Part shown: positions 1-58,378 of the stretch, piece by piece | Numbering within the stretch: the stretch's first letter is position 1 | Layout of the letters: each line of letters opens with the position of its first letter | Assembly: GCA_937928595.1 (NCBI GenBank) | Contig: CALGJV010000029.1 | Span: 1 to 58,378 of the forward strand | DNA: 58,378 nt | From: an uncultured Phycisphaerae bacterium | GTDB taxonomy: Bacteria; Planctomycetota; Phycisphaerae; UBA1845; Fen-1342 | Direction: 5' to 3' | Translations under genes and position numbers: made by a program | Notes under the pieces: generated by a model | What the model saw: only the letters and a program-made list of their open reading frames with translations | What the model was told of the DNA's origin: nothing | The model's database searches: none

Positions 1-21
1 ATCCTCGATACCTTCGCCTGA
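1..21 (+). CDS. C-terminal end of an unseen gene (possibly fliK)
   Basis: Six codons and a TGA stop (Ile-Leu-Asp-Thr-Phe-Ala) run in from the window edge and are followed 11 bases later by a terminator hairpin. FliK commonly precedes fliL in gammaproteobacteria and often ends in a similar D-x-x-A tail, so fliK is a guess from position only. Confidence 0.35.
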   Translation: MLDTFA

Positions 22-32
22 TTACCCCCTTG

Positions 33-59
33 TTGCGGCGTTCGCGCCGCAAGCTTTTT
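33..59 (+). terminator. Rho-independent terminator
   Basis: A perfect 8-bp stem (TTGCGGCG/CGCCGCAA) with a UUCG tetraloop is followed by GCTTTTT. It sits just after the stop at 21, so it should end the upstream transcript and isolate the fliL operon. Confidence 0.85.
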
Positions 60-63
60 GACA

Positions 64-104
64 TGATATATGCAAAGGGTTAATCCACCCCTTTGCATAT
101 ATCA
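64..104. repeat. Long perfect inverted repeat
   Basis: A 16-bp arm (64-79) is perfectly repeated in inverse at 89-104 around a 9-base loop. It is AT-rich at its base and lies between the terminator and the REP-like element. It may be a second bidirectional terminator or a repeat-element remnant; no coding potential is seen. Confidence 0.6.
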
Positions 105-108
105 CGTC

Positions 109-140
109 ATCCCGGAAGCCGCGCAGCGGCTATCCGGGAT
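109..140. repeat. REP-like palindromic element
   Basis: An interrupted palindrome (ATCCCGG ... AGCCGC GCA GCGGCT ... CCGGGAT) has the architecture of gammaproteobacterial REP/BIME units that start with GTCATCCCGG. It is an extragenic repeat, consistent with the gammaproteobacterial character of this end of the window. Confidence 0.6.
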
Positions 141-190
141 CTTGCAATTAACGGCGATCGACTATTACCGCGCCCAGACAAACAGGCATC

Positions 191-235
191 GTCTCCCCGA
201 AACTAGCAATCAGGTATTGTGTCCCTGAAACTGGC
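191..235 (+). promoter_or_regulatory. Direct repeat, candidate enhancer-binding sites
   Basis: Two imperfect 17-base copies (191-207 and 219-235, sharing GT.TCCC.GAAACT.GC) begin 28 bp apart, about 130-175 bp upstream of the expected sigma-54 start site. That is the usual place for an enhancer-binding activator such as FleQ. Binding is inferred only. Confidence 0.35.
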
Positions 236-336
236 GGCCGACAAACTATTGTCTCTTCGCCATAAAGCAGCCGTCAAAAATCCGCCTATTGTTCAAACTG
301 ATTCTTTAAGTCGTTGATATTGCTGTAATTAATTTA

Positions 337-353
337 TTGGCACAGGAATTGCT
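337..353 (+). promoter_or_regulatory. Sigma-54 (RpoN) promoter of the fliL operon
   Basis: The sequence TTGGCACAGGAATTGCT matches the -24/-12 consensus, with the invariant GG (339-340) and GC (351-352) exactly 12 bases apart. It lies 37 bases before the fliL start and predicts transcription from about 364. RpoN control of class II/III flagellar operons is usual in polar-flagellated gammaproteobacteria. Confidence 0.85.
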
Positions 354-389
354 CTACCTTCGGTTACAGACACATCTCGAGGAAGCATC

Positions 390-902
390 ATGGCAGAAGA
401 AGCGCAACAGGCGGAAGCGGAAGAAGCCGCCGCCGCTGGCGGCGGTAAAAAGAAACTGATATTTATCGTGCTCGGCGCACTGTTACTGGTCGGCGGTTCG
501 ATCGGCGGCACGCTGCTGATTGTCGGCGGCGGCGACGATAGCGCCGAAGCTGAAGCCGAGGAAGCGGTAGAGGTCGTGCGCGGAGATCCCAGCTACATCG
601 ATTTGAAACCCGCGTTCACCGTAAACCTGGCGCCGGAAGACCCGGTCGGCTTCCTGCAGATCTCGATGCAGGTGCTGACTTTCAACGACGATGTCGCCAA
701 GGACCTGGAAAAGCACAAGCCGCTGATCCGCAACAACCTGCTGGTCCTGTTCGGAGAGCAGAAGTCAACCGAGCTGCGGGCACCCGAGGGCAAGGAAAAA
801 CTGCAGAAGTCGGCGCTTGAAACAGTGCAGACCGTAGTCAACGAACAGGGTTCGGGCGGTGCGGTCGACAACGTTTTCTTCACCAGCTTCGTGATGCAGT
901 AG
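390..902 (+). CDS. fliL: Flagellar basal-body protein FliL
   Basis: The 170-residue protein has a short charged, Ala/Glu-rich cytoplasmic start, one membrane segment at about residues 23-46, and a periplasmic domain. The domain carries the FliL pattern of a Leu-Lys-Pro-x-x-x-x-Asn-Leu core and a C-terminal helix ending near VDNVFFTSFVMQ. FliL sits in the inner membrane next to the stator and helps torque and stator recruitment. GAGGAAG precedes the ATG. It is the first gene after the sigma-54 promoter, and fliM follows after 9 bases. Codon use is mixed at third positions, unlike everything beyond 6.3 kb. Confidence 0.92.
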   Translation: MAEEAQQAEAEEAAAAGGGKKKLIFIVLGALLLVGGSIGGTLLIVGGGDDSAEAEAEEAVEVVRGDPSYIDLKPAFTVNLAPEDPVGFLQISMQVLTFNDDVAKDLEKHKPLIRNNLLVLFGEQKSTELRAPEGKEKLQKSALETVQTVVNEQGSGGAVDNVFFTSFVMQ

Positions 903-911
903 GGGGCCGGT

Positions 912-1931
912 TTGAGCACCGATATTCTCAGTCAGGACGAAGTTGATGCCCTGCTTGGTGGCGTCGATGACGGCGCTATCGATACTTCCGCGGAAGAGTC
1001 CGAATTCGACGGCGAAGCCAGGCCCTTCGACTTCAACAACCAGGAACGCATCGTCCGGGGACGTTTGCCGACCCTGGAAATGATCAACGACCGGTTTTCA
1101 CGCTATTTCCGGGTGAGCTTCTTCAACATGCTGCGCAAGTCACCGGAAATCTCGGTCAACGGCATCGAGATGATCAAGTTTTCCGAGTACATCCATACGC
1201 TGTTCGTGCCCACCTCCTTGAGCATGATCAAAATGGCGCCGTTGCGCGGCACCGGGCTGATCATGCTGGATCCGAAGCTGGTTTTCATCCTGGTAGACAA
1301 CTTCTTCGGCGGTGACGGCAGCATTCACGCCAAGATCGAGGGCCGTGATTTCACCAGTACCGAACTCAGGGTTATCGAGAAGGTGGTGCAGATGTGTTTC
1401 GCCGACCTGGTAAAGGCCTGGGCGCCGGTGATGTCGGTGGAATACAGCTATCACAATCACGAAGTCAATCCGCACATGGCGAATATCGTCAGCCCCAGCG
1501 AAGTCGTCGTGGTATCCAATTTCCACGTCGATCTTGATGGTGGTGGCGGGGATTTGCACGTGGTTTATCCCTACTCGATGATCGAACCGATCCGCACCGT
1601 GCTCGATGCCGGTGTGCAAAGCGATTACGGCGACCTCGACGAGCGCTGGTCGATATTGCTCAAGGAAGAATTGATGCACGCCAGGATCAACATGCAGGGA
1701 CTGTTTATCGAAAAGCAGCTGCCGGTTTCGGATCTGATCAACTTCAAGGCCGGCGACATCATCCCGATCGATATGCCCGAACAGGTAGTGCTGCTGGCCG
1801 AAGATATGCCGATTATTCGAGGTCAGTATGGTGAGCACCAGGGCAATACCGCGGTCAAGGTCGAGGAAATCGTCGAAATTTACGACCCCGAAAACGAAGA
1901 CATTAAAAGCGCGATTGCGCGACCCGAATAG
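912..1931 (+). CDS. fliM: Flagellar motor switch protein FliM
   Basis: The 339-residue protein opens with the CheY-P binding peptide LSQDEVDALLGG near the N terminus. The CheC-like middle domain follows (ending around LDAGVQSDYGD), then a C-terminal SPOA domain. FliM forms the C-ring rotor and sets rotation direction with FliG and FliN. The start is TTG at 912, chosen because it gives the canonical N terminus. Its length is typical of the family. It lies 17 bases before fliN. Confidence 0.96.
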   Translation: MSTDILSQDEVDALLGGVDDGAIDTSAEESEFDGEARPFDFNNQERIVRGRLPTLEMINDRFSRYFRVSFFNMLRKSPEISVNGIEMIKFSEYIHTLFVPTSLSMIKMAPLRGTGLIMLDPKLVFILVDNFFGGDGSIHAKIEGRDFTSTELRVIEKVVQMCFADLVKAWAPVMSVEYSYHNHEVNPHMANIVSPSEVVVVSNFHVDLDGGGGDLHVVYPYSMIEPIRTVLDAGVQSDYGDLDERWSILLKEELMHARINMQGLFIEKQLPVSDLINFKAGDIIPIDMPEQVVLLAEDMPIIRGQYGEHQGNTAVKVEEIVEIYDPENEDIKSAIARPE

Positions 1932-1948
1932 TCTGCAGGAGACTGAAT

Positions 1949-2371
1949 ATGAGTACCGAAACAGAAGAAGCCGTGGATCAGGATGCGCTGGCCGAAGAAT
2001 GGGCCGCCGCCGTCGAAGAGCAGGGCGGATCCGGCTCCGATAGCGGCGACGAAGGTTTCCAGCAAGTTAGCGCAAAGAAGTTGAATGAAACCCCGAATTC
2101 CGATTCCGGCGAGGTCAAGCTCGATGTCATCCTCGATATACCGGTGACGGTGGCGATGGAAATCGGTCGCACCCAGCTCAGCATTCGCAACCTGCTGCAG
2201 CTCAACCAGGGCTCGATTGTCGAGCTCGACCGGCTTGCCGGCGAACCGATGGACGTGCTGGTCAACGGCACCCTGGTGGCGCACGGCGAAGTGGTCGTGG
2301 TCAATGAAAAGTTCGGCATTCGGCTGACCGACGTGATCAGCCCGGCCGACCGGATCAAGAACCTACGCTAA
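1949..2371 (+). CDS. fliN: Flagellar motor switch protein FliN
   Basis: This 140-residue protein has an acidic, low-complexity N-terminal half and a C-terminal SPOA domain (about 55-135) with the usual LDVILDIPVTVAMEIGRT and GEVVVVNEKFGIRLTDV patterns. It dimerises and caps the C-ring beside FliM. GCAGGAG precedes the ATG. Its TAA stop overlaps the fliO start by one base, suggesting translational coupling. Confidence 0.96.
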   Translation: MSTETEEAVDQDALAEEWAAAVEEQGGSGSDSGDEGFQQVSAKKLNETPNSDSGEVKLDVILDIPVTVAMEIGRTQLSIRNLLQLNQGSIVELDRLAGEPMDVLVNGTLVAHGEVVVVNEKFGIRLTDVISPADRIKNLR

Positions 2372-2790
2372 TGCGCTGGCTTTTACTGTCCTTTGGGCTG
2401 TTTTCCGAGGCACTGCTGGCGCAGGCGGAAAAGCAGGCGGGTAGCGCGCTCGAGCCGATTTCCTCGCCCTACCTGTTGAAGCTGACCGGCGGCCTGTTGC
2501 TGATCGTGGCGCTGATCTTTTTGCTGGCATGGCTGACGAAGAAATTCAACCTCAACCAGCAGTCGCAAAGCGGCCTGATGCGAATCATTGCCGCGATGTC
2601 GATCGGCACCCGCGATCGGATCGTGCTGCTGCAAGTCGGCGACGAGCAAATCCTGCTCGGGCTCACCCCCGGACGCATAGAAAAACTGCATACCCTGGCG
2701 CAACCGCTGGAAGTCACCGGCGAGCAGGCGGTAACAGGCTCATTCGCCAGCAAAATCAATCGCCTGATGGGCGATCGGGAATCTTCATGA
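2371..2790 (+). CDS. fliO: Flagellar biosynthesis protein FliO
   Basis: A 139-residue protein with a signal-like N terminus, a transmembrane segment at about residues 33-53 and a short cytoplasmic domain with the FliO pattern ([18 protein letters not shown]). FliO assists assembly of the FliP-Q-R export gate and is the least conserved member of the set. The start codon overlaps the fliN stop and the stop overlaps the fliP ATG, fixing both ends by context. Confidence 0.9.
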
Positions 2791-3530
2791 AGTACCTGCT
2801 CGCGCTTGCGCTGATATTGATGCTGCCCGAAGCGCAGGCGCAATCGGTCGGCATTCCGGCGATCGCCGTGGACGGGGGTAGCGGCGACGGTGAAACCTAC
2901 AGCGTGACCCTCGAAATTCTGGCGCTGATGACGATGCTGACGCTGTTGCCGGCGATCCTGCTGATGATGACCTCGTTTACCCGCATCATCATCGTGTTGT
3001 CGATACTGCGCCAGGCGCTGGGCACCGCGCAAACGCCGTCCAACCAGATTATCCTGGGCCTGGCGCTGTTCCTGACCCTGTTCGTCATGTCGCCGGTATT
3101 CGACCAGGTTTACCTGCTGGCGGTGCAACCATATCTCGACGGATCGTTGACGGCGCTGGATGCGCTGCGCGCGGCCACCGAGCCGTTCAAGACCTTCATG
3201 CTGGCGCAGACCCGTGAAACCGATATCCGCATGTTTGCCGATATCGCCGGCGTCACCGAAATCGAATCCCCTGAAAAGACGCCGCTGACGCTGCTGATGC
3301 CGGCCTTCGTCACCAGCGAACTGAAAACCGCGTTCCAGATCGGGTTCCTGATTTTTATCCCCTTCGTCGTCATCGACCTGGTGGTCGCCAGCGTACTGAT
3401 GTCGATGGGTATGATGATGCTGTCGCCGATGATCGTCTCGCTGCCGTTCAAGCTGATGCTGTTCGTGCTGGTCGACGGTTGGGCGCTGATCATGGGAACG
3501 CTGGCCTCGAGTTTCCTGGTAGGGGCCTGA
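2787..3530 (+). CDS. fliP: Flagellar export gate protein FliP
   Basis: This 247-residue protein has a cleavable signal peptide ([19 protein letters not shown]). Four membrane segments follow, with the FliP signatures [19 protein letters not shown] and [20 protein letters not shown]. Five copies of FliP with FliQ and FliR form the export pore. The ATG overlaps the fliO stop (ATGA) and was preferred to longer in-frame starts inside fliO because it gives the signal peptide and the normal length. Confidence 0.97.
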
Positions 3531-3531
3531 G

Positions 3532-3801
3532 ATGACGCCCGATATGGTCATCGATCTGTCGCAACAGGCGCTTTACCTGATCGCCATGATCGCGGCGCCG
3601 ATGCTGTTGTCGGCACTGGCCATCGGCCTGTTGATCGGTATGTTCCAGGCGGCGACTTCCATTAACGAGCAGACGCTGAGCTTTATTCCCAAGCTAATGG
3701 TGCTGCTGCTGTCGATTCTGATTGCCGGCCCGTGGATGCTCAACCTGTTACTGAGCTTTACCCGGCGCCTGTATCTCGGCATTCCGGGTCTCATCGGGTG
3801 A
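3532..3801 (+). CDS. fliQ: Flagellar export gate protein FliQ
   Basis: An 89-residue protein with two membrane helices and the conserved segment FQAATSINEQTLSFIPKL. It packs around the FliP/FliR pore in the basal body. It starts one base after the fliP stop and ends 7 bases before fliR, in the standard order fliP-Q-R. Confidence 0.96.
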   Translation: MTPDMVIDLSQQALYLIAMIAAPMLLSALAIGLLIGMFQAATSINEQTLSFIPKLMVLLLSILIAGPWMLNLLLSFTRRLYLGIPGLIG

Positions 3802-3808
3802 TCGACGG

Positions 3809-4582
3809 ATGGATTTCAGTTTCGCCCAGGCTACCGCGTTCGTAGGCTCCCTGATCTGGCCGATGATGCGTATCGGCACGATGCTGCTGGCGATGCCGGT
3901 TATCGGCACGCGGCTGGTGCCGACGCGGGCAAAAATCATCATAACCCTGGTGCTTTCGGTGCTGGTGGTACCGTTGTTGCCTCCCTTGCCCGAGGTGGAA
4001 GCACTGTCGCTCGAGGGACTGTTCGTATCGCTACAGCAAATCCTGATCGGCATGTCGATGGGATTCACGCTGCAGCTGGTATTCGGCGCCCTGATGATCG
4101 CCGGCGAGGCGATCGCGATGAGCATGGGCCTCGGCTTCGCCTCCATGGTCGATCCCACCAACGGCGTCAACGTGCCGGTTGTTTCCCAGTTCCTGATCAT
4201 TGTCGGTACGCTGCTGTTTCTCGCCCTCGGCGGCCACCTGATGCTGATCCAGCTGGTCGTGAGCAGCTTCGAAACCCTGCCGATATCGCCAACGGGTATC
4301 GGCCGCGACAGTTTCTGGGCGCTGTTTGCCTGGGGCAGTCAAATGTTTATCGGCGCGCTTTGGGTAGCGATCCCGGCGTTGATATCGATGCTGGTGATCA
4401 CGCTGTCGATGGGCGTCATGACCCGCGCCGCGCCGCAGCTGAACATTTTCTCGGTCGGTTTTCCGGTCACCATGTTCATGGGTTTCATCATCCTGATCAT
4501 GGTGCTGCCGGGATTCCTGCCGCGCATCAATCAAATGATGCTGCAGGCCATGCAGCTGTCGCAATCCTTCGTAACCCCCTGA
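3809..4582 (+). CDS. fliR: Flagellar export gate protein FliR
   Basis: The 257-residue, six-helix membrane protein has the family features: GFASMVDPTNG after the second helix pair and a conserved C-terminal helix pair (VMTRAAPQLNIFSVGFP). It forms the single-copy subunit of the FliP5-Q4-R1 gate. Order, length and tight spacing to fliQ and flhB are typical. Confidence 0.96.
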   Translation: MDFSFAQATAFVGSLIWPMMRIGTMLLAMPVIGTRLVPTRAKIIITLVLSVLVVPLLPPLPEVEALSLEGLFVSLQQILIGMSMGFTLQLVFGALMIAGEAIAMSMGLGFASMVDPTNGVNVPVVSQFLIIVGTLLFLALGGHLMLIQLVVSSFETLPISPTGIGRDSFWALFAWGSQMFIGALWVAIPALISMLVITLSMGVMTRAAPQLNIFSVGFPVTMFMGFIILIMVLPGFLPRINQMMLQAMQLSQSFVTP

Positions 4583-4594
4583 GCAGGCGATACG

Positions 4595-5725
4595 ATGGCG
4601 AACGAAAGCGACTCCGGTCAGGAAAAGACGGAACAACCAACCCCGAAAAAACTGCGCGACGCGAAGAAAAAGGGGCAGGTCCCGCGATCCAAGGAACTCA
4701 ACAGCATGACCGTGATGGTGTTCGGCGCGATCGGCCTGTTGTTCATGGGTTCGCACATGATCGCCGATATCTCGGATTTCATGACACGGGGATTCACCTT
4801 GTCGCGGCAAGAGGTTTTTTCGCCGCAGGCCATGGTGGAGCGCTTTTCCATTACCGTGGCGGACGCGCTGGCGGCGATCGGGCCGTTCATGTTTTTGATG
4901 ACGGTGGTGGCGATTTTTACCCCGTTGGCGATCGGCGGCTGGGCCTTCAGCGTCGAGGCGATGGCATTCAAGACCGATCGCATCAATCCCCTCAACGGTT
5001 TCAAGCGCATGTTTTCCTCCAAGGGATTGATGGAGCTGATCAAGGCGATGGCTAAATTCCTGGTGGTATCGGTAGTGGCGGTGGTGTTTCTGTGGAGCAA
5101 GGCGGACGACTTTCTCGGTCTCGGCGCGCAGTCGCTGGCGCTGGCGCTATACAACGGCGCCTGGTTGATCGGCATCAGCTTCCTGGTGGTTTCCTCGACG
5201 CTGATTCTGATCGCCGCTATCGACGTGCCGTTTCAGCTCTGGGATCACGCGCAGAAACTGAAAATGACGCTGCAGGAGGTGCGCGACGAATTGAAGGACA
5301 CCGAGGGCAAACCCGAGGTCAAGTCGAAAGTTCGCCAGGTACAGCAGGAAATGGCGCAACGGCGCATGATGGAGGCGGTGCCCGAAGCCGACGTCATCAT
5401 CACCAACCCGACGCACTACGCGGTAGCGCTGAAATACGACCACGACAACATGGCGGCGCCGCTGGTGCTGGCGATGGGCAAGGACCTTATAGCGCTCAAG
5501 ATTCGGGAAATCGCCGCTTTCCACGATATCGAAATTTTCGAGGCGCCGCCGCTGGCGCGCGCGCTCTACGCCAACTGCAAGATCGATCGGGAAATCCCGT
5601 CGCATCTTTACTTCGCGGTAGCCCAGGTGCTGGCCTTCGTATTTCAGCTACGCATCGCGCGCGAGCACGGCAGCGAGATGCCGGATCGCCCCGAACCCTA
5701 TATCCCAACCGACGAAGAAGTCTGA
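4595..5725 (+). CDS. flhB: Flagellar export switch protein FlhB
   Basis: The 376-residue protein opens with the EKTEQPTPKKLRDAKKKGQV signature. It then has four transmembrane helices and a cytoplasmic domain with the autocleavage motif NPTH (near residue 270), which switches export from rod/hook to filament substrates. It is followed by GAGGAGAATAATA and the flhA start 16 bases later. This is the last gene lying completely in the gammaproteobacterial part of the window. Confidence 0.97.
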   Translation: MANESDSGQEKTEQPTPKKLRDAKKKGQVPRSKELNSMTVMVFGAIGLLFMGSHMIADISDFMTRGFTLSRQEVFSPQAMVERFSITVADALAAIGPFMFLMTVVAIFTPLAIGGWAFSVEAMAFKTDRINPLNGFKRMFSSKGLMELIKAMAKFLVVSVVAVVFLWSKADDFLGLGAQSLALALYNGAWLIGISFLVVSSTLILIAAIDVPFQLWDHAQKLKMTLQEVRDELKDTEGKPEVKSKVRQVQQEMAQRRMMEAVPEADVIITNPTHYAVALKYDHDNMAAPLVLAMGKDLIALKIREIAAFHDIEIFEAPPLARALYANCKIDREIPSHLYFAVAQVLAFVFQLRIAREHGSEMPDRPEPYIPTDEEV

Positions 5726-5741
5726 TCGAGGAGAATAATAA

Positions 5742-7859
5742 ATGGCCGGAGAGACATTAAGCGCACAAATCAGGGGTTTTAATCCCCAGGGGCTTGGCGC
5801 ACCGCTGATCGTCATCATGATGCTGGCGATGGTGGTGATCCCGCTGCCGCCGATGGCGCTGGACATGCTGTTTACCTTCAATATCGCTTTCGGCCTGGTG
5901 GTGCTGCTGGTTTCGATCTACGCGCTGCGGCCGCTCGATTTCACCGTGTTCCCGACTATCCTGCTGGTGGCAACCCTGCTGCGGCTGGCGCTTAACATCG
6001 CGTCGACCCGGGTGGTGCTGCTGGAAGGTCATACCGGTACCGCGGCCGCGGGCAAGGTCATCGAGGCCTTCGGCGATTTCGTTATCGGCGGCAACTACGC
6101 CGTCGGCCTGGTGGTGTTCGCGATCCTGGTGATCATCAATTTTGTCGTCGTCACCAAGGGCGCGGGCCGAGTGTCCGAGGTCAGCGCGCGTTTTACCCTC
6201 GACGCCATGCCCGGCAAGCAGATGGCGATCGACGCCGACCTGAACGCGGGGCTGATCGACGAGGGCGAGGCCCGCCGCCGGCGCACCGAAATCGCGCGCG
6301 AGTCGGACTTCTTCGGGGCGATGGACGGTGCCAGCAAGTTCGTCCGCGGCGACGCCATCGCCGGCATCATCATCACGTTCATCAACATCCTCGGCGGCTT
6401 GTACGTCGGCATGGTCGAGCACGGCCTCGGCCTGACGCAGTCGCTGGAGATCTACACCAAGCTGACCATCGGCGACGGCCTCGCCAGCCAGATCCCCGCG
6501 TTCATCGTGTCGGTCGCCGCCGGCATGCTCGTCACCCGCAGCACCGGGCAGACCAATCTGGGCGAGGAGGTGCTCGGGCAGCTCCTGTCCAAGCCCGTCG
6601 CGCTGCTCGTCGCGGCCGGGTTCCTCCTCGTGCTCACCCTCACCCCGCTCCCGAAGGTGCCGCTGCTGACGATGGCGGCCGGCAGCGGGCTGGTGGCGTT
6701 CATGCTGCGTCGCACGCAGACGACGGCCGCGGCGGCGCGGCTGACGGACGAGCGCGCCAGGGAGAGGGCCAAGCCGGCGAAGATCGAGTCGCACCTGACC
6801 GTCGATCCGCTGGAGCTCCAGGTCGGCTATGCGCTGGTGCGGCTGATCGACCGCACCCGCGGCGGCGACGTGCTGGATCGCGTCGCGAACATCCGCAAGC
6901 AGATCGCGAGCGACCTCGGGCTGGTCGTCCCGCCGGTGCGGATCCGCGACAACGGCGAGCTCGCGCCCAGCGAGTACGTCGTGCTCCTGCGCGGGCAGCC
7001 GATCGCGCGGGGCCAGCTCTACCCGGACCAGGTCCTGGCCATCGACTCGGGCCTGGCATCGCAGGCGCTGGCCGGCCACGAGGTGCGCGAACCCGCCTTC
7101 GGGCTGCGCGCCTGGTGGATCGCCCCCGAGCAGCGCGAGACGGCCGAGCGGCTGTCGTACACCGTCGTCGAACCCTCCGGCGTGCTGGCCACGCACCTGA
7201 CCGAGATCGTGCGGCGCCACGCCGCGGAGCTGCTGACCCGCGCCGACGTGCAGAACCTGCTCGACCACCTCAAGCAGCGCAACCCGGGACTCGTGGACGA
7301 GGTCGTGCCGGGGCTGCTCAAGGCCGGCGAGGTCCAGAAGGTGCTCCAGGCGCTGCTGCGCGAGCGCGTGCCGATCCGCGACCTCGAGACGATCCTGGAG
7401 ACGCTCGGCGACTGGGCCCCGCGGACGAAGGATCTCGAGATCCTGACCGAGTACGCCCGCAACGCGCTGGCGCGCACCATCTGCGGCCAGTACAAGGACG
7501 CGCACGGCACGTTGCACGTGCTCACGCTGGACCCGGCCACCGAAGACTACATCCAGGCCAACATCCAGCGGCTCGAGCACGGCTCCACGCTGACGCTGCC
7601 GCCGGATCGGCAGGCCGAGCTGGCCGCCCGCGTCCGACAGCAGGCCGAGTCCGCCGCGGCCGCGGCGGGCGGCGCGCCGCTGGCCCTGCTGTGCTCGCCG
7701 CAGGTCCGCCTGTGGGTGCGGCGCATGCTTGAGCCGCTGCTGCCGCAGATGCCCGTGCTGGCGCTCAACGAGATCGCGCGGGGGATCGAAGTCCAGGCCC
7801 ATGGAGTCGTGAGCATTGAAGTCCAGCGTGCAGACGTTCCGAGCCCGGTCCTCGCGTGA
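5742..7859 (+). CDS. flhA: Flagellar export protein FlhA (apparent chimera of two organisms)
   Basis: The reading frame encodes 705 residues. It has an N-terminal eight-helix membrane domain carrying the FHIPEP region (GRVSEVSARFTLDAMPGKQM near residues 145-165) and a cytoplasmic C-terminal domain that docks chaperone-substrate complexes. The frame is continuous, but composition changes sharply inside it. Up to about 6,203 codons such as TTT, ATT and AAT are frequent; after about 6,262 nearly every third base is G or C and the protein resembles planctomycete FlhA. The upstream neighbour is gammaproteobacterial flhB, while the downstream neighbours flhF and flhG share the GC-rich style. Length and function are normal for FlhA, but the gene as shown probably exists in no single genome. 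Confidence 0.85.
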   Translation: MAGETLSAQIRGFNPQGLGAPLIVIMMLAMVVIPLPPMALDMLFTFNIAFGLVVLLVSIYALRPLDFTVFPTILLVATLLRLALNIASTRVVLLEGHTGTAAAGKVIEAFGDFVIGGNYAVGLVVFAILVIINFVVVTKGAGRVSEVSARFTLDAMPGKQMAIDADLNAGLIDEGEARRRRTEIARESDFFGAMDGASKFVRGDAIAGIIITFINILGGLYVGMVEHGLGLTQSLEIYTKLTIGDGLASQIPAFIVSVAAGMLVTRSTGQTNLGEEVLGQLLSKPVALLVAAGFLLVLTLTPLPKVPLLTMAAGSGLVAFMLRRTQTTAAAARLTDERARERAKPAKIESHLTVDPLELQVGYALVRLIDRTRGGDVLDRVANIRKQIASDLGLVVPPVRIRDNGELAPSEYVVLLRGQPIARGQLYPDQVLAIDSGLASQALAGHEVREPAFGLRAWWIAPEQRETAERLSYTVVEPSGVLATHLTEIVRRHAAELLTRADVQNLLDHLKQRNPGLVDEVVPGLLKAGEVQKVLQALLRERVPIRDLETILETLGDWAPRTKDLEILTEYARNALARTICGQYKDAHGTLHVLTLDPATEDYIQANIQRLEHGSTLTLPPDRQAELAARVRQQAESAAAAAGGAPLALLCSPQVRLWVRRMLEPLLPQMPVLALNEIARGIEVQAHGVVSIEVQRADVPSPVLA
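6204..6262 (+). other. Probable chimeric junction inside flhA
   Basis: This segment encodes the nearly invariant AMPGKQMAIDADLNAGLID stretch, the most conserved DNA in flhA across phyla. Codon style is mixed before it (last clear AT-ending codon is the TTT at about 6,192) and almost exclusively G/C-ending after it. A join here by shared k-mers would leave the frame intact, as seen. Confidence 0.75.
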
Positions 7860-8862
7860 GGCCCTCGCCGACGTGAAGAAGGCCTTCGGGCCGGACGCCG
7901 TCATCCTCGGCACGCGCTTCGTGCAGCCGCCCGGACTGCGCGCCCTCGTCACGACGCCCTGGGTGGAGATCACCGCCGGACCGCCCGGCACCGCCGGCCC
8001 GGCGCCGCGCCTCCGCGGGACGCCCCCCCCGAGATCCGAACGCCCGGCCTCGCCCCCCGCCCGCGACCCCGCCGCGCCCGCCCTGCCCCAGCACCTCTAT
8101 CCGTACTACGTCCAGCTCGTGCAAAACGAGGTCGCCGAGGACCTCGCGGCCCGCCTGGTCCGCGCCGCCTCCGAGCAACTGCCCGCCGGCCGCACGCCGC
8201 CGGCCGAGGAGCTGCGCGCCGCCGTACGGGCGTGCATCGCCGGTCTGCTGCCGGCAACGCCGCCGGTGGCCGTCTCGGGCCCCCGTCGCATGGCCGTGGT
8301 CGGACCGGCCGGCGCCGGCAAGACGACGACGCTGGCCAAGCTCGCGGCCCGGCACGCGTTGCAGGACGGGCGCCGCGTAGCGCTGCTCTCGCTTGACACG
8401 CAGCGGCTGGGTGGGGCCGAGGCGCTCGGCCGCTTCGCCGAGATCATCGGCGTGCCGTTCGCGGCGGCCCAGACGATCGGCGAAGTCAAGCAGGCGCTCA
8501 AGCAGCTCGCCGACGCGGAGCTGCTGCTCGTGGACACGCCGGGCGTGGGGCTGCGCGAGACGGCGCGCTTCGCGCGCCTGGCGACGCTGCTGCGGGCGGC
8601 GCGCCCGGACGAGACGCACCTCGTGCTGCCGGCGTCCTTGGCGCCGAATGTGCTGACCCGCATGGCACAGGGCTTCGCGGCCTTGACGCCCGCGAGCCTG
8701 ATGTTGACACGGCTCGACGACGCGGTGGGTTTCGGCATCATCCTGAACGCCATCGACCGACTGAAGCTCCGCTTGTCGTACCTCACCACCGGGCAAAATG
8801 TGCCGGAGGATATCGAAGAAGCTTGCGGCGATCGCGTCGCACAGCTAGTATTACCAGCCTGA
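7816..8862 (+). CDS. flhF: Flagellar SRP-type GTPase FlhF
   Basis: The 348-residue protein has the FlhF N terminus (REALADVKKAFGPDAVILGTR). A proline-rich linker leads to an SRP54-type GTPase domain with P-loop GPAGAGKTTT (about 160-170), a LLSLDTQRLGGAEAL segment and DTPG. FlhF places the flagellum and directs early basal-body assembly with FlhG. The TTG start at 7,816 overlaps the flhA end by 44 bases; GTG at 7,828 is an alternative. The proline/arginine-rich linker is longer than usual. Confidence 0.9.
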   Translation: MKSSVQTFRARSSREALADVKKAFGPDAVILGTRFVQPPGLRALVTTPWVEITAGPPGTAGPAPRLRGTPPPRSERPASPPARDPAAPALPQHLYPYYVQLVQNEVAEDLAARLVRAASEQLPAGRTPPAEELRAAVRACIAGLLPATPPVAVSGPRRMAVVGPAGAGKTTTLAKLAARHALQDGRRVALLSLDTQRLGGAEALGRFAEIIGVPFAAAQTIGEVKQALKQLADAELLLVDTPGVGLRETARFARLATLLRAARPDETHLVLPASLAPNVLTRMAQGFAALTPASLMLTRLDDAVGFGIILNAIDRLKLRLSYLTTGQNVPEDIEEACGDRVAQLVLPA

Positions 8863-8867
8863 GCGAC

Positions 8868-9725
8868 GTGCACATCCGAGGCCGCGAAGAGATGCATCTC
8901 GACCCGGCACCAGCACGCGACGGTTGGCCGCAGCATGCGATCGGCGGGGCTCAGGTCGTCGCCGTCGTCGGCGGCAAAGGGGGCGTCGGCAAGACCAATG
9001 TCGCGCTCAATGTCGGGCTGCATCTGGCGCAGCGCGGACGCCGCGTCATCCTGCTGGATGCCGACTGCGGACTGGCCAACGCGGACATCCTGCTGAACGT
9101 CACGCCGCGCGCGGGGCTCGACGACCTGCTGGATCCGACGCGCACGGTCGAGGAGGTGCTCACGCCCGCCGCGTGCGGCCTGGCGCTCGTGTGCCGGCCG
9201 AGCCCGAGCGCCCGCCCGCTGCGGACCGCGGAATGGAGGCGCATCCTCGCGCGGCTGCGGCCCCACGGCGAAATCCTCCTCGTCGACTGCGGCGGCGGCA
9301 ATGGCGCCGAGGTTTTGACGCTGGCCCGCGCCGCCGACCTCGTGCTGGCGACGACCACCCCAGAGCCCACAGCGCTGGCCGACACGTACGCGACGCTCAA
9401 GGTCCTGTGTCAGGGCGGGTACGAGGGACGCGTCGGCTGTGTGGTGAACATGGCGGCGGACGCGGCCGAGGCGGCCGCGGTCGCGCGGCGGCTGGCCGGC
9501 GCGGCGGCCCGGTTTCTCGGACTGACGGTGACGTACCTCGGCGGGATCCGACTCGATCGCCACGTGCCGCGGGCGGTTCGGGCGCGTGTCCCGGTCGTGC
9601 TGCGGTATCCGCGCTGTCGCGCAAGTGCCTGCCTGCGCGCGATTTCGGCGCAGTTGGCTCCGGCGGCGGACGGACCGCCGCAGGCCGCCGGACTGTGGAC
9701 GCGAATGGCCGGGCTGTTCCTCTGA
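8868..9725 (+). CDS. flhG: MinD-like ATPase FlhG (YlxH)
   Basis: This ParA/MinD-family ATPase has the deviant Walker A VVGGKGGVGKTN and a following LLDADCGLANADILLN, plus the LLVDCGGG Walker B region. FlhG controls flagellar number by antagonising FlhF. The frame is open from a TTG at 8,823 inside flhF; GTG 8,868 and ATG 8,892 are alternative starts and none has a strong ribosome site, so the start is uncertain. The C terminus lacks an obvious amphipathic membrane-targeting helix but ends with a hydrophobic segment. Confidence 0.85.
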   Translation: MHIRGREEMHLDPAPARDGWPQHAIGGAQVVAVVGGKGGVGKTNVALNVGLHLAQRGRRVILLDADCGLANADILLNVTPRAGLDDLLDPTRTVEEVLTPAACGLALVCRPSPSARPLRTAEWRRILARLRPHGEILLVDCGGGNGAEVLTLARAADLVLATTTPEPTALADTYATLKVLCQGGYEGRVGCVVNMAADAAEAAAVARRLAGAAARFLGLTVTYLGGIRLDRHVPRAVRARVPVVLRYPRCRASACLRAISAQLAPAADGPPQAAGLWTRMAGLFL

Positions 9726-9780
9726 GCCCGCGTACAAGGACGCACGGAAGCGGACCGATAGGTAGACACGGACGTCGACC

Positions 9781-10068
9781 ATGGCACGCGCTATTGGCGT
9801 ACAGATCGGACTCCTGGCATTCGGCGCGGCGCTGCTGACCGGTGTGGCCGCGGGCAATTCGCCCGTGGTGGTGCTGGTGCGGGCGCTGACGGCGATGGTG
9901 CTGGGGCTGGTCGTGGGGCAGGTGACGGGGGCCGCGGCGCAGCGCGTGCTGCGGGACCACCTCCAACGCAAGAAGACCGCGATCGATCGCGAGCACGCGG
10001 AGTTGGTGCGGGCCCTGTCCGCGGCGCAGAGCGACGCAGACCCGGAGGCCCCCGCGGAGGCGCAGTAG
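9781..10068 (+). CDS. Small membrane protein in the flagellar cluster
   Basis: A 95-residue protein with two hydrophobic segments (about 8-25 and 30-52), then a charged helix and an acidic Ala/Glu-rich tail. I do not recognise the family. It lies between flhG and the sigma-28 gene, 4 bases before the latter, and has the same GC-rich codon use, so it is probably part of the flagellar operon. Confidence 0.75.
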   Translation: MARAIGVQIGLLAFGAALLTGVAAGNSPVVVLVRALTAMVLGLVVGQVTGAAAQRVLRDHLQRKKTAIDREHAELVRALSAAQSDADPEAPAEAQ

Positions 10069-10072
10069 AGCG

Positions 10073-10918
10073 ATGCAGCGACCGAGGGACACGATCAGTC
10101 GCCTGCGGCGCGTCAGCCGCGAGCAGCGGGCCCGCTCATTCCCCGACAAGGAACACCTCGACGCGGCCTGGCGCGAGTACAAGCGGTCCGGCAACGAGAC
10201 CCTGCGGAACCGGCTGATCGAGCACTACCTGTACCTGGTGCGCTACAACGCGGAACGGATCGGCGCCAAGCTGCCCGACGAAGTCGACGTGGACGACCTG
10301 ATGAGCGCGGGCATCTTCGGGCTGGTCGACGCGATCGACGCCTTCGACCTCGACCGCGGCGTGAAGTTCGAGACCTATTGCGCGCCGCGCATCCGCGGGG
10401 CGATCCTCGACGAGCTGCGCAACATGGACTGGGTGCCGCGCCTCGTGCGCCACCGCGCCCACAAGCTGGCCGATGCGACCCGCACGCTCGAAGTCGAGCT
10501 CGGCCGCGTGCCGCACGAGGACGAGCTCGCCCGCCGGCTGAACATGAGCCGCGGGCAGTTCCAGAAGCTGCTGCGTGACGCCAGCGCCGTGGCCACCGTC
10601 TCCCTCTCCCGCCGCCACGCCGACGCCGATTCCACCCGCGATCTGACCGAGCTCGACGTGCTGCCCGACGGCCGCAGCAGCGACCCCGTCCTCGAAGCCC
10701 AGAAGCAGGATCTCAAGGAGCTCGTCACGCGCGGACTGAGTCGCGCCGAGCGCCTGATCGTCGTGCTGTACTATTACGAACAGATGACCATGAAGCAGAT
10801 CGGCCAGACGCTGGACCTGTCCGAGTCCCGCGTCAGCCAGATGCACTCGGCCATTCTCGACCGGCTGCGGGGGCAGCTCCTGCTCCGGCAGCGCGAGTTC
10901 GTGGACGAGACCGGCTGA
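10073..10918 (+). CDS. fliA: RNA polymerase sigma-28 factor FliA
   Basis: The 281-residue protein carries sigma region 2 (LIEHYLYLVRYNAERIG then DDLMSAGIFGLVDAIDAFD), the region 2.4 segment FETYCAPRIRGAILDELRNM typical of FliA/WhiG, region 3, and region 4 (RLIVVLYYYEQMTMKQIGQT with ESRVSQMHS). It directs late flagellar and chemotaxis genes. It is slightly longer than the usual ~240 residues because of a basic N-terminal extension. Confidence 0.94.
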   Translation: MQRPRDTISRLRRVSREQRARSFPDKEHLDAAWREYKRSGNETLRNRLIEHYLYLVRYNAERIGAKLPDEVDVDDLMSAGIFGLVDAIDAFDLDRGVKFETYCAPRIRGAILDELRNMDWVPRLVRHRAHKLADATRTLEVELGRVPHEDELARRLNMSRGQFQKLLRDASAVATVSLSRRHADADSTRDLTELDVLPDGRSSDPVLEAQKQDLKELVTRGLSRAERLIVVLYYYEQMTMKQIGQTLDLSESRVSQMHSAILDRLRGQLLLRQREFVDETG

Positions 10919-10934
10919 GGCCGGAGCACCGGCC

Positions 10935-11228
10935 ATGTCACTCATTCCGCCCAACTGGCTGGGGTCGATCCTCCAGACTTCCGGCGCGGAACGCCGCGCC
11001 GCCGAGCGCCGCGCACAGGACGCCGCCGCGGCAGCCGAGCGCGTGCCGGGCTTCGCCGAGAGCCTTCAGAACGTCATCGAGGAAACCGATCGCGACAGCC
11101 AGGTGTACTCCGACGCGGAGGGTTCCGGCAGCCAGGGCCGACCGTCGGAAGGCCCGCCGGATGAGGCGCCTCCGGCCGACGCCGCTCCCGACGATCCGGC
11201 GGCCGGCGGGCTGGACGTGCAGGCGTAG
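10935..11228 (+). CDS. Small hydrophilic protein downstream of fliA
   Basis: A 97-residue protein of unknown family. Residues 1-15 are conserved-looking (MSLIPPNWLGSILQ), followed by an Arg/Ala-rich helix and a long acidic, Pro/Ala-rich disordered tail. GC-rich codon use and its position 16 bases after fliA support it being real and co-transcribed. Confidence 0.65.
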   Translation: MSLIPPNWLGSILQTSGAERRAAERRAQDAAAAAERVPGFAESLQNVIEETDRDSQVYSDAEGSGSQGRPSEGPPDEAPPADAAPDDPAAGGLDVQA

Positions 11229-11606
11229 CCGCGGGCGTGAGGGCGGGGAGCGCGAGTGTCGGGGTGGGGAACGCGGCCGTCGCGCCCGCGAAGGGGAATG
11301 CTGAAGTGGGAAGTGGGAAAAAGGGAAGAGCGGCGCGGGTGCCGTGCTCACGTTCGCGCGTTCACACCTTCTCACGCCGGCGCAGCGACTGCTTGCGTGC
11401 CACTGCTCTTGAGCAGTGCTCTGCGGCGGCGCGGCGAACCGGGCGGGTCGGCCGGAGCGCTCGCGGGCGCTTCGCGTTCAGACTCGGCCGGGGCCCGCCT
11501 TTTGTTCCCTTGTCGCGTTGTCACCTCGTTACCTTACCGTGCCCCGCGGTCCCGCTCCGCACCGGGCAGACGCCTTCGCGACCAGGTCCCCGTGGCGCTC
11601 GCCTCC
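11229..11606. other. Intergenic region between convergent genes
   Basis: No supported gene is present between the flagellar cluster (plus strand) and ruvB (minus strand). It holds the perfect 18-bp palindromic hairpin at 11,401-11,418 and otherwise GC-rich DNA with poor coding signals. Confidence 0.6.
11401..11418. terminator. Palindromic hairpin between convergent genes
   Basis: CACTGCTC and GAGCAGTG form a perfect 8-bp inverted repeat around two bases. No U-tract follows. Its place between two convergent operons suggests a bidirectional terminator or a dispersed repeat. Confidence 0.4.
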
Positions 11607-12635
11607 TCAGCCGAACAGCCCCGGCGCTTCCGGTGCCGCGGCCGGCACCGGCAGCCCCAGGTGCTCGTACGCCGCCGGACGCGCGACGCGCCCGCGCGGC
11701 GTGCGGATCACGAACCCGATCTGGAGCAGATAGGGTTCGACGACATCCTCGAGCGTGTCGCGCTCATGGCCCATCGTGGCGGCGATCGCCTCGATGCCCG
11801 CCGGCCCGCCGTCGTAATGCTGAATGAGCGCGTGCAGGTAGGCTCGATCGAGATTGTCGAGCCCCAGCCGGTCGATCTGGAGAATGTCGAGCGCCGCATC
11901 GACGATCGCCGGCGTCAGCCGCCCGTCGCCGCGCACGTCGGCGTAGTCCCGTACGCGCCGCAGCAGGCGGTTCACGATCCGCGGCGTCCCCCGCGAGCGC
12001 CCCGCCAGCCGTCGCAGCGCCGCTTCGTCCGCGGGCACTTTCAGCAGTCCCGCGCTGCGCCGCACGATCTGGACGAGCTCGTCTTCGGCGTAGTACTGGA
12101 GGTGAAACAGCAACCCGAACCGGTCGCGCAGCGGCGCCGACAGCAGCCCTGACCGCGTGGTGGCTCCCACCAGCGTGAAGCGCTTCAGCGAGAAATTCAC
12201 CGTCCGCCCGCCGATCCCGCTTTCCGTCGTGTAGTCCACGCGGAAGTCCTCGAGCGCGGGGTACAGGAACTCCTCGACCACCTTCGCCAGCCGGTGAATC
12301 TCGTCGATGAACAGCACGTCGCCCGTGTCGAGTTGCGTCAGCAGCATCATCAGGTCGCCCTGGCGCGCGATCGCCGGGCCGCTCGTCACGCGGATGTTCG
12401 CCCCCAGCTCGTTCGCGATGATGTGCGCCAGCGTGGTCTTCCCCAGTCCCGGCGGCCCGTCCAGCAGCACGTGATCCAGCGGTTCCCGCCGTCCGCGTGC
12501 CGCATCCAGCGCGATCCGGAGCTGCTCGCGCACCACCGCCTGCCCCACGCACTCGTCCAGCCGCTGCGGCCGCAACGACGTCAGAAAGCGCTCTTCGTCC
12601 GGCCCCGGCTGTGAGAACACCCGTTCGATCGCCAT
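11607..12635 (-). CDS. ruvB: Holliday junction branch-migration helicase RuvB
   Basis: The 342-residue AAA+ protein carries Walker A GPPGLGKTT, Walker B DEIH, the RuvB-specific GATTRSGLLSAPLRDRFG sensor/arginine-finger segment and a C-terminal winged helix (GPAGIEAIAATMGHERDTLE). RuvB rings drive branch migration on RuvA-bound junctions. The ATG at 12,635 gives the usual length. The same frame stays open another 900 bases upstream but with low-complexity non-family sequence. No ruvA or ruvC is adjacent. A 15-bp hairpin lies 17 bases upstream of the start and no clear ribosome site is seen. Confidence 0.97.
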   Translation of the reverse strand: MAIERVFSQPGPDEERFLTSLRPQRLDECVGQAVVREQLRIALDAARGRREPLDHVLLDGPPGLGKTTLAHIIANELGANIRVTSGPAIARQGDLMMLLTQLDTGDVLFIDEIHRLAKVVEEFLYPALEDFRVDYTTESGIGGRTVNFSLKRFTLVGATTRSGLLSAPLRDRFGLLFHLQYYAEDELVQIVRRSAGLLKVPADEAALRRLAGRSRGTPRIVNRLLRRVRDYADVRGDGRLTPAIVDAALDILQIDRLGLDNLDRAYLHALIQHYDGGPAGIEAIAATMGHERDTLEDVVEPYLLQIGFVIRTPRGRVARPAAYEHLGLPVPAAAPEAPGLFG

Positions 12636-12651
12636 GCGGCGCAGTGTACCC

Positions 12652-12689
12652 GGCCCGGCGTCGCGGTGGCACCGCCGCGACGCCGGGCC
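12652..12689 (-). promoter_or_regulatory. Strong hairpin in front of ruvB
   Basis: A perfect 15-bp GC-rich stem (12,652-12,666 with 12,675-12,689) closes an 8-base loop. It ends 17 bases before the ruvB ATG, so it would sit in the leader RNA. It could be a terminator for transcription from further upstream or a structure affecting ruvB expression. Confidence 0.5.
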
Positions 12690-13223
12690 GCCGTTGACGG
12701 CGCGAACTGCGGGATCGGCGCTCGTGCCGGCGGTCAGGCATCGCGCTCGCCATGCGTCGGGGGCGATGCGGCGGGGCCGGGGATGGCACGGGGTCACGGA
12801 CGCCCGGGGGCCGAGAATCGCTGCGGGCAGCGGAATTTGACGCGCTCCCGTTCCGTTTGGAACACTGAACCATGGCACTGAAACCCGTCCGGCGCCGGAC
12901 CGGCGCAGCTGTGCGACTCCGCCTTCCACGGGGCGGGGGCCGGTCGCGGCGCCTCTCGGCCGATCGGCCGCGGTGGGGCGCTGCGCCCGACTCCGGTCGG
13001 CGGACGGAGGAGCAACGCCTGTCGCCGCGTCGCCGGACACGCCCGAACAGCGCGGGCGCGGCCGGCTCCGAGCCCGGTGCGGTGGCGGGCGCCCCGCGCG
13101 TGGACCGGTCCTTCGGCGAGACCGGCCCACGGCCGGCGCCCGAGCGGCTCGGAGTGCTCCGCGGCGCGGCGCAGGCGCGGGGGCTGCGCCGTCTTCCCGA
13201 GCGCGCTCACGGGGGTAACCGTC

Positions 13224-13254
13224 AAGGCGCCACAAGAGCACCGAGGACGCGGAG
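13224..13254. repeat. Dispersed intergenic repeat, copy 1
   Basis: The block GGCGCCACAAGAGCACCGAG followed by GACGCGGAGAA matches the block at 15,266-15,294 with a 2-base insertion and two substitutions. The two copies flank the formiminotransferase gene, and similar purine-rich blocks are common between planctomycete genes. Confidence 0.55.
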
Positions 13255-13372
13255 AAAACGCGGAAAAGCCGCGAGCGAGTCCAGAGAGCGTGAGCGCAAG
13301 CCGCGCCATCCGTGCGCGAAGTGCCGCCGGGCGCGAGCGCCGGGCCGACCGCGGCCCGCAGTTCCGCACCCG

Positions 13373-15067
13373 CTACTTCATCTTCCCCGCAACCACCGCC
13401 AGGATCGCCCGTTCGCGCTCCTCGGCCTGCCGCTCCAGCTCCGCGCCGCGCGCCAGCAGCTCCGCGACCAGCGCCTTGTCCTCCAACCCCCCGCAGTTGA
13501 TCCGCACGTTCAGATACGCCCCGCGCACCGCCGCCCGCGCACACAACGCCCCGACGCCCGCGTCCGACACCGAATTCGGGTTGCCGATCTCGGCCATGGC
13601 CGCGATGACGTCCATGGACGCCAGCGCCGCCTCCATCACCCGCAGCGGCACCGCGCTCGCCTCCCGCGTGGCCGCCTGCATCGCCGCCTGCCGCGCCGCC
13701 TTCTCGGCCGGCGTTCCCTTCGGCAGCCCCAGCGCATCCATCAGGCGGTTGAACGCGGCCGTGTCTTCATCGATCAGCCGCAGCAGCTCGACGTAGTGCG
13801 CCTTGCCGCGCTCGGCCCAGCTCGAGAACTCCTCCCACCGGTCGTCCCAGCCACGTTTGTGCGACGACAGGTTTGCCACCATCGTCGCCAGCGCCGCGCC
13901 GAGCGCGCCGAGCGTCGCCGCCACGCTGCCCCCGCCCGGCGCGGGCGATTCCGACGCCGTCTCCTCCACGAAATCCGCGACCGTCCGATCGACCAGCCGC
14001 CGCCGGCCCTTGCCCCCGGCCCGGGCCGCGATCGCGTATTCGATCACCTTCTCCTCGGGCTTGAAGGGGTACAGGTCGTTCAGCCCGAGCGACTTCACGG
14101 CGATCTTGATCAGCTCCGCGTCCGACACACCCACCGAGCGCTGCTGCTTCCGCAGAAAGTACCGCCCGGCCTCCAGCAGCGCCCGCAGCGGCAGCAGCCC
14201 CACCAGCTCCGAGCCCGTGACCCGGACGCCCCGCGCCGCGGCCGCCCGGCAGCACTCGTCGAACGCCACGTGCAGCGGCGTGACGCTCAGGTTCGTCAGG
14301 TTGATCGACACCTGCGCGATGCCGTACTCCTCGATGTACCACCCGATGGCCTTCACGCACTTCAACGTGCCCGGCACCCACACCGGCTGCCCCTGCGCAT
14401 CGCGCACGATCTCCCCCGTCACCGGGTCGCGCTTTTCGCGACCCTTCTCGCGAATGTCGAACGCAATCGCATTCGCCCGCCGCGTGGACGTCGTGTTCAG
14501 GTTCACGTTGTACGCCACGAGAAAATCCCGCGCGCCCACCGCCGTCGCCCCGCTGCGCGCGTTGAACTCCGCCGGCCCGTAGTCCGGGTGGTGCTCCGTC
14601 TGCCGCAGACGCTCCGCCAGCCCCTCGTACTCGCCGGACCGCACGTCCGCCAGGTTCCGCCGCTCCGGCCGCGTGGCCGCGTGCTCGTAGCAGTAGATCG
14701 TCAGCCCCACCTCGTCGGCCAGCCGGCGGGCCAGCCGGTGCGCCCACTGCGCCGTCTCCTCCATCGTGATGTCGGCCACCGGCACGAGCGGGCAAACGTC
14801 CAGCGCGCCGAAACGCGGGTGGGCGCCCTTGTGCTGCCGCATATCAATCAACTCGACCGCCTTCCGCGCCCCGCGCACGGCCGCCTCGAGCACCGGCTCC
14901 GGCGGGCCGACGAACGTCACGACCGTGCGGTTCGTGGCCCGGCCGGGATCGACATCGAGCAGCCAGACGCCCTCGACGGACTCGATCGCGTCGGTGATCT
15001 GCTTGATGACGGCCGGATCGCGCCCCTCACTGAAATTCGGCACGCACTCGATGAGCGGCTGGCCCAT
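13373..15067 (-). CDS. ftcD: Glutamate formimidoyltransferase / formimidoyl-THF cyclodeaminase
   Basis: The 564-residue fusion has an N-terminal formiminotransferase domain (about 1-320, starting LIECVPNFSEGRD) and a C-terminal cyclodeaminase domain (about 365-555, with APGGGSVAATLGALGAALA). It moves the formimino group of formiminoglutamate to tetrahydrofolate and then releases ammonia to give 5,10-methenyl-THF, linking histidine breakdown to one-carbon metabolism. Start ATG at 15,067 follows a GAGG motif and gives the family N terminus. No hut genes are adjacent. Confidence 0.95.
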   Translation of the reverse strand: MGQPLIECVPNFSEGRDPAVIKQITDAIESVEGVWLLDVDPGRATNRTVVTFVGPPEPVLEAAVRGARKAVELIDMRQHKGAHPRFGALDVCPLVPVADITMEETAQWAHRLARRLADEVGLTIYCYEHAATRPERRNLADVRSGEYEGLAERLRQTEHHPDYGPAEFNARSGATAVGARDFLVAYNVNLNTTSTRRANAIAFDIREKGREKRDPVTGEIVRDAQGQPVWVPGTLKCVKAIGWYIEEYGIAQVSINLTNLSVTPLHVAFDECCRAAAARGVRVTGSELVGLLPLRALLEAGRYFLRKQQRSVGVSDAELIKIAVKSLGLNDLYPFKPEEKVIEYAIAARAGGKGRRRLVDRTVADFVEETASESPAPGGGSVAATLGALGAALATMVANLSSHKRGWDDRWEEFSSWAERGKAHYVELLRLIDEDTAAFNRLMDALGLPKGTPAEKAARQAAMQAATREASAVPLRVMEAALASMDVIAAMAEIGNPNSVSDAGVGALCARAAVRGAYLNVRINCGGLEDKALVAELLARGAELERQAEERERAILAVVAGKMK

Positions 15068-15265
15068 GTCTCTGCCTCGCGGGTCACACGGCGGACAAGA
15101 CGAACCGGGCCACCGCCGACGGAAAGCGGCCGCGCCCGTCAACGGCCCGCCATCTTAGGGCCACACCGGTCACGGTGAAAAGCGCGCGCCCGCTCGGCGC
15201 GGCCCTCAGTCAAAGCCGCGCCAGGGCAACTGCGCCCGAGCAAAAAGGGACGGAACAACCGCAGA

Positions 15266-15294
15266 GGCGCCAAGAGCGCCGAGGACGCAGAGAA
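15266..15294. repeat. Dispersed intergenic repeat, copy 2
   Basis: GGCGCCAAGAGCGCCGAGGA followed by CGCAGAGAA parallels copy 1 at 13,224-13,254. The internal pattern suggests a ~10-11 base purine-rich periodicity. Confidence 0.55.
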
Positions 15295-15542
15295 GACCAA
15301 GCGTTACTCGCGCGCTCCGCACGAGTGCCGAAACAGAAGAGAACGCGAGATCCAGAGAGCAAAGGTCTTGGAGAGCACGGGCACATCATCCGAACGCGAA
15401 GCGTCAGCACGCGCAAACGCTGAGGGGCGTGTCAGTTGTCTCCCTCTGCCGTCATTCCAATCGCAGCGACGAATCTCCCCGGTGCCCACCAGCCACCCGA
15501 ACGCGCATGCCGGCCGCCATCTGAAAGCCGACCGCCGTCCGA

Positions 15543-15564
15543 GCCCCGGCTGCCAAACCGGGGC
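15543..15564. repeat. GC-rich dispersed hairpin, copy A
   Basis: GCCCCGG and CCGGGGC pair over 7 bp around an 8-base loop, preceded by GTCCGA. The same GTCCGA-prefixed hairpin with a GCAA loop recurs at 50,929-50,950, so this looks like a dispersed terminator or repeat family. Confidence 0.45.
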
Positions 15565-15770
15565 CCACCCCGCCGACCGCCCATAGCCGACTGAACCAGG
15601 AGCTTGCGCTCCCGGCTCCGGTGCCGCAGGCCGCGAGGAGCCCCCGCGTTTATCGCGTCGGTCCTATCTCCGCCCTGAAGGCACGCGACGGAAGGCTGTC
15701 GAGGTGCGCCCGTTGAGTGCCAGCCACCGCAAACGCCCAGCGCGGCCCGTCGCGCACGCTCGCCGCACCA

Positions 15771-16457
15771 TCACGCCCAGCGCGGCCGCCGGCACACCAG
15801 CGCCATTGCCAAGAGCAACACGGTGGCCGGCTCCGGCACGCAGATCGTGTCGATCACCACCTGGTCGAGGTACAGCCGCCCGCCCTCCTCGCTCGGCAGC
15901 AGCCGCACGTACTCCTGCGGCGGGTTCGGCTCGATGCGCACCCGCCAGCGCGTGTAGAAGAATCCATCCTCCAGCGGGATCTCGTTCACGACCGCGATCT
16001 CGATCAACGTCGTGTGCGGATCCGTGGTGGTCACCTCGAGCAGCGGCGCCACGCCGTCCGCGTCCGGCCCGCCCGGCAGCCACGTCACCTGGATGTACAT
16101 CTCCTTGTACGGCCGCGCGACGGGCGCATTGGGATTCCAAAACTCCATGTCGAACGCCGGCACTGCGATCCCCGGACGAATCCCGATCGCCGGAAGCCAC
16201 TCGCTGCCGACTCCGCCGTTGTAGGGGTAGTTCGGGTCGTAGCCCGCGGGCTGTCCGCCAAACGGATTGCTCAACTGCTCCGGAAAGTACAGCCCGCCGG
16301 GACGCACATCGCCGGTCGGCACCGGCGCCGCGCGGAAGTCGTACTCGGCGAACAGCGCCGCCGGCTCCTGCCGATCCCACGGCGGCGGGATGCGGTCGTC
16401 CGCCCAACCAAGCCCCACGCAAGACAACACGACCGCCAGAGCAAGGTGACGCAACAT
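15771..16457 (-). CDS. Exported PEP-CTERM protein of unknown function
   Basis: This 228-residue protein has a signal peptide (MLRHLALAVVLSCVGLGWA), a central region rich in Asp/Pro/Gly of unknown fold, and a C-terminal sorting signal. That signal is VPEPATVLLLAMALV followed by CRRPR: a PEP motif, short hydrophobic helix and basic tail. Such proteins are processed by an exosortase and placed at the cell surface; no exosortase gene is in this window. GGAGGAGG precedes the ATG. Divergent from the exonuclease gene. Confidence 0.85.
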   Translation of the reverse strand: MLRHLALAVVLSCVGLGWADDRIPPPWDRQEPAALFAEYDFRAAPVPTGDVRPGGLYFPEQLSNPFGGQPAGYDPNYPYNGGVGSEWLPAIGIRPGIAVPAFDMEFWNPNAPVARPYKEMYIQVTWLPGGPDADGVAPLLEVTTTDPHTTLIEIAVVNEIPLEDGFFYTRWRVRIEPNPPQEYVRLLPSEEGGRLYLDQVVIDTICVPEPATVLLLAMALVCRRPRWA

Positions 16458-16775
16458 GAACTCCTCCTCCAAATCATCGCGGCCGCCCGCCGCGACCGAC
16501 GGGTCCGCTGCATCGGAACGCCCGACCGTTCCTCCACGGCGGGCCACCTGCCCGAACGGGTGTAGCCTACGCCCCGTCCCCCGAAATGCGAGTGAAATAA
16601 CGGTGAAAAAACCGTCCGGGCCCCAACCGTGCGCGGTTTTCTGCGAGCTTCGGAACCCCACGCACGCCGGGGGCCGGGCCCCAAACGCCCCGCCGTTGTC
16701 CCCCGTCTCCCGCGCCCCGCAGCCGCGCACCCCGCGGTTCGCCTTTCGCTTTCCGCGCGTCTAGGCTTTCGCAAC
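16458..16775. other. Divergent intergenic region
   Basis: 318 bases between two divergent genes, expected to hold both promoters. Apart from the ribosome site of the PEP-CTERM gene I see no clear -35/-10 pair or operator. Confidence 0.4.
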
Positions 16776-17528
16776 ATGCGGCTTGTTTCCTGGAACGTCA
16801 ACGGCCTGCGGGCCGTGCTCAAGAAGGGCTTTGCCGAGTTCATCGCCGACGCGCGGCCCGACGTCCTCTGCCTTCAGGAGGTCCGCGCCCGTCCCGAGCA
16901 GATCGACCTCGCGCTGCCCGGTTACGCGCTGCTCTGGCACCCGGCCGAGCGCCCCGGCTACGCCGGAACGGCCGTCTTCACGCGCACCGCTCCGCGGTCC
17001 GTCGCGCGCGGCCTGGGGCTCCGCACGCCCGACCCCGAGGGCCGCGTGCTCACGGTCGAGTTCGACGCGTTCCAGCTCGTCAACGTCTACACGCCCAACG
17101 CCCAGCGCGGCCTCACGCGGCTGGCGTATCGCCTGCGATGGGACGCGGCGTTCCGGCGCTACCTCCGGCGGCTGGAACGCATCAAGCCGGTCGTCTTCTG
17201 CGGCGACCTGAACGTCGCCCACCGCGAGATCGACCTGGCGCGGCCGGCGGCCAACGCGGGCAATCCGGGCTTCACCCCGCAAGAGCGGGCCGCGTTCGAT
17301 CGCCTCCTGCGCGACGGCTACCTCGACACGTTCCGCGTCTTCACGCCCGACGGCGGCCATTACACCTGGTGGGCCCAGTTCGCCAACGCCCGGGCCCGCA
17401 ACATCGGGTGGCGCATCGACTACTTCTGCCTCTCCGCGGCGCTGCGCCCGCGGCTCGCCGCGGCGCGCATCCGCGCGGACGTGTACGGCTCGGACCACTG
17501 CCCCGTGACCCTGGAACTGGACGCGTAG
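16776..17528 (+). CDS. xthA: Exodeoxyribonuclease III / AP endonuclease
   Basis: The 250-residue endonuclease/exonuclease/phosphatase-fold protein has the ExoIII motifs: SWNVNGLRAV at the start, DVLCLQEVRA (catalytic Glu), VYTPNAQRGL, FCGDLNVAHREIDL, and the C-terminal WRIDYF and YGSDHCPVTLEL. It cleaves at abasic sites and trims 3' ends in base excision repair. Length fits the family. The ATG at 16,776 gives the canonical N terminus, although no strong ribosome site precedes it. Confidence 0.95.
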   Translation: MRLVSWNVNGLRAVLKKGFAEFIADARPDVLCLQEVRARPEQIDLALPGYALLWHPAERPGYAGTAVFTRTAPRSVARGLGLRTPDPEGRVLTVEFDAFQLVNVYTPNAQRGLTRLAYRLRWDAAFRRYLRRLERIKPVVFCGDLNVAHREIDLARPAANAGNPGFTPQERAAFDRLLRDGYLDTFRVFTPDGGHYTWWAQFANARARNIGWRIDYFCLSAALRPRLAAARIRADVYGSDHCPVTLELDA

Positions 17529-17715
17529 CCGGCGGGCCGCGAAGGGTCGCGGCCTCAACCACCCCGTCGCAACTGTCCGATAACAACTGAAGGCGCGGCC
17601 GCGGTCGTTGACGGCCCGCGCAGCCGCACGTTACAAGACCCCGAACGCGGCGCGCGGCCGGCGGCCGGCGCCGGACAGACAGATGACCGACGCGGCCCGG
17701 AGGGCAGGGACGACG

Positions 17716-18714
17716 ATGACGCGTACACGACATAGGGCGAGGAGCGTGATCCTGGGCATCGGGCTGGCCGTGGCGGGTGGCTGTACGCTCGGCCGGGACA
17801 TGGCCCGCGCGCGCCTGGCCGACGGGGATGCGGCGCTGCGCCAGCGGAACATCGACGCGGCGCTGGTCGAGTTCCGCGAGGCGGTGAAGCTCGACCCGCA
17901 ACTGGCGGAAGCGCACTACAAGCTCGGCCTGGCCTACAAGGAAAAAGGGGCGCTCGACGACGCGGCCAGCTGCCTTCAAGAGGCGGTGAAGCTGGACCCG
18001 AAGAACGCCGCGCCGATCATCGAGCTGGGCGACGTGTACCGCCTGCTCAACCGGATCACGCAGGCCATCCGGGCGTACACGCTGGCGCGCGACCTCGAGC
18101 CGCGGAACTTCGACATCCGCTTTCGTCTCGCGACGCTCTACCACCAAAGCGGCGATCTGGAGAAAGCGGTCGAGGCGTACGAGGACGCGATCCGCGTCGA
18201 GCCGCGCAACGCCTACGTGCGCAGCAACCTCGGCGCGGTGCTGATGGCGCTGGGCCGCGACTACGACGCGATCAAGGCCTACAAGGAATCGCTGGAGTGC
18301 AACCAGGCGCAGCCGGTGGTGCTGGTGAATCTCGCCACGGTGTACATCAACCAGGAACGGTGGGACGCGGCCCAGCGGGCGCTCAACGTCGCACTCAGCA
18401 TGGACCCGCAGCTCTCCTTCGCGCACGAGCGCCTCGGGTACTGCCTGTGGCGACGGCAGGCCTACGCGGCCGCGGCCGAGCACTACGAGAAGGCGATCGA
18501 GTTCGACCCGAAGAACGCCGCCGCGTACGCCGGCTACGGCGTCGTCCTGATGACGCAGCATCTCGAGCAGCCGGACAACCTTGACTTGCGCAATCGGGCC
18601 GTCGAGGCCTGGCATTCCAGCCTCGAACTGAACTCCGACCAGCCCAAGCTGCGCGAGCTGGTCGACAAGTACCGCCCCCGGTTCGACCCGCCCGTGCTCA
18701 CACTGGAAAAGTAG
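17716..18714 (+). CDS. TPR-repeat lipoprotein
   Basis: The 332-residue protein has a lipoprotein-type N terminus ending LAVAGGC. About seven to eight tetratricopeptide repeats follow, recurring as A..YKLGLAYKEKG...A..C...AVKLDP. TPR arrays bind partner proteins; nothing here says which. The start at ATG 17,716 was chosen because it gives the lipobox; earlier in-frame ATGs add an Arg-rich stretch with no signal. It ends 15 bases from the convergent hydrolase gene. Confidence 0.85.
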   Translation: MTRTRHRARSVILGIGLAVAGGCTLGRDMARARLADGDAALRQRNIDAALVEFREAVKLDPQLAEAHYKLGLAYKEKGALDDAASCLQEAVKLDPKNAAPIIELGDVYRLLNRITQAIRAYTLARDLEPRNFDIRFRLATLYHQSGDLEKAVEAYEDAIRVEPRNAYVRSNLGAVLMALGRDYDAIKAYKESLECNQAQPVVLVNLATVYINQERWDAAQRALNVALSMDPQLSFAHERLGYCLWRRQAYAAAAEHYEKAIEFDPKNAAAYAGYGVVLMTQHLEQPDNLDLRNRAVEAWHSSLELNSDQPKLRELVDKYRPRFDPPVLTLEK

Positions 18715-18729
18715 CGGCTGGGCGCCGGC

Positions 18730-20187
18730 TCAGTTCACCCGCCGCTTTCCCGCCAACCAGCGTATCGCCTCGTCCAGCCGGGCCCCCACGCCCAGCGTGT
18801 GCCCGTAACCCGGCAGCGTGATCAGCTCCACCGGCTCGCCGGCCGCCCGGGCCTGCTCGACAGCCGCCCGCACAATCCGCGGCGCACTGATCGGGTCCTG
18901 CGCGCCCGCGTACACCCGGATCGGCGGCAGTCCGCGCACCGTTCCAACGTTCGCCCCCCCCGCAAAGCACACCCCCGCCGCGAACTGCCCGGGCCAGCGC
19001 TTCGCCAGCTCCACGACGGTCACGGACCCGAGCGAGTGCCCCAGCAACATCAGACGCTCTTCATCCAGGGGGTAGGTGTACCGCACGGCCTCGAGCAGCG
19101 GCCCGAGCCGCTCCGGATTGCCCACCAGCAGTTCGGTCCGCGGCGCGATCACCAGCCACCCGAGCTCCTCGCCCAGCGCCCGCACGCGCCCCGCCCCGTA
19201 GCCTTGGAAGAACATGTTCTCGTCGCCGCCCGCCCCATGCAGCACGATGAGCAGCGGCAAAGGCGTACCCTCCGCCGCGGCGGCCGGTGCGTAGACCTGC
19301 AGCGGGACGTCCATCTCACCAACCCGCGCCACACGCCAGTACTCGCCGGTGCGGCCGTGGTACGGGTCGCGCCCCGCGGCCAGCGCGTCGATCTCCGCCG
19401 CGACGTCCGCCGCCACGCGGTTCGGATCATCGAACGCCAGCGCGGTCTGCGCGTCGGCCGGCCGATCGGTCAACAGGGCGTTGCGGGCGCGAACAGCGGC
19501 GAGCGCCTGCGCCAGCGCCGGCGTCTCGGCCGACAGCCCCGCGAGCCGAGCCTCGTTGGCGGCGCGCCGCGCGTCGAGTCCGGCCGTCACCACCCACAAC
19601 CGGGCCACGCTGAAGCGGCCGGCGCCCGCGCCGAGCTGGACGTCGTATGCGCCCGGGGCCAACTCGGCTCCACCGGTGATCGTGATGCACGTGTCCACGC
19701 GCCCGAGCAACCCCAGGGGCAGCGTCGCCGCCTGCTCCACCGCCGGACCGCCCGTCAGTGGCACGAGCCGCAGCGGCACCGAGGGGGGCGGAGCCGGCGC
19801 GAACGGCAGCCCGAAGGTTCGCAACTCGATCTCCAGCCCCTGACCCGCCACCACGGTCCGCGGGACGGCCCGCCCGCGCAACGCCGCGATTCCGCGCGTC
19901 GCGGCATCGGCCGCGCCGCCCGACCGCACGCGCGCGGTGAGCTCGCGAATGGACGATACGGCGAACGAGTAGTTGCGGAGGAAGAACGCGATGCTGGCCT
20001 GATCGAAGGCGGTGTTGACCGGCTGCACGTCCGCGTCCAGCAGCGGATGGTCGGCCAGGGCCTGCTCAAGCTCGGCGTATGCCAGCGCGAGGTCGGCGCG
20101 CGTGGCCTCGGCGTCCGCTCCGAAGAGGCAGCCCGTGGTCAGTAGCGTGACACAACCCAGCGTCCCGATAAGAATGCTCTCGCGCAT
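18730..20187 (-). CDS. Alpha/beta-hydrolase (esterase-like) lipoprotein
   Basis: The 485-residue protein has a lipobox (LLTTGC at about residue 15-20), a helical/beta N-terminal half of unknown family and a C-terminal alpha/beta-hydrolase domain. The oxyanion region is VLHGAGGDENMFF, the nucleophile elbow GHSLGS, the acid Asp in AGAQDP and the His in GYGHTLG, giving a full catalytic triad. It resembles the extracellular esterase/poly-hydroxyalkanoate depolymerase-like class. Substrate is unknown. GGGAG precedes the ATG. Confidence 0.82.
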   Translation of the reverse strand: MRESILIGTLGCVTLLTTGCLFGADAEATRADLALAYAELEQALADHPLLDADVQPVNTAFDQASIAFFLRNYSFAVSSIRELTARVRSGGAADAATRGIAALRGRAVPRTVVAGQGLEIELRTFGLPFAPAPPPSVPLRLVPLTGGPAVEQAATLPLGLLGRVDTCITITGGAELAPGAYDVQLGAGAGRFSVARLWVVTAGLDARRAANEARLAGLSAETPALAQALAAVRARNALLTDRPADAQTALAFDDPNRVAADVAAEIDALAAGRDPYHGRTGEYWRVARVGEMDVPLQVYAPAAAAEGTPLPLLIVLHGAGGDENMFFQGYGAGRVRALGEELGWLVIAPRTELLVGNPERLGPLLEAVRYTYPLDEERLMLLGHSLGSVTVVELAKRWPGQFAAGVCFAGGANVGTVRGLPPIRVYAGAQDPISAPRIVRAAVEQARAAGEPVELITLPGYGHTLGVGARLDEAIRWLAGKRRVN

Positions 20188-20266
20188 GACGTGCTCCCGC
20201 TTTTTGCGACGCGCTGCGTCCAACGGCTTCGCTGCGCCGCTTGACGGCCTTTACCGCTCCCGCCCC

Positions 20267-21169
20267 TCAGTTCGCTTCGAACCCGGGGCCCGCCGCTCGG
20301 ACCCGCCGCACCTCGGCCACCAGGTCGCTCATCGATCGCCCGAGCGTGAGGTTCGCGTGCCGACTCTGTAGATCAAGCAGCGCGTCCACCTGTTGCCCGC
20401 CGACCATCAGCCGGACGCGCCGGGCCGCCAGCAGCCCCGCGACCTGCCCAACCTGGTCCACCAGCCAGGACATGCCGGCCGGCGCCGTGATGCTCAACCA
20501 GGCGAGCACCGCCCCCTGTTGCTCCACCGCACGCAGCAACGCGTCGTTGGGCGTGTTGGGCCCCAGATTCACCGCCTGCACACCCTCTGCTTCGAGCACC
20601 AGGGCTCCCACCAGCGGCGGCAGCACGTACGGATCGTTCGCGATGCCGCCGCCGACGGCCAACGGCGCCCCGGCGGGCACCTCAATCAGCGTGCGCAGGT
20701 GCTGCACCGCCTGAATCGCGATGTCCGTCGCCCGGTGCTCGATGAACACGCCCCGCTCGTCGTGACGGAACAGATCGCCCAGCCGCGTCATCGCGGTTCG
20801 CAGCGGGCCGTCACAGATCGCCGCCATCGACTCGCCGTCGAGATAAGCCGCCGTCAGCAGCCCCCGAGCCTCACGCGCACGCCCTTCGCTCAGATAGCGA
20901 TATAGCTGATCCGCCAGCGAACCGGCCATGGCCGCATCCCCTTCCCGCACGGCGAGCGCCACGTCCGCCAGCCCCAGTATATCCGGCCGGACGACCGGCG
21001 CCCGAGACTCCCGGACGAAACGAATCGCCTCGGCCAAGGTAATGCGTCGATGGCCGCCGGCCGTGCGCGAGACCCGCACGCGGCCGCCGTCGGCCCATCT
21101 TTTCAGCGACGACTCGCTGACGCCGATTGCCTGCGCCAACTCCTTCGGGGATAGCAGCGCCTTGGCCAC
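20267..21169 (-). CDS. CarH/LitR-like MerR regulator with altered B12 site
   Basis: The 300-residue protein has an N-terminal MerR helix-turn-helix (SPKELAQAIGVSESSLKRWA with TAGGHRRIT), a four-helix middle domain and a C-terminal Rossmann-like B12-binding-type domain. Aligned by eye to Thermus CarH, the Glu-His pair that helps bind adenosylcobalamin is kept (VFIEHRAT). The upper Trp is Phe (LGDLFRHD), and the axial-ligand His of the E/D-x-H-x-x-G motif is Tyr (DPYVLP), followed by a conserved LGPNTP. CarH-type proteins repress light-induced genes and release DNA in light; here direct B12 sensing may be lost. GTG at 21,169 has a GAGGG ribosome site; ATG at 21,184 is the alternative. Divergent from folE and the photolyase operon. 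Confidence 0.85.
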   Translation of the reverse strand: MAKALLSPKELAQAIGVSESSLKRWADGGRVRVSRTAGGHRRITLAEAIRFVRESRAPVVRPDILGLADVALAVREGDAAMAGSLADQLYRYLSEGRAREARGLLTAAYLDGESMAAICDGPLRTAMTRLGDLFRHDERGVFIEHRATDIAIQAVQHLRTLIEVPAGAPLAVGGGIANDPYVLPPLVGALVLEAEGVQAVNLGPNTPNDALLRAVEQQGAVLAWLSITAPAGMSWLVDQVGQVAGLLAARRVRLMVGGQQVDALLDLQSRHANLTLGRSMSDLVAEVRRVRAAGPGFEAN

Positions 21170-21328
21170 GCATGACCCTCGCATCTCAAACCCGGTTCCG
21201 CAACCTCGCCGTCACCGCACCCGCTTCACCAACCAACGCCGTTTCGGTACGCGAGGCCGGGGGCCCGCGCCCACGACACGTCCCTCTCGTCCTCACGCGC
21301 ACACCGCACGCCATCCCGGGCACGATTC

Positions 21329-21342
21329 GAACGTTATGAACG
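21329..21342 (+). promoter_or_regulatory. Operator-like word, copy 1 (regulator promoter)
   Basis: GAACGTTATGAACG consists of two GAACG half-sites 9 bp apart. It lies two bases beyond the -10 box of the regulator's minus-strand promoter, over the expected start site. It is identical to the word at 21,476-21,489, 147 bp away in the same orientation. Confidence 0.7.
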
Positions 21343-21343
21343 A

Positions 21344-21371
21344 ATGATAATCAGAAGCTGCGATTGGTCAA
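21344..21371 (-). promoter_or_regulatory. Promoter of the LitR-like regulator
   Basis: On the minus strand TTGACC (21,371-21,366) and TATCAT (21,349-21,344) are 16 bp apart in an AT-rich island. Transcription would start near 21,337, inside operator copy 1, leaving a ~165-base leader. Confidence 0.65.
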
Positions 21372-21444
21372 GATGAAAGTACCCCAGTATTATTTACAAG
21401 TTATTTCAATATATGCTATTACATCAAATCGGCGAAAGAATGAT

Positions 21445-21473
21445 TTGACTGATTTATTTTTGTGTGCTATCCT
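21445..21473 (+). promoter_or_regulatory. Promoter of the folE-photolyase operon
   Basis: TTGACT (21,445-21,450) and TATCCT (21,468-21,473) are 17 bp apart, with a TGC extended -10. The expected start is around 21,480, inside operator copy 2 and at or next to the folE ATG. This AT-rich promoter stands out in the GC-rich surroundings. Confidence 0.75.
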
Positions 21474-21475
21474 TT

Positions 21476-21489
21476 GAACGTTATGAACG
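21476..21489 (+). promoter_or_regulatory. Operator-like word, copy 2 (folE promoter)
   Basis: A second exact copy of GAACGTTATGAACG begins two bases after the folE -10 box and contains the folE ATG (21,483-21,485). A protein bound here would block RNA polymerase. The divergent MerR/LitR-type gene is the natural candidate. Confidence 0.7.
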
Positions 21490-22262
21490 CTTTGGAGCCG
21501 AGCTCGCGACGAATCATCCGCCTCCGCGATCTTCCCGGTCGCAGCCCAAAGGGCACCGCCTCTCGGCTCGGGGATCCGCTTCCCCTGGCAGACGCTTTTG
21601 ACGCTCGGCCACCGGTCCCCCCGAGCGTCGCCTCCGTGGTCGGCGAACTCCGCCGCGATGGAGACGGACGGCCCGGCGGTGAGATCGATGTTCGCCGAAT
21701 CGAGCGGGCGGTACGCGAAATCCTTCTCGCCATCGGCGAGAACCCTGAGCGCGACGGCCTCCGCGACACGCCCCGGCGGGTCGCCCACGCCTACCGCGAA
21801 CTTTTCGCCGGCTTGCGGGAAGATCCCGCGGTTCACCTCGGCCGCGTGAGCGAGCAGGCAGCCGAAGACCTCGTCGCGGTGCGCGACGTCGAGTTCTTCT
21901 CCGTGTGCGAGCATCACTTGCTGCCGTTTTTCGGCCGGGCGCACATCGCGTACCGCCCGTCGGGCAACCGTGTGGTCGGCCTCTCAAAGCTGGCCCGCAC
22001 CGTCGAGGTTTTCGCTCGTCGGCCGCAGGTGCAGGCGCGCCTCACCGGCCAGATCGCGGACGCCGTGGCCGAACACCTCGGAGCAGCCGGCGTGGCTGTG
22101 GTGTGCGAGGCGAAGCATCTGTGCCTGGCGATGCGCGGCGTTGGCAAGACGCACGCGACCACGATGACCGCGGCCTTCCGCGGCGTCTTCGCAGATGACC
22201 CCGTCGAGCGCGAGCACGCCTTGCGGCTGCTGGGCGTGAGCTCGCGCGGCAGAAGCGGGTGA
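21483..22262 (+). CDS. folE: GTP cyclohydrolase I
   Basis: The 259-residue protein has an ~65-residue unstructured N-terminal extension, then the complete GTP cyclohydrolase I fold. It shows the zinc Cys/His pair ([13 protein letters not shown]), [19 protein letters not shown], and the second zinc Cys with [12 protein letters not shown]. It converts GTP to dihydroneopterin triphosphate, first step of folate synthesis. In this operon it could supply the methenyl-folate antenna of the photolyase. The ATG at 21,483 lies at the predicted transcription start, so the mRNA may be leaderless; GTG at 21,636 is the only later in-frame start before the core. Confidence 0.93.
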
Positions 22263-22327
22263 TCACATAAGCAAACGTGACTTGGACGGCTTGATCGGGA
22301 CGTGGTTCGTTTTCCTGGAGGTGTTCA

Positions 22328-22552
22328 ATGAAGACCCTTGATGTGCTCGCGGCGGTTCTCCTCGTGGTCGGTGGCCTGAACTGGGGCCTGTGGGGCGCTT
22401 TCCAGTTCGATCTGGTGGCGGCGATCTTCGGCGGCAACACGACCTTGCTGAGCAAGATCGTGTACATCGTGGTCGGCCTGGCGGCCGTGTATCAGGCGGT
22501 CGGCCTTCGCGCGATCCAGCGGCGTTGGAACGTGGCAACCGCTTCGGCCTGA
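22328..22552 (+). CDS. DUF378 family small membrane protein
   Basis: The 74-residue protein has two membrane helices with the DUF378 pattern: LDVLAAVLLVVGGLNWGLWG and a second helix IVYIVVGLAAVYQAVGL. Function of the family is unknown. CTGGAGG lies 6 bases before the ATG. It is 65 bases after folE and reads with the photolyase operon. Confidence 0.88.
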   Translation: MKTLDVLAAVLLVVGGLNWGLWGAFQFDLVAAIFGGNTTLLSKIVYIVVGLAAVYQAVGLRAIQRRWNVATASA

Positions 22553-22797
22553 GCTGTCATGGCGGGCAGGCCCTCCACTCCGCAGAGCGCGGCCCCCCGC
22601 CCAGGTTTCTGTCCCCGGTGTTCATGCACGGCGCCCGCGGCTCGTCCGTGGGCGCCGTCGTTTCCGGCCGCGGACGCCCCCCCGGCGGCGGTCGCCGCGG
22701 TCCCCGCCGCCGGGCGGACGCCCCGCGCCGGCGCTGGTACCCGCCGCGGCCGCGACGTATGCTCCCAACGTGCCTCGTGCGCCCGCAGGGTCCGCCG

Positions 22798-24195
22798 ATG
22801 ACCGACCGTTTCGTCCGGCAGATCGAGCTGCCCGTCCCGGCTGACGCCGCTTTCGACTGGCACGAGCGGCCCGGCGCGCTCGAGCGTCTCACCCCCCCCT
22901 GGGAGTCGGTCGCCGTCCTCGAACGCTCCGGCGGCATCCGCGACGGCGCGCGCGTCGTCCTCCGCACGGGCCGCGGCCCGCTGGCCGCCCGCTGGGACAT
23001 CGAGCACCGCGACTACGTCCCCGGCCGCCAGTTCCGCGACGTGCTCCGCGCCGGTCCCTTCCCGCGCTGGGAACACACCCACCGCTTCACGCCCGCGTCG
23101 GACGACCGCTCCATCCTTGAAGACCTAATCGACTATGAACTGCCCCTCGGGCCGCTCGGCCGTCTCGCCGCCGGCTACGTGCGCGCCCGTCTGAAGCGCT
23201 TGTTCCGCTACCGTCATGACACGACCGCGGCCGATCTGGCGTTCCACCGCACGTGGGCCGATCACCCCCGACTGACCGTCGCCGTCACCGGCGCATCCGG
23301 CCTCATCGGGCGTACCCTCTGCGCGATGCTCAGCACGGGCGGCCACCGCGTGATCCGACTGGTGCGCTCCGCGCCGCGCGGTCCGGACGAAGCCGCGTGG
23401 GACCCCGCCCGCGGGCTGACCGATCCGGCTGCGCTCGTCGGCATCGATGCGGTCGTCCACCTCGCCGGCGAGAACATCGCGTCCGGCCGCTGGACGGCGG
23501 ACCGCCTGGACCGGATCCGCCGCAGCCGCGTGGACGGCACCCGCGCGCTGTTGACCGCGCTGCGCGCCCTGCCTCAGCCGCCCCGCGCCGTCCTGTGCGC
23601 TTCGGCGATCGGCTTCTACGGAGCCCGTGGCGACGAAGAACTGGCCGAGCACAGCCCGCGCGGCACGGGCGTGCTGGCCGACATCTGCGAGGCCTGGGAG
23701 TCGGCCGCCGTGGCCGCCGTCCCGCCCGCCGCGCGCCTCGTCCTTCTGCGCTTCGGCGTGGTCCTCTCGCCCGCGGGCGGCATGCTGACCAGCCTGCTCC
23801 CCGTGTTCCGGCTCGGCCTCGGCGGTCGGGTCGGCACCGGCCGCCAATACCTTAGTTGGGTTTCCATCGACGACGCGGCCGGCGCGGCGATCCATGCCCT
23901 GCACACCGAGCGCTTGCGCGGCCCGGTGAACGTCGTCGCGCCGGCGCCGGTCACGAACGCGGAGCTGGCCGGCACGCTCGGCCGCGTGCTGAGGCGTCCC
24001 GCGGTGCTGCCGGCGCCGGCCGCGGCCCTGCGGCTGGCCGTCGGCCGCATGGCGGACGAACTGATCCTCGCGAGCGTCCGCGCCCGTCCCGCGGCGCTGG
24101 AGCAAACGGGCTACCGGTTCCGCCACCCGCGTCTGGAGGACGCGCTGCGGCACGTGCTGGGGCGGTGGCCCGCACAGCCGGAGGCCGCGGGATGA
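22798..24195 (+). CDS. SRPBCC + TIGR01777-type epimerase fusion protein
   Basis: The 465-residue protein joins an N-terminal SRPBCC/polyketide-cyclase-like lipid-binding domain (about 1-150, with PGALERLTPPWESV) to a C-terminal SDR/epimerase domain. The SDR part has the nucleotide-binding TGASGLIGR (about 164-172), HLAGENIASGRW and SAIGFYG..GDEELAE patterns of TIGR01777. The reaction is unknown; relatives are repeatedly found beside photolyases. ATG at 22,798 is preferred because upstream codons are low-complexity. Its stop overlaps the next gene's ATG. Confidence 0.88.
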   Translation: MTDRFVRQIELPVPADAAFDWHERPGALERLTPPWESVAVLERSGGIRDGARVVLRTGRGPLAARWDIEHRDYVPGRQFRDVLRAGPFPRWEHTHRFTPASDDRSILEDLIDYELPLGPLGRLAAGYVRARLKRLFRYRHDTTAADLAFHRTWADHPRLTVAVTGASGLIGRTLCAMLSTGGHRVIRLVRSAPRGPDEAAWDPARGLTDPAALVGIDAVVHLAGENIASGRWTADRLDRIRRSRVDGTRALLTALRALPQPPRAVLCASAIGFYGARGDEELAEHSPRGTGVLADICEAWESAAVAAVPPAARLVLLRFGVVLSPAGGMLTSLLPVFRLGLGGRVGTGRQYLSWVSIDDAAGAAIHALHTERLRGPVNVVAPAPVTNAELAGTLGRVLRRPAVLPAPAAALRLAVGRMADELILASVRARPAALEQTGYRFRHPRLEDALRHVLGRWPAQPEAAG

Positions 24196-25679
24196 GCGCA
24201 GCGCCGCGCGACGCCCGGCCCGTGTTCGTGACCGGCGGCACGGGTTACATCGGGGGCCGGCTGGTGCCGCGCCTGCTCGAGGCCGGCCACCGGGTGCGAT
24301 GCCTGACGCGCGATCCGCGCAAGCTCGCCGCCCGGCCGTGGGCGAGCGACTCGCGCGTGACGATGGTGGTCGCCGACGCCGACGACGAAGCCGCACTAAC
24401 GGCGGGGATGCGCGACTGCGGCGCGGCGTACTACCTGATTCACTCGATGATGGCCGTCGGTCCGGCGTATCGGGCCCGCGACGAGCGCCTCGCGCGCGTC
24501 TTCGCCCGCGCGGCCGCCGCGGCCGCCGTCGAGCGGATCATCTACCTCGGCGGGCTGGGCGAAACGGGCGCGAACCTCAGCGAGCACCTCGCCTCGCGGC
24601 GCGAGGTCGAGGCCGCCCTCGCCTCCGGCCCCGTTCCGGTCACCGTGCTGCGGGCCGCGATGATCATCGGCTCGGGCTCGGCGTCCTTCGAGATACTCCG
24701 CTACCTGGTCGAGCGTCTGCCGGTGATGATCACGCCGCGCTGGGTCCGCACCGAGTGCCAGCCGATCGCCGTCCGCAACGTGTTGCACTACCTCGTCGAA
24801 TGCCTCGCCGTGCCGGCAACGATCGGGCGAACGCTCGACATCGGCGGGCCCGAGGTGCTGAGCTACGCGGACCTGATGCACGCGATGGCCGCCGCCCGCG
24901 GGCTGCGGCGGCGGTGGATCATCCCCGTGCCCGTGCTGACGCCGCGGCTCAGCGCGCTGTGGATCCACCTCGTTACGCCCGTCAGCCACCGCATCGCCCG
25001 GCCGCTGGCCGAGGGGCTGCGCAATCGCGTCGTCTGTCGCAACGACGACGCCGTGCGGCTCATGCCGCAACGGCTGCTGACGGTGCGCGAGGCACTCGAC
25101 GCCGCCCTCGGTTCGGTCGCGGCGGGCACGGTGGAGACGGCCTGGAGCGATGCCGGGGCCGTGCCGGGTGATCCGGACTGGTCCGGCGGCACGGTGTTCA
25201 CCGACCGGCGGAGCACCGTGATTGCCGCGTCGCCGGCCGAGGTCTTTCGCGCGGTGTGCCGCATCGGCGGCGGGCAGGGCTACTACGCCGCGGACTGGCT
25301 GTGGCGCCTGCGCGGCGTGCTCGACCGTCTGGTCGGCGGACCGGGACTGCGGCGCGGCCGCCGCGACCCGGAGCACGTGCGCTACGGCGAGGCGCTCGAT
25401 TTCTGGCGCGTCCGGGCGCTCGAGCCCGACCGCCGCCTCGAGCTGCGGGCGGAGATGAAGCTCCCAGGTGAGGCGCTGCTCGAGTTCGACGTGCGGCCGG
25501 CCCCGGGCGATCCGGCCCGCGCGCAGCTCACGCAGACCGCCCGGTTCAAACCCAAGGGCCTCGCCGGGCTCGCCTACTGGTACGCCGTCCTGCCGCTGCA
25601 CGGGTTCGTCTTCCGCGGCATGCTCGCCGGCATCCGACGCACGGCCGAGGCGCTGGCGGCCGGGAGGACGCGCGCATGA
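24192..25679 (+). CDS. NAD(P)-binding protein with C-terminal DUF2867-like domain
   Basis: The 495-residue protein starts with an atypical/extended SDR domain (VTGGTGYIGGRLVPRLLEAG; later IYLGGLGETG and VTVLRAAMIIGSGS). A C-terminal DUF2867-like SRPBCC domain begins near residue 335 and contains GQGYYAADWLWRLRGVLDRL and RFKPKGLAGLAYWY. The function is unknown; family members are often coupled to photolyase/cryptochrome genes. ATGA overlaps at both ends (24,192 and 25,676) point to translational coupling with both neighbours. Confidence 0.87.
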   Translation: MSAAPRDARPVFVTGGTGYIGGRLVPRLLEAGHRVRCLTRDPRKLAARPWASDSRVTMVVADADDEAALTAGMRDCGAAYYLIHSMMAVGPAYRARDERLARVFARAAAAAAVERIIYLGGLGETGANLSEHLASRREVEAALASGPVPVTVLRAAMIIGSGSASFEILRYLVERLPVMITPRWVRTECQPIAVRNVLHYLVECLAVPATIGRTLDIGGPEVLSYADLMHAMAAARGLRRRWIIPVPVLTPRLSALWIHLVTPVSHRIARPLAEGLRNRVVCRNDDAVRLMPQRLLTVREALDAALGSVAAGTVETAWSDAGAVPGDPDWSGGTVFTDRRSTVIAASPAEVFRAVCRIGGGQGYYAADWLWRLRGVLDRLVGGPGLRRGRRDPEHVRYGEALDFWRVRALEPDRRLELRAEMKLPGEALLEFDVRPAPGDPARAQLTQTARFKPKGLAGLAYWYAVLPLHGFVFRGMLAGIRRTAEALAAGRTRA

Positions 25680-27109
25680 GAATCCTGGTCTGGTTCCGGG
25701 CCGACCTGCGCACCGACGACAACACGGCCCTCGCCGCCGCCGCCCGTGACGCGACGCGGGGCGTTGCGGCCGTCTTCGCCGTGTGCCCGCGACAGTGGCG
25801 GGCGCACGATTGGGGCGACGCGAAGGTCGAGTTCGTCCTGCGCAACCTCGCGTGTCTGCGCGAGCGGCTGCTGAAGCTGAACATCCCGCTGCGCATCGTG
25901 ACGACGCCCGCTTTCGACGGCGTACCCGCGGCGCTGCGGCGTCTGGCGCAGGACCTGGACTGCGACGCGGTCTACGCCAACCGCGAGCTGGAGGTCAACG
26001 AGGCCCGTCGCGACGCGGCCGTGCGGGCGGCACTGGAGCGCGACGGGCGCACGCTGCGGCTGTTTGACGATCAGACGATCCTGCCGCCGGAGTCGGTGCG
26101 CACCGGCGAGGGCCGGTTCTACACGGTGTTCACGCCGTTCAAGCGGGCGTGGCTGGCGCGGCTGGCGGCGGTGGGCGACGTGACGCCGCTCGGTCCGCCG
26201 CGGCGTCAACCGGAGCTGCTGTGCGCCCCGGACGACGTGCCCGAGGAGGTCGCCGGGTTCGACCGGGGGCGCGGCCTGGCGGAGCTGTGGCCGGCCGGGG
26301 AGAACGTGGCGCTCGCAAGGCTCGGGCGCTTCATCGACGAGCGCATCGCGACGTACAAAAGCCGGCGCGACTACCCCGGCATCGGCGGGACGAGCCGGCT
26401 CTCGCCGTACCTGGCCGCGGGCGTCCTGTCGCCCCGGCGGTGTTTGGCCGGGGCCCGCGCCGCCAACGAGGGGCACGCGGGCGAGCGCCGACCCGGCCCG
26501 AGCTGCTGGATCAGCGAGCTGGTCTGGCGCGAGTTCTACCGGCACGTGCTGGTCGGCTTCCCGCGCGTCAGCATGGGCCGGGCGTTCAAGCCCGCGACCG
26601 AGCAGATCGCGTGGCGCGAGAGTCCGGCGGATTTCGCGGCGTGGCAGGCGGGCCGCACCGGCGTGCCGATCGTCGACGCGGGCCTGCGCCAGCTCGCGGC
26701 CGAGGGCTGGATGCACAACCGCGTGCGGATGATCGTGGCGATGTTCCTCGCCAAAGACCTGCTGCTGGACTGGCGGCTGGGCGAGCGGCACTTCATGCGG
26801 CACCTGGTGGACGGCGACCTGGCCAGCAACAACGGCGGCTGGCAATGGTCGGCCTCGACCGGCACCGACGCCGCGCCGTACTTCCGCATCTTCAATCCCT
26901 ACAGCCAATCCGCCAAATTCGACCCGGACGGCGCCTACATCCGGGCGTACGTCCCCGAGCTGCGCGACGTGCCCGCGGCGGCGCTGCACGATCCGGACGC
27001 GCTCGCCGCAGCGCGCACCGGCGCCGCGGCCGCGTATCCGCTCCCCATCTGCGACCGGACCGCGACGCGCCAGCGGGTGCTGGCCGCCTTCCGCGTCGCG
27101 GCCCCTTGA
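25676..27109 (+). CDS. phrB: Deoxyribodipyrimidine photolyase (class I CPD type)
   Basis: The 477-residue protein has the N-terminal antenna-binding domain (LVWFRADLRTDDNTAL) and the FAD-binding helical domain. Class I signatures include TYKSRRDYPGIGGTSRLSPY, ISELVWREFYRHVL, GVPIVDAGLRQLAAEGWMHN and NNGGWQWSASTGTDA, the last including Trp residues of the electron-transfer chain. It repairs cyclobutane pyrimidine dimers using blue light and reduced FAD, and the folate-type antenna fits with folE upstream. It is the final gene of the operon and lies 63 bases from a convergent ABC transporter gene. Confidence 0.95.
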   Translation: MRILVWFRADLRTDDNTALAAAARDATRGVAAVFAVCPRQWRAHDWGDAKVEFVLRNLACLRERLLKLNIPLRIVTTPAFDGVPAALRRLAQDLDCDAVYANRELEVNEARRDAAVRAALERDGRTLRLFDDQTILPPESVRTGEGRFYTVFTPFKRAWLARLAAVGDVTPLGPPRRQPELLCAPDDVPEEVAGFDRGRGLAELWPAGENVALARLGRFIDERIATYKSRRDYPGIGGTSRLSPYLAAGVLSPRRCLAGARAANEGHAGERRPGPSCWISELVWREFYRHVLVGFPRVSMGRAFKPATEQIAWRESPADFAAWQAGRTGVPIVDAGLRQLAAEGWMHNRVRMIVAMFLAKDLLLDWRLGERHFMRHLVDGDLASNNGGWQWSASTGTDAAPYFRIFNPYSQSAKFDPDGAYIRAYVPELRDVPAAALHDPDALAAARTGAAAAYPLPICDRTATRQRVLAAFRVAAP

Positions 27110-27172
27110 CGCCCCGCCGCCTCCGCGTTGTGCGCGGCCCGACCGGCCCCCATCTGAGCGGCCGGCCCCTTC

Positions 27173-27994
27173 CTACTGCTTCACCGCCCCCAGCGTCAGG
27201 CCCTCGATGAACTCGCGCTGGAGCGCGAGGAAGAGGACGATGATCGGCGCGATGCTCACGAGCGTCCCGCCCAGCGCCACGCCGTACTCCTGCTGGTGAA
27301 TCGCGGCGACCACATTCGTCACCGCGACCGTCAGCAGATAATTCGACTCGTCACGCAGCACGATCATCGGCCACAGGTACGCGTTCCACGCCCCCAGGAA
27401 CGTGAAGATGACCAGCGCGCTGAGGATCGGACGCACGAGCGGCAGCACGATCGACCAGAAGATGCGCCCCTCGCCGGCCCCGTCGAGCCGCCCCGAGTCC
27501 AGCAGCGCATCGGGCACCGCCCCCAGGTACTGCCGCATGATCAGCACGCCGAAGCCGCTGGCCGCCCCGGGCAATACCAGCCCCCAGAAGCTGTCAATCA
27601 GCCCCAGCGCCAGCGTCACCCGGAACAGCGGCGCCAGCAGCACGACCCCCGGCAGCAGCATCGTGCCCAGCACCAGCGTGGTGACCGCCCCCTGCCCGCG
27701 GAAGCGGTATTTCGCCAGCGCGTAGCCGCCCAGCGCGCTGACCAGCGTCGTCAGCAGCGCGGTCACGCTGGCCACGAACGCCGTGTTGACGAGGTACGTG
27801 AGAAACGGCACCTGCGAAAAAAGCCGCGCATAGTTCGCCGTCGTCGGCGCGGCCGGAATGACGCGGCCCAGCCCCGGCTGCATGAGCTCCGCCTGGGTCT
27901 TGAACGAGCCCGACAGCATCCAGAGGAACGGTCCGAGCGACAGGCCGCCCGCCAGGATCAGCAAGCCGTAGGTCGCCAGACGGGATACGCGCAT
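27173..27994 (-). CDS. Sugar ABC transporter permease (MalG/AraQ type)
   Basis: The 273-residue, six-helix permease has the C-terminal-class EAA loop (LDSGRLDGAGEGRIFWSIVLP) and the usual GPFLWMLSGSFKT beginning. It is the last gene of a three-gene importer operon, 19 bases after its partner permease. The substrate is unknown; carbohydrate is likely from family. Confidence 0.92.
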   Translation of the reverse strand: MRVSRLATYGLLILAGGLSLGPFLWMLSGSFKTQAELMQPGLGRVIPAAPTTANYARLFSQVPFLTYLVNTAFVASVTALLTTLVSALGGYALAKYRFRGQGAVTTLVLGTMLLPGVVLLAPLFRVTLALGLIDSFWGLVLPGAASGFGVLIMRQYLGAVPDALLDSGRLDGAGEGRIFWSIVLPLVRPILSALVIFTFLGAWNAYLWPMIVLRDESNYLLTVAVTNVVAAIHQQEYGVALGGTLVSIAPIIVLFLALQREFIEGLTLGAVKQ

Positions 27995-28013
27995 CGCCGC
28001 CTCTCGCCGCCGC

Positions 28014-28895
28014 TCAGTCCGCCCGGGCCCGCGTCACGCGGAGCTGCACGAGCGCGATGATCAGCAGCACCAGCGTCACCAGCCAGCCCATCGCCGCCGC
28101 GTAACCGATGTCCCCGGCCAGGAAGCCGCGCTCGTACAGGTACACCATCACGGTCGTGCTGGCCCGGCCCGGCCCGCCGCGATCGGTCAGCACCCACGGC
28201 AGGTCGAACAACCCGAACGAGCCGATCGTCGACGCCGTGATGAGAAACGCGGCGATCGGCCAGATGCCGGGCAGCGTGACCGCCCGGAAGCGCTGCCACG
28301 GCCCCGCCCCGTCGATCGCGGCGGCCTCGTACAGCTCGCCGGGGATGCCCTGGAGCCCGGCCAGGAAATACACCATGTTGAACCCCGTGAACATCCACAC
28401 GCCCGTGAGCACCAGCGTGTTCAGGACGACGTCCGGGTCGCGCAGCCAGTCCAGCGCCGGCACGCCGAACCGGCCCAGGAGCTGATTCAGCACGCCGTCC
28501 TGCACGCCGAAGATCAGCCGGAATCCGACCGCGATGAACGCGGCGCCGACCAGCACGGGCAGAAACAGCGTTGTGCGCCACAGGCCGCGCAGCCACAGCC
28601 GTCGCTGGTTCACCAGCAAGGCCAGCCCCAGCGCCAGCGGCAGTTGCCCGAGAATCGAGCCCGCCGCGAAGTACGCCGTGCGCCCCAGCGCGCCCCAGAA
28701 CACCTCGTCCCGCAGGAGCCGGGCGAAGTTGTCGCCGCCCACGTACAGGTCCACCCCCGGCCCGACCGACTGCCGCAGCGCCAGGTACACCGAATACGCC
28801 AGCGGGTACAGCGTGAACGTCGCGAACAGCGCCAGAAACGGCGCCAGAAAGCACCACGGCGCCGCCGCCGGCGCCCCGCGCCACGGCCGCTTCAC
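28014..28895 (-). CDS. Sugar ABC transporter permease (MalF/UgpA type)
   Basis: The 293-residue membrane protein carries the EAA motif IPGELYEAAAIDGAGPWQRF and six hydrophobic segments, matching the MalF/UgpA permease subfamily. The start is GTG at 28,895, which overlaps the stop of the binding-protein gene (GTGA), a coupling typical of this class. Confidence 0.92.
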   Translation of the reverse strand: MKRPWRGAPAAAPWCFLAPFLALFATFTLYPLAYSVYLALRQSVGPGVDLYVGGDNFARLLRDEVFWGALGRTAYFAAGSILGQLPLALGLALLVNQRRLWLRGLWRTTLFLPVLVGAAFIAVGFRLIFGVQDGVLNQLLGRFGVPALDWLRDPDVVLNTLVLTGVWMFTGFNMVYFLAGLQGIPGELYEAAAIDGAGPWQRFRAVTLPGIWPIAAFLITASTIGSFGLFDLPWVLTDRGGPGRASTTVMVYLYERGFLAGDIGYAAAMGWLVTLVLLIIALVQLRVTRARAD

Positions 28896-30262
28896 GGCGC
28901 GCTCCCGGCCCGCGCCCGCGCGACGGCCGCGCGGTCGCGCGCCATCCGGGCCCGCAACTCGGCGGCCACACCGGCCAGCGCCGCGCGCGGCGTAACCCGC
29001 CCCGCCGTCACATCCGCGAACACGGCGTCGAGCAGCTTGTAGCCCTCCGCCATGTACGGCGAGCCGTGCACGGGCGGCACCTCGTCGGCCAGCTCCGTCA
29101 GCACGCGGCCGATGCGCTGGTTCTGAAAGAACGGCGCAGGCTCGTCGAACACCGGGTCCGTCCAGCTCGCCCGCAGCAGCGGCACGATCGACTGGGTGCG
29201 GAAGCGTTCGACCAGCGAGCGATGGTCGAAGTACAGCAGCTTGGCGATCTCCCACGCCCGGTCCGGCGGACCGGCGTCCTTCGGAATGCACAGGGCCGTG
29301 CCGCCGACCGTCGTCGTGCGCCGCCCGCCGCGCTCCCACGCCGGCAGCGGCATAATCTGCACGCGGCCCTCCAGCAGCGTCCGGCCGTCCTTCTGCATCA
29401 CGGCCAGCATCCAGTCCGCCGCGAGCAGCCCCAGAAACTGGCCGCGGCTCAGCGCCGCGAAATCCTCGATCATGCTCGACAGGGCCGGCCCGGCCGCCGG
29501 CGGATCGCCGCCGAGCATCGCCAGGTAGCGCTCCAGCGTGTCCACCGCCAGCGGGCTATCAAGCGTCACTTCGCCCGTCGCGTCGAACATGTCGCCGCCG
29601 CGTTGCCACAGCAGCGCCAGGTACGTGTAGCCCTCAATCGTCGACAGCGGCATCCCGCGCCGCCACGTCCGCGTCCCCAGCGCTCCCGGCCGATAGAACC
29701 GCCGCGCCGCCGCGCACCAGTCGTCCCAGGTCGCCAGATCCTCCGGCCGGTAGCCCAGCTCGGCCAGCACGTCCGGACGGTACACCAGCACCATCGGGTG
29801 CAGGTCGTGCGGCAGCCCGAAGGTGCGCCCGCCCACCGTGTAGCGCGCAAACCGCGCGGGCACGCACCGCTCGAACCAGCCCTCGCGCTCCAGCCGCTCC
29901 GTCAGGTCCACGAAGGGGATGTGCTCGACGGGGCCGCGCAAATAGCGGCCGATCACGGATTGCTCGATTTCGACCAGATTCGGCAGCTCGGTGCGCGTCA
30001 TGACGGCCAGGGCGAGGCGGTCGAACATCGCCGTGCCGAGGTTGCGGACCTCCACGTCAGCGTGGGCCGGATCCGCCGCGAGCCGCTGCTGGAACTCCTC
30101 GCCCGCCAGGTGCACGAACGTCCAGACGGAAAAGCGGGGCGGGGCGGACCGCACCTGACGCACGGCCACGGCCGTGCCGCTGGCCAACGCCAGAACGAGG
30201 AGCAGGAGCGGCACGCGCCCGGGTGGGAACTCATCGGCCCAGTCGAGCAGCCTGCGCAGCAC
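28892..30262 (-). CDS. Membrane-anchored extracellular sugar-binding protein
   Basis: The 456-residue family 1-type solute-binding protein has an uncleaved-looking N-terminal membrane segment (VPLLLLVLALASGTAVAV) instead of a lipobox. Typical family features follow: LPNLVEIEQSVIGRYL, a hinge near TFGLPHDLHPMVLVYRPDVL and TVGGTALCIPKDA. GTG at 30,262 has a CGAGG site 7 bases upstream; the frame is open a further 18 codons. No ATPase gene is beside it, so a shared MsmK/UgpC-like ATPase is expected elsewhere. Confidence 0.88.
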   Translation of the reverse strand: MLRRLLDWADEFPPGRVPLLLLVLALASGTAVAVRQVRSAPPRFSVWTFVHLAGEEFQQRLAADPAHADVEVRNLGTAMFDRLALAVMTRTELPNLVEIEQSVIGRYLRGPVEHIPFVDLTERLEREGWFERCVPARFARYTVGGRTFGLPHDLHPMVLVYRPDVLAELGYRPEDLATWDDWCAAARRFYRPGALGTRTWRRGMPLSTIEGYTYLALLWQRGGDMFDATGEVTLDSPLAVDTLERYLAMLGGDPPAAGPALSSMIEDFAALSRGQFLGLLAADWMLAVMQKDGRTLLEGRVQIMPLPAWERGGRRTTTVGGTALCIPKDAGPPDRAWEIAKLLYFDHRSLVERFRTQSIVPLLRASWTDPVFDEPAPFFQNQRIGRVLTELADEVPPVHGSPYMAEGYKLLDAVFADVTAGRVTPRAALAGVAAELRARMARDRAAVARARAGSAP

Positions 30263-30343
30263 GGGGCGACCTCGGCGCAAAGAAACGCGGGCGGAGCGAC
30301 AAGGCCCCGCCCGCATCAGTATGCCGGATGCACGCGCGGCTGA

Positions 30344-31408
30344 CTACTGCGGGCCGGTCATGCTGAGCGCGAAGGTCGCGAAATCGGCGCCGTTGATGAC
30401 GGTGTCCTCGTTGTAGTCGAACCGGAAGCAGCCGCCCGTGGCGGTGCTGCCGCCGAAGCAGCGCTGGAACGCGGCCGCGTCGACCATGTCATGGTCGCCG
30501 TCGTAGTCGATATCGCCCCAGGGCGTCTCGAAGCCCGGCGGGAAGACGTCGATCTCGCGGATGATGGAGGCCTCGAAGGCCTTGCGGCGGCCGTCCACGT
30601 CGCCGGGCTCGACCTCGCAGACCTGGTGGGCGGGGTCTTCCTGCGCGATGCCCTGCCACGGGTCCGTGAACAGCGACTGCGTGTTGCTCACGCAGTAAAA
30701 GAGGATGCGCAGGTCGGTGCAGCCCGCGACGAGCGTCTTGCCGTCGTAGTTGCTCAGGTCGGTCAGCGACGCCGACCACAGGTTCGCGTTCACCTGACCG
30801 ATCTGCCCCGTCTTCACGCCGAGCGCGACCGGGAAAAACGACCCGTACGCGCCGAGCCCGTCGGTGCTCGCGTAGACGTCGTAGTGATGGAACGTCCGGC
30901 CGTCGCGGTTCAGGATGTTGCCGCCGAAAACCCGGATCTTGCCGATGTCGGTCGGCTGCGCGAACCCGAAACGCACGACCAGCGCGTAGCGGCCGTAGTC
31001 GCGCAGGATGCCGTACAGCCCGCCCCCGAAAACACCGTCGGTGAACTGGCCGACATTGCCGCCGTAGCCCGGCAGGAACCCGTCGCTGTTCTGTCCGACC
31101 CCCGGAACCTGCATGTCCAGGCACAGACTGTTCGAGTACATCAGCATCGAGTAGAGCTGGTTGGTCGGGTCGATGATCCCCGGACCGAACTCGTCCGCGT
31201 ACCCGTAGGCGCTCTCGTTCATGACGTTGTTGTTCAGCGGCCCGGGCAGCGACGCTTCCGTGAAGCCGTTCACCAGGTCCGTCGCGCTCGGTTGCTTCGT
31301 GAGCTGGGCCTGCGTGCCCTTGAGCTCCCAGAAATAAATCGGGGTCAGCGTGGCGGACGCCACACCAGCCAGGCTGATTAGCGCGGCCAGAGCTGCAATG
31401 CGCTTCAT
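30344..31408 (-). CDS. Exported dockerin-tagged protein of unknown function
   Basis: The 354-residue protein has a signal peptide (MKRIAALAALISLAGVASA), a beta-rich domain, and two C-terminal calcium-loop dockerin-like repeats (GDIDYDGDHDMVDAAAFQRC and FDYNEDTVINGADFATFAL). The central domain (about 130-290) contains IGKIRVFGGN..NRDGRTF..YDVY and EASIIREIDVF. These patterns recur in the genes at 31,876 and 48,641, so it is a shared exported module. A GAGAGGAGC ribosome site supports the start. Confidence 0.85.
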   Translation of the reverse strand: MKRIAALAALISLAGVASATLTPIYFWELKGTQAQLTKQPSATDLVNGFTEASLPGPLNNNVMNESAYGYADEFGPGIIDPTNQLYSMLMYSNSLCLDMQVPGVGQNSDGFLPGYGGNVGQFTDGVFGGGLYGILRDYGRYALVVRFGFAQPTDIGKIRVFGGNILNRDGRTFHHYDVYASTDGLGAYGSFFPVALGVKTGQIGQVNANLWSASLTDLSNYDGKTLVAGCTDLRILFYCVSNTQSLFTDPWQGIAQEDPAHQVCEVEPGDVDGRRKAFEASIIREIDVFPPGFETPWGDIDYDGDHDMVDAAAFQRCFGGSTATGGCFRFDYNEDTVINGADFATFALSMTGPQ

Positions 31409-31875
31409 AGAGCTGCTCCTCTCCACGACAAGGTGGGCGTTGCTTCTGTCCGGACGACACCTGCGCAGCGGCGTCACCGGCGGAGCGCCCGCCGATCCGC
31501 CGCCGCGTGCCCGTATTGTACCGAAGCGTTTGGAGAGAGGGCAAGCGAACGCCTGCGAACGCGAGTGCATGGAGCGGTGCGACGCGGCCCTGGGAGACCT
31601 GCCGTATACAGCCTTCGCTCCGAAAAAGGCTTTCAGCCCCATCCACTACCAACGCAGCGACGCATGGGACGACGTGCGATGAACACAATCCCGATCCGGC
31701 GCGTCCACCGCTCACGGCTTGCCGCCTCCGGGTTGACCGGGCATTTGCCACCCGTTATGCTCATACTCCAGGAGGCTTGAGGAGGGACTAACGGCCCACG
31801 CCTCAGCGCGCCGTGTTCGCTCCCCCTCCCGATGTCGTCCCGGTCACATTTATGGGAGATAAGGAGGCGCTTCGC
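31409..31875. other. Divergent region between two exported-protein genes
   Basis: 467 bases carrying the plus-strand promoter at 31,733-31,761. A possible minus-strand -10 box (TACAAT, 31,519-31,514) for the dockerin gene is also present but its -35 is weak. No gene is supported inside. Confidence 0.5.
31733..31761 (+). promoter_or_regulatory. Promoter of the PEP-CTERM gene at 31,876
   Basis: TTGACC (31,733-31,738) and TATGCT (31,756-31,761) are 17 bp apart. Start expected near 31,768, giving a ~108-base leader to the gene with the AAGGAGG site. Confidence 0.65.
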
Positions 31876-32622
31876 ATGAAAAAGGTTTTGGCTCTGATCG
31901 CGGCGGTCGGGTTGGCGCTGACCGCCCAGGCCGCAGTCGTTCACACCACCCAGCATGGTCCCCTGTCCACGTCGTTCGACGCGCAGATTGCTGTCAACGA
32001 TGTCATCGCGGGCATAATCGGCACCGAGCTACCCGGCGACCTCGGCTGGCACCCGGCGAACGGCGATCCGCTGGACAAGCTCCCGGCGTTCACCGACGGA
32101 ATCGGCATCCGGCCCACCGGCCTGACGGGCCTGCTGAACGACTTCCCGCCGGTCGGCGCGCCGGCCAAGATCGTGCGCTACGACTTCCCCACCGTCAGCA
32201 TCGCCGGCATCAACATCCTGACCGGCAATAACGGGCGCGACGGCCGCGTCTTCTCGACAACCGTGATCCGGTATTCGCTGGACGGCACGAACTTCGCGCC
32301 GCTGGGCTACTTCCAGTCGGACCCGTCCGGCACCATCAACCAGGGCACGTGGGGCTCGACGCTGGTCTCGATCTACGACGACGCCAGCGGCACGCTGCTC
32401 GCTGGCGTCCAGAGCCTCATCTTCGAGCTGTACGCGGTGGACAACACCGGCGGCCAGATGCGCGACCCCTTCGACGGCATCAACCCCTGGACCGGCGTGG
32501 ATGACGGCCTGACGGCGGCCTTCGTGTCGCCGCTCGTGTTCGAGCTGGACGTGATCGCGGTTCCGGAGCCCGCGGCGCTGGGTCTGCTGGCGCTGGGCGT
32601 GCTCGTGCTGCGACGCCGCTAA
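31876..32622 (+). CDS. Exported PEP-CTERM protein sharing the beta-rich module
   Basis: The 248-residue protein has a signal peptide (MKKVLALIAAVGLALTAQA) and one domain with IAGINILTGNNGRDGRVF and FELDVIAV. The domain parallels the dockerin proteins at 30,344 and 48,641. A C-terminal PEP-CTERM signal follows (VPEPAALGLLALGVLVLRRR). AAGGAGG lies 8 bases before ATG 31,876. With the promoter upstream and terminator downstream it forms a complete single-gene unit. Role unknown, probably at the cell surface. Confidence 0.87.
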   Translation: MKKVLALIAAVGLALTAQAAVVHTTQHGPLSTSFDAQIAVNDVIAGIIGTELPGDLGWHPANGDPLDKLPAFTDGIGIRPTGLTGLLNDFPPVGAPAKIVRYDFPTVSIAGINILTGNNGRDGRVFSTTVIRYSLDGTNFAPLGYFQSDPSGTINQGTWGSTLVSIYDDASGTLLAGVQSLIFELYAVDNTGGQMRDPFDGINPWTGVDDGLTAAFVSPLVFELDVIAVPEPAALGLLALGVLVLRRR

Positions 32623-32644
32623 GACTCGCTCTCGAAAGTAGTAA

Positions 32645-32682
32645 AAGCCGCCGGACGGTCACCCGCCCGGCGGTTTCTTTTT
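32645..32682 (+). terminator. Rho-independent terminator
   Basis: CCGCCGG (32,648-32,654) pairs with CCGGCGG (32,667-32,673) and is followed by TTTCTTTTT. It ends the transcript of the PEP-CTERM gene. Confidence 0.85.
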
Positions 32683-32738
32683 CGCCGCTACGCGCGCCGC
32701 CCGCTCGGGGGATAATCCCGGCCACACAGGAGGCCGGC

Positions 32739-35249
32739 ATGCGCACCAGTCGTTGGGTCGTCGGGGGTTTGGCGCTGGGCACGCTCGTCACCGCGGCGAC
32801 CGCCGCTCCGCCGCCGCACGAGTCGGCCTTCGGAATCGGCGGGCCCCCGTTCTCCCATTGGTTGCACGCCCGCAAGCCCGACCTCTGGCGGGAGGGCGAC
32901 ATGCACCTCGCCCTGCTGCGTGAGTCAGGCGCAACTTGGGCGCGCCAGGACTTCTGGTGGTCGCTCGTGGAGCCCGAGCCCGGCCGCTGGGAGTGGGACG
33001 ACTTCGATCGCGCCGTCGCCACCTACGAGCGCCACGGCGTGCGGCTGCTCGGCATCCTGTGCTACGCCGCCGTGTGGTCCGGCGGCGCGAGCCCGGCCAC
33101 CGACGCCGACCGGGACGCGTTCGGCCGCTACGTCTTCGAGATGGTGCGGCGCTACCGCGGCCGCGTCGCCGCGTGGGAGGTGTGGAACGAGCCGAACATC
33201 CAGCCGTTCTGGTCGCCCACGCCCGACGCCGCGCTCTACGCGCAACTGCTCCGCGTGGCGTACACGCAGGCCAAGGCCGCGGACCCGGACTGCGTGATCG
33301 TCGGCGGTGTGACGGCCGGGCCGGACGCCGACTTCCTCCGCGGCATGTACGCCCACGGCGCGGCCGGCCACTTCGACGTGCTGAGCTACCACAACTACGG
33401 CCAGTACAACGACGGCGACATCGAACGCCCGGCCGTCGCGGCCCTGCGGGCGGTCTTGCGCGCGCACGGCGACGGCGACAAGCCCATCTGGCAGACCGAG
33501 ACCGGCTTCTACACCGGGCCCGTCGGGCTGCCCGAGGCGGATCAGGCCGCGCGGCTCGTGCGGTACGCCGTCGGGCTGCGGGCCCTGGGCATCGCGCGGC
33601 AGTTTCAGCTCACGCTGGCCGACTGGGCCGCCGAGGCTGAAGCGCCGGACCCGAGCATGTACCGCGGCCTGCTCCGCGTCGATTACACGCCCAAGCGCGC
33701 CTGGGCGGCGCACCAGACGCTCTGCCGCCGACTGGACACCGCCGATTTCGTGGCGGCGTTCCGCCCGGCCCCAGGCGTGCGCGGCTTTCTGTTCGAGGTG
33801 GCGCACGGGGGGCCGGTCCTCGTGCTGTGGCGCGCCTGGGACGCACCGGCCGCCCCGGCGCAGCTCGACCTGGGCGTACCCGCCGCGTGCATCCAGTCGC
33901 TTACGGGCGAGCTGCGCGTCCTGCGGAGCGCCGCCGGGACCTACGAGGTGCCGATCGGCCGCGAGCCGGTCTACGTGCTTTCCCCTGGGCCCCCGGTGCT
34001 GCGGCAGCGCCTCGTCCAATGGCCCGAGGAAACGCGGCTCGCACGCGAGCCGGGCGCGGGTTTCGGTGTCACCGTCGAGAACCCGACGACGACCCCGCTC
34101 CGACTGGCCGTCTATCCGCACCCCGACACCGCGGAGCCCTGCGCCCGCGTCGAGATTCCGCCCGGCGCGCGGCCGACGGTCCGCGTGGAGCCGCCCGACG
34201 CCGACCGGCTGCCCCTCGGACGCTCCGAGTGGTACTGGACGCTCACCGACCCCGACGGCGGGCGCTTCGCGGCCGGCTTCGGGGTGGTCGAAGTCGCCGC
34301 GCCGCTGCGGCTCGCGTTCGGGAAACTGGCCAGGTTGGACCCCGCCCGACCGGCGATTCCCGTGCGCGTGGACTACGCCGGGAGCCGCGCGACCGAGGCC
34401 ACGGTGGAGTTGCGGCAGAACGGCACGCCGACCGGACCGCCGGTGACGCTCGCGCTGGCGCCGGCCGCCACGACCGAAGCGCTGCTGCCGCTCCGTCTCG
34501 CGGATTTCGCGCCGGGTCGGCCGGTGTCGCTGTCGGCGACACTCGCGGCGGCGGACCTGCGGCTGGAGGTCGCGGCCCAGCGCCCGCTGCTGCGCTGCCC
34601 GCCAGCCCCGGCGACGACGGCCGTGGATGGCGACCTGGGCGAATGGGCGACCCGCCCGCCGTTGATCCGTCCGGAACTGCTGCGCTGGGAATACGTCGGC
34701 ACCGCGACCGCGCCGGCGTTGGACGATCTGGCGGTGACGGCCTGGGCGGGTTGGGACGCACGGGGGTTGTGGCTAGCGGTGCGCGTGCGAGACGATCGCG
34801 TGGTGCTACCGCGGGCGCGCTCGGTCTGGGACTGGGATTCCATTCAGGTCGGGCTCGACCTTGGCAGTGACGCCGAGCCGAATCGCCCGTACGACGACAA
34901 CGACCTCGAGATCGAGCTCGGCGCGCGGGCCGACGGCCCGCCGTGGTGCTACCTGGGCGCTTGTCCGCCGGGTTGGCCGCAGGCCGATCTGTCGGACAAG
35001 CTGCGCGGCGCGGTGCGGGCGGATGTCGACGCGGGTTGGGTTGATTACGAGCTGCTCGTCCCGGCGGAGCTGATGGTCTCCGTGGCGCCGCTGGAGGCCG
35101 GTACGGTGCTCGGGTTCTCGCTGCTGGTCAACGACAACGACGGCGCCGGCCGCGCGGGCTGGCAGGAACTCACGCCGGGCATCGGGCTCGGCAAGGTGCC
35201 GGCGGAGTTCGCGTGGTTGTGGTTGCAGCCGGGACCGCGTCAGCCATAG
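32739..35249 (+). CDS. Exported clan-A-like glycoside hydrolase with C-terminal CBM9-type domain
   Basis: The 836-residue protein has a signal peptide (cleavage likely after TAATAA) and a TIM-barrel resembling GH39/GH5-type hydrolases. The proposed acid/base Glu151 is in EVWNEPN and the nucleophile Glu254 in WQTETGFYT. Beta-sandwich segments follow, then a C-terminal CBM9-like carbohydrate-binding domain (about 625-830, starting AVDGDLGEWATRPPL). It should cleave a beta-linked glycan outside the cytoplasm; substrate unknown. ACAGGAGG precedes the ATG. It lies convergent to the BMC regulator gene and could feed sugars to that pathway. Confidence 0.78.
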   Translation: MRTSRWVVGGLALGTLVTAATAAPPPHESAFGIGGPPFSHWLHARKPDLWREGDMHLALLRESGATWARQDFWWSLVEPEPGRWEWDDFDRAVATYERHGVRLLGILCYAAVWSGGASPATDADRDAFGRYVFEMVRRYRGRVAAWEVWNEPNIQPFWSPTPDAALYAQLLRVAYTQAKAADPDCVIVGGVTAGPDADFLRGMYAHGAAGHFDVLSYHNYGQYNDGDIERPAVAALRAVLRAHGDGDKPIWQTETGFYTGPVGLPEADQAARLVRYAVGLRALGIARQFQLTLADWAAEAEAPDPSMYRGLLRVDYTPKRAWAAHQTLCRRLDTADFVAAFRPAPGVRGFLFEVAHGGPVLVLWRAWDAPAAPAQLDLGVPAACIQSLTGELRVLRSAAGTYEVPIGREPVYVLSPGPPVLRQRLVQWPEETRLAREPGAGFGVTVENPTTTPLRLAVYPHPDTAEPCARVEIPPGARPTVRVEPPDADRLPLGRSEWYWTLTDPDGGRFAAGFGVVEVAAPLRLAFGKLARLDPARPAIPVRVDYAGSRATEATVELRQNGTPTGPPVTLALAPAATTEALLPLRLADFAPGRPVSLSATLAAADLRLEVAAQRPLLRCPPAPATTAVDGDLGEWATRPPLIRPELLRWEYVGTATAPALDDLAVTAWAGWDARGLWLAVRVRDDRVVLPRARSVWDWDSIQVGLDLGSDAEPNRPYDDNDLEIELGARADGPPWCYLGACPPGWPQADLSDKLRGAVRADVDAGWVDYELLVPAELMVSVAPLEAGTVLGFSLLVNDNDGAGRAGWQELTPGIGLGKVPAEFAWLWLQPGPRQP

Positions 35250-35269
35250 CCGCGCCGCGACCGGCAGCG

Positions 35270-36031
35270 CTACTCCGCGACCCGCACGGACACGCCCAAC
35301 GCGACCAGTTGCGCCCGCGCGTCCGCCGTGATCCCGGCGTCGGTCAGCAACGCGTGGACTTCGTGCAGCCGCGCGAGCGGCACGACCGAGCGCACGCCGA
35401 ACTTGCTGCTGTCCACGAGCAGGTAGCGCTCGGCCGCCAGGTCCAGCATCCGGCGCTTGACCCGGGCCTGCGCATCGTCGACCTCGCTGAGCCCGCGCTC
35501 GAAGTCGACGCCTTTGCTGGACAAGAAGACTTTCTGGATGTTGAGCCGGTCCAACGCGTGCTCGGCCAGCGACCCGACCCACGAGCCGGACGGACGGTCC
35601 AGCGTGCCGCCGGTCGCGATGACGCGGATGTGCGTGCGGGCCGCCAGCCGAACCGTCGCCGGCAGCGAGTTCGTCACCACCGTCAGCGGCAAGTCCGGCA
35701 GCGCCAGCGCCAGCTCATGCACCGTCGAGCTCGCGTCGAGCGCGATTACGTCGCCGGGGGCCACCAGCCCCACGGCCAACCGGGCGATCGCCACCTTCGC
35801 CTCGTGATTGGCCGACTGCCGGGCTTCGAACGACAGGTCGCGGCTGGCCTCCGGCACGAGCACCGCCCCGCCGTGGGTCCGCAGCAGTCGGCCCGCCCGC
35901 GCCAGCTTGTCGAGGTCGCGCCGGATCGTCTCCTCGGTCACGCGAAGATCCCTTGCCAGCACGGCGACCCGAGCCCCGCCGGAATCTGTAAGTCTTTTTA
36001 GAATCTCAGTTTGACGCTGGTGTGCGAGCAC
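35270..36031 (-). CDS. DeoR-family transcriptional regulator of the BMC locus
   Basis: The 253-residue protein has the DeoR N-terminal helix-turn-helix (HQRQTEILKRLTDSGGARVA, VTEETIRRDLDKLARAG, THGGAV) and a sugar-phosphate-sensing DeoR C-terminal domain (LDASSTVHELA, VVTNS, GGTLDR, SSKGVDFERGLSEVD, VDSSKFG). The family usually represses and is released by a phosphosugar. GTG at 36,031 has a GGGAG site and gives the family N terminus. Divergent from the BMC operon, so it is the likely local regulator. Confidence 0.93.
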   Translation of the reverse strand: MLAHQRQTEILKRLTDSGGARVAVLARDLRVTEETIRRDLDKLARAGRLLRTHGGAVLVPEASRDLSFEARQSANHEAKVAIARLAVGLVAPGDVIALDASSTVHELALALPDLPLTVVTNSLPATVRLAARTHIRVIATGGTLDRPSGSWVGSLAEHALDRLNIQKVFLSSKGVDFERGLSEVDDAQARVKRRMLDLAAERYLLVDSSKFGVRSVVPLARLHEVHALLTDAGITADARAQLVALGVSVRVAE

Positions 36032-36125
36032 GACGTGCTCCCGGCACCGGGCCGCGTTCCGACGGTCGTTGCAGGGACCGCTTCGACCGAACGCCGACTC
36101 AACCTGTGAGTTTCTGCGATCCGAT

Positions 36126-36171
36126 GCTTGACTATGTTGGATTATGTTTGTATTTCTGTGAACCGTCAAGC
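36126..36171 (+). promoter_or_regulatory. BMC operon promoter with inverted and direct repeats
   Basis: TTGACT (36,128-36,133) and TATTTC (36,151-36,156) are 17 bp apart in an AT-rich island. A perfect 7-bp inverted repeat, GCTTGAC (36,126-36,132) and GTCAAGC (36,165-36,171), brackets the promoter from -35 to about +1. TATGTT is repeated 10 bp apart (36,133 and 36,143). These are candidate operators for the divergent DeoR protein. Confidence 0.6.
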
Positions 36172-36201
36172 GCCGTTTCAGGCCCCCTGGAGCGCATCCG
36201 C

Positions 36202-36903
36202 GTGACGCGAATCGCCAGCCCGCCGGCCGTCGACCACGACCGCATCGCGCGGATCGTCGCGGAGGTGCTGCGCGAGCGGCTGGATCGGCCGGCCCAGCGG
36301 GGGCCGCGGTCGCCGCTGGTGGTCAACATTTCGGTCCGCCACATGCACATCACGCCGCAGCACCTGGAGATCCTGTTCGGTGCCGGGGCGACGCTGACGC
36401 CGTTGCGTCCGCTGTACCAGGAGGGTCAGTTCGCTGCGGAACAGACGGTGGACCTGGTCGGGCCGAAGCGGCGGATGCTTCAGAACGTGCGGATCCTCGG
36501 GCCGACGCGCCCGCAGTCGCAGATCGAACTGGCCTTCTCCGACGCGATCCTGCTCGGGATCGACGTGCCGGTCCGGATGAGCGGGAACGTCGACGGGACG
36601 CCGGGCTGCATCGTGATGGGTCCGAAGGGGCACATTGTGCTGGACCGGGGCGTGATCCGGGCCCAGCGGCACGTGCATCTTTCGACCGCGGACGCGGAGT
36701 ACTTTGGCGTGCGGACGGGCGACGCGCTCGACCTGGTGGTCGAACATCCGACCTGCGGCGTGACGTTCGGCGGCGTGATCGCGCGCGTCGACCCGCGGTT
36801 CAAGCTGGAGGTGCATCTCGATTCGGACGAGGGCAACGCCTGCGACCTGCCGGGCGCGACGGGCGTGCGGCTGGTGCGCGCGGGCGGACCGCGCGCCGGC
36901 TGA
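36202..36903 (+). CDS. pduL: PduL-type phosphotransacylase
   Basis: The 233-residue protein has an N-terminal amphipathic helix typical of an encapsulation peptide (DHDRIARIVAEVLRERL). Two PduL domains follow, with metal-binding His47/His49 (VRHMHIT), Glu80, His157/His159 (RHVHLST) and His205 (LEVHLDSDEGNA). It converts acyl-CoA and phosphate to acyl-phosphate and CoA inside the BMC, recycling CoA. GTG 36,202 has a CTGGAGC site. The ATG at 36,124 lies upstream of the predicted transcription start, so it is unlikely. Confidence 0.93.
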   Translation: MTRIASPPAVDHDRIARIVAEVLRERLDRPAQRGPRSPLVVNISVRHMHITPQHLEILFGAGATLTPLRPLYQEGQFAAEQTVDLVGPKRRMLQNVRILGPTRPQSQIELAFSDAILLGIDVPVRMSGNVDGTPGCIVMGPKGHIVLDRGVIRAQRHVHLSTADAEYFGVRTGDALDLVVEHPTCGVTFGGVIARVDPRFKLEVHLDSDEGNACDLPGATGVRLVRAGGPRAG

Positions 36904-36976
36904 GGCTTGGGCGTCGGCCGTTCCGGACGGAGCGCCCGCAGCGGCAGAGGAATGAACGGGGGCGCGGAGACGAACG

Positions 36977-37270
36977 ATGGCAGCGATGGCAGCACTGGGC
37001 ATGATCGAGACGCGCGGGCTGGTCGCGCTCTTCGAGGCGACCGACGCCGCGCTCAAGGCCGCGAGCGTCGAAATGCTCGGATGGAAGAAGGTCGGGCGCG
37101 GTCTCGTCACGGCGTTCCTCGCCGGCGAGGTGGCCGCGGTGAAGTCGGCCGTGGCGGCCGGCGAGTCGGCCGGCGCCAAGGTCGGCGAGGTCGTGGCGAC
37201 GCACATCATCCCGCGGCCGCACGATGAGCTGAGCGGTCTGCTTCCGGCGAAGGCGAAGAAGGCGAAGTAG
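36977..37270 (+). CDS. BMC-H shell protein 1
   Basis: A 97-residue single BMC-domain protein (ALGMIETRGLVALFEATDAA, then GLVTAFLAGEVAAVKSAVAAG and the VVATHIIPRPH end). Six copies form a hexameric shell tile. A Lys/Ala-rich tail (PAKAKKAK) extends past the domain. It is the first of three BMC-H paralogues in the operon and closest to the one at 38,871. Confidence 0.96.
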   Translation: MAAMAALGMIETRGLVALFEATDAALKAASVEMLGWKKVGRGLVTAFLAGEVAAVKSAVAAGESAGAKVGEVVATHIIPRPHDELSGLLPAKAKKAK

Positions 37271-37306
37271 GCCGGCGGGCCGCATCCCCGGCCAGGAGCA
37301 AGAGTC

Positions 37307-37570
37307 ATGGAAGCGCTCGGATTTGTGGAGACGATCGGCACGAACCCGTCGGTCAAGGCCGCGGACGCGATGTGCAAGGCCGCCGGTGTGACGGTCGCGA
37401 AGATGATCGAGATCGGCGGCGGGTACGTCACGATCGTGATCAAGGGCGACGTCGGCAGCGTGAAGGCCGCGGTGGACGCCGGGGCCGAGGCGGCCGCGGC
37501 GGCGGGCGAGCTGGTCAGCGCGCACGTAATTCCGCAGCCGCACGAGGGGCTGCTGGAAGCGTTCGCGTGA
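37307..37570 (+). CDS. BMC-H shell protein 2
   Basis: An 87-residue BMC-H protein (MEALGFVETIGTNPSVKAAD, GGGYVTIVIKGDVGSVKAA, AHVIPQPHEGLLEAF). It is the more divergent BMC-H: the pore-region GGG and lack of a charged tail separate it from shell proteins 1 and 3. CCAGGAGC precedes the ATG. Confidence 0.96.
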   Translation: MEALGFVETIGTNPSVKAADAMCKAAGVTVAKMIEIGGGYVTIVIKGDVGSVKAAVDAGAEAAAAAGELVSAHVIPQPHEGLLEAFA

Positions 37571-37639
37571 CGCGGCCCCGGCCCGCGGCGGGCCCGCTCC
37601 GGTGCGGCCGCGGGAACCCGACGAACAGGTAGGCACACG

Positions 37640-38824
37640 GTGAACGTCCTCGTCGTCAACATCGGCAGCACGTCGTTCAAGTTCCGCCTGCTGGACATGG
37701 CGGACGAGCGGCTGCTCGCGCGCGGCGGCGTCGAGGGCGTGGGCAAGCCGGCCGCCCAGGTCACGCTGCAAGCCGGCAGCGCCCCGGCGGCGACCGCGGC
37801 GCGCCCCATCGCCTCGCAGGCCGCGGCGGTGGAATGGTGTCTGGCGGAGCTGGCGGCGCGGGGCCTGCAGTTCGACGCGGTCGGTTTCAAGGCGGTGCAC
37901 GGCGGCGACCTGCCGGAGGCCGTCCGCGTCACGCCCGACGTGCTGGCGGTCATGGACGAGTTCGCGGACGCCGCCCCCGCGCACAACCCCGCGTACGTGG
38001 CCGCGATGCGGGCGTTCGAGCAGCAGCGGCCGGAGCTGCCGCGGGTGGCGGTGTTCGAAACGGGCTTCCACCGGACGGTCCCCGCGGCGCGGGCCTGGTA
38101 CGCGGTGCCGCGCGAATGGGCCGCGCGGTACGGCGTGCGGCGGTACGGTTTTCACGGCGCGTCGCACCGCTACATCGCGACGCGCGTCGCGGAGCGCTTC
38201 GGCCGGTACGACCTGCGGATCATCTCGTGCCACCTGGGCGGCAGCAGCTCGCTGTGCGCGATCCGCGGGCAGGAGAGCATGGCGAACAGCCTGGGCATGA
38301 CGCCGCAGGCGGGACTGCCGCAGAACAACCGCGTGGGCGACTTCGACCCCTACGCGCTGCTCGTGCTGAAGCGCCGCACGGGTCGCGACCTGGAGACGCT
38401 GCTGGCCCAGGCGGCCCGCGAGGGGGGCCTGCTCGGCCTGTCCGGCGTCAGCAACGAAATGCCGGAAATCCTCGCGGCCGCGGCCCGCGGCGACGGGCGG
38501 GCGGCGCTGGCCGTCGACGTGTTCGTGGAATCGGCCCGGCACTACCTCGGCGCGTACGTGGTGGCGCTGGGCGGGCTCGACGTACTGGTGTTCACAGGCG
38601 GAATCGGCGAGCGGTCGGCGGAAATCCGGCGGCGGGTGTGCGCGAATCTGGAGTTTCTGGGGATCCGGCTGGATGCGGCCCGCAACGAGGCCGCCCGCGG
38701 CGAGGCGACCGTGTCGCCCGACGGGGCCCCGGTGACGGTGCTGGTGCTGCCGACGAACGAGGAACTGGTGGTCGCGCGTCAGACGGTAGCCGTACTGGCG
38801 GCCGCGGCGCCGCGACGTAACTGA
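37640..38824 (+). CDS. Acetate-kinase-like acyl kinase of the BMC locus
   Basis: The 394-residue ASKHA-fold protein matches acetate kinase along its length: Asn7 in VNIGSTSFKF, AVHGGD, FETGFH, GFHGASHRY with His172, CHLGG, NRVGDFD with Arg231, GGIGERS and the C-terminal PTNEELVVAR. Compared by eye with Methanosarcina acetate kinase, catalytic Arg91 is Lys84 here, Asp148 is Glu140 and Asn211 is Gly201, while the His, Arg241 and Glu384 equivalents are kept. It should make ATP from the acyl-phosphate delivered by PduL, perhaps with a substrate other than acetyl-phosphate. GTG start at 37,640. Confidence 0.88.
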   Translation: MNVLVVNIGSTSFKFRLLDMADERLLARGGVEGVGKPAAQVTLQAGSAPAATAARPIASQAAAVEWCLAELAARGLQFDAVGFKAVHGGDLPEAVRVTPDVLAVMDEFADAAPAHNPAYVAAMRAFEQQRPELPRVAVFETGFHRTVPAARAWYAVPREWAARYGVRRYGFHGASHRYIATRVAERFGRYDLRIISCHLGGSSSLCAIRGQESMANSLGMTPQAGLPQNNRVGDFDPYALLVLKRRTGRDLETLLAQAAREGGLLGLSGVSNEMPEILAAAARGDGRAALAVDVFVESARHYLGAYVVALGGLDVLVFTGGIGERSAEIRRRVCANLEFLGIRLDAARNEAARGEATVSPDGAPVTVLVLPTNEELVVARQTVAVLAAAAPRRN

Positions 38825-38870
38825 ACGGATGCGCCGGGCGCCCGGCGGGCCGCCCGGCCAGGAGTCGGTC

Positions 38871-39149
38871 ATGGCGAAGATGGCTCTGGGACTGATCGAG
38901 ACGCGCGGCATGGTGCCGATCGTGGAGGCGACGGATGTCGCGCTGAAGGCGGCGAACGTCTCGCTGGCCGGCGTGCGGACGGCCGGCTCCGGGCTGGTGA
39001 GCGTGGCGCTGGCGGGCGACGTGGCGGCCGTGCGGGCGGCGACGGAGGCCGGCGCGGCGGCGGCGGCGCGGCTCGGCGAGGTCGTGTCGGTGGAAGTGCT
39101 GTCGCGGCCGCATGACGAGCTGGACAAGCTGATCCCGGCGAAGGGCTAG
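38871..39149 (+). CDS. BMC-H shell protein 3
   Basis: A 92-residue BMC-H protein (ALGLIETRGMVPIVEATDVA, SGLVSVALAGDVAAVRAA, VEVLSRPHDELDKLIP). It is a paralogue of shell protein 1 with the same PHDEL..LIPAK end. CCAGGAG precedes the ATG by 7 bases. Confidence 0.96.
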   Translation: MAKMALGLIETRGMVPIVEATDVALKAANVSLAGVRTAGSGLVSVALAGDVAAVRAATEAGAAAAARLGEVVSVEVLSRPHDELDKLIPAKG

Positions 39150-39174
39150 GCGCGGGCGGGACAGGAGCGCCGCC

Positions 39175-39504
39175 ATGTTCATCGGCAAAGTCACCGGGCA
39201 CGTGGTGACCACGCAGAAAGAGGCCGCGATGGCCGAAGCCCGGCTGCTCGTGGTCGAGGCCTACAGCGCATCGGGGCCGGCGGCGGCGGGTCTCAAGGCG
39301 ACGGGCCGCGTGCTCGTGGCCGTGGACTCGCTGGGGGCGGGCATCGGCGAGTACGTGCTCGTGACGCAGGGCAGTTCGGCGCGGCTGACGGAGCGCACGA
39401 AGACGATGCCCGTCGATGCGGTCGTAATCGGCATCGTGGACACGGTGCGCATGCAGGATCGCGTGCTGAAGCGTGCGGACGGGACGTTGGAGAAAGGCGA
39501 GTAG
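39175..39504 (+). CDS. BMC-P pentameric vertex protein 1 (EutN/CcmL family)
   Basis: A 109-residue EutN/CcmL-type protein: MFIGKVTGHVVTTQK at the start, LVAVDSLGAGIGEYVLVTQG in the middle and AVVIGIVDTV near the end. Five copies cap shell vertices. It is the most canonical of the three BMC-P proteins here. Confidence 0.95.
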   Translation: MFIGKVTGHVVTTQKEAAMAEARLLVVEAYSASGPAAAGLKATGRVLVAVDSLGAGIGEYVLVTQGSSARLTERTKTMPVDAVVIGIVDTVRMQDRVLKRADGTLEKGE

Positions 39505-39543
39505 GCCTGGGCGGCGCGCGGCACGGGGCGTGAGGATGCGGCG

Positions 39544-41007
39544 ATGCAGTCCGGAACCACGATCAACGAAACGCTGATCCGCGATGTTGTGAACGAAGTG
39601 CTGGCGCGGCTCGGGCACGTCGCGGGCGGCGACGGTGCCGCGGCGTCGGCGCCGCGCCCGCCGGCCCGGGCGGCGGCGACCGGCAGCGGCGGCGGCGTGT
39701 TCGCCGGCGTGGACGAGGCGGTCGCGGCCGCGACCGAGGCACAGCGGCGGCTGGCGGCGGCGTCGCTGGAGGTGCGGGCGGCGGCGGTCGAGGCGATCCG
39801 CACGGTGATGCGGCGCGACCAGCAGGAGCTGGCGCGGATCGAGTTCGAGGAGACGCGGATCGGCAAGCTGGCGCACAAGGTGGAGAAGCTCGAGGTGGCG
39901 GCGGGCGTGCCGGGGCTGGAGATGCTCCGCACGGAAGCGACCAGCGGCGACCACGGGCTGACGGTGACGGAGTACGCGCCGTGGGGGGTGATCGGCGTCG
40001 TGACGCCGGTGACGCACAGCATCCCGACGCTGGGCTGCAACGCGATCATGATGATCGCGGCGGGCAACGCGTTGGTCTGCAACCCGCATCCGGGCGGGGC
40101 GAAGTGCGCGGCGGAGGCGACCCGGCGCTGGAACCGCCTGATCCACGCCCAGACCGGCATCGACAACCTCGTGTGCACGATCCTGCCGCCGACGCTCGAG
40201 ACCGCGCAGCAGATCTTCAAACACCCGGGCATCGCGCTGCTGTGCGCGACGGGCGGGGCGGCGATGGCGAAGGCGGCCCTGGCGTCGGGCAAGCGGGCGA
40301 TCGTCGCGGGCCCCGGCAACCCGCCGGTGGTCGTGGACGAAACCGCGAACCTCGAAAAGGCCGCGTCCGGCATCCTGGCGGGCGCAGGCTACGACAACAA
40401 CCTGCTGTGCATCGGCGAGAAAGAGGTCTTCGTCGTCGAGTCGGTGGCCGAGGGGCTGCTGGCGGCGATGAGCCGCAAGGGCGGCTTCCGGCTGACGCCG
40501 GCCCAGATGGCGCAGATCGCGCAGGCGACGATCGTGCGGGACCCGCAGAGCGGGCACTACGTGCCGAAGCGCGAGTACGTCGGCCAGGATCCGCAGGTGC
40601 TCGGGCGCCTGCTGGGCCTGGAGGTGCCGCCGCACGTCAAGTGCCTGTACGGCGAGACGGACGAGAGCAACCCGCTGGTGCCGTGCGAGCAGATGATGCC
40701 GGTGCTGCCGGTGGTGCGCTGTCGCGACGTGGACGAGGCGATCGCGAAGGCGGTGCAGTACGAGCACGGGTTCCGGCACACGGCGATCATGTGGTCGCGC
40801 AACGTCGAGAACCTGACGAAGATGGGCCGGGCGTGCGGCACGACGCTCTACGTGAAGAACGGCCCGTGCGTCGCCGGGCTCGGCATCGGCGGCCAGGGCT
40901 ACGGCTCGTTCAGCATCGCGACGCCCACCGGCGAGGGCGTGACCAGCCCGCTCACGTTCACGCGCTACCGGCGTTGCACGATGGTGGACAGCCTGCGGAT
41001 CTTCTGA
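39544..41007 (+). CDS. CoA-acylating aldehyde dehydrogenase (PduP/EutE type)
   Basis: The 487-residue protein begins with an amphipathic encapsulation-type helix (INETLIRDVVNEVLARLG) and a ~25-residue Ala/Pro linker, then the aldehyde dehydrogenase fold with WGVIGVVTPVTHSIPT and catalytic Cys289 (YDNNLLCIGEKE). It oxidises an aldehyde to acyl-CoA with NAD+, the signature enzyme of metabolosomes. In the Planctopirus limnophila system the substrate is lactaldehyde; here it is not fixed by the sequence. Confidence 0.95.
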   Translation: MQSGTTINETLIRDVVNEVLARLGHVAGGDGAAASAPRPPARAAATGSGGGVFAGVDEAVAAATEAQRRLAAASLEVRAAAVEAIRTVMRRDQQELARIEFEETRIGKLAHKVEKLEVAAGVPGLEMLRTEATSGDHGLTVTEYAPWGVIGVVTPVTHSIPTLGCNAIMMIAAGNALVCNPHPGGAKCAAEATRRWNRLIHAQTGIDNLVCTILPPTLETAQQIFKHPGIALLCATGGAAMAKAALASGKRAIVAGPGNPPVVVDETANLEKAASGILAGAGYDNNLLCIGEKEVFVVESVAEGLLAAMSRKGGFRLTPAQMAQIAQATIVRDPQSGHYVPKREYVGQDPQVLGRLLGLEVPPHVKCLYGETDESNPLVPCEQMMPVLPVVRCRDVDEAIAKAVQYEHGFRHTAIMWSRNVENLTKMGRACGTTLYVKNGPCVAGLGIGGQGYGSFSIATPTGEGVTSPLTFTRYRRCTMVDSLRIF

Positions 41008-41047
41008 GGCGCGGCGGCGCGGCCCGCGCCGCGCGGCGAGGACGGCG

Positions 41048-41317
41048 ATGCTCCTGGGACGTGTGGTCGGACACGGCACGGCGACGGTCAAGCACCGCTC
41101 GCTGCACGGCGCGAAGCTGCTGCTCGTGCAGCCGCTGCGCTCGCTCACGACGGAGCCGGTGCTCGCGCTGGACCGGCTCGGCGCCGCGCCGGGCGACCGA
41201 GTGCTGATCAGCAGCGACGGGCTCGGCGCGCGGCAGCTCGTGGACGACCCGACCTCGCCGGCCCGCTGGCTCGTGATCGGCCTCGTGGACCCCGGACAGG
41301 ACGTGACGGTCGCATGA
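41048..41317 (+). CDS. BMC-P pentameric vertex protein 2
   Basis: An 89-residue EutN/CcmL-type protein (MLLGRVVGHGTATVKHRSL, APGDRVLISSDG, WLVIGLVDPGQDVTV). It overlaps the next gene's ATG by four bases (ATGA), coupling it to the RpiB-like protein. Confidence 0.93.
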   Translation: MLLGRVVGHGTATVKHRSLHGAKLLLVQPLRSLTTEPVLALDRLGAAPGDRVLISSDGLGARQLVDDPTSPARWLVIGLVDPGQDVTVA

Positions 41318-42006
41318 CGCGGACGCTGGTGACGGTCAGGACGCTCGTCGAGCAGGTGCGGACGCACGGGCGCATCGAGCTGCCCGCCGACGCGCTGATC
41401 ACCCCGGCGGCGCGGGACTGGCTGCGCGGCACGACGCTCCGCGTCGAGACCGCCCCCGCGCCGGCGGCGCCCGCCCCGACCGGCCCGGTCGTCTACTTCG
41501 TCGGCGACGCGCGCCGGCCGGACGTGCAGACGCTGCTGCCGGCGCTGGAGCGGAGCTACCCGCGGCTGCGCCTCCTGCCGTGCAACGGGCACCTGGCCGG
41601 GCTGCTTTCCGCCGTGCAGGCGGCGTGCGCGGGGTTGAGCGAGTGCACCCAACGGCGCGGCGTGGTGGTGGTCAGCGACGGGGCCCCGGTGTGCTGCGTG
41701 GCGAACCGGTTCGCCGGCGTCCGCGCGGCGATCCTCGCAACGCCGTCGGCGCTCTACGGGCTCATCCGCGAGCTGGGCGTGAACCTGCTGATCCTCGAGC
41801 GGACGCGCCTGTCGCTGGCCCAGATCCGCGCGGCCATCACCACCTTCGTGGCCGGCAAGCCCGACGTGGCCCCGGAAATCGCGGCCGCGCTCGCCGCCGC
41901 GGGCGGAATACCGGCCCCGGCCGCCGCCCCCAGCGCGGCGGCCGCGACGCCGGGCAACGGCGCGTGCCCGTGCAGCCGGGCGTGCGCGAGCGGAGGAACG
42001 CACTGA
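41314..42006 (+). CDS. RpiB-like protein with cysteine-rich tail
   Basis: In this 230-residue protein, residues about 58-185 resemble the ribose-5-phosphate isomerase B fold (RGVVVVSDGAP, ANRFAGVRAAILATPSALYG, LGVNLLILERTRLSL). The catalytic Cys of the isomerase CGTG motif is replaced by Ser121-Asp-Gly, and the usual N-terminal Asp-His pair is not evident. Before it is an LITPAARDWLRGTTLRV segment of the kind seen in several BMC-associated proteins. After it comes an Ala/Pro linker and the tail CPCSRAC (Cys218, 220, 224). Ordinary isomerase activity is unlikely; a structural, regulatory or metal-binding role in the BMC is possible. It overlaps both neighbouring BMC-P genes. Confidence 0.7.
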   Translation: MTRTLVTVRTLVEQVRTHGRIELPADALITPAARDWLRGTTLRVETAPAPAAPAPTGPVVYFVGDARRPDVQTLLPALERSYPRLRLLPCNGHLAGLLSAVQAACAGLSECTQRRGVVVVSDGAPVCCVANRFAGVRAAILATPSALYGLIRELGVNLLILERTRLSLAQIRAAITTFVAGKPDVAPEIAAALAAAGGIPAPAAAPSAAAATPGNGACPCSRACASGGTH

Positions 42007-42308
42007 TGCGCGTTGGCGAAGTCATCGGGACCGTGACGCTTTCGCAGGCCCTCCCGGAGCTCCCGGCGGGGCAGTGGCTGCTGGCCCGGCCGCTGCCGCT
42101 GGACACGCTGGTCGCGGGGGCCGCGTCGGCGGTCGAACCGGTGGTCGCGTTCGACGAGCTGCGCGCCGGGCTCGGGGCCCGCGTGGGCCTGTCGGAGGGA
42201 CGCGAGGCAGCGATGCCGTTTCATCCTCGGCCCGTACCGATCGACGTGTACTGCGCGGCGGTGCTTGACGCGGTGGTCGCGGAGCGGGCGGAAGCGGCCG
42301 GGGCGTGA
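42006..42308 (+). CDS. BMC-P pentameric vertex protein 3
   Basis: A 100-residue divergent EutN/CcmL-type protein (MRVGEVIGTVTLSQALPELP, GQWLLARPL, VAFDELRAGLGARVGLSEG) with a C-terminal helix instead of the usual IGIVD end. The ATG overlaps the previous stop by one base. Confidence 0.88.
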   Translation: MRVGEVIGTVTLSQALPELPAGQWLLARPLPLDTLVAGAASAVEPVVAFDELRAGLGARVGLSEGREAAMPFHPRPVPIDVYCAAVLDAVVAERAEAAGA

Positions 42309-42341
42309 CGGCCCGCGGCGGAGCGCGGTTCGAAAGCGAGC

Positions 42342-43505
42342 GTGATCGTGGAAAAGACGCTGGATACGAAGCTGGCGAAGATCAAGGCGGATCCGGGCTG
42401 CCGCGAGTTCATCATCGCGGACGCGAAGGACGCGGACATGGCGTTCGGCATCGCCGCGCCGGGGCGCAGCCCCGAGATGCACGCGCAGGAAGGCCGCTTC
42501 CGGAGCTTGGCCGAGTACCGCGAGTGCATTCGGCAGGTCGTGCGGCAGGGCGTCGTCGACATCATGCTCATGTCCGCCCACACGAACTCGATCCTGACGC
42601 TGGAGGAACGGCTGTTCGAAAATTCTCCGGTGACGCCCGCCGCCCGCGCGAACGACACGACCGACATTCACGTCGTCCGCGGCGGCGTCTACGCGACGCA
42701 GCCCTCCTGCCCGTTCCAGAGCACGACGATCGACCACATCCAGTGCGGGCACATCGACTGCCGGCCGGAAGAGCGGCACGCCGGCGCGAACCTCGGGCTG
42801 TACAGCGTGACCTTCAATAACGATGTGGAGCTGGACCGGCGGACGCTCGAAGCATACAAGGCGTTCCGGCTGGAGGCGGAGCGGAAGGGCTTCCGGCATT
42901 TCCTCGAGGTGTTCGACCCGAACGCGCCGCGCGCGGCGCTCGCCCCCGACAAGCTGGGCGGGTTCATCAACGACATGATCGTGCGGTCGCTGGCGGGCGT
43001 GCCCGCGGCGGGACGGCCGCTGTTTCTCAAGGTCGTCTACCACGGGCCGAAGTTCATGGAGGAGCTCGTGCACTACGACCCGACGCTGGTCGTGGGCGTG
43101 CTGGGCGGCTCGGCGGGCACGACGTACGACGCGTTCAAGCTCATCGCCGAGGCGCAGAAGCACGGCGCGCGGGTCGCGCTCTTCGGCCGCAAGATCAACA
43201 ACGCCGAGCACCAGCTCGCGTTCATCACGATGCTGCGGAAGATCGTGGACGGCGAGGTGTCGCCCGAGGAAGCGGTGCGGGCCTACCACGGCGTGCTCCA
43301 GGCGCTGAAGATCCCGCCGCATCGCCCGCTCGAGGACGATCTGAAGCTCACCGACGCCGCGATGAGCTACGGCGGCACGCGGACGAGCGTGGTCGTGCCG
43401 CGCACCGACGGGCGCGCGGCGCCGCCGCGGCCGGAGCCGGCGAGGATGAGCCCGGCGGAGCGGCTGGCGTACTACCGGCAGCGGCTGCGCGGAGTGGGCG
43501 GATGA
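42342..43505 (+). CDS. TIM-barrel class I aldolase-like protein of the BMC locus
   Basis: The 387-residue protein of no family I can name with certainty looks like a DeoC/LacD/DhnA-type class I aldolase barrel. Strands are ADMAFGIAAPG, GVVDIMLMSAHTNS, LGLYSVTFNNDVEL and RHFLEVFDPN. Lys230 in PLFLKVVYHGP is placed where the Schiff-base lysine is expected, followed by GVLGGSAGTTYDAF as a phosphate-binding loop and VALFGRKINNAEHQL. It would supply the aldehyde to the dehydrogenase by cleaving a phosphosugar, replacing the class II aldolase of characterised planctomycete BMCs. Start GTG at 42,342. The last ~50 residues are Pro/Arg-rich and end YYRQRLRGVGG, perhaps a C-terminal targeting peptide. 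Confidence 0.7.
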   Translation: MIVEKTLDTKLAKIKADPGCREFIIADAKDADMAFGIAAPGRSPEMHAQEGRFRSLAEYRECIRQVVRQGVVDIMLMSAHTNSILTLEERLFENSPVTPAARANDTTDIHVVRGGVYATQPSCPFQSTTIDHIQCGHIDCRPEERHAGANLGLYSVTFNNDVELDRRTLEAYKAFRLEAERKGFRHFLEVFDPNAPRAALAPDKLGGFINDMIVRSLAGVPAAGRPLFLKVVYHGPKFMEELVHYDPTLVVGVLGGSAGTTYDAFKLIAEAQKHGARVALFGRKINNAEHQLAFITMLRKIVDGEVSPEEAVRAYHGVLQALKIPPHRPLEDDLKLTDAAMSYGGTRTSVVVPRTDGRAAPPRPEPARMSPAERLAYYRQRLRGVGG

Positions 43506-43592
43506 GGGCCGCGCCGGTGCGGTGCGGCGGGCGGCGGACGGGTTCGGTTTCGCGCGGCGCCGGGATGACCCGGTGATGGGACGGCAGGTGGC

Positions 43593-44900
43593 ATGACGCC
43601 CGGTGAGCGATTGCAGCGGATTGCGGACTGCGGCGTGGTCGGCGCCGGCGGGGCCGGTTTCCCCACGCACGCGAAGCTCAAGTCCGCGGCGGAGACGATC
43701 ATCCTCAATGCAGCCGAATGCGAGCCGCTGCTGCACAAGGACAAGGAACTGCTGCGGCATCACGGGCCCGCGGTGCTCGAGGGGCTGCGGATTGCGGCCG
43801 GGCTGGTCGGGGCGAAGGATGTCGCGATCGGCATCAAGGGCAAGTACGCCGACGTCATCGCGCAGCTGGCGGCGGCCCTGCCGGCGGGCATGCGGATCGT
43901 GCCCCTGTCGGACAGCTACCCGAGCGGCGACGAGTTCATCCTGGTGCGCGACGTGACCGGCCGGATCGTGCCGCCGGGTGGCATCCCGCTGCTGGTCGGG
44001 TGCGTCGTGATCAACGTCGAGACGGCGCTCAACATCGCGCTGGATCGGCCGGTGACCGAGACGTACCTGACGATCGCGGGCGCCGTGCGGACGCCGTGCA
44101 CGGTGGGCGTGCCGGTGGGGATCACGGCGGCGGAGGCGTTGGCGCTGGCCGGCGGGGCGACCGTGCCGGAGCCGCGGATCCTCAGCGGCGGCGTGATGAT
44201 GGGCCGGCTGGTGGGGCCGGACGAGCCGTTGACGAAGACCTGCGGCGGGCTGATCGTGCTGGGCCGCGACCACTTCGTCGTCCGCCGCTACGAGCAGAGC
44301 TGGCGACAGATCGCCCAGATCGGCGCCAGTGCGTGCGATCAGTGCTCGTTCTGCACCGAGCTGTGCCCGCGGTACCTGCTGGGGCACCCGATCGAACCGC
44401 ACAAGGCGATGCGGTCGCTGGGCTTCGTCGAGAGCCGCGAGCCGCAGGTGCTCGGGACGCAGTTCTGCTGCGAGTGCAACCTGTGCACGATGATCGCCTG
44501 CCCCGAGGACCTCGACCCCAAGAACGTCTGCACGCACAACAAGCGGGCGCTGGCCGCGGCGGGGAAGAAGTGGTCCGTCGAGGCCCATCCGTACCGGGCC
44601 GAACTGCTGCTGGACAACCGGCGCGTGCCGATCAGCCGGCTCATCAACAAGCTCGGGCTGCGGGCGTTCCGCAACGAGGGGCCGCTGACGACGCACGACT
44701 ACCGGCCGGCGCGCGTGCGCATCCCGCTGAAGCAGCACATCGGGGCGGCGGCCCGGCCGGTCGTGGCGGACGGGGCCCGGGTGCGCCGAGGCGAACGGAT
44801 CGGCGTGCCGCCAGACGGCGCGCTGGGTGCGACGGTGCACGCCAGCATCGACGGCGTGTGCCGCGTGGCGGCGGACGGGGTGGAGATTGTCGCCGAATGA
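43593..44900 (+). CDS. pduS: PduS-like Fe-S flavoprotein (RnfC-type)
   Basis: The 435-residue protein resembles PduS: an N-terminal RnfC/NuoF-like nucleotide- and flavin-binding part (GVVGAGGAGFPTHAKL, AAECEPLLHKDKELL), an SLBB-type segment near residue 165, two [4Fe-4S] motifs (Cys248-251-254-258 in CDQCSFCTELCP; Cys292/293-295-298-303 in CCECNLCTMIACP) and a C-terminal barrel-sandwich domain. PduS moves electrons from NADH and in the Pdu system serves cobalamin reduction. No B12 enzyme is in this locus, so here it may reoxidise NADH made by the aldehyde dehydrogenase and pass electrons to the BMC-T next door. Confidence 0.9.
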   Translation: MTPGERLQRIADCGVVGAGGAGFPTHAKLKSAAETIILNAAECEPLLHKDKELLRHHGPAVLEGLRIAAGLVGAKDVAIGIKGKYADVIAQLAAALPAGMRIVPLSDSYPSGDEFILVRDVTGRIVPPGGIPLLVGCVVINVETALNIALDRPVTETYLTIAGAVRTPCTVGVPVGITAAEALALAGGATVPEPRILSGGVMMGRLVGPDEPLTKTCGGLIVLGRDHFVVRRYEQSWRQIAQIGASACDQCSFCTELCPRYLLGHPIEPHKAMRSLGFVESREPQVLGTQFCCECNLCTMIACPEDLDPKNVCTHNKRALAAAGKKWSVEAHPYRAELLLDNRRVPISRLINKLGLRAFRNEGPLTTHDYRPARVRIPLKQHIGAAARPVVADGARVRRGERIGVPPDGALGATVHASIDGVCRVAADGVEIVAE

Positions 44901-44931
44901 CGCCGGCGAGCGGCGGTCGTGGAGTGATGCG

Positions 44932-45507
44932 ATGCTCGAAGCCGTGGGCCTGATCGAGACGACCAGCGTCGGGCTGGGCATGGCGGCGCAGGACGCCATG
45001 CTCAAGGCGGGGGCCGTGCGGGTCGTGCTGGCGCGGACGATCTGCTCGGGCAAGTATATCGTGGCGGTGACGGGACCTCTGGCGGAGGTGACGGCCGCGG
45101 TGGATGCGGGCGTGGCGGCGCTGCCGGAGGGGCTGATCGATCACGCGGTGATCGCGAAGATTCACGCGGCGGTGTTCCAGGCGCTGGGGCAGGCGGTGGA
45201 GCTGCACGTGCCGCTGACCGGGGCCGCGGCGGCGGGGCCGAAGGCGCTGGGGGTCGTCGAGACGTACTCGGGGACGAGCGTGCTGGAGGCGGCCGACGCG
45301 GCGGCGAAGGCGGCGGCGGTGACGCTGCTGAAGATTCACCTCGCGATGGCGCTGGGTGGCAAGGGTTATCTGATGATGGCCGGCTCGGTGACGGACGTGC
45401 AGGCGGCGGTGGCGGCGGCCGCGGCGGTCGTGCGGGCGAAGGGGTTGCTGGTGTCGGCGGTGACGATCCCGGGGCCGTCACGGGAGCTGTTCGCGGAGTA
45501 CATCTGA
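44932..45507 (+). CDS. pduT: BMC-T shell protein with PduT-type Fe-S site
   Basis: The 191-residue protein has two fused BMC domains (LEAVGLIETTSVGLGMAAQD and ALGVVETYSGTSVLEAADAA). Cys38 in RTICSGKYIV matches the PduT cysteine that holds a [4Fe-4S] cluster in the trimer pore. The trimer would carry electrons across the shell, working with the PduS-like protein. ATG 44,932 has a GGAG site 7 bases upstream. It is the last gene of the operon and its end overlaps the convergent gene by 30 bases. Confidence 0.93.
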   Translation: MLEAVGLIETTSVGLGMAAQDAMLKAGAVRVVLARTICSGKYIVAVTGPLAEVTAAVDAGVAALPEGLIDHAVIAKIHAAVFQALGQAVELHVPLTGAAAAGPKALGVVETYSGTSVLEAADAAAKAAAVTLLKIHLAMALGGKGYLMMAGSVTDVQAAVAAAAAVVRAKGLLVSAVTIPGPSRELFAEYI

Positions 45508-47337
45508 CGACGCGCCCCGCTGGAGTCGCAGCGTCTCCCGCAGCAGCAGAAAGAATTCCGGGGCCGTGACGAGCACGGCCCGCGGCTCGCGGCGTTGCAG
45601 CTCGGCCGCCACGTCCGCGTGCCAGCCCGGCGACTTGAGGATCGTGCGGAACCAGTGGAAGCGCAGGCCGCGGGCGCGGCGCTCCGCGACGTGCCGCGCC
45701 GCCGTCGCGCCGGCCGCGCGCGGGTCCTCCTCGACCAGGTCCGGCCCGCCGTGCAGCACCGGCAGCGTCCCGTGCAGGTACGCCTGCGGCGCGGTCTTGT
45801 AGGGCACGATGCCGTCCGGGCTGAAGCGCGCGTAGGCGTCCAAGACCGGCGCCGTCACATGCGGCCCGTGCCCCGTGATGACGAAGCCGGTGATCGCCAG
45901 GTCCCACTGGCGGTACAGCGCCGCGCAGTGCCGCGTCCAGGCGTCGAGCCCGTCGGGCAGGCCCGATTCCGGCCGGGGCCCGACGAGCATTTGCGGGTTC
46001 AGGTAGCCCGCGCCGTTGTCGGCGGCAATGAACGCGTCCTGCGGGCTGCGCGTCTCCCACAGGTGCGCCAGCGCCATCGGCACGCGCCGGGCGAGCACCG
46101 GACTGATCGCCCACGAGAGCGGCACCGTCCCGCGCCGCGGGTCCGCCCACAGGTCCGGCATGCGCTGGTAGACCCACGCGGCCGAGTCGTAGTCGCCGAC
46201 GTAGAACATCACCACGTCGCGGTCGTCGCCGGGCCGCAGCCCGCGCGCGGCCGGCTCCGCCGCAGTCGGCCGGGGGGCCTGCGGGTACCGCTCCGCGAGC
46301 GGGTAGTGCATGAAGAACGACGCGTTGGCGAGCGCCCCATGCCCGAGCGCGTCGGCGTCGATGAAGCCGCCGTATGCCGACGCGATGCGCACCAGTTCCC
46401 ACTCGCTGTCCACGCCGCCGTGCCGTCCGCCGCAGCCCGGCTCGCGGGTGTACTTGTACGCCCACGGCGTGAAGCCGCCGATGTGCAGGATCGCGCCGCC
46501 GCTCCGCTCGGCCGCCGTCCGCAGGATGCTTTTGAACGTCGCGAGGTCGGCGCCGAGCGGCTGCTGCGGATCGTCGACCGGCCGCTCGTCCCCCCAGCAG
46601 TTCAGATCGCAGAAAAACCCCCGCCGCGCGACGAAGTAATCGTGGTTCGACAGCGTATGGTGGTTGGCCGGCCCCGCCGCGGCGCACCGGATCCACCACG
46701 CATCGATGTAGTACGCCAGATACCGCGGATCGCAACGCCCGGACGCGAGCAGCTCCGTGCGGGCCCATTCGTACGCCGCGCACTTGGGGCTGCGGTCGAC
46801 GAGCGCCGCGGCGGGCGGCCCGGCGGTGCGAAACTGCCGCAGCGCCTCCGGCCCGCCGAAGCGGCGGCGCACCGGCAGCCGCGGGCCGCGCCGCACGAGC
46901 CGGTCGTAGACGCTGCCGGGGGTCTCGTCGAAACGGACCGCGATTAGGTCCTCGACGCCCGCGAGCGTCGAGGCCAGGTTGCTCGTGGCCGGCAGGGCGT
47001 CGTCATACACCACGGCGCCGGCGATGCGCGCGCGGAAGACCTCCACGAGCTGCTCGAGCGTCGCCACGTCCCGCCGCTCCGCGCCCGCCAGCCAGCCGCC
47101 GGGCCGGCTCAGGTGTGCCAGCCACCAATCGTCGATGTTGCGGCCGGCGTGCTCGACCAGTCGCACGTACAACCGCGGCGCGTCGCGGTTCACGATGCCC
47201 TGGAGCGTCGCGACGGCGTGGCATTCGTCCCACGCGCGGGCCGCCGCGGCCGGCTGCGCGCGGTCCAGCGCCAGGGTGGGCGTCAGGTCGTACAGCCAGA
47301 AGACGGCGGGCGCGGCCAGCATGAGCACTCCGGGCAT
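45478..47337 (-). CDS. GxGYxYP-domain exported protein (putative glycoside hydrolase)
   Basis: The 619-residue protein starts with a hydrophobic signal-like segment (MPGVLMLAAPAVFWLYDL). It contains both halves of the GxGYxYP family, with ATLQGIVNRDAPRLYVRL near the N terminus and the name-giving motif as ADNGAGYLNP. The family is predicted to act on carbohydrates but is poorly characterised. ATG 47,337 was chosen because it gives the signal segment; the frame is open 153 codons further upstream in non-family sequence. Tail-to-tail overlap with the BMC-T gene. Confidence 0.82.
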   Translation of the reverse strand: MPGVLMLAAPAVFWLYDLTPTLALDRAQPAAAARAWDECHAVATLQGIVNRDAPRLYVRLVEHAGRNIDDWWLAHLSRPGGWLAGAERRDVATLEQLVEVFRARIAGAVVYDDALPATSNLASTLAGVEDLIAVRFDETPGSVYDRLVRRGPRLPVRRRFGGPEALRQFRTAGPPAAALVDRSPKCAAYEWARTELLASGRCDPRYLAYYIDAWWIRCAAAGPANHHTLSNHDYFVARRGFFCDLNCWGDERPVDDPQQPLGADLATFKSILRTAAERSGGAILHIGGFTPWAYKYTREPGCGGRHGGVDSEWELVRIASAYGGFIDADALGHGALANASFFMHYPLAERYPQAPRPTAAEPAARGLRPGDDRDVVMFYVGDYDSAAWVYQRMPDLWADPRRGTVPLSWAISPVLARRVPMALAHLWETRSPQDAFIAADNGAGYLNPQMLVGPRPESGLPDGLDAWTRHCAALYRQWDLAITGFVITGHGPHVTAPVLDAYARFSPDGIVPYKTAPQAYLHGTLPVLHGGPDLVEEDPRAAGATAARHVAERRARGLRFHWFRTILKSPGWHADVAAELQRREPRAVLVTAPEFFLLLRETLRLQRGASSDVLREQLP

Positions 47338-47350
47338 CGCGAGGTTCCGT

Positions 47351-47384
47351 GCGGTCCGGCCGCGATTGTACCGGCCCGGACCGC
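47351..47384. promoter_or_regulatory. Perfect inverted repeat between divergent genes
   Basis: GCGGTCCGG (47,351-47,359) and CCGGACCGC (47,376-47,384) are perfect inverted 9-mers with centres 25 bp apart. They bracket a possible minus-strand -10 box (TACAAT, 47,370-47,365) 14 bases upstream of the GxGYxYP gene. Candidate operator shared by this gene and the divergent UroD-like gene. Confidence 0.5.
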
Positions 47385-47460
47385 GCTTGACGGTATCCGC
47401 GGGCGACCGCAGCATGCGGCGACCGCCGGAGCGCCGGCGTGTCGCCGGGAAGGAGGCGCC

Positions 47461-48486
47461 GTGGACGAGACGATGACCGGACGGGAGCGGATCGTGGCCG
47501 CGCTGACCGGGCGGACGCCCGACCGGGTGCCGCGCGACTACGGGGCGCTGCCCGGCTTCGGGCAGAACCACCCCGGGGCCATCGAGCGCATCCGGGCGCA
47601 GTATCCGCCGGACATCGGCGACTGCGGGTGGCGGCTGCCACCGGGCACCGTGCAGGGCGATCCGTACGCGGTCGGGACGTACGTCGACGAATGGGGCTGC
47701 GTGTTCGAAAACGTCCACGGCGGCATCATCGGACAAGTCAAGCACCCGCTCGTGGCCGCCTGGTCGGACGTCGACCGGGTGCGGCCGCCGTGGCACGTGC
47801 TGGAGCAGGGTTTCGAGGACGTGGAGCGGGCCTGCACGACCGGAACGGGTTTCACGCTGAGCCCGTTACCGGTGCAGCCGTTCGAGCGGCTCCAGTTCCT
47901 CCGGGGAACGGAGACGCTCTTCAAGGACCTGCTCCATCAGCCCGCCGGGCTGCTGAAGCTGCGGGACCGGGTGCACGAGTTCAACTGCGCCTGGGTCGAG
48001 CGCTGGTGCCGCACCCCCGTCGACGCGGTCTTCATTGCGGATGACTGGGGGACGCAGCACGCGCTGCTGATCTCGCCGCGCCTGTGGCGGGCGTTCTTCA
48101 AGCCGCTCTACGCGGACTACACGCGGCGCATCAAGGCGGCCGGCAAGTTCGTGTACATGCACTCCGACGGCTGCATTCTCGACATCCTCGAGGACCTCAT
48201 CGAGATCGGCGTCGACGCGCTCAACGCCCAGGTCACCTGCATGGATCTCGCCGAGCTGCACCGTCGCTTCGCCGGACGCGTCACGTTCTGGGGGCAGATG
48301 GACCGCCAGCACATGCTCTGCTTCGGCACAGTGGCCGAGGCCCGCCAGGCCGTGCACGACTTCTGGCGGCACCTGGCCGGCCCCGGCGGCAGCCGCGTCG
48401 TCTGCCAGATGCACATCGAGCCGACCGCCCGGCCGGAGAACATCCTGGCCGTGCTGGAGGAGTTCGCCGCGCTGCGGCCCGGCTGA
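47461..48486 (+). CDS. Uroporphyrinogen decarboxylase-fold (UroD/MtaA-like) protein
   Basis: The 341-residue UroD-superfamily barrel has a TGRERIVAALTGRTPDRVPRD start, FIADDWGTQHALLISP, KFVYMHSDGCILDIL and GVDALNAQVTCMD. The last third resembles the corrinoid methyltransferase-like branch of the superfamily more than true heme-pathway decarboxylases: the N-terminal RP/R heme-substrate motif is absent. Such genes are frequent next to carbohydrate loci in planctomycetes; reaction unknown. GTG 47,461 follows GGAAGGAGG closely; ATG 47,473 is the alternative. Confidence 0.83.
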   Translation: MDETMTGRERIVAALTGRTPDRVPRDYGALPGFGQNHPGAIERIRAQYPPDIGDCGWRLPPGTVQGDPYAVGTYVDEWGCVFENVHGGIIGQVKHPLVAAWSDVDRVRPPWHVLEQGFEDVERACTTGTGFTLSPLPVQPFERLQFLRGTETLFKDLLHQPAGLLKLRDRVHEFNCAWVERWCRTPVDAVFIADDWGTQHALLISPRLWRAFFKPLYADYTRRIKAAGKFVYMHSDGCILDILEDLIEIGVDALNAQVTCMDLAELHRRFAGRVTFWGQMDRQHMLCFGTVAEARQAVHDFWRHLAGPGGSRVVCQMHIEPTARPENILAVLEEFAALRPG

Positions 48487-48571
48487 GCGCCAGGCGCATC
48501 CCCCCGCGGTGCTTCCGGCGCGATCCGTCACGCGCGTCGCGAGCGGTGCTCCGGTGAGGCCGGGCCGGCGG

Positions 48572-48577
48572 TATAAT
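48572..48577 (+). promoter_or_regulatory. Consensus -10 box
   Basis: A perfect TATAAT stands in GC-rich DNA 69 bases before the next start. No good -35 is present 16-18 bp upstream, so only the -10 is supported. Confidence 0.4.
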
Positions 48578-48640
48578 CGACCCCGGCGATCCGTTCGCTC
48601 GCGCCGGCCGCGGCGACGCGACGCCCCTGGGAGGCGAATG

Positions 48641-50821
48641 ATGCGTTTCGCGTGGTACCCGCGTGGCGCGGCGGATGCGCGCTGCCTGCTGCTGGGCCTC
48701 GTGCTCGCGCTCACCCCGTACGCGCCGGCCGATCCGCCGCTGGCCGGTGTCAACGCCGGAGCGCCGCTCTGGGCCGGCAACATCCTGTTCACGGACCAGC
48801 TCGCGGCGGACATGGAGGCGGTCGGCTGCCGGGCGGTGCGCATCAACTTCCGCCTCGACGGCAACGCCGCCTGGACCCCGGCGCACCTCGCGAAGTACGA
48901 CCAGATCATCGCCAACGCCCGCAACCACGGGCTGGCGGTGCTGGGCCTGATCTGCTACGAGGCCGTGCCGGGCGGACAGTCCGATTGGAACCAGAACTAC
49001 AACACGACGGGCCTCAACGCGTACATCACGACGTTCGCCAACACGGCCTATCTGCTCATCAACCGCTACAAGGCGGACGTGAAGCGCTGGGAGCTGTGGA
49101 ACGAGCCGGACTGCTGGTCCGTCCCGCCCGAGTCCAATCCGCTCCAGCCGGGTTGCTTCTACATCTGGCCGAAGAACTACGCGAACCTGCTGGCCGAGAC
49201 GTACAAGGCGTGCCTTACGCAGGGCGGCGCGAACTTCTTCTCCGCCAACGGCCTGTCGCTGTGCACCGGCGGCCTGTTCGCGCACGACATCGGCGGGTCG
49301 TTCAGCACGTCGATGGCGTACATGAACAACGTGTACAACCAGAGCGCCGTCTGGAACGCGTTCGAGGCCGTGGCCGGGCGCCGCTACCCGTGGGACCTGT
49401 TCGGCTACCACTTCTACCTGAACCAGGGCGAGCCCGTCAGCATCTCCGAGCTGGCCGCCTACTTCAACAACGTCCGCTACTGGAAAAGCCTCCGCAACGA
49501 CCCCGCGCCGATCCTCGTCACGGAATTCGGCTGGAACACGCAGGCCGTCAGCCCCGCCTTGCAGGCCGCCAACCTCCGTGACACCTACAACTGGCTGCGC
49601 ACCCAGCCCGACATCCAGACCGCCTACTGGTATCAGTGGAACGACGACGACGGCGGCTGGGGGCTCGTCTCCGGCAGCGGCCCGAAACCGGCGTACTACG
49701 AGTTCCAGTCCCAGTGCGGCCCACCCGTCGCGCCGGTCGCGAGCTTCTCCGCCGCGCCCCTGACCGGCGAAGCTCCCCTGACGGTGCAGTTCACGAGCAC
49801 CTCCACCGGCGTCATCACGACCTACCACTGGACGTTCGGCGACGGCGGCACGAGCGCAGCCCCGAACCCGATCCACACCTACGCGACGCGCGGCCGGTAC
49901 ACCGTCACGCTGACCGTGACCGGGCCGGGCGGCAACGACACGGCCACCCGCCCCGACTACATCGTCGTCACCGGCCGGGCCGACTTCGACCAGGACGGCG
50001 ACGTCGATCTGGCGGATTTTGCCCGCTTCGCGCGCTGTTTCGGCGGCAGCGGCAACACGACGCCCCCGCCCGGCTGCGACTGTCCGGGCAGCGGCGCCTC
50101 GCCGGCCGCCGCGACCGGGCAGCTCGCGGCCAACCTCGGTGGGCTGTCGGCGGCGATTTCGTCGTTCGATCTGCTCCAGGCCCGCATCGGCACGCTCGAG
50201 GCCGGCGGTTTCCACGAGGCGACGCCCGGCGGCATCCCTGGTGGCCTCGCCGACCTGACCGACGGCGTGGCGGGCGGCACGGCCGAAGCGGTGCTGGCGG
50301 ATTACGCCCGGCCGTCGCTCCAGGTGCGATACGAGCTCGTGCCGCCGACGAGCTTGGCCGAGATCCGCGTGTTCGCGGCCAACGGCGACGGGCGGGTGTT
50401 CCAGAACTACGACGTGGAGGTCTCGCCGGTCGGCGATGCGGCGTTCTATCCGCTGTTGCGGGACGTGCGGGCCGGGGTTCCGGGAGCCGTGAACAGCGGG
50501 CAGTGGGGTGCGTCGCTGACGCGGATCGCACCGACCGTTCCGGGCCCGATCGCGGTCAACATCGACGCGCTGCGGTTCGTGTTCTACAACGTCTCGACGG
50601 TCTCGCCGGCCGGAACCTTCTGGGACGCGTGGGATGCGGGGGAGCCGCGCGACGTGGACGGCGCGCCGCGGGCCTACGTGGCCACCATCCTCAAGGAAAT
50701 CGACGTCTTCGAGTGGACCGGGCCGCTGCCGGCGGTGAACTGCGTCGATCTCGACGGCGACCGCGACGCGGACCTCGCGGATTTCGGCGCTTTGGTCGGG
50801 GAGTGGTCGGGACCGGGCTGA
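48641..50821 (+). CDS. Exported PKD/dockerin multidomain putative glycoside hydrolase
   Basis: The 726-residue protein has an N-terminal signal (RCLLLGLVLALTPYAPA) and a clan-A-like TIM barrel with Glu155 in ELWNEPD and a second Glu in APILVTEFGWNT. A PKD domain follows (about 370-450; YHWTFGDGGTSAAPNPIHTY), then a dockerin-like loop (DFDQDGDVDLADFARFARCF). Next is the beta-rich module shared with the genes at 30,344 and 31,876 (IRVFAANGDGRVFQNYDVEV ... ATILKEIDVF), and a final dockerin-like loop (DLDGDRDADLADFGALVGEW). ATG 48,641 has GGGAGG six bases upstream; ATG 48,638 is three bases from it. Probably a surface or secreted glycan-acting enzyme. Confidence 0.8.
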   Translation: MRFAWYPRGAADARCLLLGLVLALTPYAPADPPLAGVNAGAPLWAGNILFTDQLAADMEAVGCRAVRINFRLDGNAAWTPAHLAKYDQIIANARNHGLAVLGLICYEAVPGGQSDWNQNYNTTGLNAYITTFANTAYLLINRYKADVKRWELWNEPDCWSVPPESNPLQPGCFYIWPKNYANLLAETYKACLTQGGANFFSANGLSLCTGGLFAHDIGGSFSTSMAYMNNVYNQSAVWNAFEAVAGRRYPWDLFGYHFYLNQGEPVSISELAAYFNNVRYWKSLRNDPAPILVTEFGWNTQAVSPALQAANLRDTYNWLRTQPDIQTAYWYQWNDDDGGWGLVSGSGPKPAYYEFQSQCGPPVAPVASFSAAPLTGEAPLTVQFTSTSTGVITTYHWTFGDGGTSAAPNPIHTYATRGRYTVTLTVTGPGGNDTATRPDYIVVTGRADFDQDGDVDLADFARFARCFGGSGNTTPPPGCDCPGSGASPAAATGQLAANLGGLSAAISSFDLLQARIGTLEAGGFHEATPGGIPGGLADLTDGVAGGTAEAVLADYARPSLQVRYELVPPTSLAEIRVFAANGDGRVFQNYDVEVSPVGDAAFYPLLRDVRAGVPGAVNSGQWGASLTRIAPTVPGPIAVNIDALRFVFYNVSTVSPAGTFWDAWDAGEPRDVDGAPRAYVATILKEIDVFEWTGPLPAVNCVDLDGDRDADLADFGALVGEWSGPG

Positions 50822-50928
50822 CGCGCTGCCGGCGGGAGTGCATCGCGCCCCCGCCCGCCCAGCCATGTTTCGCGTACAACGCCGCAGCGTATTAGCGGCC
50901 CCCGCCGTCCGTGCCGCCTCTCGTCCGA

Positions 50929-50950
50929 GCCCCGGGCGCAAGCCCGGGGC
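50929..50950. terminator. GC-rich hairpin with GCAA tetraloop (dispersed copy B)
   Basis: GCCCCGGGC and GCCCGGGGC form a perfect 9-bp stem with a GNRA-type loop between two convergent genes, preceded by GTCCGA as in the hairpin at 15,543. Probably a bidirectional terminator; no U-tract. Confidence 0.5.
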
Positions 50951-50981
50951 CGTCCGCGCGCCGCCTTCCGTCCGCGCCGCC

Positions 50982-53900
50982 TCACTGGAGCCGCACGACG
51001 CGGTTGCGACCATCCACCGCGTACAGCCGGAGCTGTCCGTCCTCGACGCTGAACGCGACATCGGTCGGGTTCGTCAGCTCCGGCTTGCCCGCGAACGTGC
51101 CGACCGCGCGGTTCAGCGTCACGGTCGCGCTGTTCGCGTCCGGGGAATACGGCAGCACCAGCACCCTCTGCTGTGCCGCGTCGGTCACGGCCAGCCGCAC
51201 GCCGTCCGGTCCCGCAGCCGCCGCCAGCCCGATCTCGACGCCCTCCGGGCCGTCGCCGACGTCCACCGGCTGGCTGCTCACCACTTGCACCGCCGCACCG
51301 TCCAGCGCCAGCAGGTAGATGCGGCTCTGCCGGTCCGCCCGCCGGTCCAGGACGAAGAACTGCCCGCGCGCCGTCGGGTGCCGCGCGACGGCACACGGGT
51401 GGAAACCGTCCTCCCCCGACCACTGCGCAAGGTAGCGCGTGCGGGTGTCCCACACGACGACGCGGCCGTTGCCCGTGTCCGCGATCGCCAGGGCGAACCG
51501 CTCCGTCGCCGCGTCGCCTGCCGCGCCGCCCGGCATCGCGTCGTCCAGCCGCACCACCGCGAGCCCGCGCGGCTTGCGCAGTTCGCGCAGCTCGGCCCGC
51601 TCGCCGGGCGTGCCGCCGCCGAACTCGACGCGAACGTGCAGGCCGTCCAGCTGTCCGGCCCTGAAGAGCGGCCGGTCCACCGTGACGACGACGCCGGCCG
51701 GCGCGCGCAGATCGCCCGCGGGCGGGTCCACCGCCAGAACGCGGGCCCGCCCATCGTCCCCGGCCAGCACCCAGTCCCCCGGATTCACCGCGGCCCGCGC
51801 TTCGCCGTCCGGTCGCAATGTCAGCGTGTACGGCGGAGCGGTCGTGAACGCGGCCACGTCGCAATCGGCCAGCGTCTGCGGCACGGCGTAGTGGGGCTGG
51901 TGGCGGTCGGGCCGGTCGAACTGGATGAGATCGAAGTAGCGGTCAACGCCCCACGGCATGTCGGAACTGAGGAGCGTGGCGTAAAGCCGCCGGGGATGAA
52001 CCTCCGACGGCACGATCTTCGCGGCCGTGTGCCCGAAGCGGAAATGCTTGACGTACTCCTGGAGGGGCGTGGTGCCCTGGCACAGGACGCCGAACGGCTC
52101 AGCACGGCCGCAGTTGAGCGCGAGCACCAGCCGCCCGTCGCCCGCGTCGCTCAGGCCGCAGGCGGCGTCGATCGCGATGCCGTAGACGCAGCGCGGCAGC
52201 GATTCACCCCGCTCGGTCACGCGCGTGACGTAGTAGACCGCGCGGAAACGCCCCTTCATGTACCAGTCCGGGGCGCCCATGTCGTCGGCAAAGGTCGCGA
52301 CCGTCGCGCCGTCGGCCGGGGCCGGCACCTCGCCGAGCGGCTCGAACACGTACGTCGGCTCCCAGCGGCGGTAGATGCGGTAGCGGCCGCCCGGACTCGC
52401 CGGCATGGACAGCGTGATCGTCCGCCCCTGCACGGCCGCGGTGACCTCGAAGTCCGGCGCGGGCGCCCCGGCCTTGTAGAGCGTGCGGAAATCCCACGTC
52501 CACGACGCGCGGTTGCGCAGGGACTCGTGCATGAGCGTGTAGCGGCTGTGGGCGTGCGTGTCCTCGGCCCCCCAGATCATAAAGTCCGAATAGTCGGGCA
52601 GGTCCACGACGAGCACCTGCGCCAGCGCGTCGAGCGCGCGGCCCTTCCACAGCTTGATGTTCAGCGGCTCGAACAGGTCAAAGGCGGCTTCGCCCGCGCC
52701 CGCCGCGCCCGGGAACTGCGGATCCCACAGTCCCTCCGCGTCGGTCGTGCCCCGGCTGTGCACCTGGTTCTCCGGGTGTAGCCACAGCGCCACCGCCGCC
52801 CCAGCGACCGGCTCGCCGTCGCGGTCGAGCACGCGGACGCGGATCCGGTCGGGCAGCATGCGGTGCCACGGCCAGCCGAGCCCGTAGCGGATGCCCTCGA
52901 TATAGTGGTGCAAGTCGCACGTGGCCTCGCCCAGAATCGCATGGCCGGAGCAGTAGCTGTCCAGGCCCCACGCGTACGTATGCATCTGGACGGGCCGACC
53001 GTCGCCCATGCGGATGGCCCCGAGCCCGATCGGGTTGACGAAGTAGTGGTACAGGTCGCCGATGCGGTGCCCGAGGTGCCCGGTCTCGTGCAGCTCGGCC
53101 CCGCCGTCGGCCGGGTCGAAGCGCTCGTAGTCGCCCCACAGCCCCAGCCAGTGCTCGTTCTCGCGCGGCGCCTCGTAGTACGACCAGTCGTCCGCGCGGT
53201 TCAGCGGCCGCAGGCCGTCGCGCCCCTGCGGGTCGTACAACCGGTAGCTGTCGAACACGTAACGCTGCCAGACGTCCTGACCGTCGCTCGTGCGGCTCCG
53301 CTCCCACATGCACGTCACCGCGTCGGCCAGCTTGCGGGCGGAGTACTCCTTCGATTCCGGATCGCCGACGACGACCGGGGCCCGCCATGCGAGGGTGTTG
53401 ATCTTCCGCTCCGGTTTCCCCTCGAGCCCCTCCGGCGTCGGATGCGGCGGCGCGTCCACGTCGTACCGCAGCACCGGGCGAAACAGCAGCGCATTGAGCG
53501 CCAGTTCGTAGCGGTTGTTCCGTACGTTGACGTCCGCGGCGTAGTCCGCCTGCACGATGAGCCAGCGCTCGCCGATCTCGCGGACGTTGATCCGCTTCCA
53601 CGTCCAGCCCGGCGGCTGCACCAGGTCGAACGGCCACGGCAACGCAATCTTCACCACTGCGTACTCGGGCTTGGCCGGGTCGAACGGCGCCAGCGGCCGA
53701 TCGAGCGTGAACGTGAAGTCCGGCCGCTCCGGCGCCAGCAAGTCGGCATTCCGGTCCGGCGTGCTCACCCACGCCCGCACCGTGATCCGCCCGGCCGGAA
53801 TCGTCTCCTTGCCGTTGTTCTTCAGGCTCACCTCGTACGTGACGACCTCGTCCTTCAGCGGCCAGCCGAAGTGGTCGTCCGGCTCCCACGGCCAGTCGCC

Positions 53901-55178
53901 GTCCTGCCACTTCTTCGGCACGCCCAGCCGGTATACGGGCGTGCGGTGAGCGAAGGCGATCTCGACGTCGTCGTGCCCCACGAACGACCAGGGCTTCCAG
54001 AGCATTTCCTTGCGCTGTTCCGCGGACGCGACGATGTAGCCGAAGATGCGTCCGCCCGCCGCCGCGACCACGCTGCCGGTCGGGGCCTGGCGGGCGGCGT
54101 GCATGAGCGTGCGCGCCTCGCCCGGAGCCTGCCCGGTCAGCTTCGCGCCGGCGAACGTCTCATCCGGCCGCACCCACGCGGTGTGGAAGCGCTCCGCCGT
54201 GCGCGGCGCCGTGCCGAGGGTGAACGTGCCGGGCGCCGCGGCCCGCCCGCCGCGGGCCCAGTACGCGAACCCGTCCTTCAGGAAGTCGCAGCCGACCAGC
54301 CAATCCGCCTCCGCCAGCGGCTCGATCAGCTTATGCTCAGCCAGTACCTTCGGCCGGAACACGGCGAAGCTCGTGCCGCCGGTCGTGCGCCCCGTGGGCG
54401 AGCGGCGGCCGGTGTCCTCGAGACCGAAGTAGACCACCCGGTCGCGCAGCGCGAGCGCGACGACATCCAGGTCCTTCTCCGGGCCGCCCTCGTGACCCCA
54501 GAAGTCCGCCACCATCATCCCCAGCGGCGTGTCTCCCGCCTTGAGCACGTCCTTGAGCGACACGAGCACCTTGATCGGCCACTCGCCGCTGCCAATTTGC
54601 GGCGGCGCTTCGTAAACGTGCAGGGCGTAGTTGGGCGGCGTGCGGCTGTCGGCCGTCAGCACCACGAGCTGGTCGCGCTTGAACCCGAGCACGTTCCCGC
54701 CCGCCAGCGCGACGATCCGGTTGCCGCCGACCAGCAGCGACAGCGGCGGCATCCAGCGGTCGCCGTGCTTGCGCTGCGGGTCATCGTCCGGCAGCGGTGT
54801 CGACGTCCACTCGCCCAGCGCCTTCCACGGGCGCGTCCCGAACACCTCCGGCGGATCCAGCACCCGCAGCGTCAGCGCGCCGTCGGCGCCCTGGAACGCC
54901 CCGACCACGTGCTCCTTGCCGCCCATCGGCTCGGGCCAGAAGTTGCCGATCGCCAAGCCGTCGGGCAGCAGCTCGGCGTACTGGCTCGACGCGTCCCGCC
55001 ACCGCAGCAGCCACGCCCCATCCTTGACGCGCAGCGGTGGCTCGTAGACCGACAGCACGCGGCCGCCCGGACCTTCCTCCACCGTGACGAGATAACCGAA
55101 ACCGAAGCCGAAGTGCTGCGGGCCGGCCGCGGCGGCCGCGACCAGCGCCAGCGTGAGAAACAGCGCACAGATTCGCAC
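50982..55178 (-). CDS. Very large exported protein with HETGH motif and C-terminal NHL-like region
   Basis: The 1,398-residue protein has a signal peptide (VRICALFLTLALVAAAAAG). It is followed by a beta-rich N-terminal half and a central region with ELHETGHLGHRIGDLYHYF near residue 695, a HExxH-like zinc-site pattern. Next comes an Ig-like/carboxypeptidase-regulatory-type segment (VLDRDGEPVAGAAVALWL), a fibronectin-like segment near residues 940-970, and a C-terminal stretch with NHL/beta-propeller repeats (ALAIADTGNGRVVVWDT). I do not recognise the whole protein as a named family. GTG 55,178 follows AAGGAG and gives the signal peptide. Confidence 0.75.
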   Translation of the reverse strand: MRICALFLTLALVAAAAAGPQHFGFGFGYLVTVEEGPGGRVLSVYEPPLRVKDGAWLLRWRDASSQYAELLPDGLAIGNFWPEPMGGKEHVVGAFQGADGALTLRVLDPPEVFGTRPWKALGEWTSTPLPDDDPQRKHGDRWMPPLSLLVGGNRIVALAGGNVLGFKRDQLVVLTADSRTPPNYALHVYEAPPQIGSGEWPIKVLVSLKDVLKAGDTPLGMMVADFWGHEGGPEKDLDVVALALRDRVVYFGLEDTGRRSPTGRTTGGTSFAVFRPKVLAEHKLIEPLAEADWLVGCDFLKDGFAYWARGGRAAAPGTFTLGTAPRTAERFHTAWVRPDETFAGAKLTGQAPGEARTLMHAARQAPTGSVVAAAGGRIFGYIVASAEQRKEMLWKPWSFVGHDDVEIAFAHRTPVYRLGVPKKWQDGDWPWEPDDHFGWPLKDEVVTYEVSLKNNGKETIPAGRITVRAWVSTPDRNADLLAPERPDFTFTLDRPLAPFDPAKPEYAVVKIALPWPFDLVQPPGWTWKRINVREIGERWLIVQADYAADVNVRNNRYELALNALLFRPVLRYDVDAPPHPTPEGLEGKPERKINTLAWRAPVVVGDPESKEYSARKLADAVTCMWERSRTSDGQDVWQRYVFDSYRLYDPQGRDGLRPLNRADDWSYYEAPRENEHWLGLWGDYERFDPADGGAELHETGHLGHRIGDLYHYFVNPIGLGAIRMGDGRPVQMHTYAWGLDSYCSGHAILGEATCDLHHYIEGIRYGLGWPWHRMLPDRIRVRVLDRDGEPVAGAAVALWLHPENQVHSRGTTDAEGLWDPQFPGAAGAGEAAFDLFEPLNIKLWKGRALDALAQVLVVDLPDYSDFMIWGAEDTHAHSRYTLMHESLRNRASWTWDFRTLYKAGAPAPDFEVTAAVQGRTITLSMPASPGGRYRIYRRWEPTYVFEPLGEVPAPADGATVATFADDMGAPDWYMKGRFRAVYYVTRVTERGESLPRCVYGIAIDAACGLSDAGDGRLVLALNCGRAEPFGVLCQGTTPLQEYVKHFRFGHTAAKIVPSEVHPRRLYATLLSSDMPWGVDRYFDLIQFDRPDRHQPHYAVPQTLADCDVAAFTTAPPYTLTLRPDGEARAAVNPGDWVLAGDDGRARVLAVDPPAGDLRAPAGVVVTVDRPLFRAGQLDGLHVRVEFGGGTPGERAELRELRKPRGLAVVRLDDAMPGGAAGDAATERFALAIADTGNGRVVVWDTRTRYLAQWSGEDGFHPCAVARHPTARGQFFVLDRRADRQSRIYLLALDGAAVQVVSSQPVDVGDGPEGVEIGLAAAAGPDGVRLAVTDAAQQRVLVLPYSPDANSATVTLNRAVGTFAGKPELTNPTDVAFSVEDGQLRLYAVDGRNRVVRLQ

Positions 55179-55541
55179 GGGGAGGCTCCTTGCCGCCCGC
55201 GTCGGCCGCAGCGCCCGCTGCCCGCGGCGACGCACGGCGCGGCCGGGCCGGGTCCGGAACGCGGCATTCTACTGACCCTCGGGCCCGTGCACACGCTGCC
55301 GACAGAACCCGGCGCGGCGCGACGAAACCGAGCACACGCCGGCGGGCCCGGGCACCACCCGGCGAGCGAGCCGGTCAGATGACCGCGGGGCGGCCGACAC
55401 GCCACCCACCGAGCCCGGAGCCGAGCGGCCGACACGCGCCGGACGGTCGGCACGACCGCGAACCGGGCCTTGACGCTCCCCGACGAAAGCCGTAGCGTAA
55501 AGGGTCTGCCCGGTGGCGTAGAGTAGCCCCCGGCAGCGGCC
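55179..55541. other. Intergenic region upstream of the tRNA pair
   Basis: 363 bases with no gene supported. It holds the start region of the large exported protein (minus strand) and the tRNA promoter at 55,470-55,498. Confidence 0.55.
55470..55498 (+). promoter_or_regulatory. Promoter of the tRNA-Phe/tRNA-Ala pair
   Basis: TTGACG (55,470-55,475) and TAGCGT (55,493-55,498) are 17 bp apart. Start expected near 55,505, about 37 bases before tRNA-Phe. Confidence 0.55.
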
Positions 55542-55614
55542 GGTCAGGTAGCTCAGTTGGTAGAGCAAGGGACTGAAAATCCCTGTGTCGGCGGTTCAAG
55601 TCCGCCCCTGACCA
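55542..55614 (+). tRNA. tRNA-Phe (GAA)
   Basis: A 73-base cloverleaf: 7-bp acceptor stem GGTCAGG/CCTGACC, D-loop AGCTCAGTTGGTAGAGC, anticodon loop CTGAAAA giving GAA, and T-arm GGTTCAAGTCC. The 3' CCA is not encoded. It lies 23 bases before tRNA-Ala and is probably co-transcribed. Confidence 0.95.
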
Positions 55615-55637
55615 CTCGCGAAGACACTTGACAACTT

Positions 55638-55710
<73 letters not shown>

Positions 55711-55730
55711 TTGATCGTAACTAACGCCGA

Positions 55731-55747
55731 CTCCGCGAGTTGCGGAG
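55731..55747 (+). terminator. Short hairpin after the tRNAs
   Basis: CTCCGC and GCGGAG form a 6-bp stem with a 5-base loop 20 bases after tRNA-Ala, followed by a second small GC hairpin (CCGCC-TGCG-GGCGG). May end tRNA transcription; no U-tract. Confidence 0.35.
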
Positions 55748-55788
55748 ACCCGCCTGCGGGCGGAGCGGCCGTAATCCGAGGCCCAAAA

Positions 55789-55806
55789 GCGAGTAGTACT
55801 ACTCGC
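55789..55806. promoter_or_regulatory. Perfect 18-bp palindrome before the integrase
   Basis: GCGAGTAGTACTACTCGC is its own reverse complement and lies 20 bases before the integrase ATG, next to its ribosome site (AGGAG). It is a candidate operator or recombinase arm/core site controlling integrase expression. Confidence 0.55.
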
Positions 55807-55826
55807 GCCAGCCAGGAGCACGGCCG

Positions 55827-57110
55827 ATGCCCCTCAACAAACCACCCCGCGTCCCCAAGCTCCGCACCCACAAAGCCACCGGCCAGGGCTACGTCGTGCT
55901 CAACGGCCAGGCGGTCTACCTCGGCCGCGCCGGCCTGTCCGAGACCGAACGGCGCTACCACCAGGTGATCGCCGAGTGGCTCGCCGCCGGCCAACAGCCG
56001 AAGGTCCAGCCCGCTGACATTACCGTCAAGGAACTGCTCGCGCGCTACTGGGTCCACGCGCGCGGCTACTACCGCGACGCCGGCGGCAGGCCGACCACGC
56101 AGCTCCATGTGCTGCGCAGCGCGCTCAAACCGCTCCGGGAGCTCTATGGCGAAAGCCGCGCGGCGGAGTTCGGGCCGCTGGCATTGAAGGCGGTGCGACA
56201 GCGCATGATCGATCTCGGCTGGAGCCGCACGACGGTCAACCAGAGCATCAGCCGAATCAAGCAGGTCTTCCGCTGGGCCGTGGAGAACGAGCTGCTACCC
56301 GGCGGCGTCTACCACGCGGTCCAAGCCGTGTCGGGCCTGCGGCGCGGCCGCTGTGCGGCGCGCGAGCCGGAGCCGGTCGGCCCGGTGCCGGCGGCGATGA
56401 TCGACGCGATCAAGCCGTTCGTGCCGAAGCCGGTGTGGGCGATGATCCAGCTCCAGCTGCTGACGGCCGCGCGGGCCGGCGAGATCGTCGCGATGCGGCC
56501 GTGCGACATCGACATGAGCGGCCGCGTGTGGACGTACCAGCCCGCGGAGCACAAGACCGCCCACCACGGGCACGCGCGGACCATCTACATCGGGCCGCGG
56601 GCCCAGGAGGTGCTGCGGCCGTTTCTGAAGCGGCCCGTCGGGGCGCACTTGTTCAGCCCGGCGGAGGCGATGGCGGAACGCCGCGAGGCGCGTCACAAGC
56701 AGCGCAAGACGCCTCTCAGTTGCGGGAACCGGCCCGGCTCGAACCAGGTCGAGCAGCCCACGTGGCGGCCAGGCGACGCATACACTGTGGCCGCGTATCG
56801 CCGCGCGATCGCCTACGCCTGTGACCGGGCGTTCCCGCCGCCGAAGCCCCTGACGCGCCAGCCGAAGGAGTCGCTCGCCGCGTGGGGAGCGCGCCTTACG
56901 GCGGCGCAGAGGGTGGAACTGGCGGCATGGCGGCGCGAGCACCGCTGGCATCCGCACCAGTTGCGACACAACGCGGCGACGGAGCTCCGGAGGGAGTTCG
57001 GCGTGGAAACCGCCCGTGTGATCCTCGGACACCGCTCGGCGGCGGTCACCGAGGTCTACGCGGAACTCGACCGGGCCAAGGCCGTCGAGGCGGCGCTGCA
57101 GGCGGGATAG
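55827..57110 (+). CDS. int: Tyrosine recombinase / integrase
   Basis: The 427-residue integrase has a core-binding SAM-like domain (about 65-160, ITVKELLARYWVHARGYYRD ... NQSISRIKQVFRWAVENELL) and a catalytic domain with Arg216 (LLTAARAGEI), Lys243, His377-x-x-Arg380 (HPHQLRHNAATELR), His402 (ILGHRSA) and Tyr411. All catalytic residues are present. An insertion of ~75 residues rich in charged residues sits between the lysine and the HxxR box. Its place just downstream of tRNA-Ala, followed by DUF1580 and a RecE-like gene, marks the left end of an integrated element. Confidence 0.93.
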   Translation: MPLNKPPRVPKLRTHKATGQGYVVLNGQAVYLGRAGLSETERRYHQVIAEWLAAGQQPKVQPADITVKELLARYWVHARGYYRDAGGRPTTQLHVLRSALKPLRELYGESRAAEFGPLALKAVRQRMIDLGWSRTTVNQSISRIKQVFRWAVENELLPGGVYHAVQAVSGLRRGRCAAREPEPVGPVPAAMIDAIKPFVPKPVWAMIQLQLLTAARAGEIVAMRPCDIDMSGRVWTYQPAEHKTAHHGHARTIYIGPRAQEVLRPFLKRPVGAHLFSPAEAMAERREARHKQRKTPLSCGNRPGSNQVEQPTWRPGDAYTVAAYRRAIAYACDRAFPPPKPLTRQPKESLAAWGARLTAAQRVELAAWRREHRWHPHQLRHNAATELRREFGVETARVILGHRSAAVTEVYAELDRAKAVEAALQAG

Positions 57111-57190
57111 CGGCGGGCACGACAGTGCGGGGGTTCGGTGCCGCGTAAGCGGGGGCCGGACCCCCTTCCTTCTCACTGCGCCGGTCTGCG

Positions 57191-57229
57191 CGCACCTTAA
57201 TCGACCCTTGCACGCACCTTAACCGACCC
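57191..57229 (+). repeat. Tandem direct repeats between int and the DUF1580 gene
   Basis: CGCACCTTAATCGACCC (57,191-57,207) and CGCACCTTAACCGACCC (57,213-57,229) differ by one base and start 22 bp apart, two helical turns. Possible accessory-protein or regulator sites of the mobile element. Confidence 0.5.
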
Positions 57230-57284
57230 CAAGCTTCCTCGCTAAACGCGATAGTCGCTCTCGAACGCTCGGGAGTGACATCGC

Positions 57285-57620
57285 ATGGCGATCAACATCG
57301 AAAACGAAACGATTGTCAGCCTCACGGAGGCGACCAAGACGCTGCCGCGGGTCAACGGCAAGCGCCCGGCGATCTCCACGCTGTGGCGCTGGTGCCGCAA
57401 GGGGCTCCGCGGCGTGCGGCTCGAGTACATACGCGTCGGTCGCAACATCGCCACGAGCCGCGAGGCGCTGAGCCGCTTCTTCGCGGCCCTGGCCGACGCC
57501 GACGCGCCGCCGGCTCAGTCCCCTCCACCTGTAACGCGACCGGAACGTCCCGCCGCGCCGGCGGCGCGCCAGCGGGCGCTCGCTGAGGCCGACCGCATCC
57601 TCGAGGAGGCCGGGATATGA
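57285..57620 (+). CDS. DUF1580 family protein (excisionase-like)
   Basis: The 111-residue protein carries the DUF1580 pattern of planctomycete genomes: ETIVSLTEATKTLPRVNGKR, PAISTLWRWCRKGLRGVRLE and a helix-turn-helix-like SREALSRFFAAL. Its small size, basic helix-turn-helix core and position next to int suggest a recombination-directionality or regulatory role. The tail is Pro/Ala-rich. The stop overlaps the ATG of the next gene. Confidence 0.85.
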   Translation: MAINIENETIVSLTEATKTLPRVNGKRPAISTLWRWCRKGLRGVRLEYIRVGRNIATSREALSRFFAALADADAPPAQSPPPVTRPERPAAPAARQRALAEADRILEEAGI

Positions 57621-58378
57621 ACGCGCCTCCGCTCGTCTCGCTCGGTCAAGGCGACTACCGCCGCGACTACTGCCCGCAGGATGGCGCCATGCGAACCGCA
57701 GCCGACCTGCCTGCCGGCCAGGCAGGGACGTCGGCGAAGCTCGACCTGCGTTTTCTCGTCCGCGAGCCGGCGGAGGTGTACCACGCCAAGGCCGGGGACT
57801 TCCTGACGGCGCACACGCTGAACGACTTCCGCCGCTGCCCGCTGCTGTACCGCAAGAAGGAGCTGGGCCTCGTCCCTGAGCGGGACACGACGGCCTACCT
57901 GATCGGACGGGCGGCGCACGCGCTGATCCTGGAGGGGCGCGACCGGTACCAGCGCGAGTTCGCCGTCGGCGGGCCGATCAACCCGCGGACGGGGCAGCCG
58001 TTCGGCTCGAACACGAAGGCGTTCGCGGAGTGGGCCGAGCGGCAGAGCAAGCCCGTGCTCAGCGACGCCCACGCCGCGCTGGTCGAGCAGATGGCCGCGG
58101 CGGTCAAGCAACACGCGCTGGCGCGCGAGCTGCTAGCGGAGGGCGTCGCCGAAGGTGTCGTGCGCTGCACGTACGCGCAGTTCCAGTGCCAGGCGCGGAT
58201 CGACTGGATCAACCCGGATAGCGACCTCGGCATCGTCGACCTGAAGACCACGGACGAGCTGGACTCGTTCGAATTCGCGCTCCGCACCATGGGGTACGTC
58301 CATCAGGTCGCGTTCTACCGAGCGCTCGTCGCCATCGCCGGCGGCCACATCCTCCCCGTGCACATTGTGGCCGTCGAG
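57617..58378 (+). CDS. RecE/DUF3799-like PD-(D/E)XK nuclease (partial, cut by window end)
   Basis: 254 codons are open to the end of the window with no stop. The product resembles the nuclease domain of phage RecE/DUF3799 proteins: AHTLNDFRRCPLLYRKKELG, GRAAHALILEG, an acidic Asp in QARIDWINPD, the core GIVDLKTT and a following YVHQVAFYRAL motif. RecE-type 5'-3' exonucleases make single strands for annealing-based recombination of phages and integrative elements. The ATG overlaps the previous stop (ATGA). A single-strand annealing partner would be expected just beyond the window. Confidence 0.85.
   Translation, partial: MNAPPLVSLGQGDYRRDYCPQDGAMRTAADLPAGQAGTSAKLDLRFLVREPAEVYHAKAGDFLTAHTLNDFRRCPLLYRKKELGLVPERDTTAYLIGRAAHALILEGRDRYQREFAVGGPINPRTGQPFGSNTKAFAEWAERQSKPVLSDAHAALVEQMAAAVKQHALARELLAEGVAEGVVRCTYAQFQCQARIDWINPDSDLGIVDLKTTDELDSFEFALRTMGYVHQVAFYRALVAIAGGHILPVHIVAVE

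Follow-up and report, generated by a model that had tools for sequence, protein, structure and literature searches.

The protein encoded at 42342-43505 on the forward strand, here called ALDO, most likely represents an uncharacterised class I aldolase family linked to the sugar-degrading microcompartments of planctomycetes, as judged from its sequence relatives and predicted structure. It was found in a DNA stretch of 58,378 nucleotides, referred to as the window. The best overall explanation, which we regard as reasonably probable, is a family of ketose-phosphate aldolases that serves PVM-type compartments beside the class II enzyme; its catalysis, substrate, encapsulation and electron route are parts of this explanation that we infer.

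The open reading frame is confirmed (387 aa, GTG start). Among the stretches of the genome collection that match its peptide patterns, at least 571 encode relatives, and the existence of these hundreds of relatives identifies ALDO as a real gene. Positions K230, G255, G256 and G259 do not vary among 65 aligned relatives or among six homologues from rhizobia and Vibrio; D27, E189, K230, G255, G256, G282 and R283 are invariant across the members of the microcompartment (BMC) clade and the rhizobial/Vibrio members. Established families do not capture the protein. No Pfam family matches it, and PF01791 (DeoC/LacD, which includes DeoC) is unmatched at both E<=0.01 and E<=1. No NCBIfam family covers it; weak C-terminal matches point to ADH synthase (far below the cut-off), LsrF-type thiolase and archaeal fructose-bisphosphate aldolase (FBPA). 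In sequence searches of the PDB, the single protein gave no match and its profile gave just chance matches (E>0.3). Elsewhere in the genome, beyond the window, an FbaB-type and a DeoC-type aldolase are encoded separately; aligning the ALDO profile to these single sequences with hhalign gave no informative result.

Table 1. Operon genes and ALDO features in the window, by position.
Feature	Position	Strand	Basis
DeoR/GlpR-type regulator, divergent from the operon	35270..36169	-	
PduL phosphate propanoyltransferase, true start probably further in	36022..36903	+	
BMC-H shell protein	36977..37270	+	
Acetate/propionate kinase (AckA)	37640..38824	+	
BMC-H shell protein	38829..39149	+	
BMC-P vertex protein	39175..39504	+	
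CoA-acylating aldehyde dehydrogenase (AldDH, EutE/PduP type) with N-terminal encapsulation-type helix	39544..41007	+	
BMC-P vertex protein	41048..41293	+	
RpiB/LacAB-like protein, match below Pfam cut-off	41314..42006	+	
BMC-P vertex protein	42006..42308	+	
Class I aldolase-like protein ALDO, 387 aa	42342..43505	+	ORF, relatives, conservation, predicted fold
Codon of Glu189, strand 5	42906..42908	+	Invariant; opposite E. coli YihT Glu159 in most pairwise alignments
Codon of Lys230, predicted Schiff-base lysine, barrel strand 6	43029..43031	+	No variation among 65 relatives and 6 rhizobial/Vibrio homologues; strand 229-231
GGSAG phosphate loop (G255-G256-S-A-G259), after strand 7	43104..43118	+	Conservation, model
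C-terminal tail 342-387, disordered linker and helix 371-385	43365..43502	+	In BMC-clade homologues, absent from non-BMC ones
PduS/RnfC-like electron-transfer protein	43593..44900	+	
BMC-T shell protein, two BMC domains, PduT-like	44932..45507	+	

The window's operon contains the shared core of the PVM-type microcompartment described in Planctopirus limnophila (Axen 2014 PMC4207490; Sutter 2021 PMC8217296), and in PVM order: DeoR, PduL, AckA, AldDH, BMC-H and three BMC-P. ALDO lies between the third BMC-P and PduS/RnfC, followed by BMC-T (Table 1). Lactate/malate dehydrogenase is absent from this operon and from the locus of the nearest relative (L002); PduS and BMC-T are present instead. A PF01791 aldolase is likewise absent from the window's locus, and the RpiB-like protein matches PF02502 at 22.3 bits against a cut-off of 24.7. 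RpiB-like proteins stand between shell genes across PVM loci, including the one in the likely P. limnophila genome, where the predicted protein (L234:11413-12270, reverse strand) starts with an encapsulation-type helix (STELVDQIVRNVLAQLHSR). On either side of the operon, at 32739-35249 and 48509-50821, are possible polysaccharide-degrading genes, with weak GH10/GH39 and CBM9 matches and a GH5 cellulase with a PKD domain.

The link to microcompartments extends over the phylum. In a sample of 392 Planctomycetota genomes, ALDO is present in 31 and absent from 361; BMC-P genes occur in 30 of the 31 carriers and 93 of the 361 non-carriers (Fisher P about 1e-15, kinship ignored). In 24 genomes ALDO is unlinked to BMC genes or its contig is too short to show a link; 23 of them still have BMC-P. 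The 24th, from Calditrichota, has a BMC-H/AldDH/AckA/class II aldolase locus, and its ALDO is directly followed by an AldDH with an encapsulation-type N-terminus. This Calditrichota cluster (L047:2524-5985), away from shell genes, also contains a class II ketose-bisphosphate-type aldolase, identified by eye.

The preliminary description held that this barrel protein replaces the class II aldolase of the characterised planctomycete compartment. The claim is only partly right. Neither the window's operon nor the 97.9%-complete genome assembly contains a PF00596 class II aldolase, and ALDO is the sole aldehyde source encoded in the operon. As a general statement it is not supported. In 17 of the 31 carriers, no more than about 3 kb separates ALDO from a class II gene upstream on the same strand; another 13 have that gene elsewhere in the genome, and the window's genome alone has none. 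Most related PVM-type loci hold both enzymes together, and the usual Planctomycetota order is DeoR, PduL, BMC-H, AckA, BMC-P, AldDH, BMC-P, RpiB-like, BMC-P, class II aldolase, often lactate/malate dehydrogenase, and ALDO. ALDO normally works beside the class II aldolase, not instead of it, and these organelles therefore probably handle a second sugar phosphate.

The genealogy of the window's layout points the same way. The window and its nearest kin (L002-L005), which share the PduS/BMC-T layout, form one clade (support 100/97) nested in the tree among loci whose operon includes the class II gene, and all four nearest-kin genomes retain a class II aldolase outside the shell operon. The class II gene is therefore best read as having moved out of the operon in this clade. 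In the complete L002 chromosome and the L004 genome it stands with L-rhamnose isomerase and rhamnulokinase, and both encoded enzymes resemble the in-operon copies in keeping an encapsulation-type helix at the C-terminus (FENLVQSITAHVVDVLRRQ; YEELVTRITAEVLEALRRRG). These rhamnose operons lie at L199:6184-9900 and L201:268-3790, both on the reverse strand; in the complete genome the tailed enzyme is encoded about 570 kb from the shell operon, as cargo in trans. In L002-L005, whose operons lack the class II aldolase and lactate/malate dehydrogenase, ALDO is followed by PduS and, where the contig reaches, by BMC-T. This arrangement is confined to a single clade and possibly reflects one switch of the NADH-recycling route. 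In the window's genome no class II gene and no close RhaI were found, which may be due to true loss or an assembly gap.

The converse arrangement also exists. Three nearly complete genomes (G344, G283 and G321; loci L234-L236) encode class II aldolase and lactate/malate dehydrogenase in their PVM loci and have no ALDO anywhere. One of them, G321, is presumably Planctopirus limnophila DSM 3776; if so, the characterised fucose/rhamnose pathway can do without ALDO.

Homologues outside microcompartments provide the strongest functional clue. They are encoded on plasmids of Rhizobiaceae, Vibrio and others, with 41-50% identity over residues 7-341, and are called "hypothetical protein" where annotated. 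No shell genes lie beside the rhizobial/Vibrio homologues in the stretches inspected. A sugar or dihydroxyacetone kinase (PfkB, FGGY, ADP-dependent or DhaKL) occurs in 10/10 annotated non-BMC neighbourhoods inspected, a polyol dehydrogenase, alcohol dehydrogenase or GlpD-like gene in 9/10, and an ABC sugar transporter together with an SDR, alcohol dehydrogenase or GlpD-like gene in nearly all; in Vibrio, an aldehyde dehydrogenase adjoins the ALDO homologue. We infer from this layout a route from polyol to ketose to ketose phosphate, and on to dihydroxyacetone phosphate (DHAP) and an aldehyde. A rhizobial tagatose operon was considered as the source of the homologues and dropped, since the matches include no record from S. 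meliloti.

Against this background, ALDO might still be an isofunctional class I fuculose/rhamnulose-1-phosphate aldolase that makes lactaldehyde and took over from the class II enzyme. Such a takeover, which is the replacement of the preliminary description minus its new substrate, would suit the shared operon position, the retained AldDH, PduL and AckA, and the missing class II gene in the window's genome. It is nevertheless unlikely, given that the two enzymes coexist in nearly all carriers, that the class II enzyme persists in the nearest kin (in two cases within rhamnose operons), and that the non-BMC homologues adjoin PfkB/FGGY/ADP-dependent kinases and polyol dehydrogenases, not rhamnose/fucose genes.

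The predicted structure supports assignment to the class I aldolases. An AlphaFold model built from 65 relatives (mean pLDDT 86.6) is a (beta/alpha)8 barrel with K230 on strand 6 (229-231), followed by a linker of low confidence (342-360) and a helix at the C-terminus (371-385). In the class I aldolase superfamily, the Schiff-base lysine sits on strand 6. Foldseek and VIA-align comparisons with the PDB place class I aldolases at the top (Z 20-23): MJ0400 ADH synthase is the best match (23.2), followed by LsrF (22.4), archaeal FBPA (21.8), LacD (21.1) and YihT (20.9). Identity to characterised aldolases is about 12-17%. In alignments with E. coli YihT, Glu159 pairs with E189 in most and G252-R253 with G282-R283 in all. 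K230 falls 1-2 residues off the YihT/LsrF lysine in pairwise sequence alignments (about 14% identity, within alignment error), so the match of K230 rests on its strand position. Barrel and strand-6 lysine together would place ALDO in the superfamily, as far as model and sequence allow. The class I-like barrel, the placed Lys230 and the GGSAG loop of the preliminary description are accordingly all borne out, the lysine being invariant in both BMC and non-BMC branches. Of the proteins that it proposed for comparison, LacD and the DhnA group are among the fold matches, the DhnA group with the closest folds; DeoC is not among the fold matches listed, an absence to which no weight is given.

The same folds leave room for a related Schiff-base enzyme other than an aldolase, for instance an LsrF-type thiolase that passes an acyl group to CoA. 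LsrF scores less than 1 Z unit below the best match and the operon runs on CoA intermediates; yet true aldolases match the fold equally well or better, and the non-BMC neighbourhoods resemble ketose-phosphate catabolism without CoA enzymes, which makes this quite improbable, slightly more so than the takeover. A cytosolic housekeeping aldolase of the fructose-bisphosphate type, in the operon by chance, is the least probable reading: it would explain the likeness to archaeal FBPA and class I FBA and the carriers with ALDO away from BMC genes, but the window's genome already has an FbaB-type aldolase and even unlinked ALDO is strongly tied to BMC genomes.

The C-terminal tail sets the BMC-clade proteins apart. 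It consists of a variable linker and a terminal helix with the consensus PDFxxMTxxERLAYHxxRL, found also in proteins encoded away from the shell operon. BMC-clade proteins have 376-431 aa and non-BMC homologues 330-343 aa; the tail is absent from 11/11 of the latter. All tailed proteins form a single clade, so the tail possibly arose once. The helix differs in type from those of AldDH and the class II aldolase, and its hydrophobic moment is 0.18 in the window's protein and 0.34-0.48 in others; with so low a value in the window's helix, encapsulation is no more than a possibility. The predicted helix fits a compartment address or a partner-binding helix. The earlier view of a long Pro/Arg-rich tail is right as to the tail in the BMC clade; the Pro/Arg richness belongs to the linker of this one sequence, and what relatives share is the terminal helix.

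In the proposed mechanism, ALDO would cleave a phosphorylated ketose via Lys230 to DHAP and a short aldehyde. With its extra C-terminal helix it would serve the PVM-type compartment by supplying this aldehyde to the CoA-acylating AldDH, whose product would pass to PduL and acetate kinase. Usually it would act next to the class II fuculose/rhamnulose-phosphate aldolase, and it probably broadens the range of substrates. In the operon of the window's clade, the genes for class II aldolase and lactate/malate dehydrogenase would have been lost, leaving ALDO as the only encoded aldehyde source there, and PduS and BMC-T probably take over NADH re-oxidation.

The suggestion that the substrate, and hence the aldehyde, may be new is supported to the extent that the substrate plausibly differs from fuculose/rhamnulose-1-phosphate. 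A link to fucose or rhamnose isomerases, tested in 67 genomes, gave no substrate clue: PF02952 occurs in few carriers, mostly as weak matches, and RhaI in few. The window's own genome has a distant L-fucose isomerase-like gene (L230:10319-12241, reverse strand; PF02952, E 3e-29); it is only partly FucI-like (72 bits against an equivalog cut-off of 775), and no kinase or aldolase was recognised beside it. As a tentative extension, many Planctomycetota PVM compartments might run two chemically different aldolases: the class II enzyme for deoxy-hexulose-1-phosphates and the new class I family for some other ketose phosphate, perhaps one derived from a polyol. The class I enzyme of the window's lineage would then be the sole aldehyde source, with a different aldehyde oxidised and electrons exported through PduS/BMC-T.

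Microcompartments with an aldehyde dehydrogenase and no recognised aldehyde-making enzyme are common, and an unnamed class I aldolase family is now linked to the PVM type. Until now the PVM locus has been understood as a fucose/rhamnose system with one aldolase; in many planctomycetes it probably includes a second entry reaction. The gene for the class II enzyme can lie away from the shell operon while the protein keeps its encapsulation-type tail. The transporter-kinase operons of the non-BMC relatives can reveal the substrate.

Among known systems, the DhnA group (MJ0400 ADH synthase, archaeal class I FBPA and LsrF) shares with ALDO the strand-6 lysine, the GG loop after strand 7 and the GR on strand 8; ALDO differs in its low identity (12-17%), long insertions and C-terminal tail. 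YihT, a sulfofructose-1-phosphate aldolase, and LacD resemble ALDO in fold (Z about 21), whereas identity is about 14% and the ALDO neighbourhood lacks sulfoglycolysis and lac genes. Rhizobial and Vibrio plasmid homologues (e.g. WP_276121489.1) are about 48% identical over 7-341 and conserve D27, E189, K230, G255, G256 and R283, but lack the tail and lie in transporter-kinase polyol/ketose operons. The SPU (sugar phosphate utilisation) microcompartment also combines a class I-type aldolase and an RpiB-like protein with AldDH, PduL and PduS; its aldolase is of the DeoC type (PF01791), unlike ALDO, and the window's RpiB-like protein stays below the PF02502 cut-off. The PVM-type compartment of P. 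limnophila shares the DeoR regulator, PduL, BMC-H, acetate kinase, BMC-P, AldDH and the RpiB-like gene in the same order; by contrast, the signature class II aldolase and the lactate/malate dehydrogenase are missing from the window, which adds ALDO, PduS and BMC-T.
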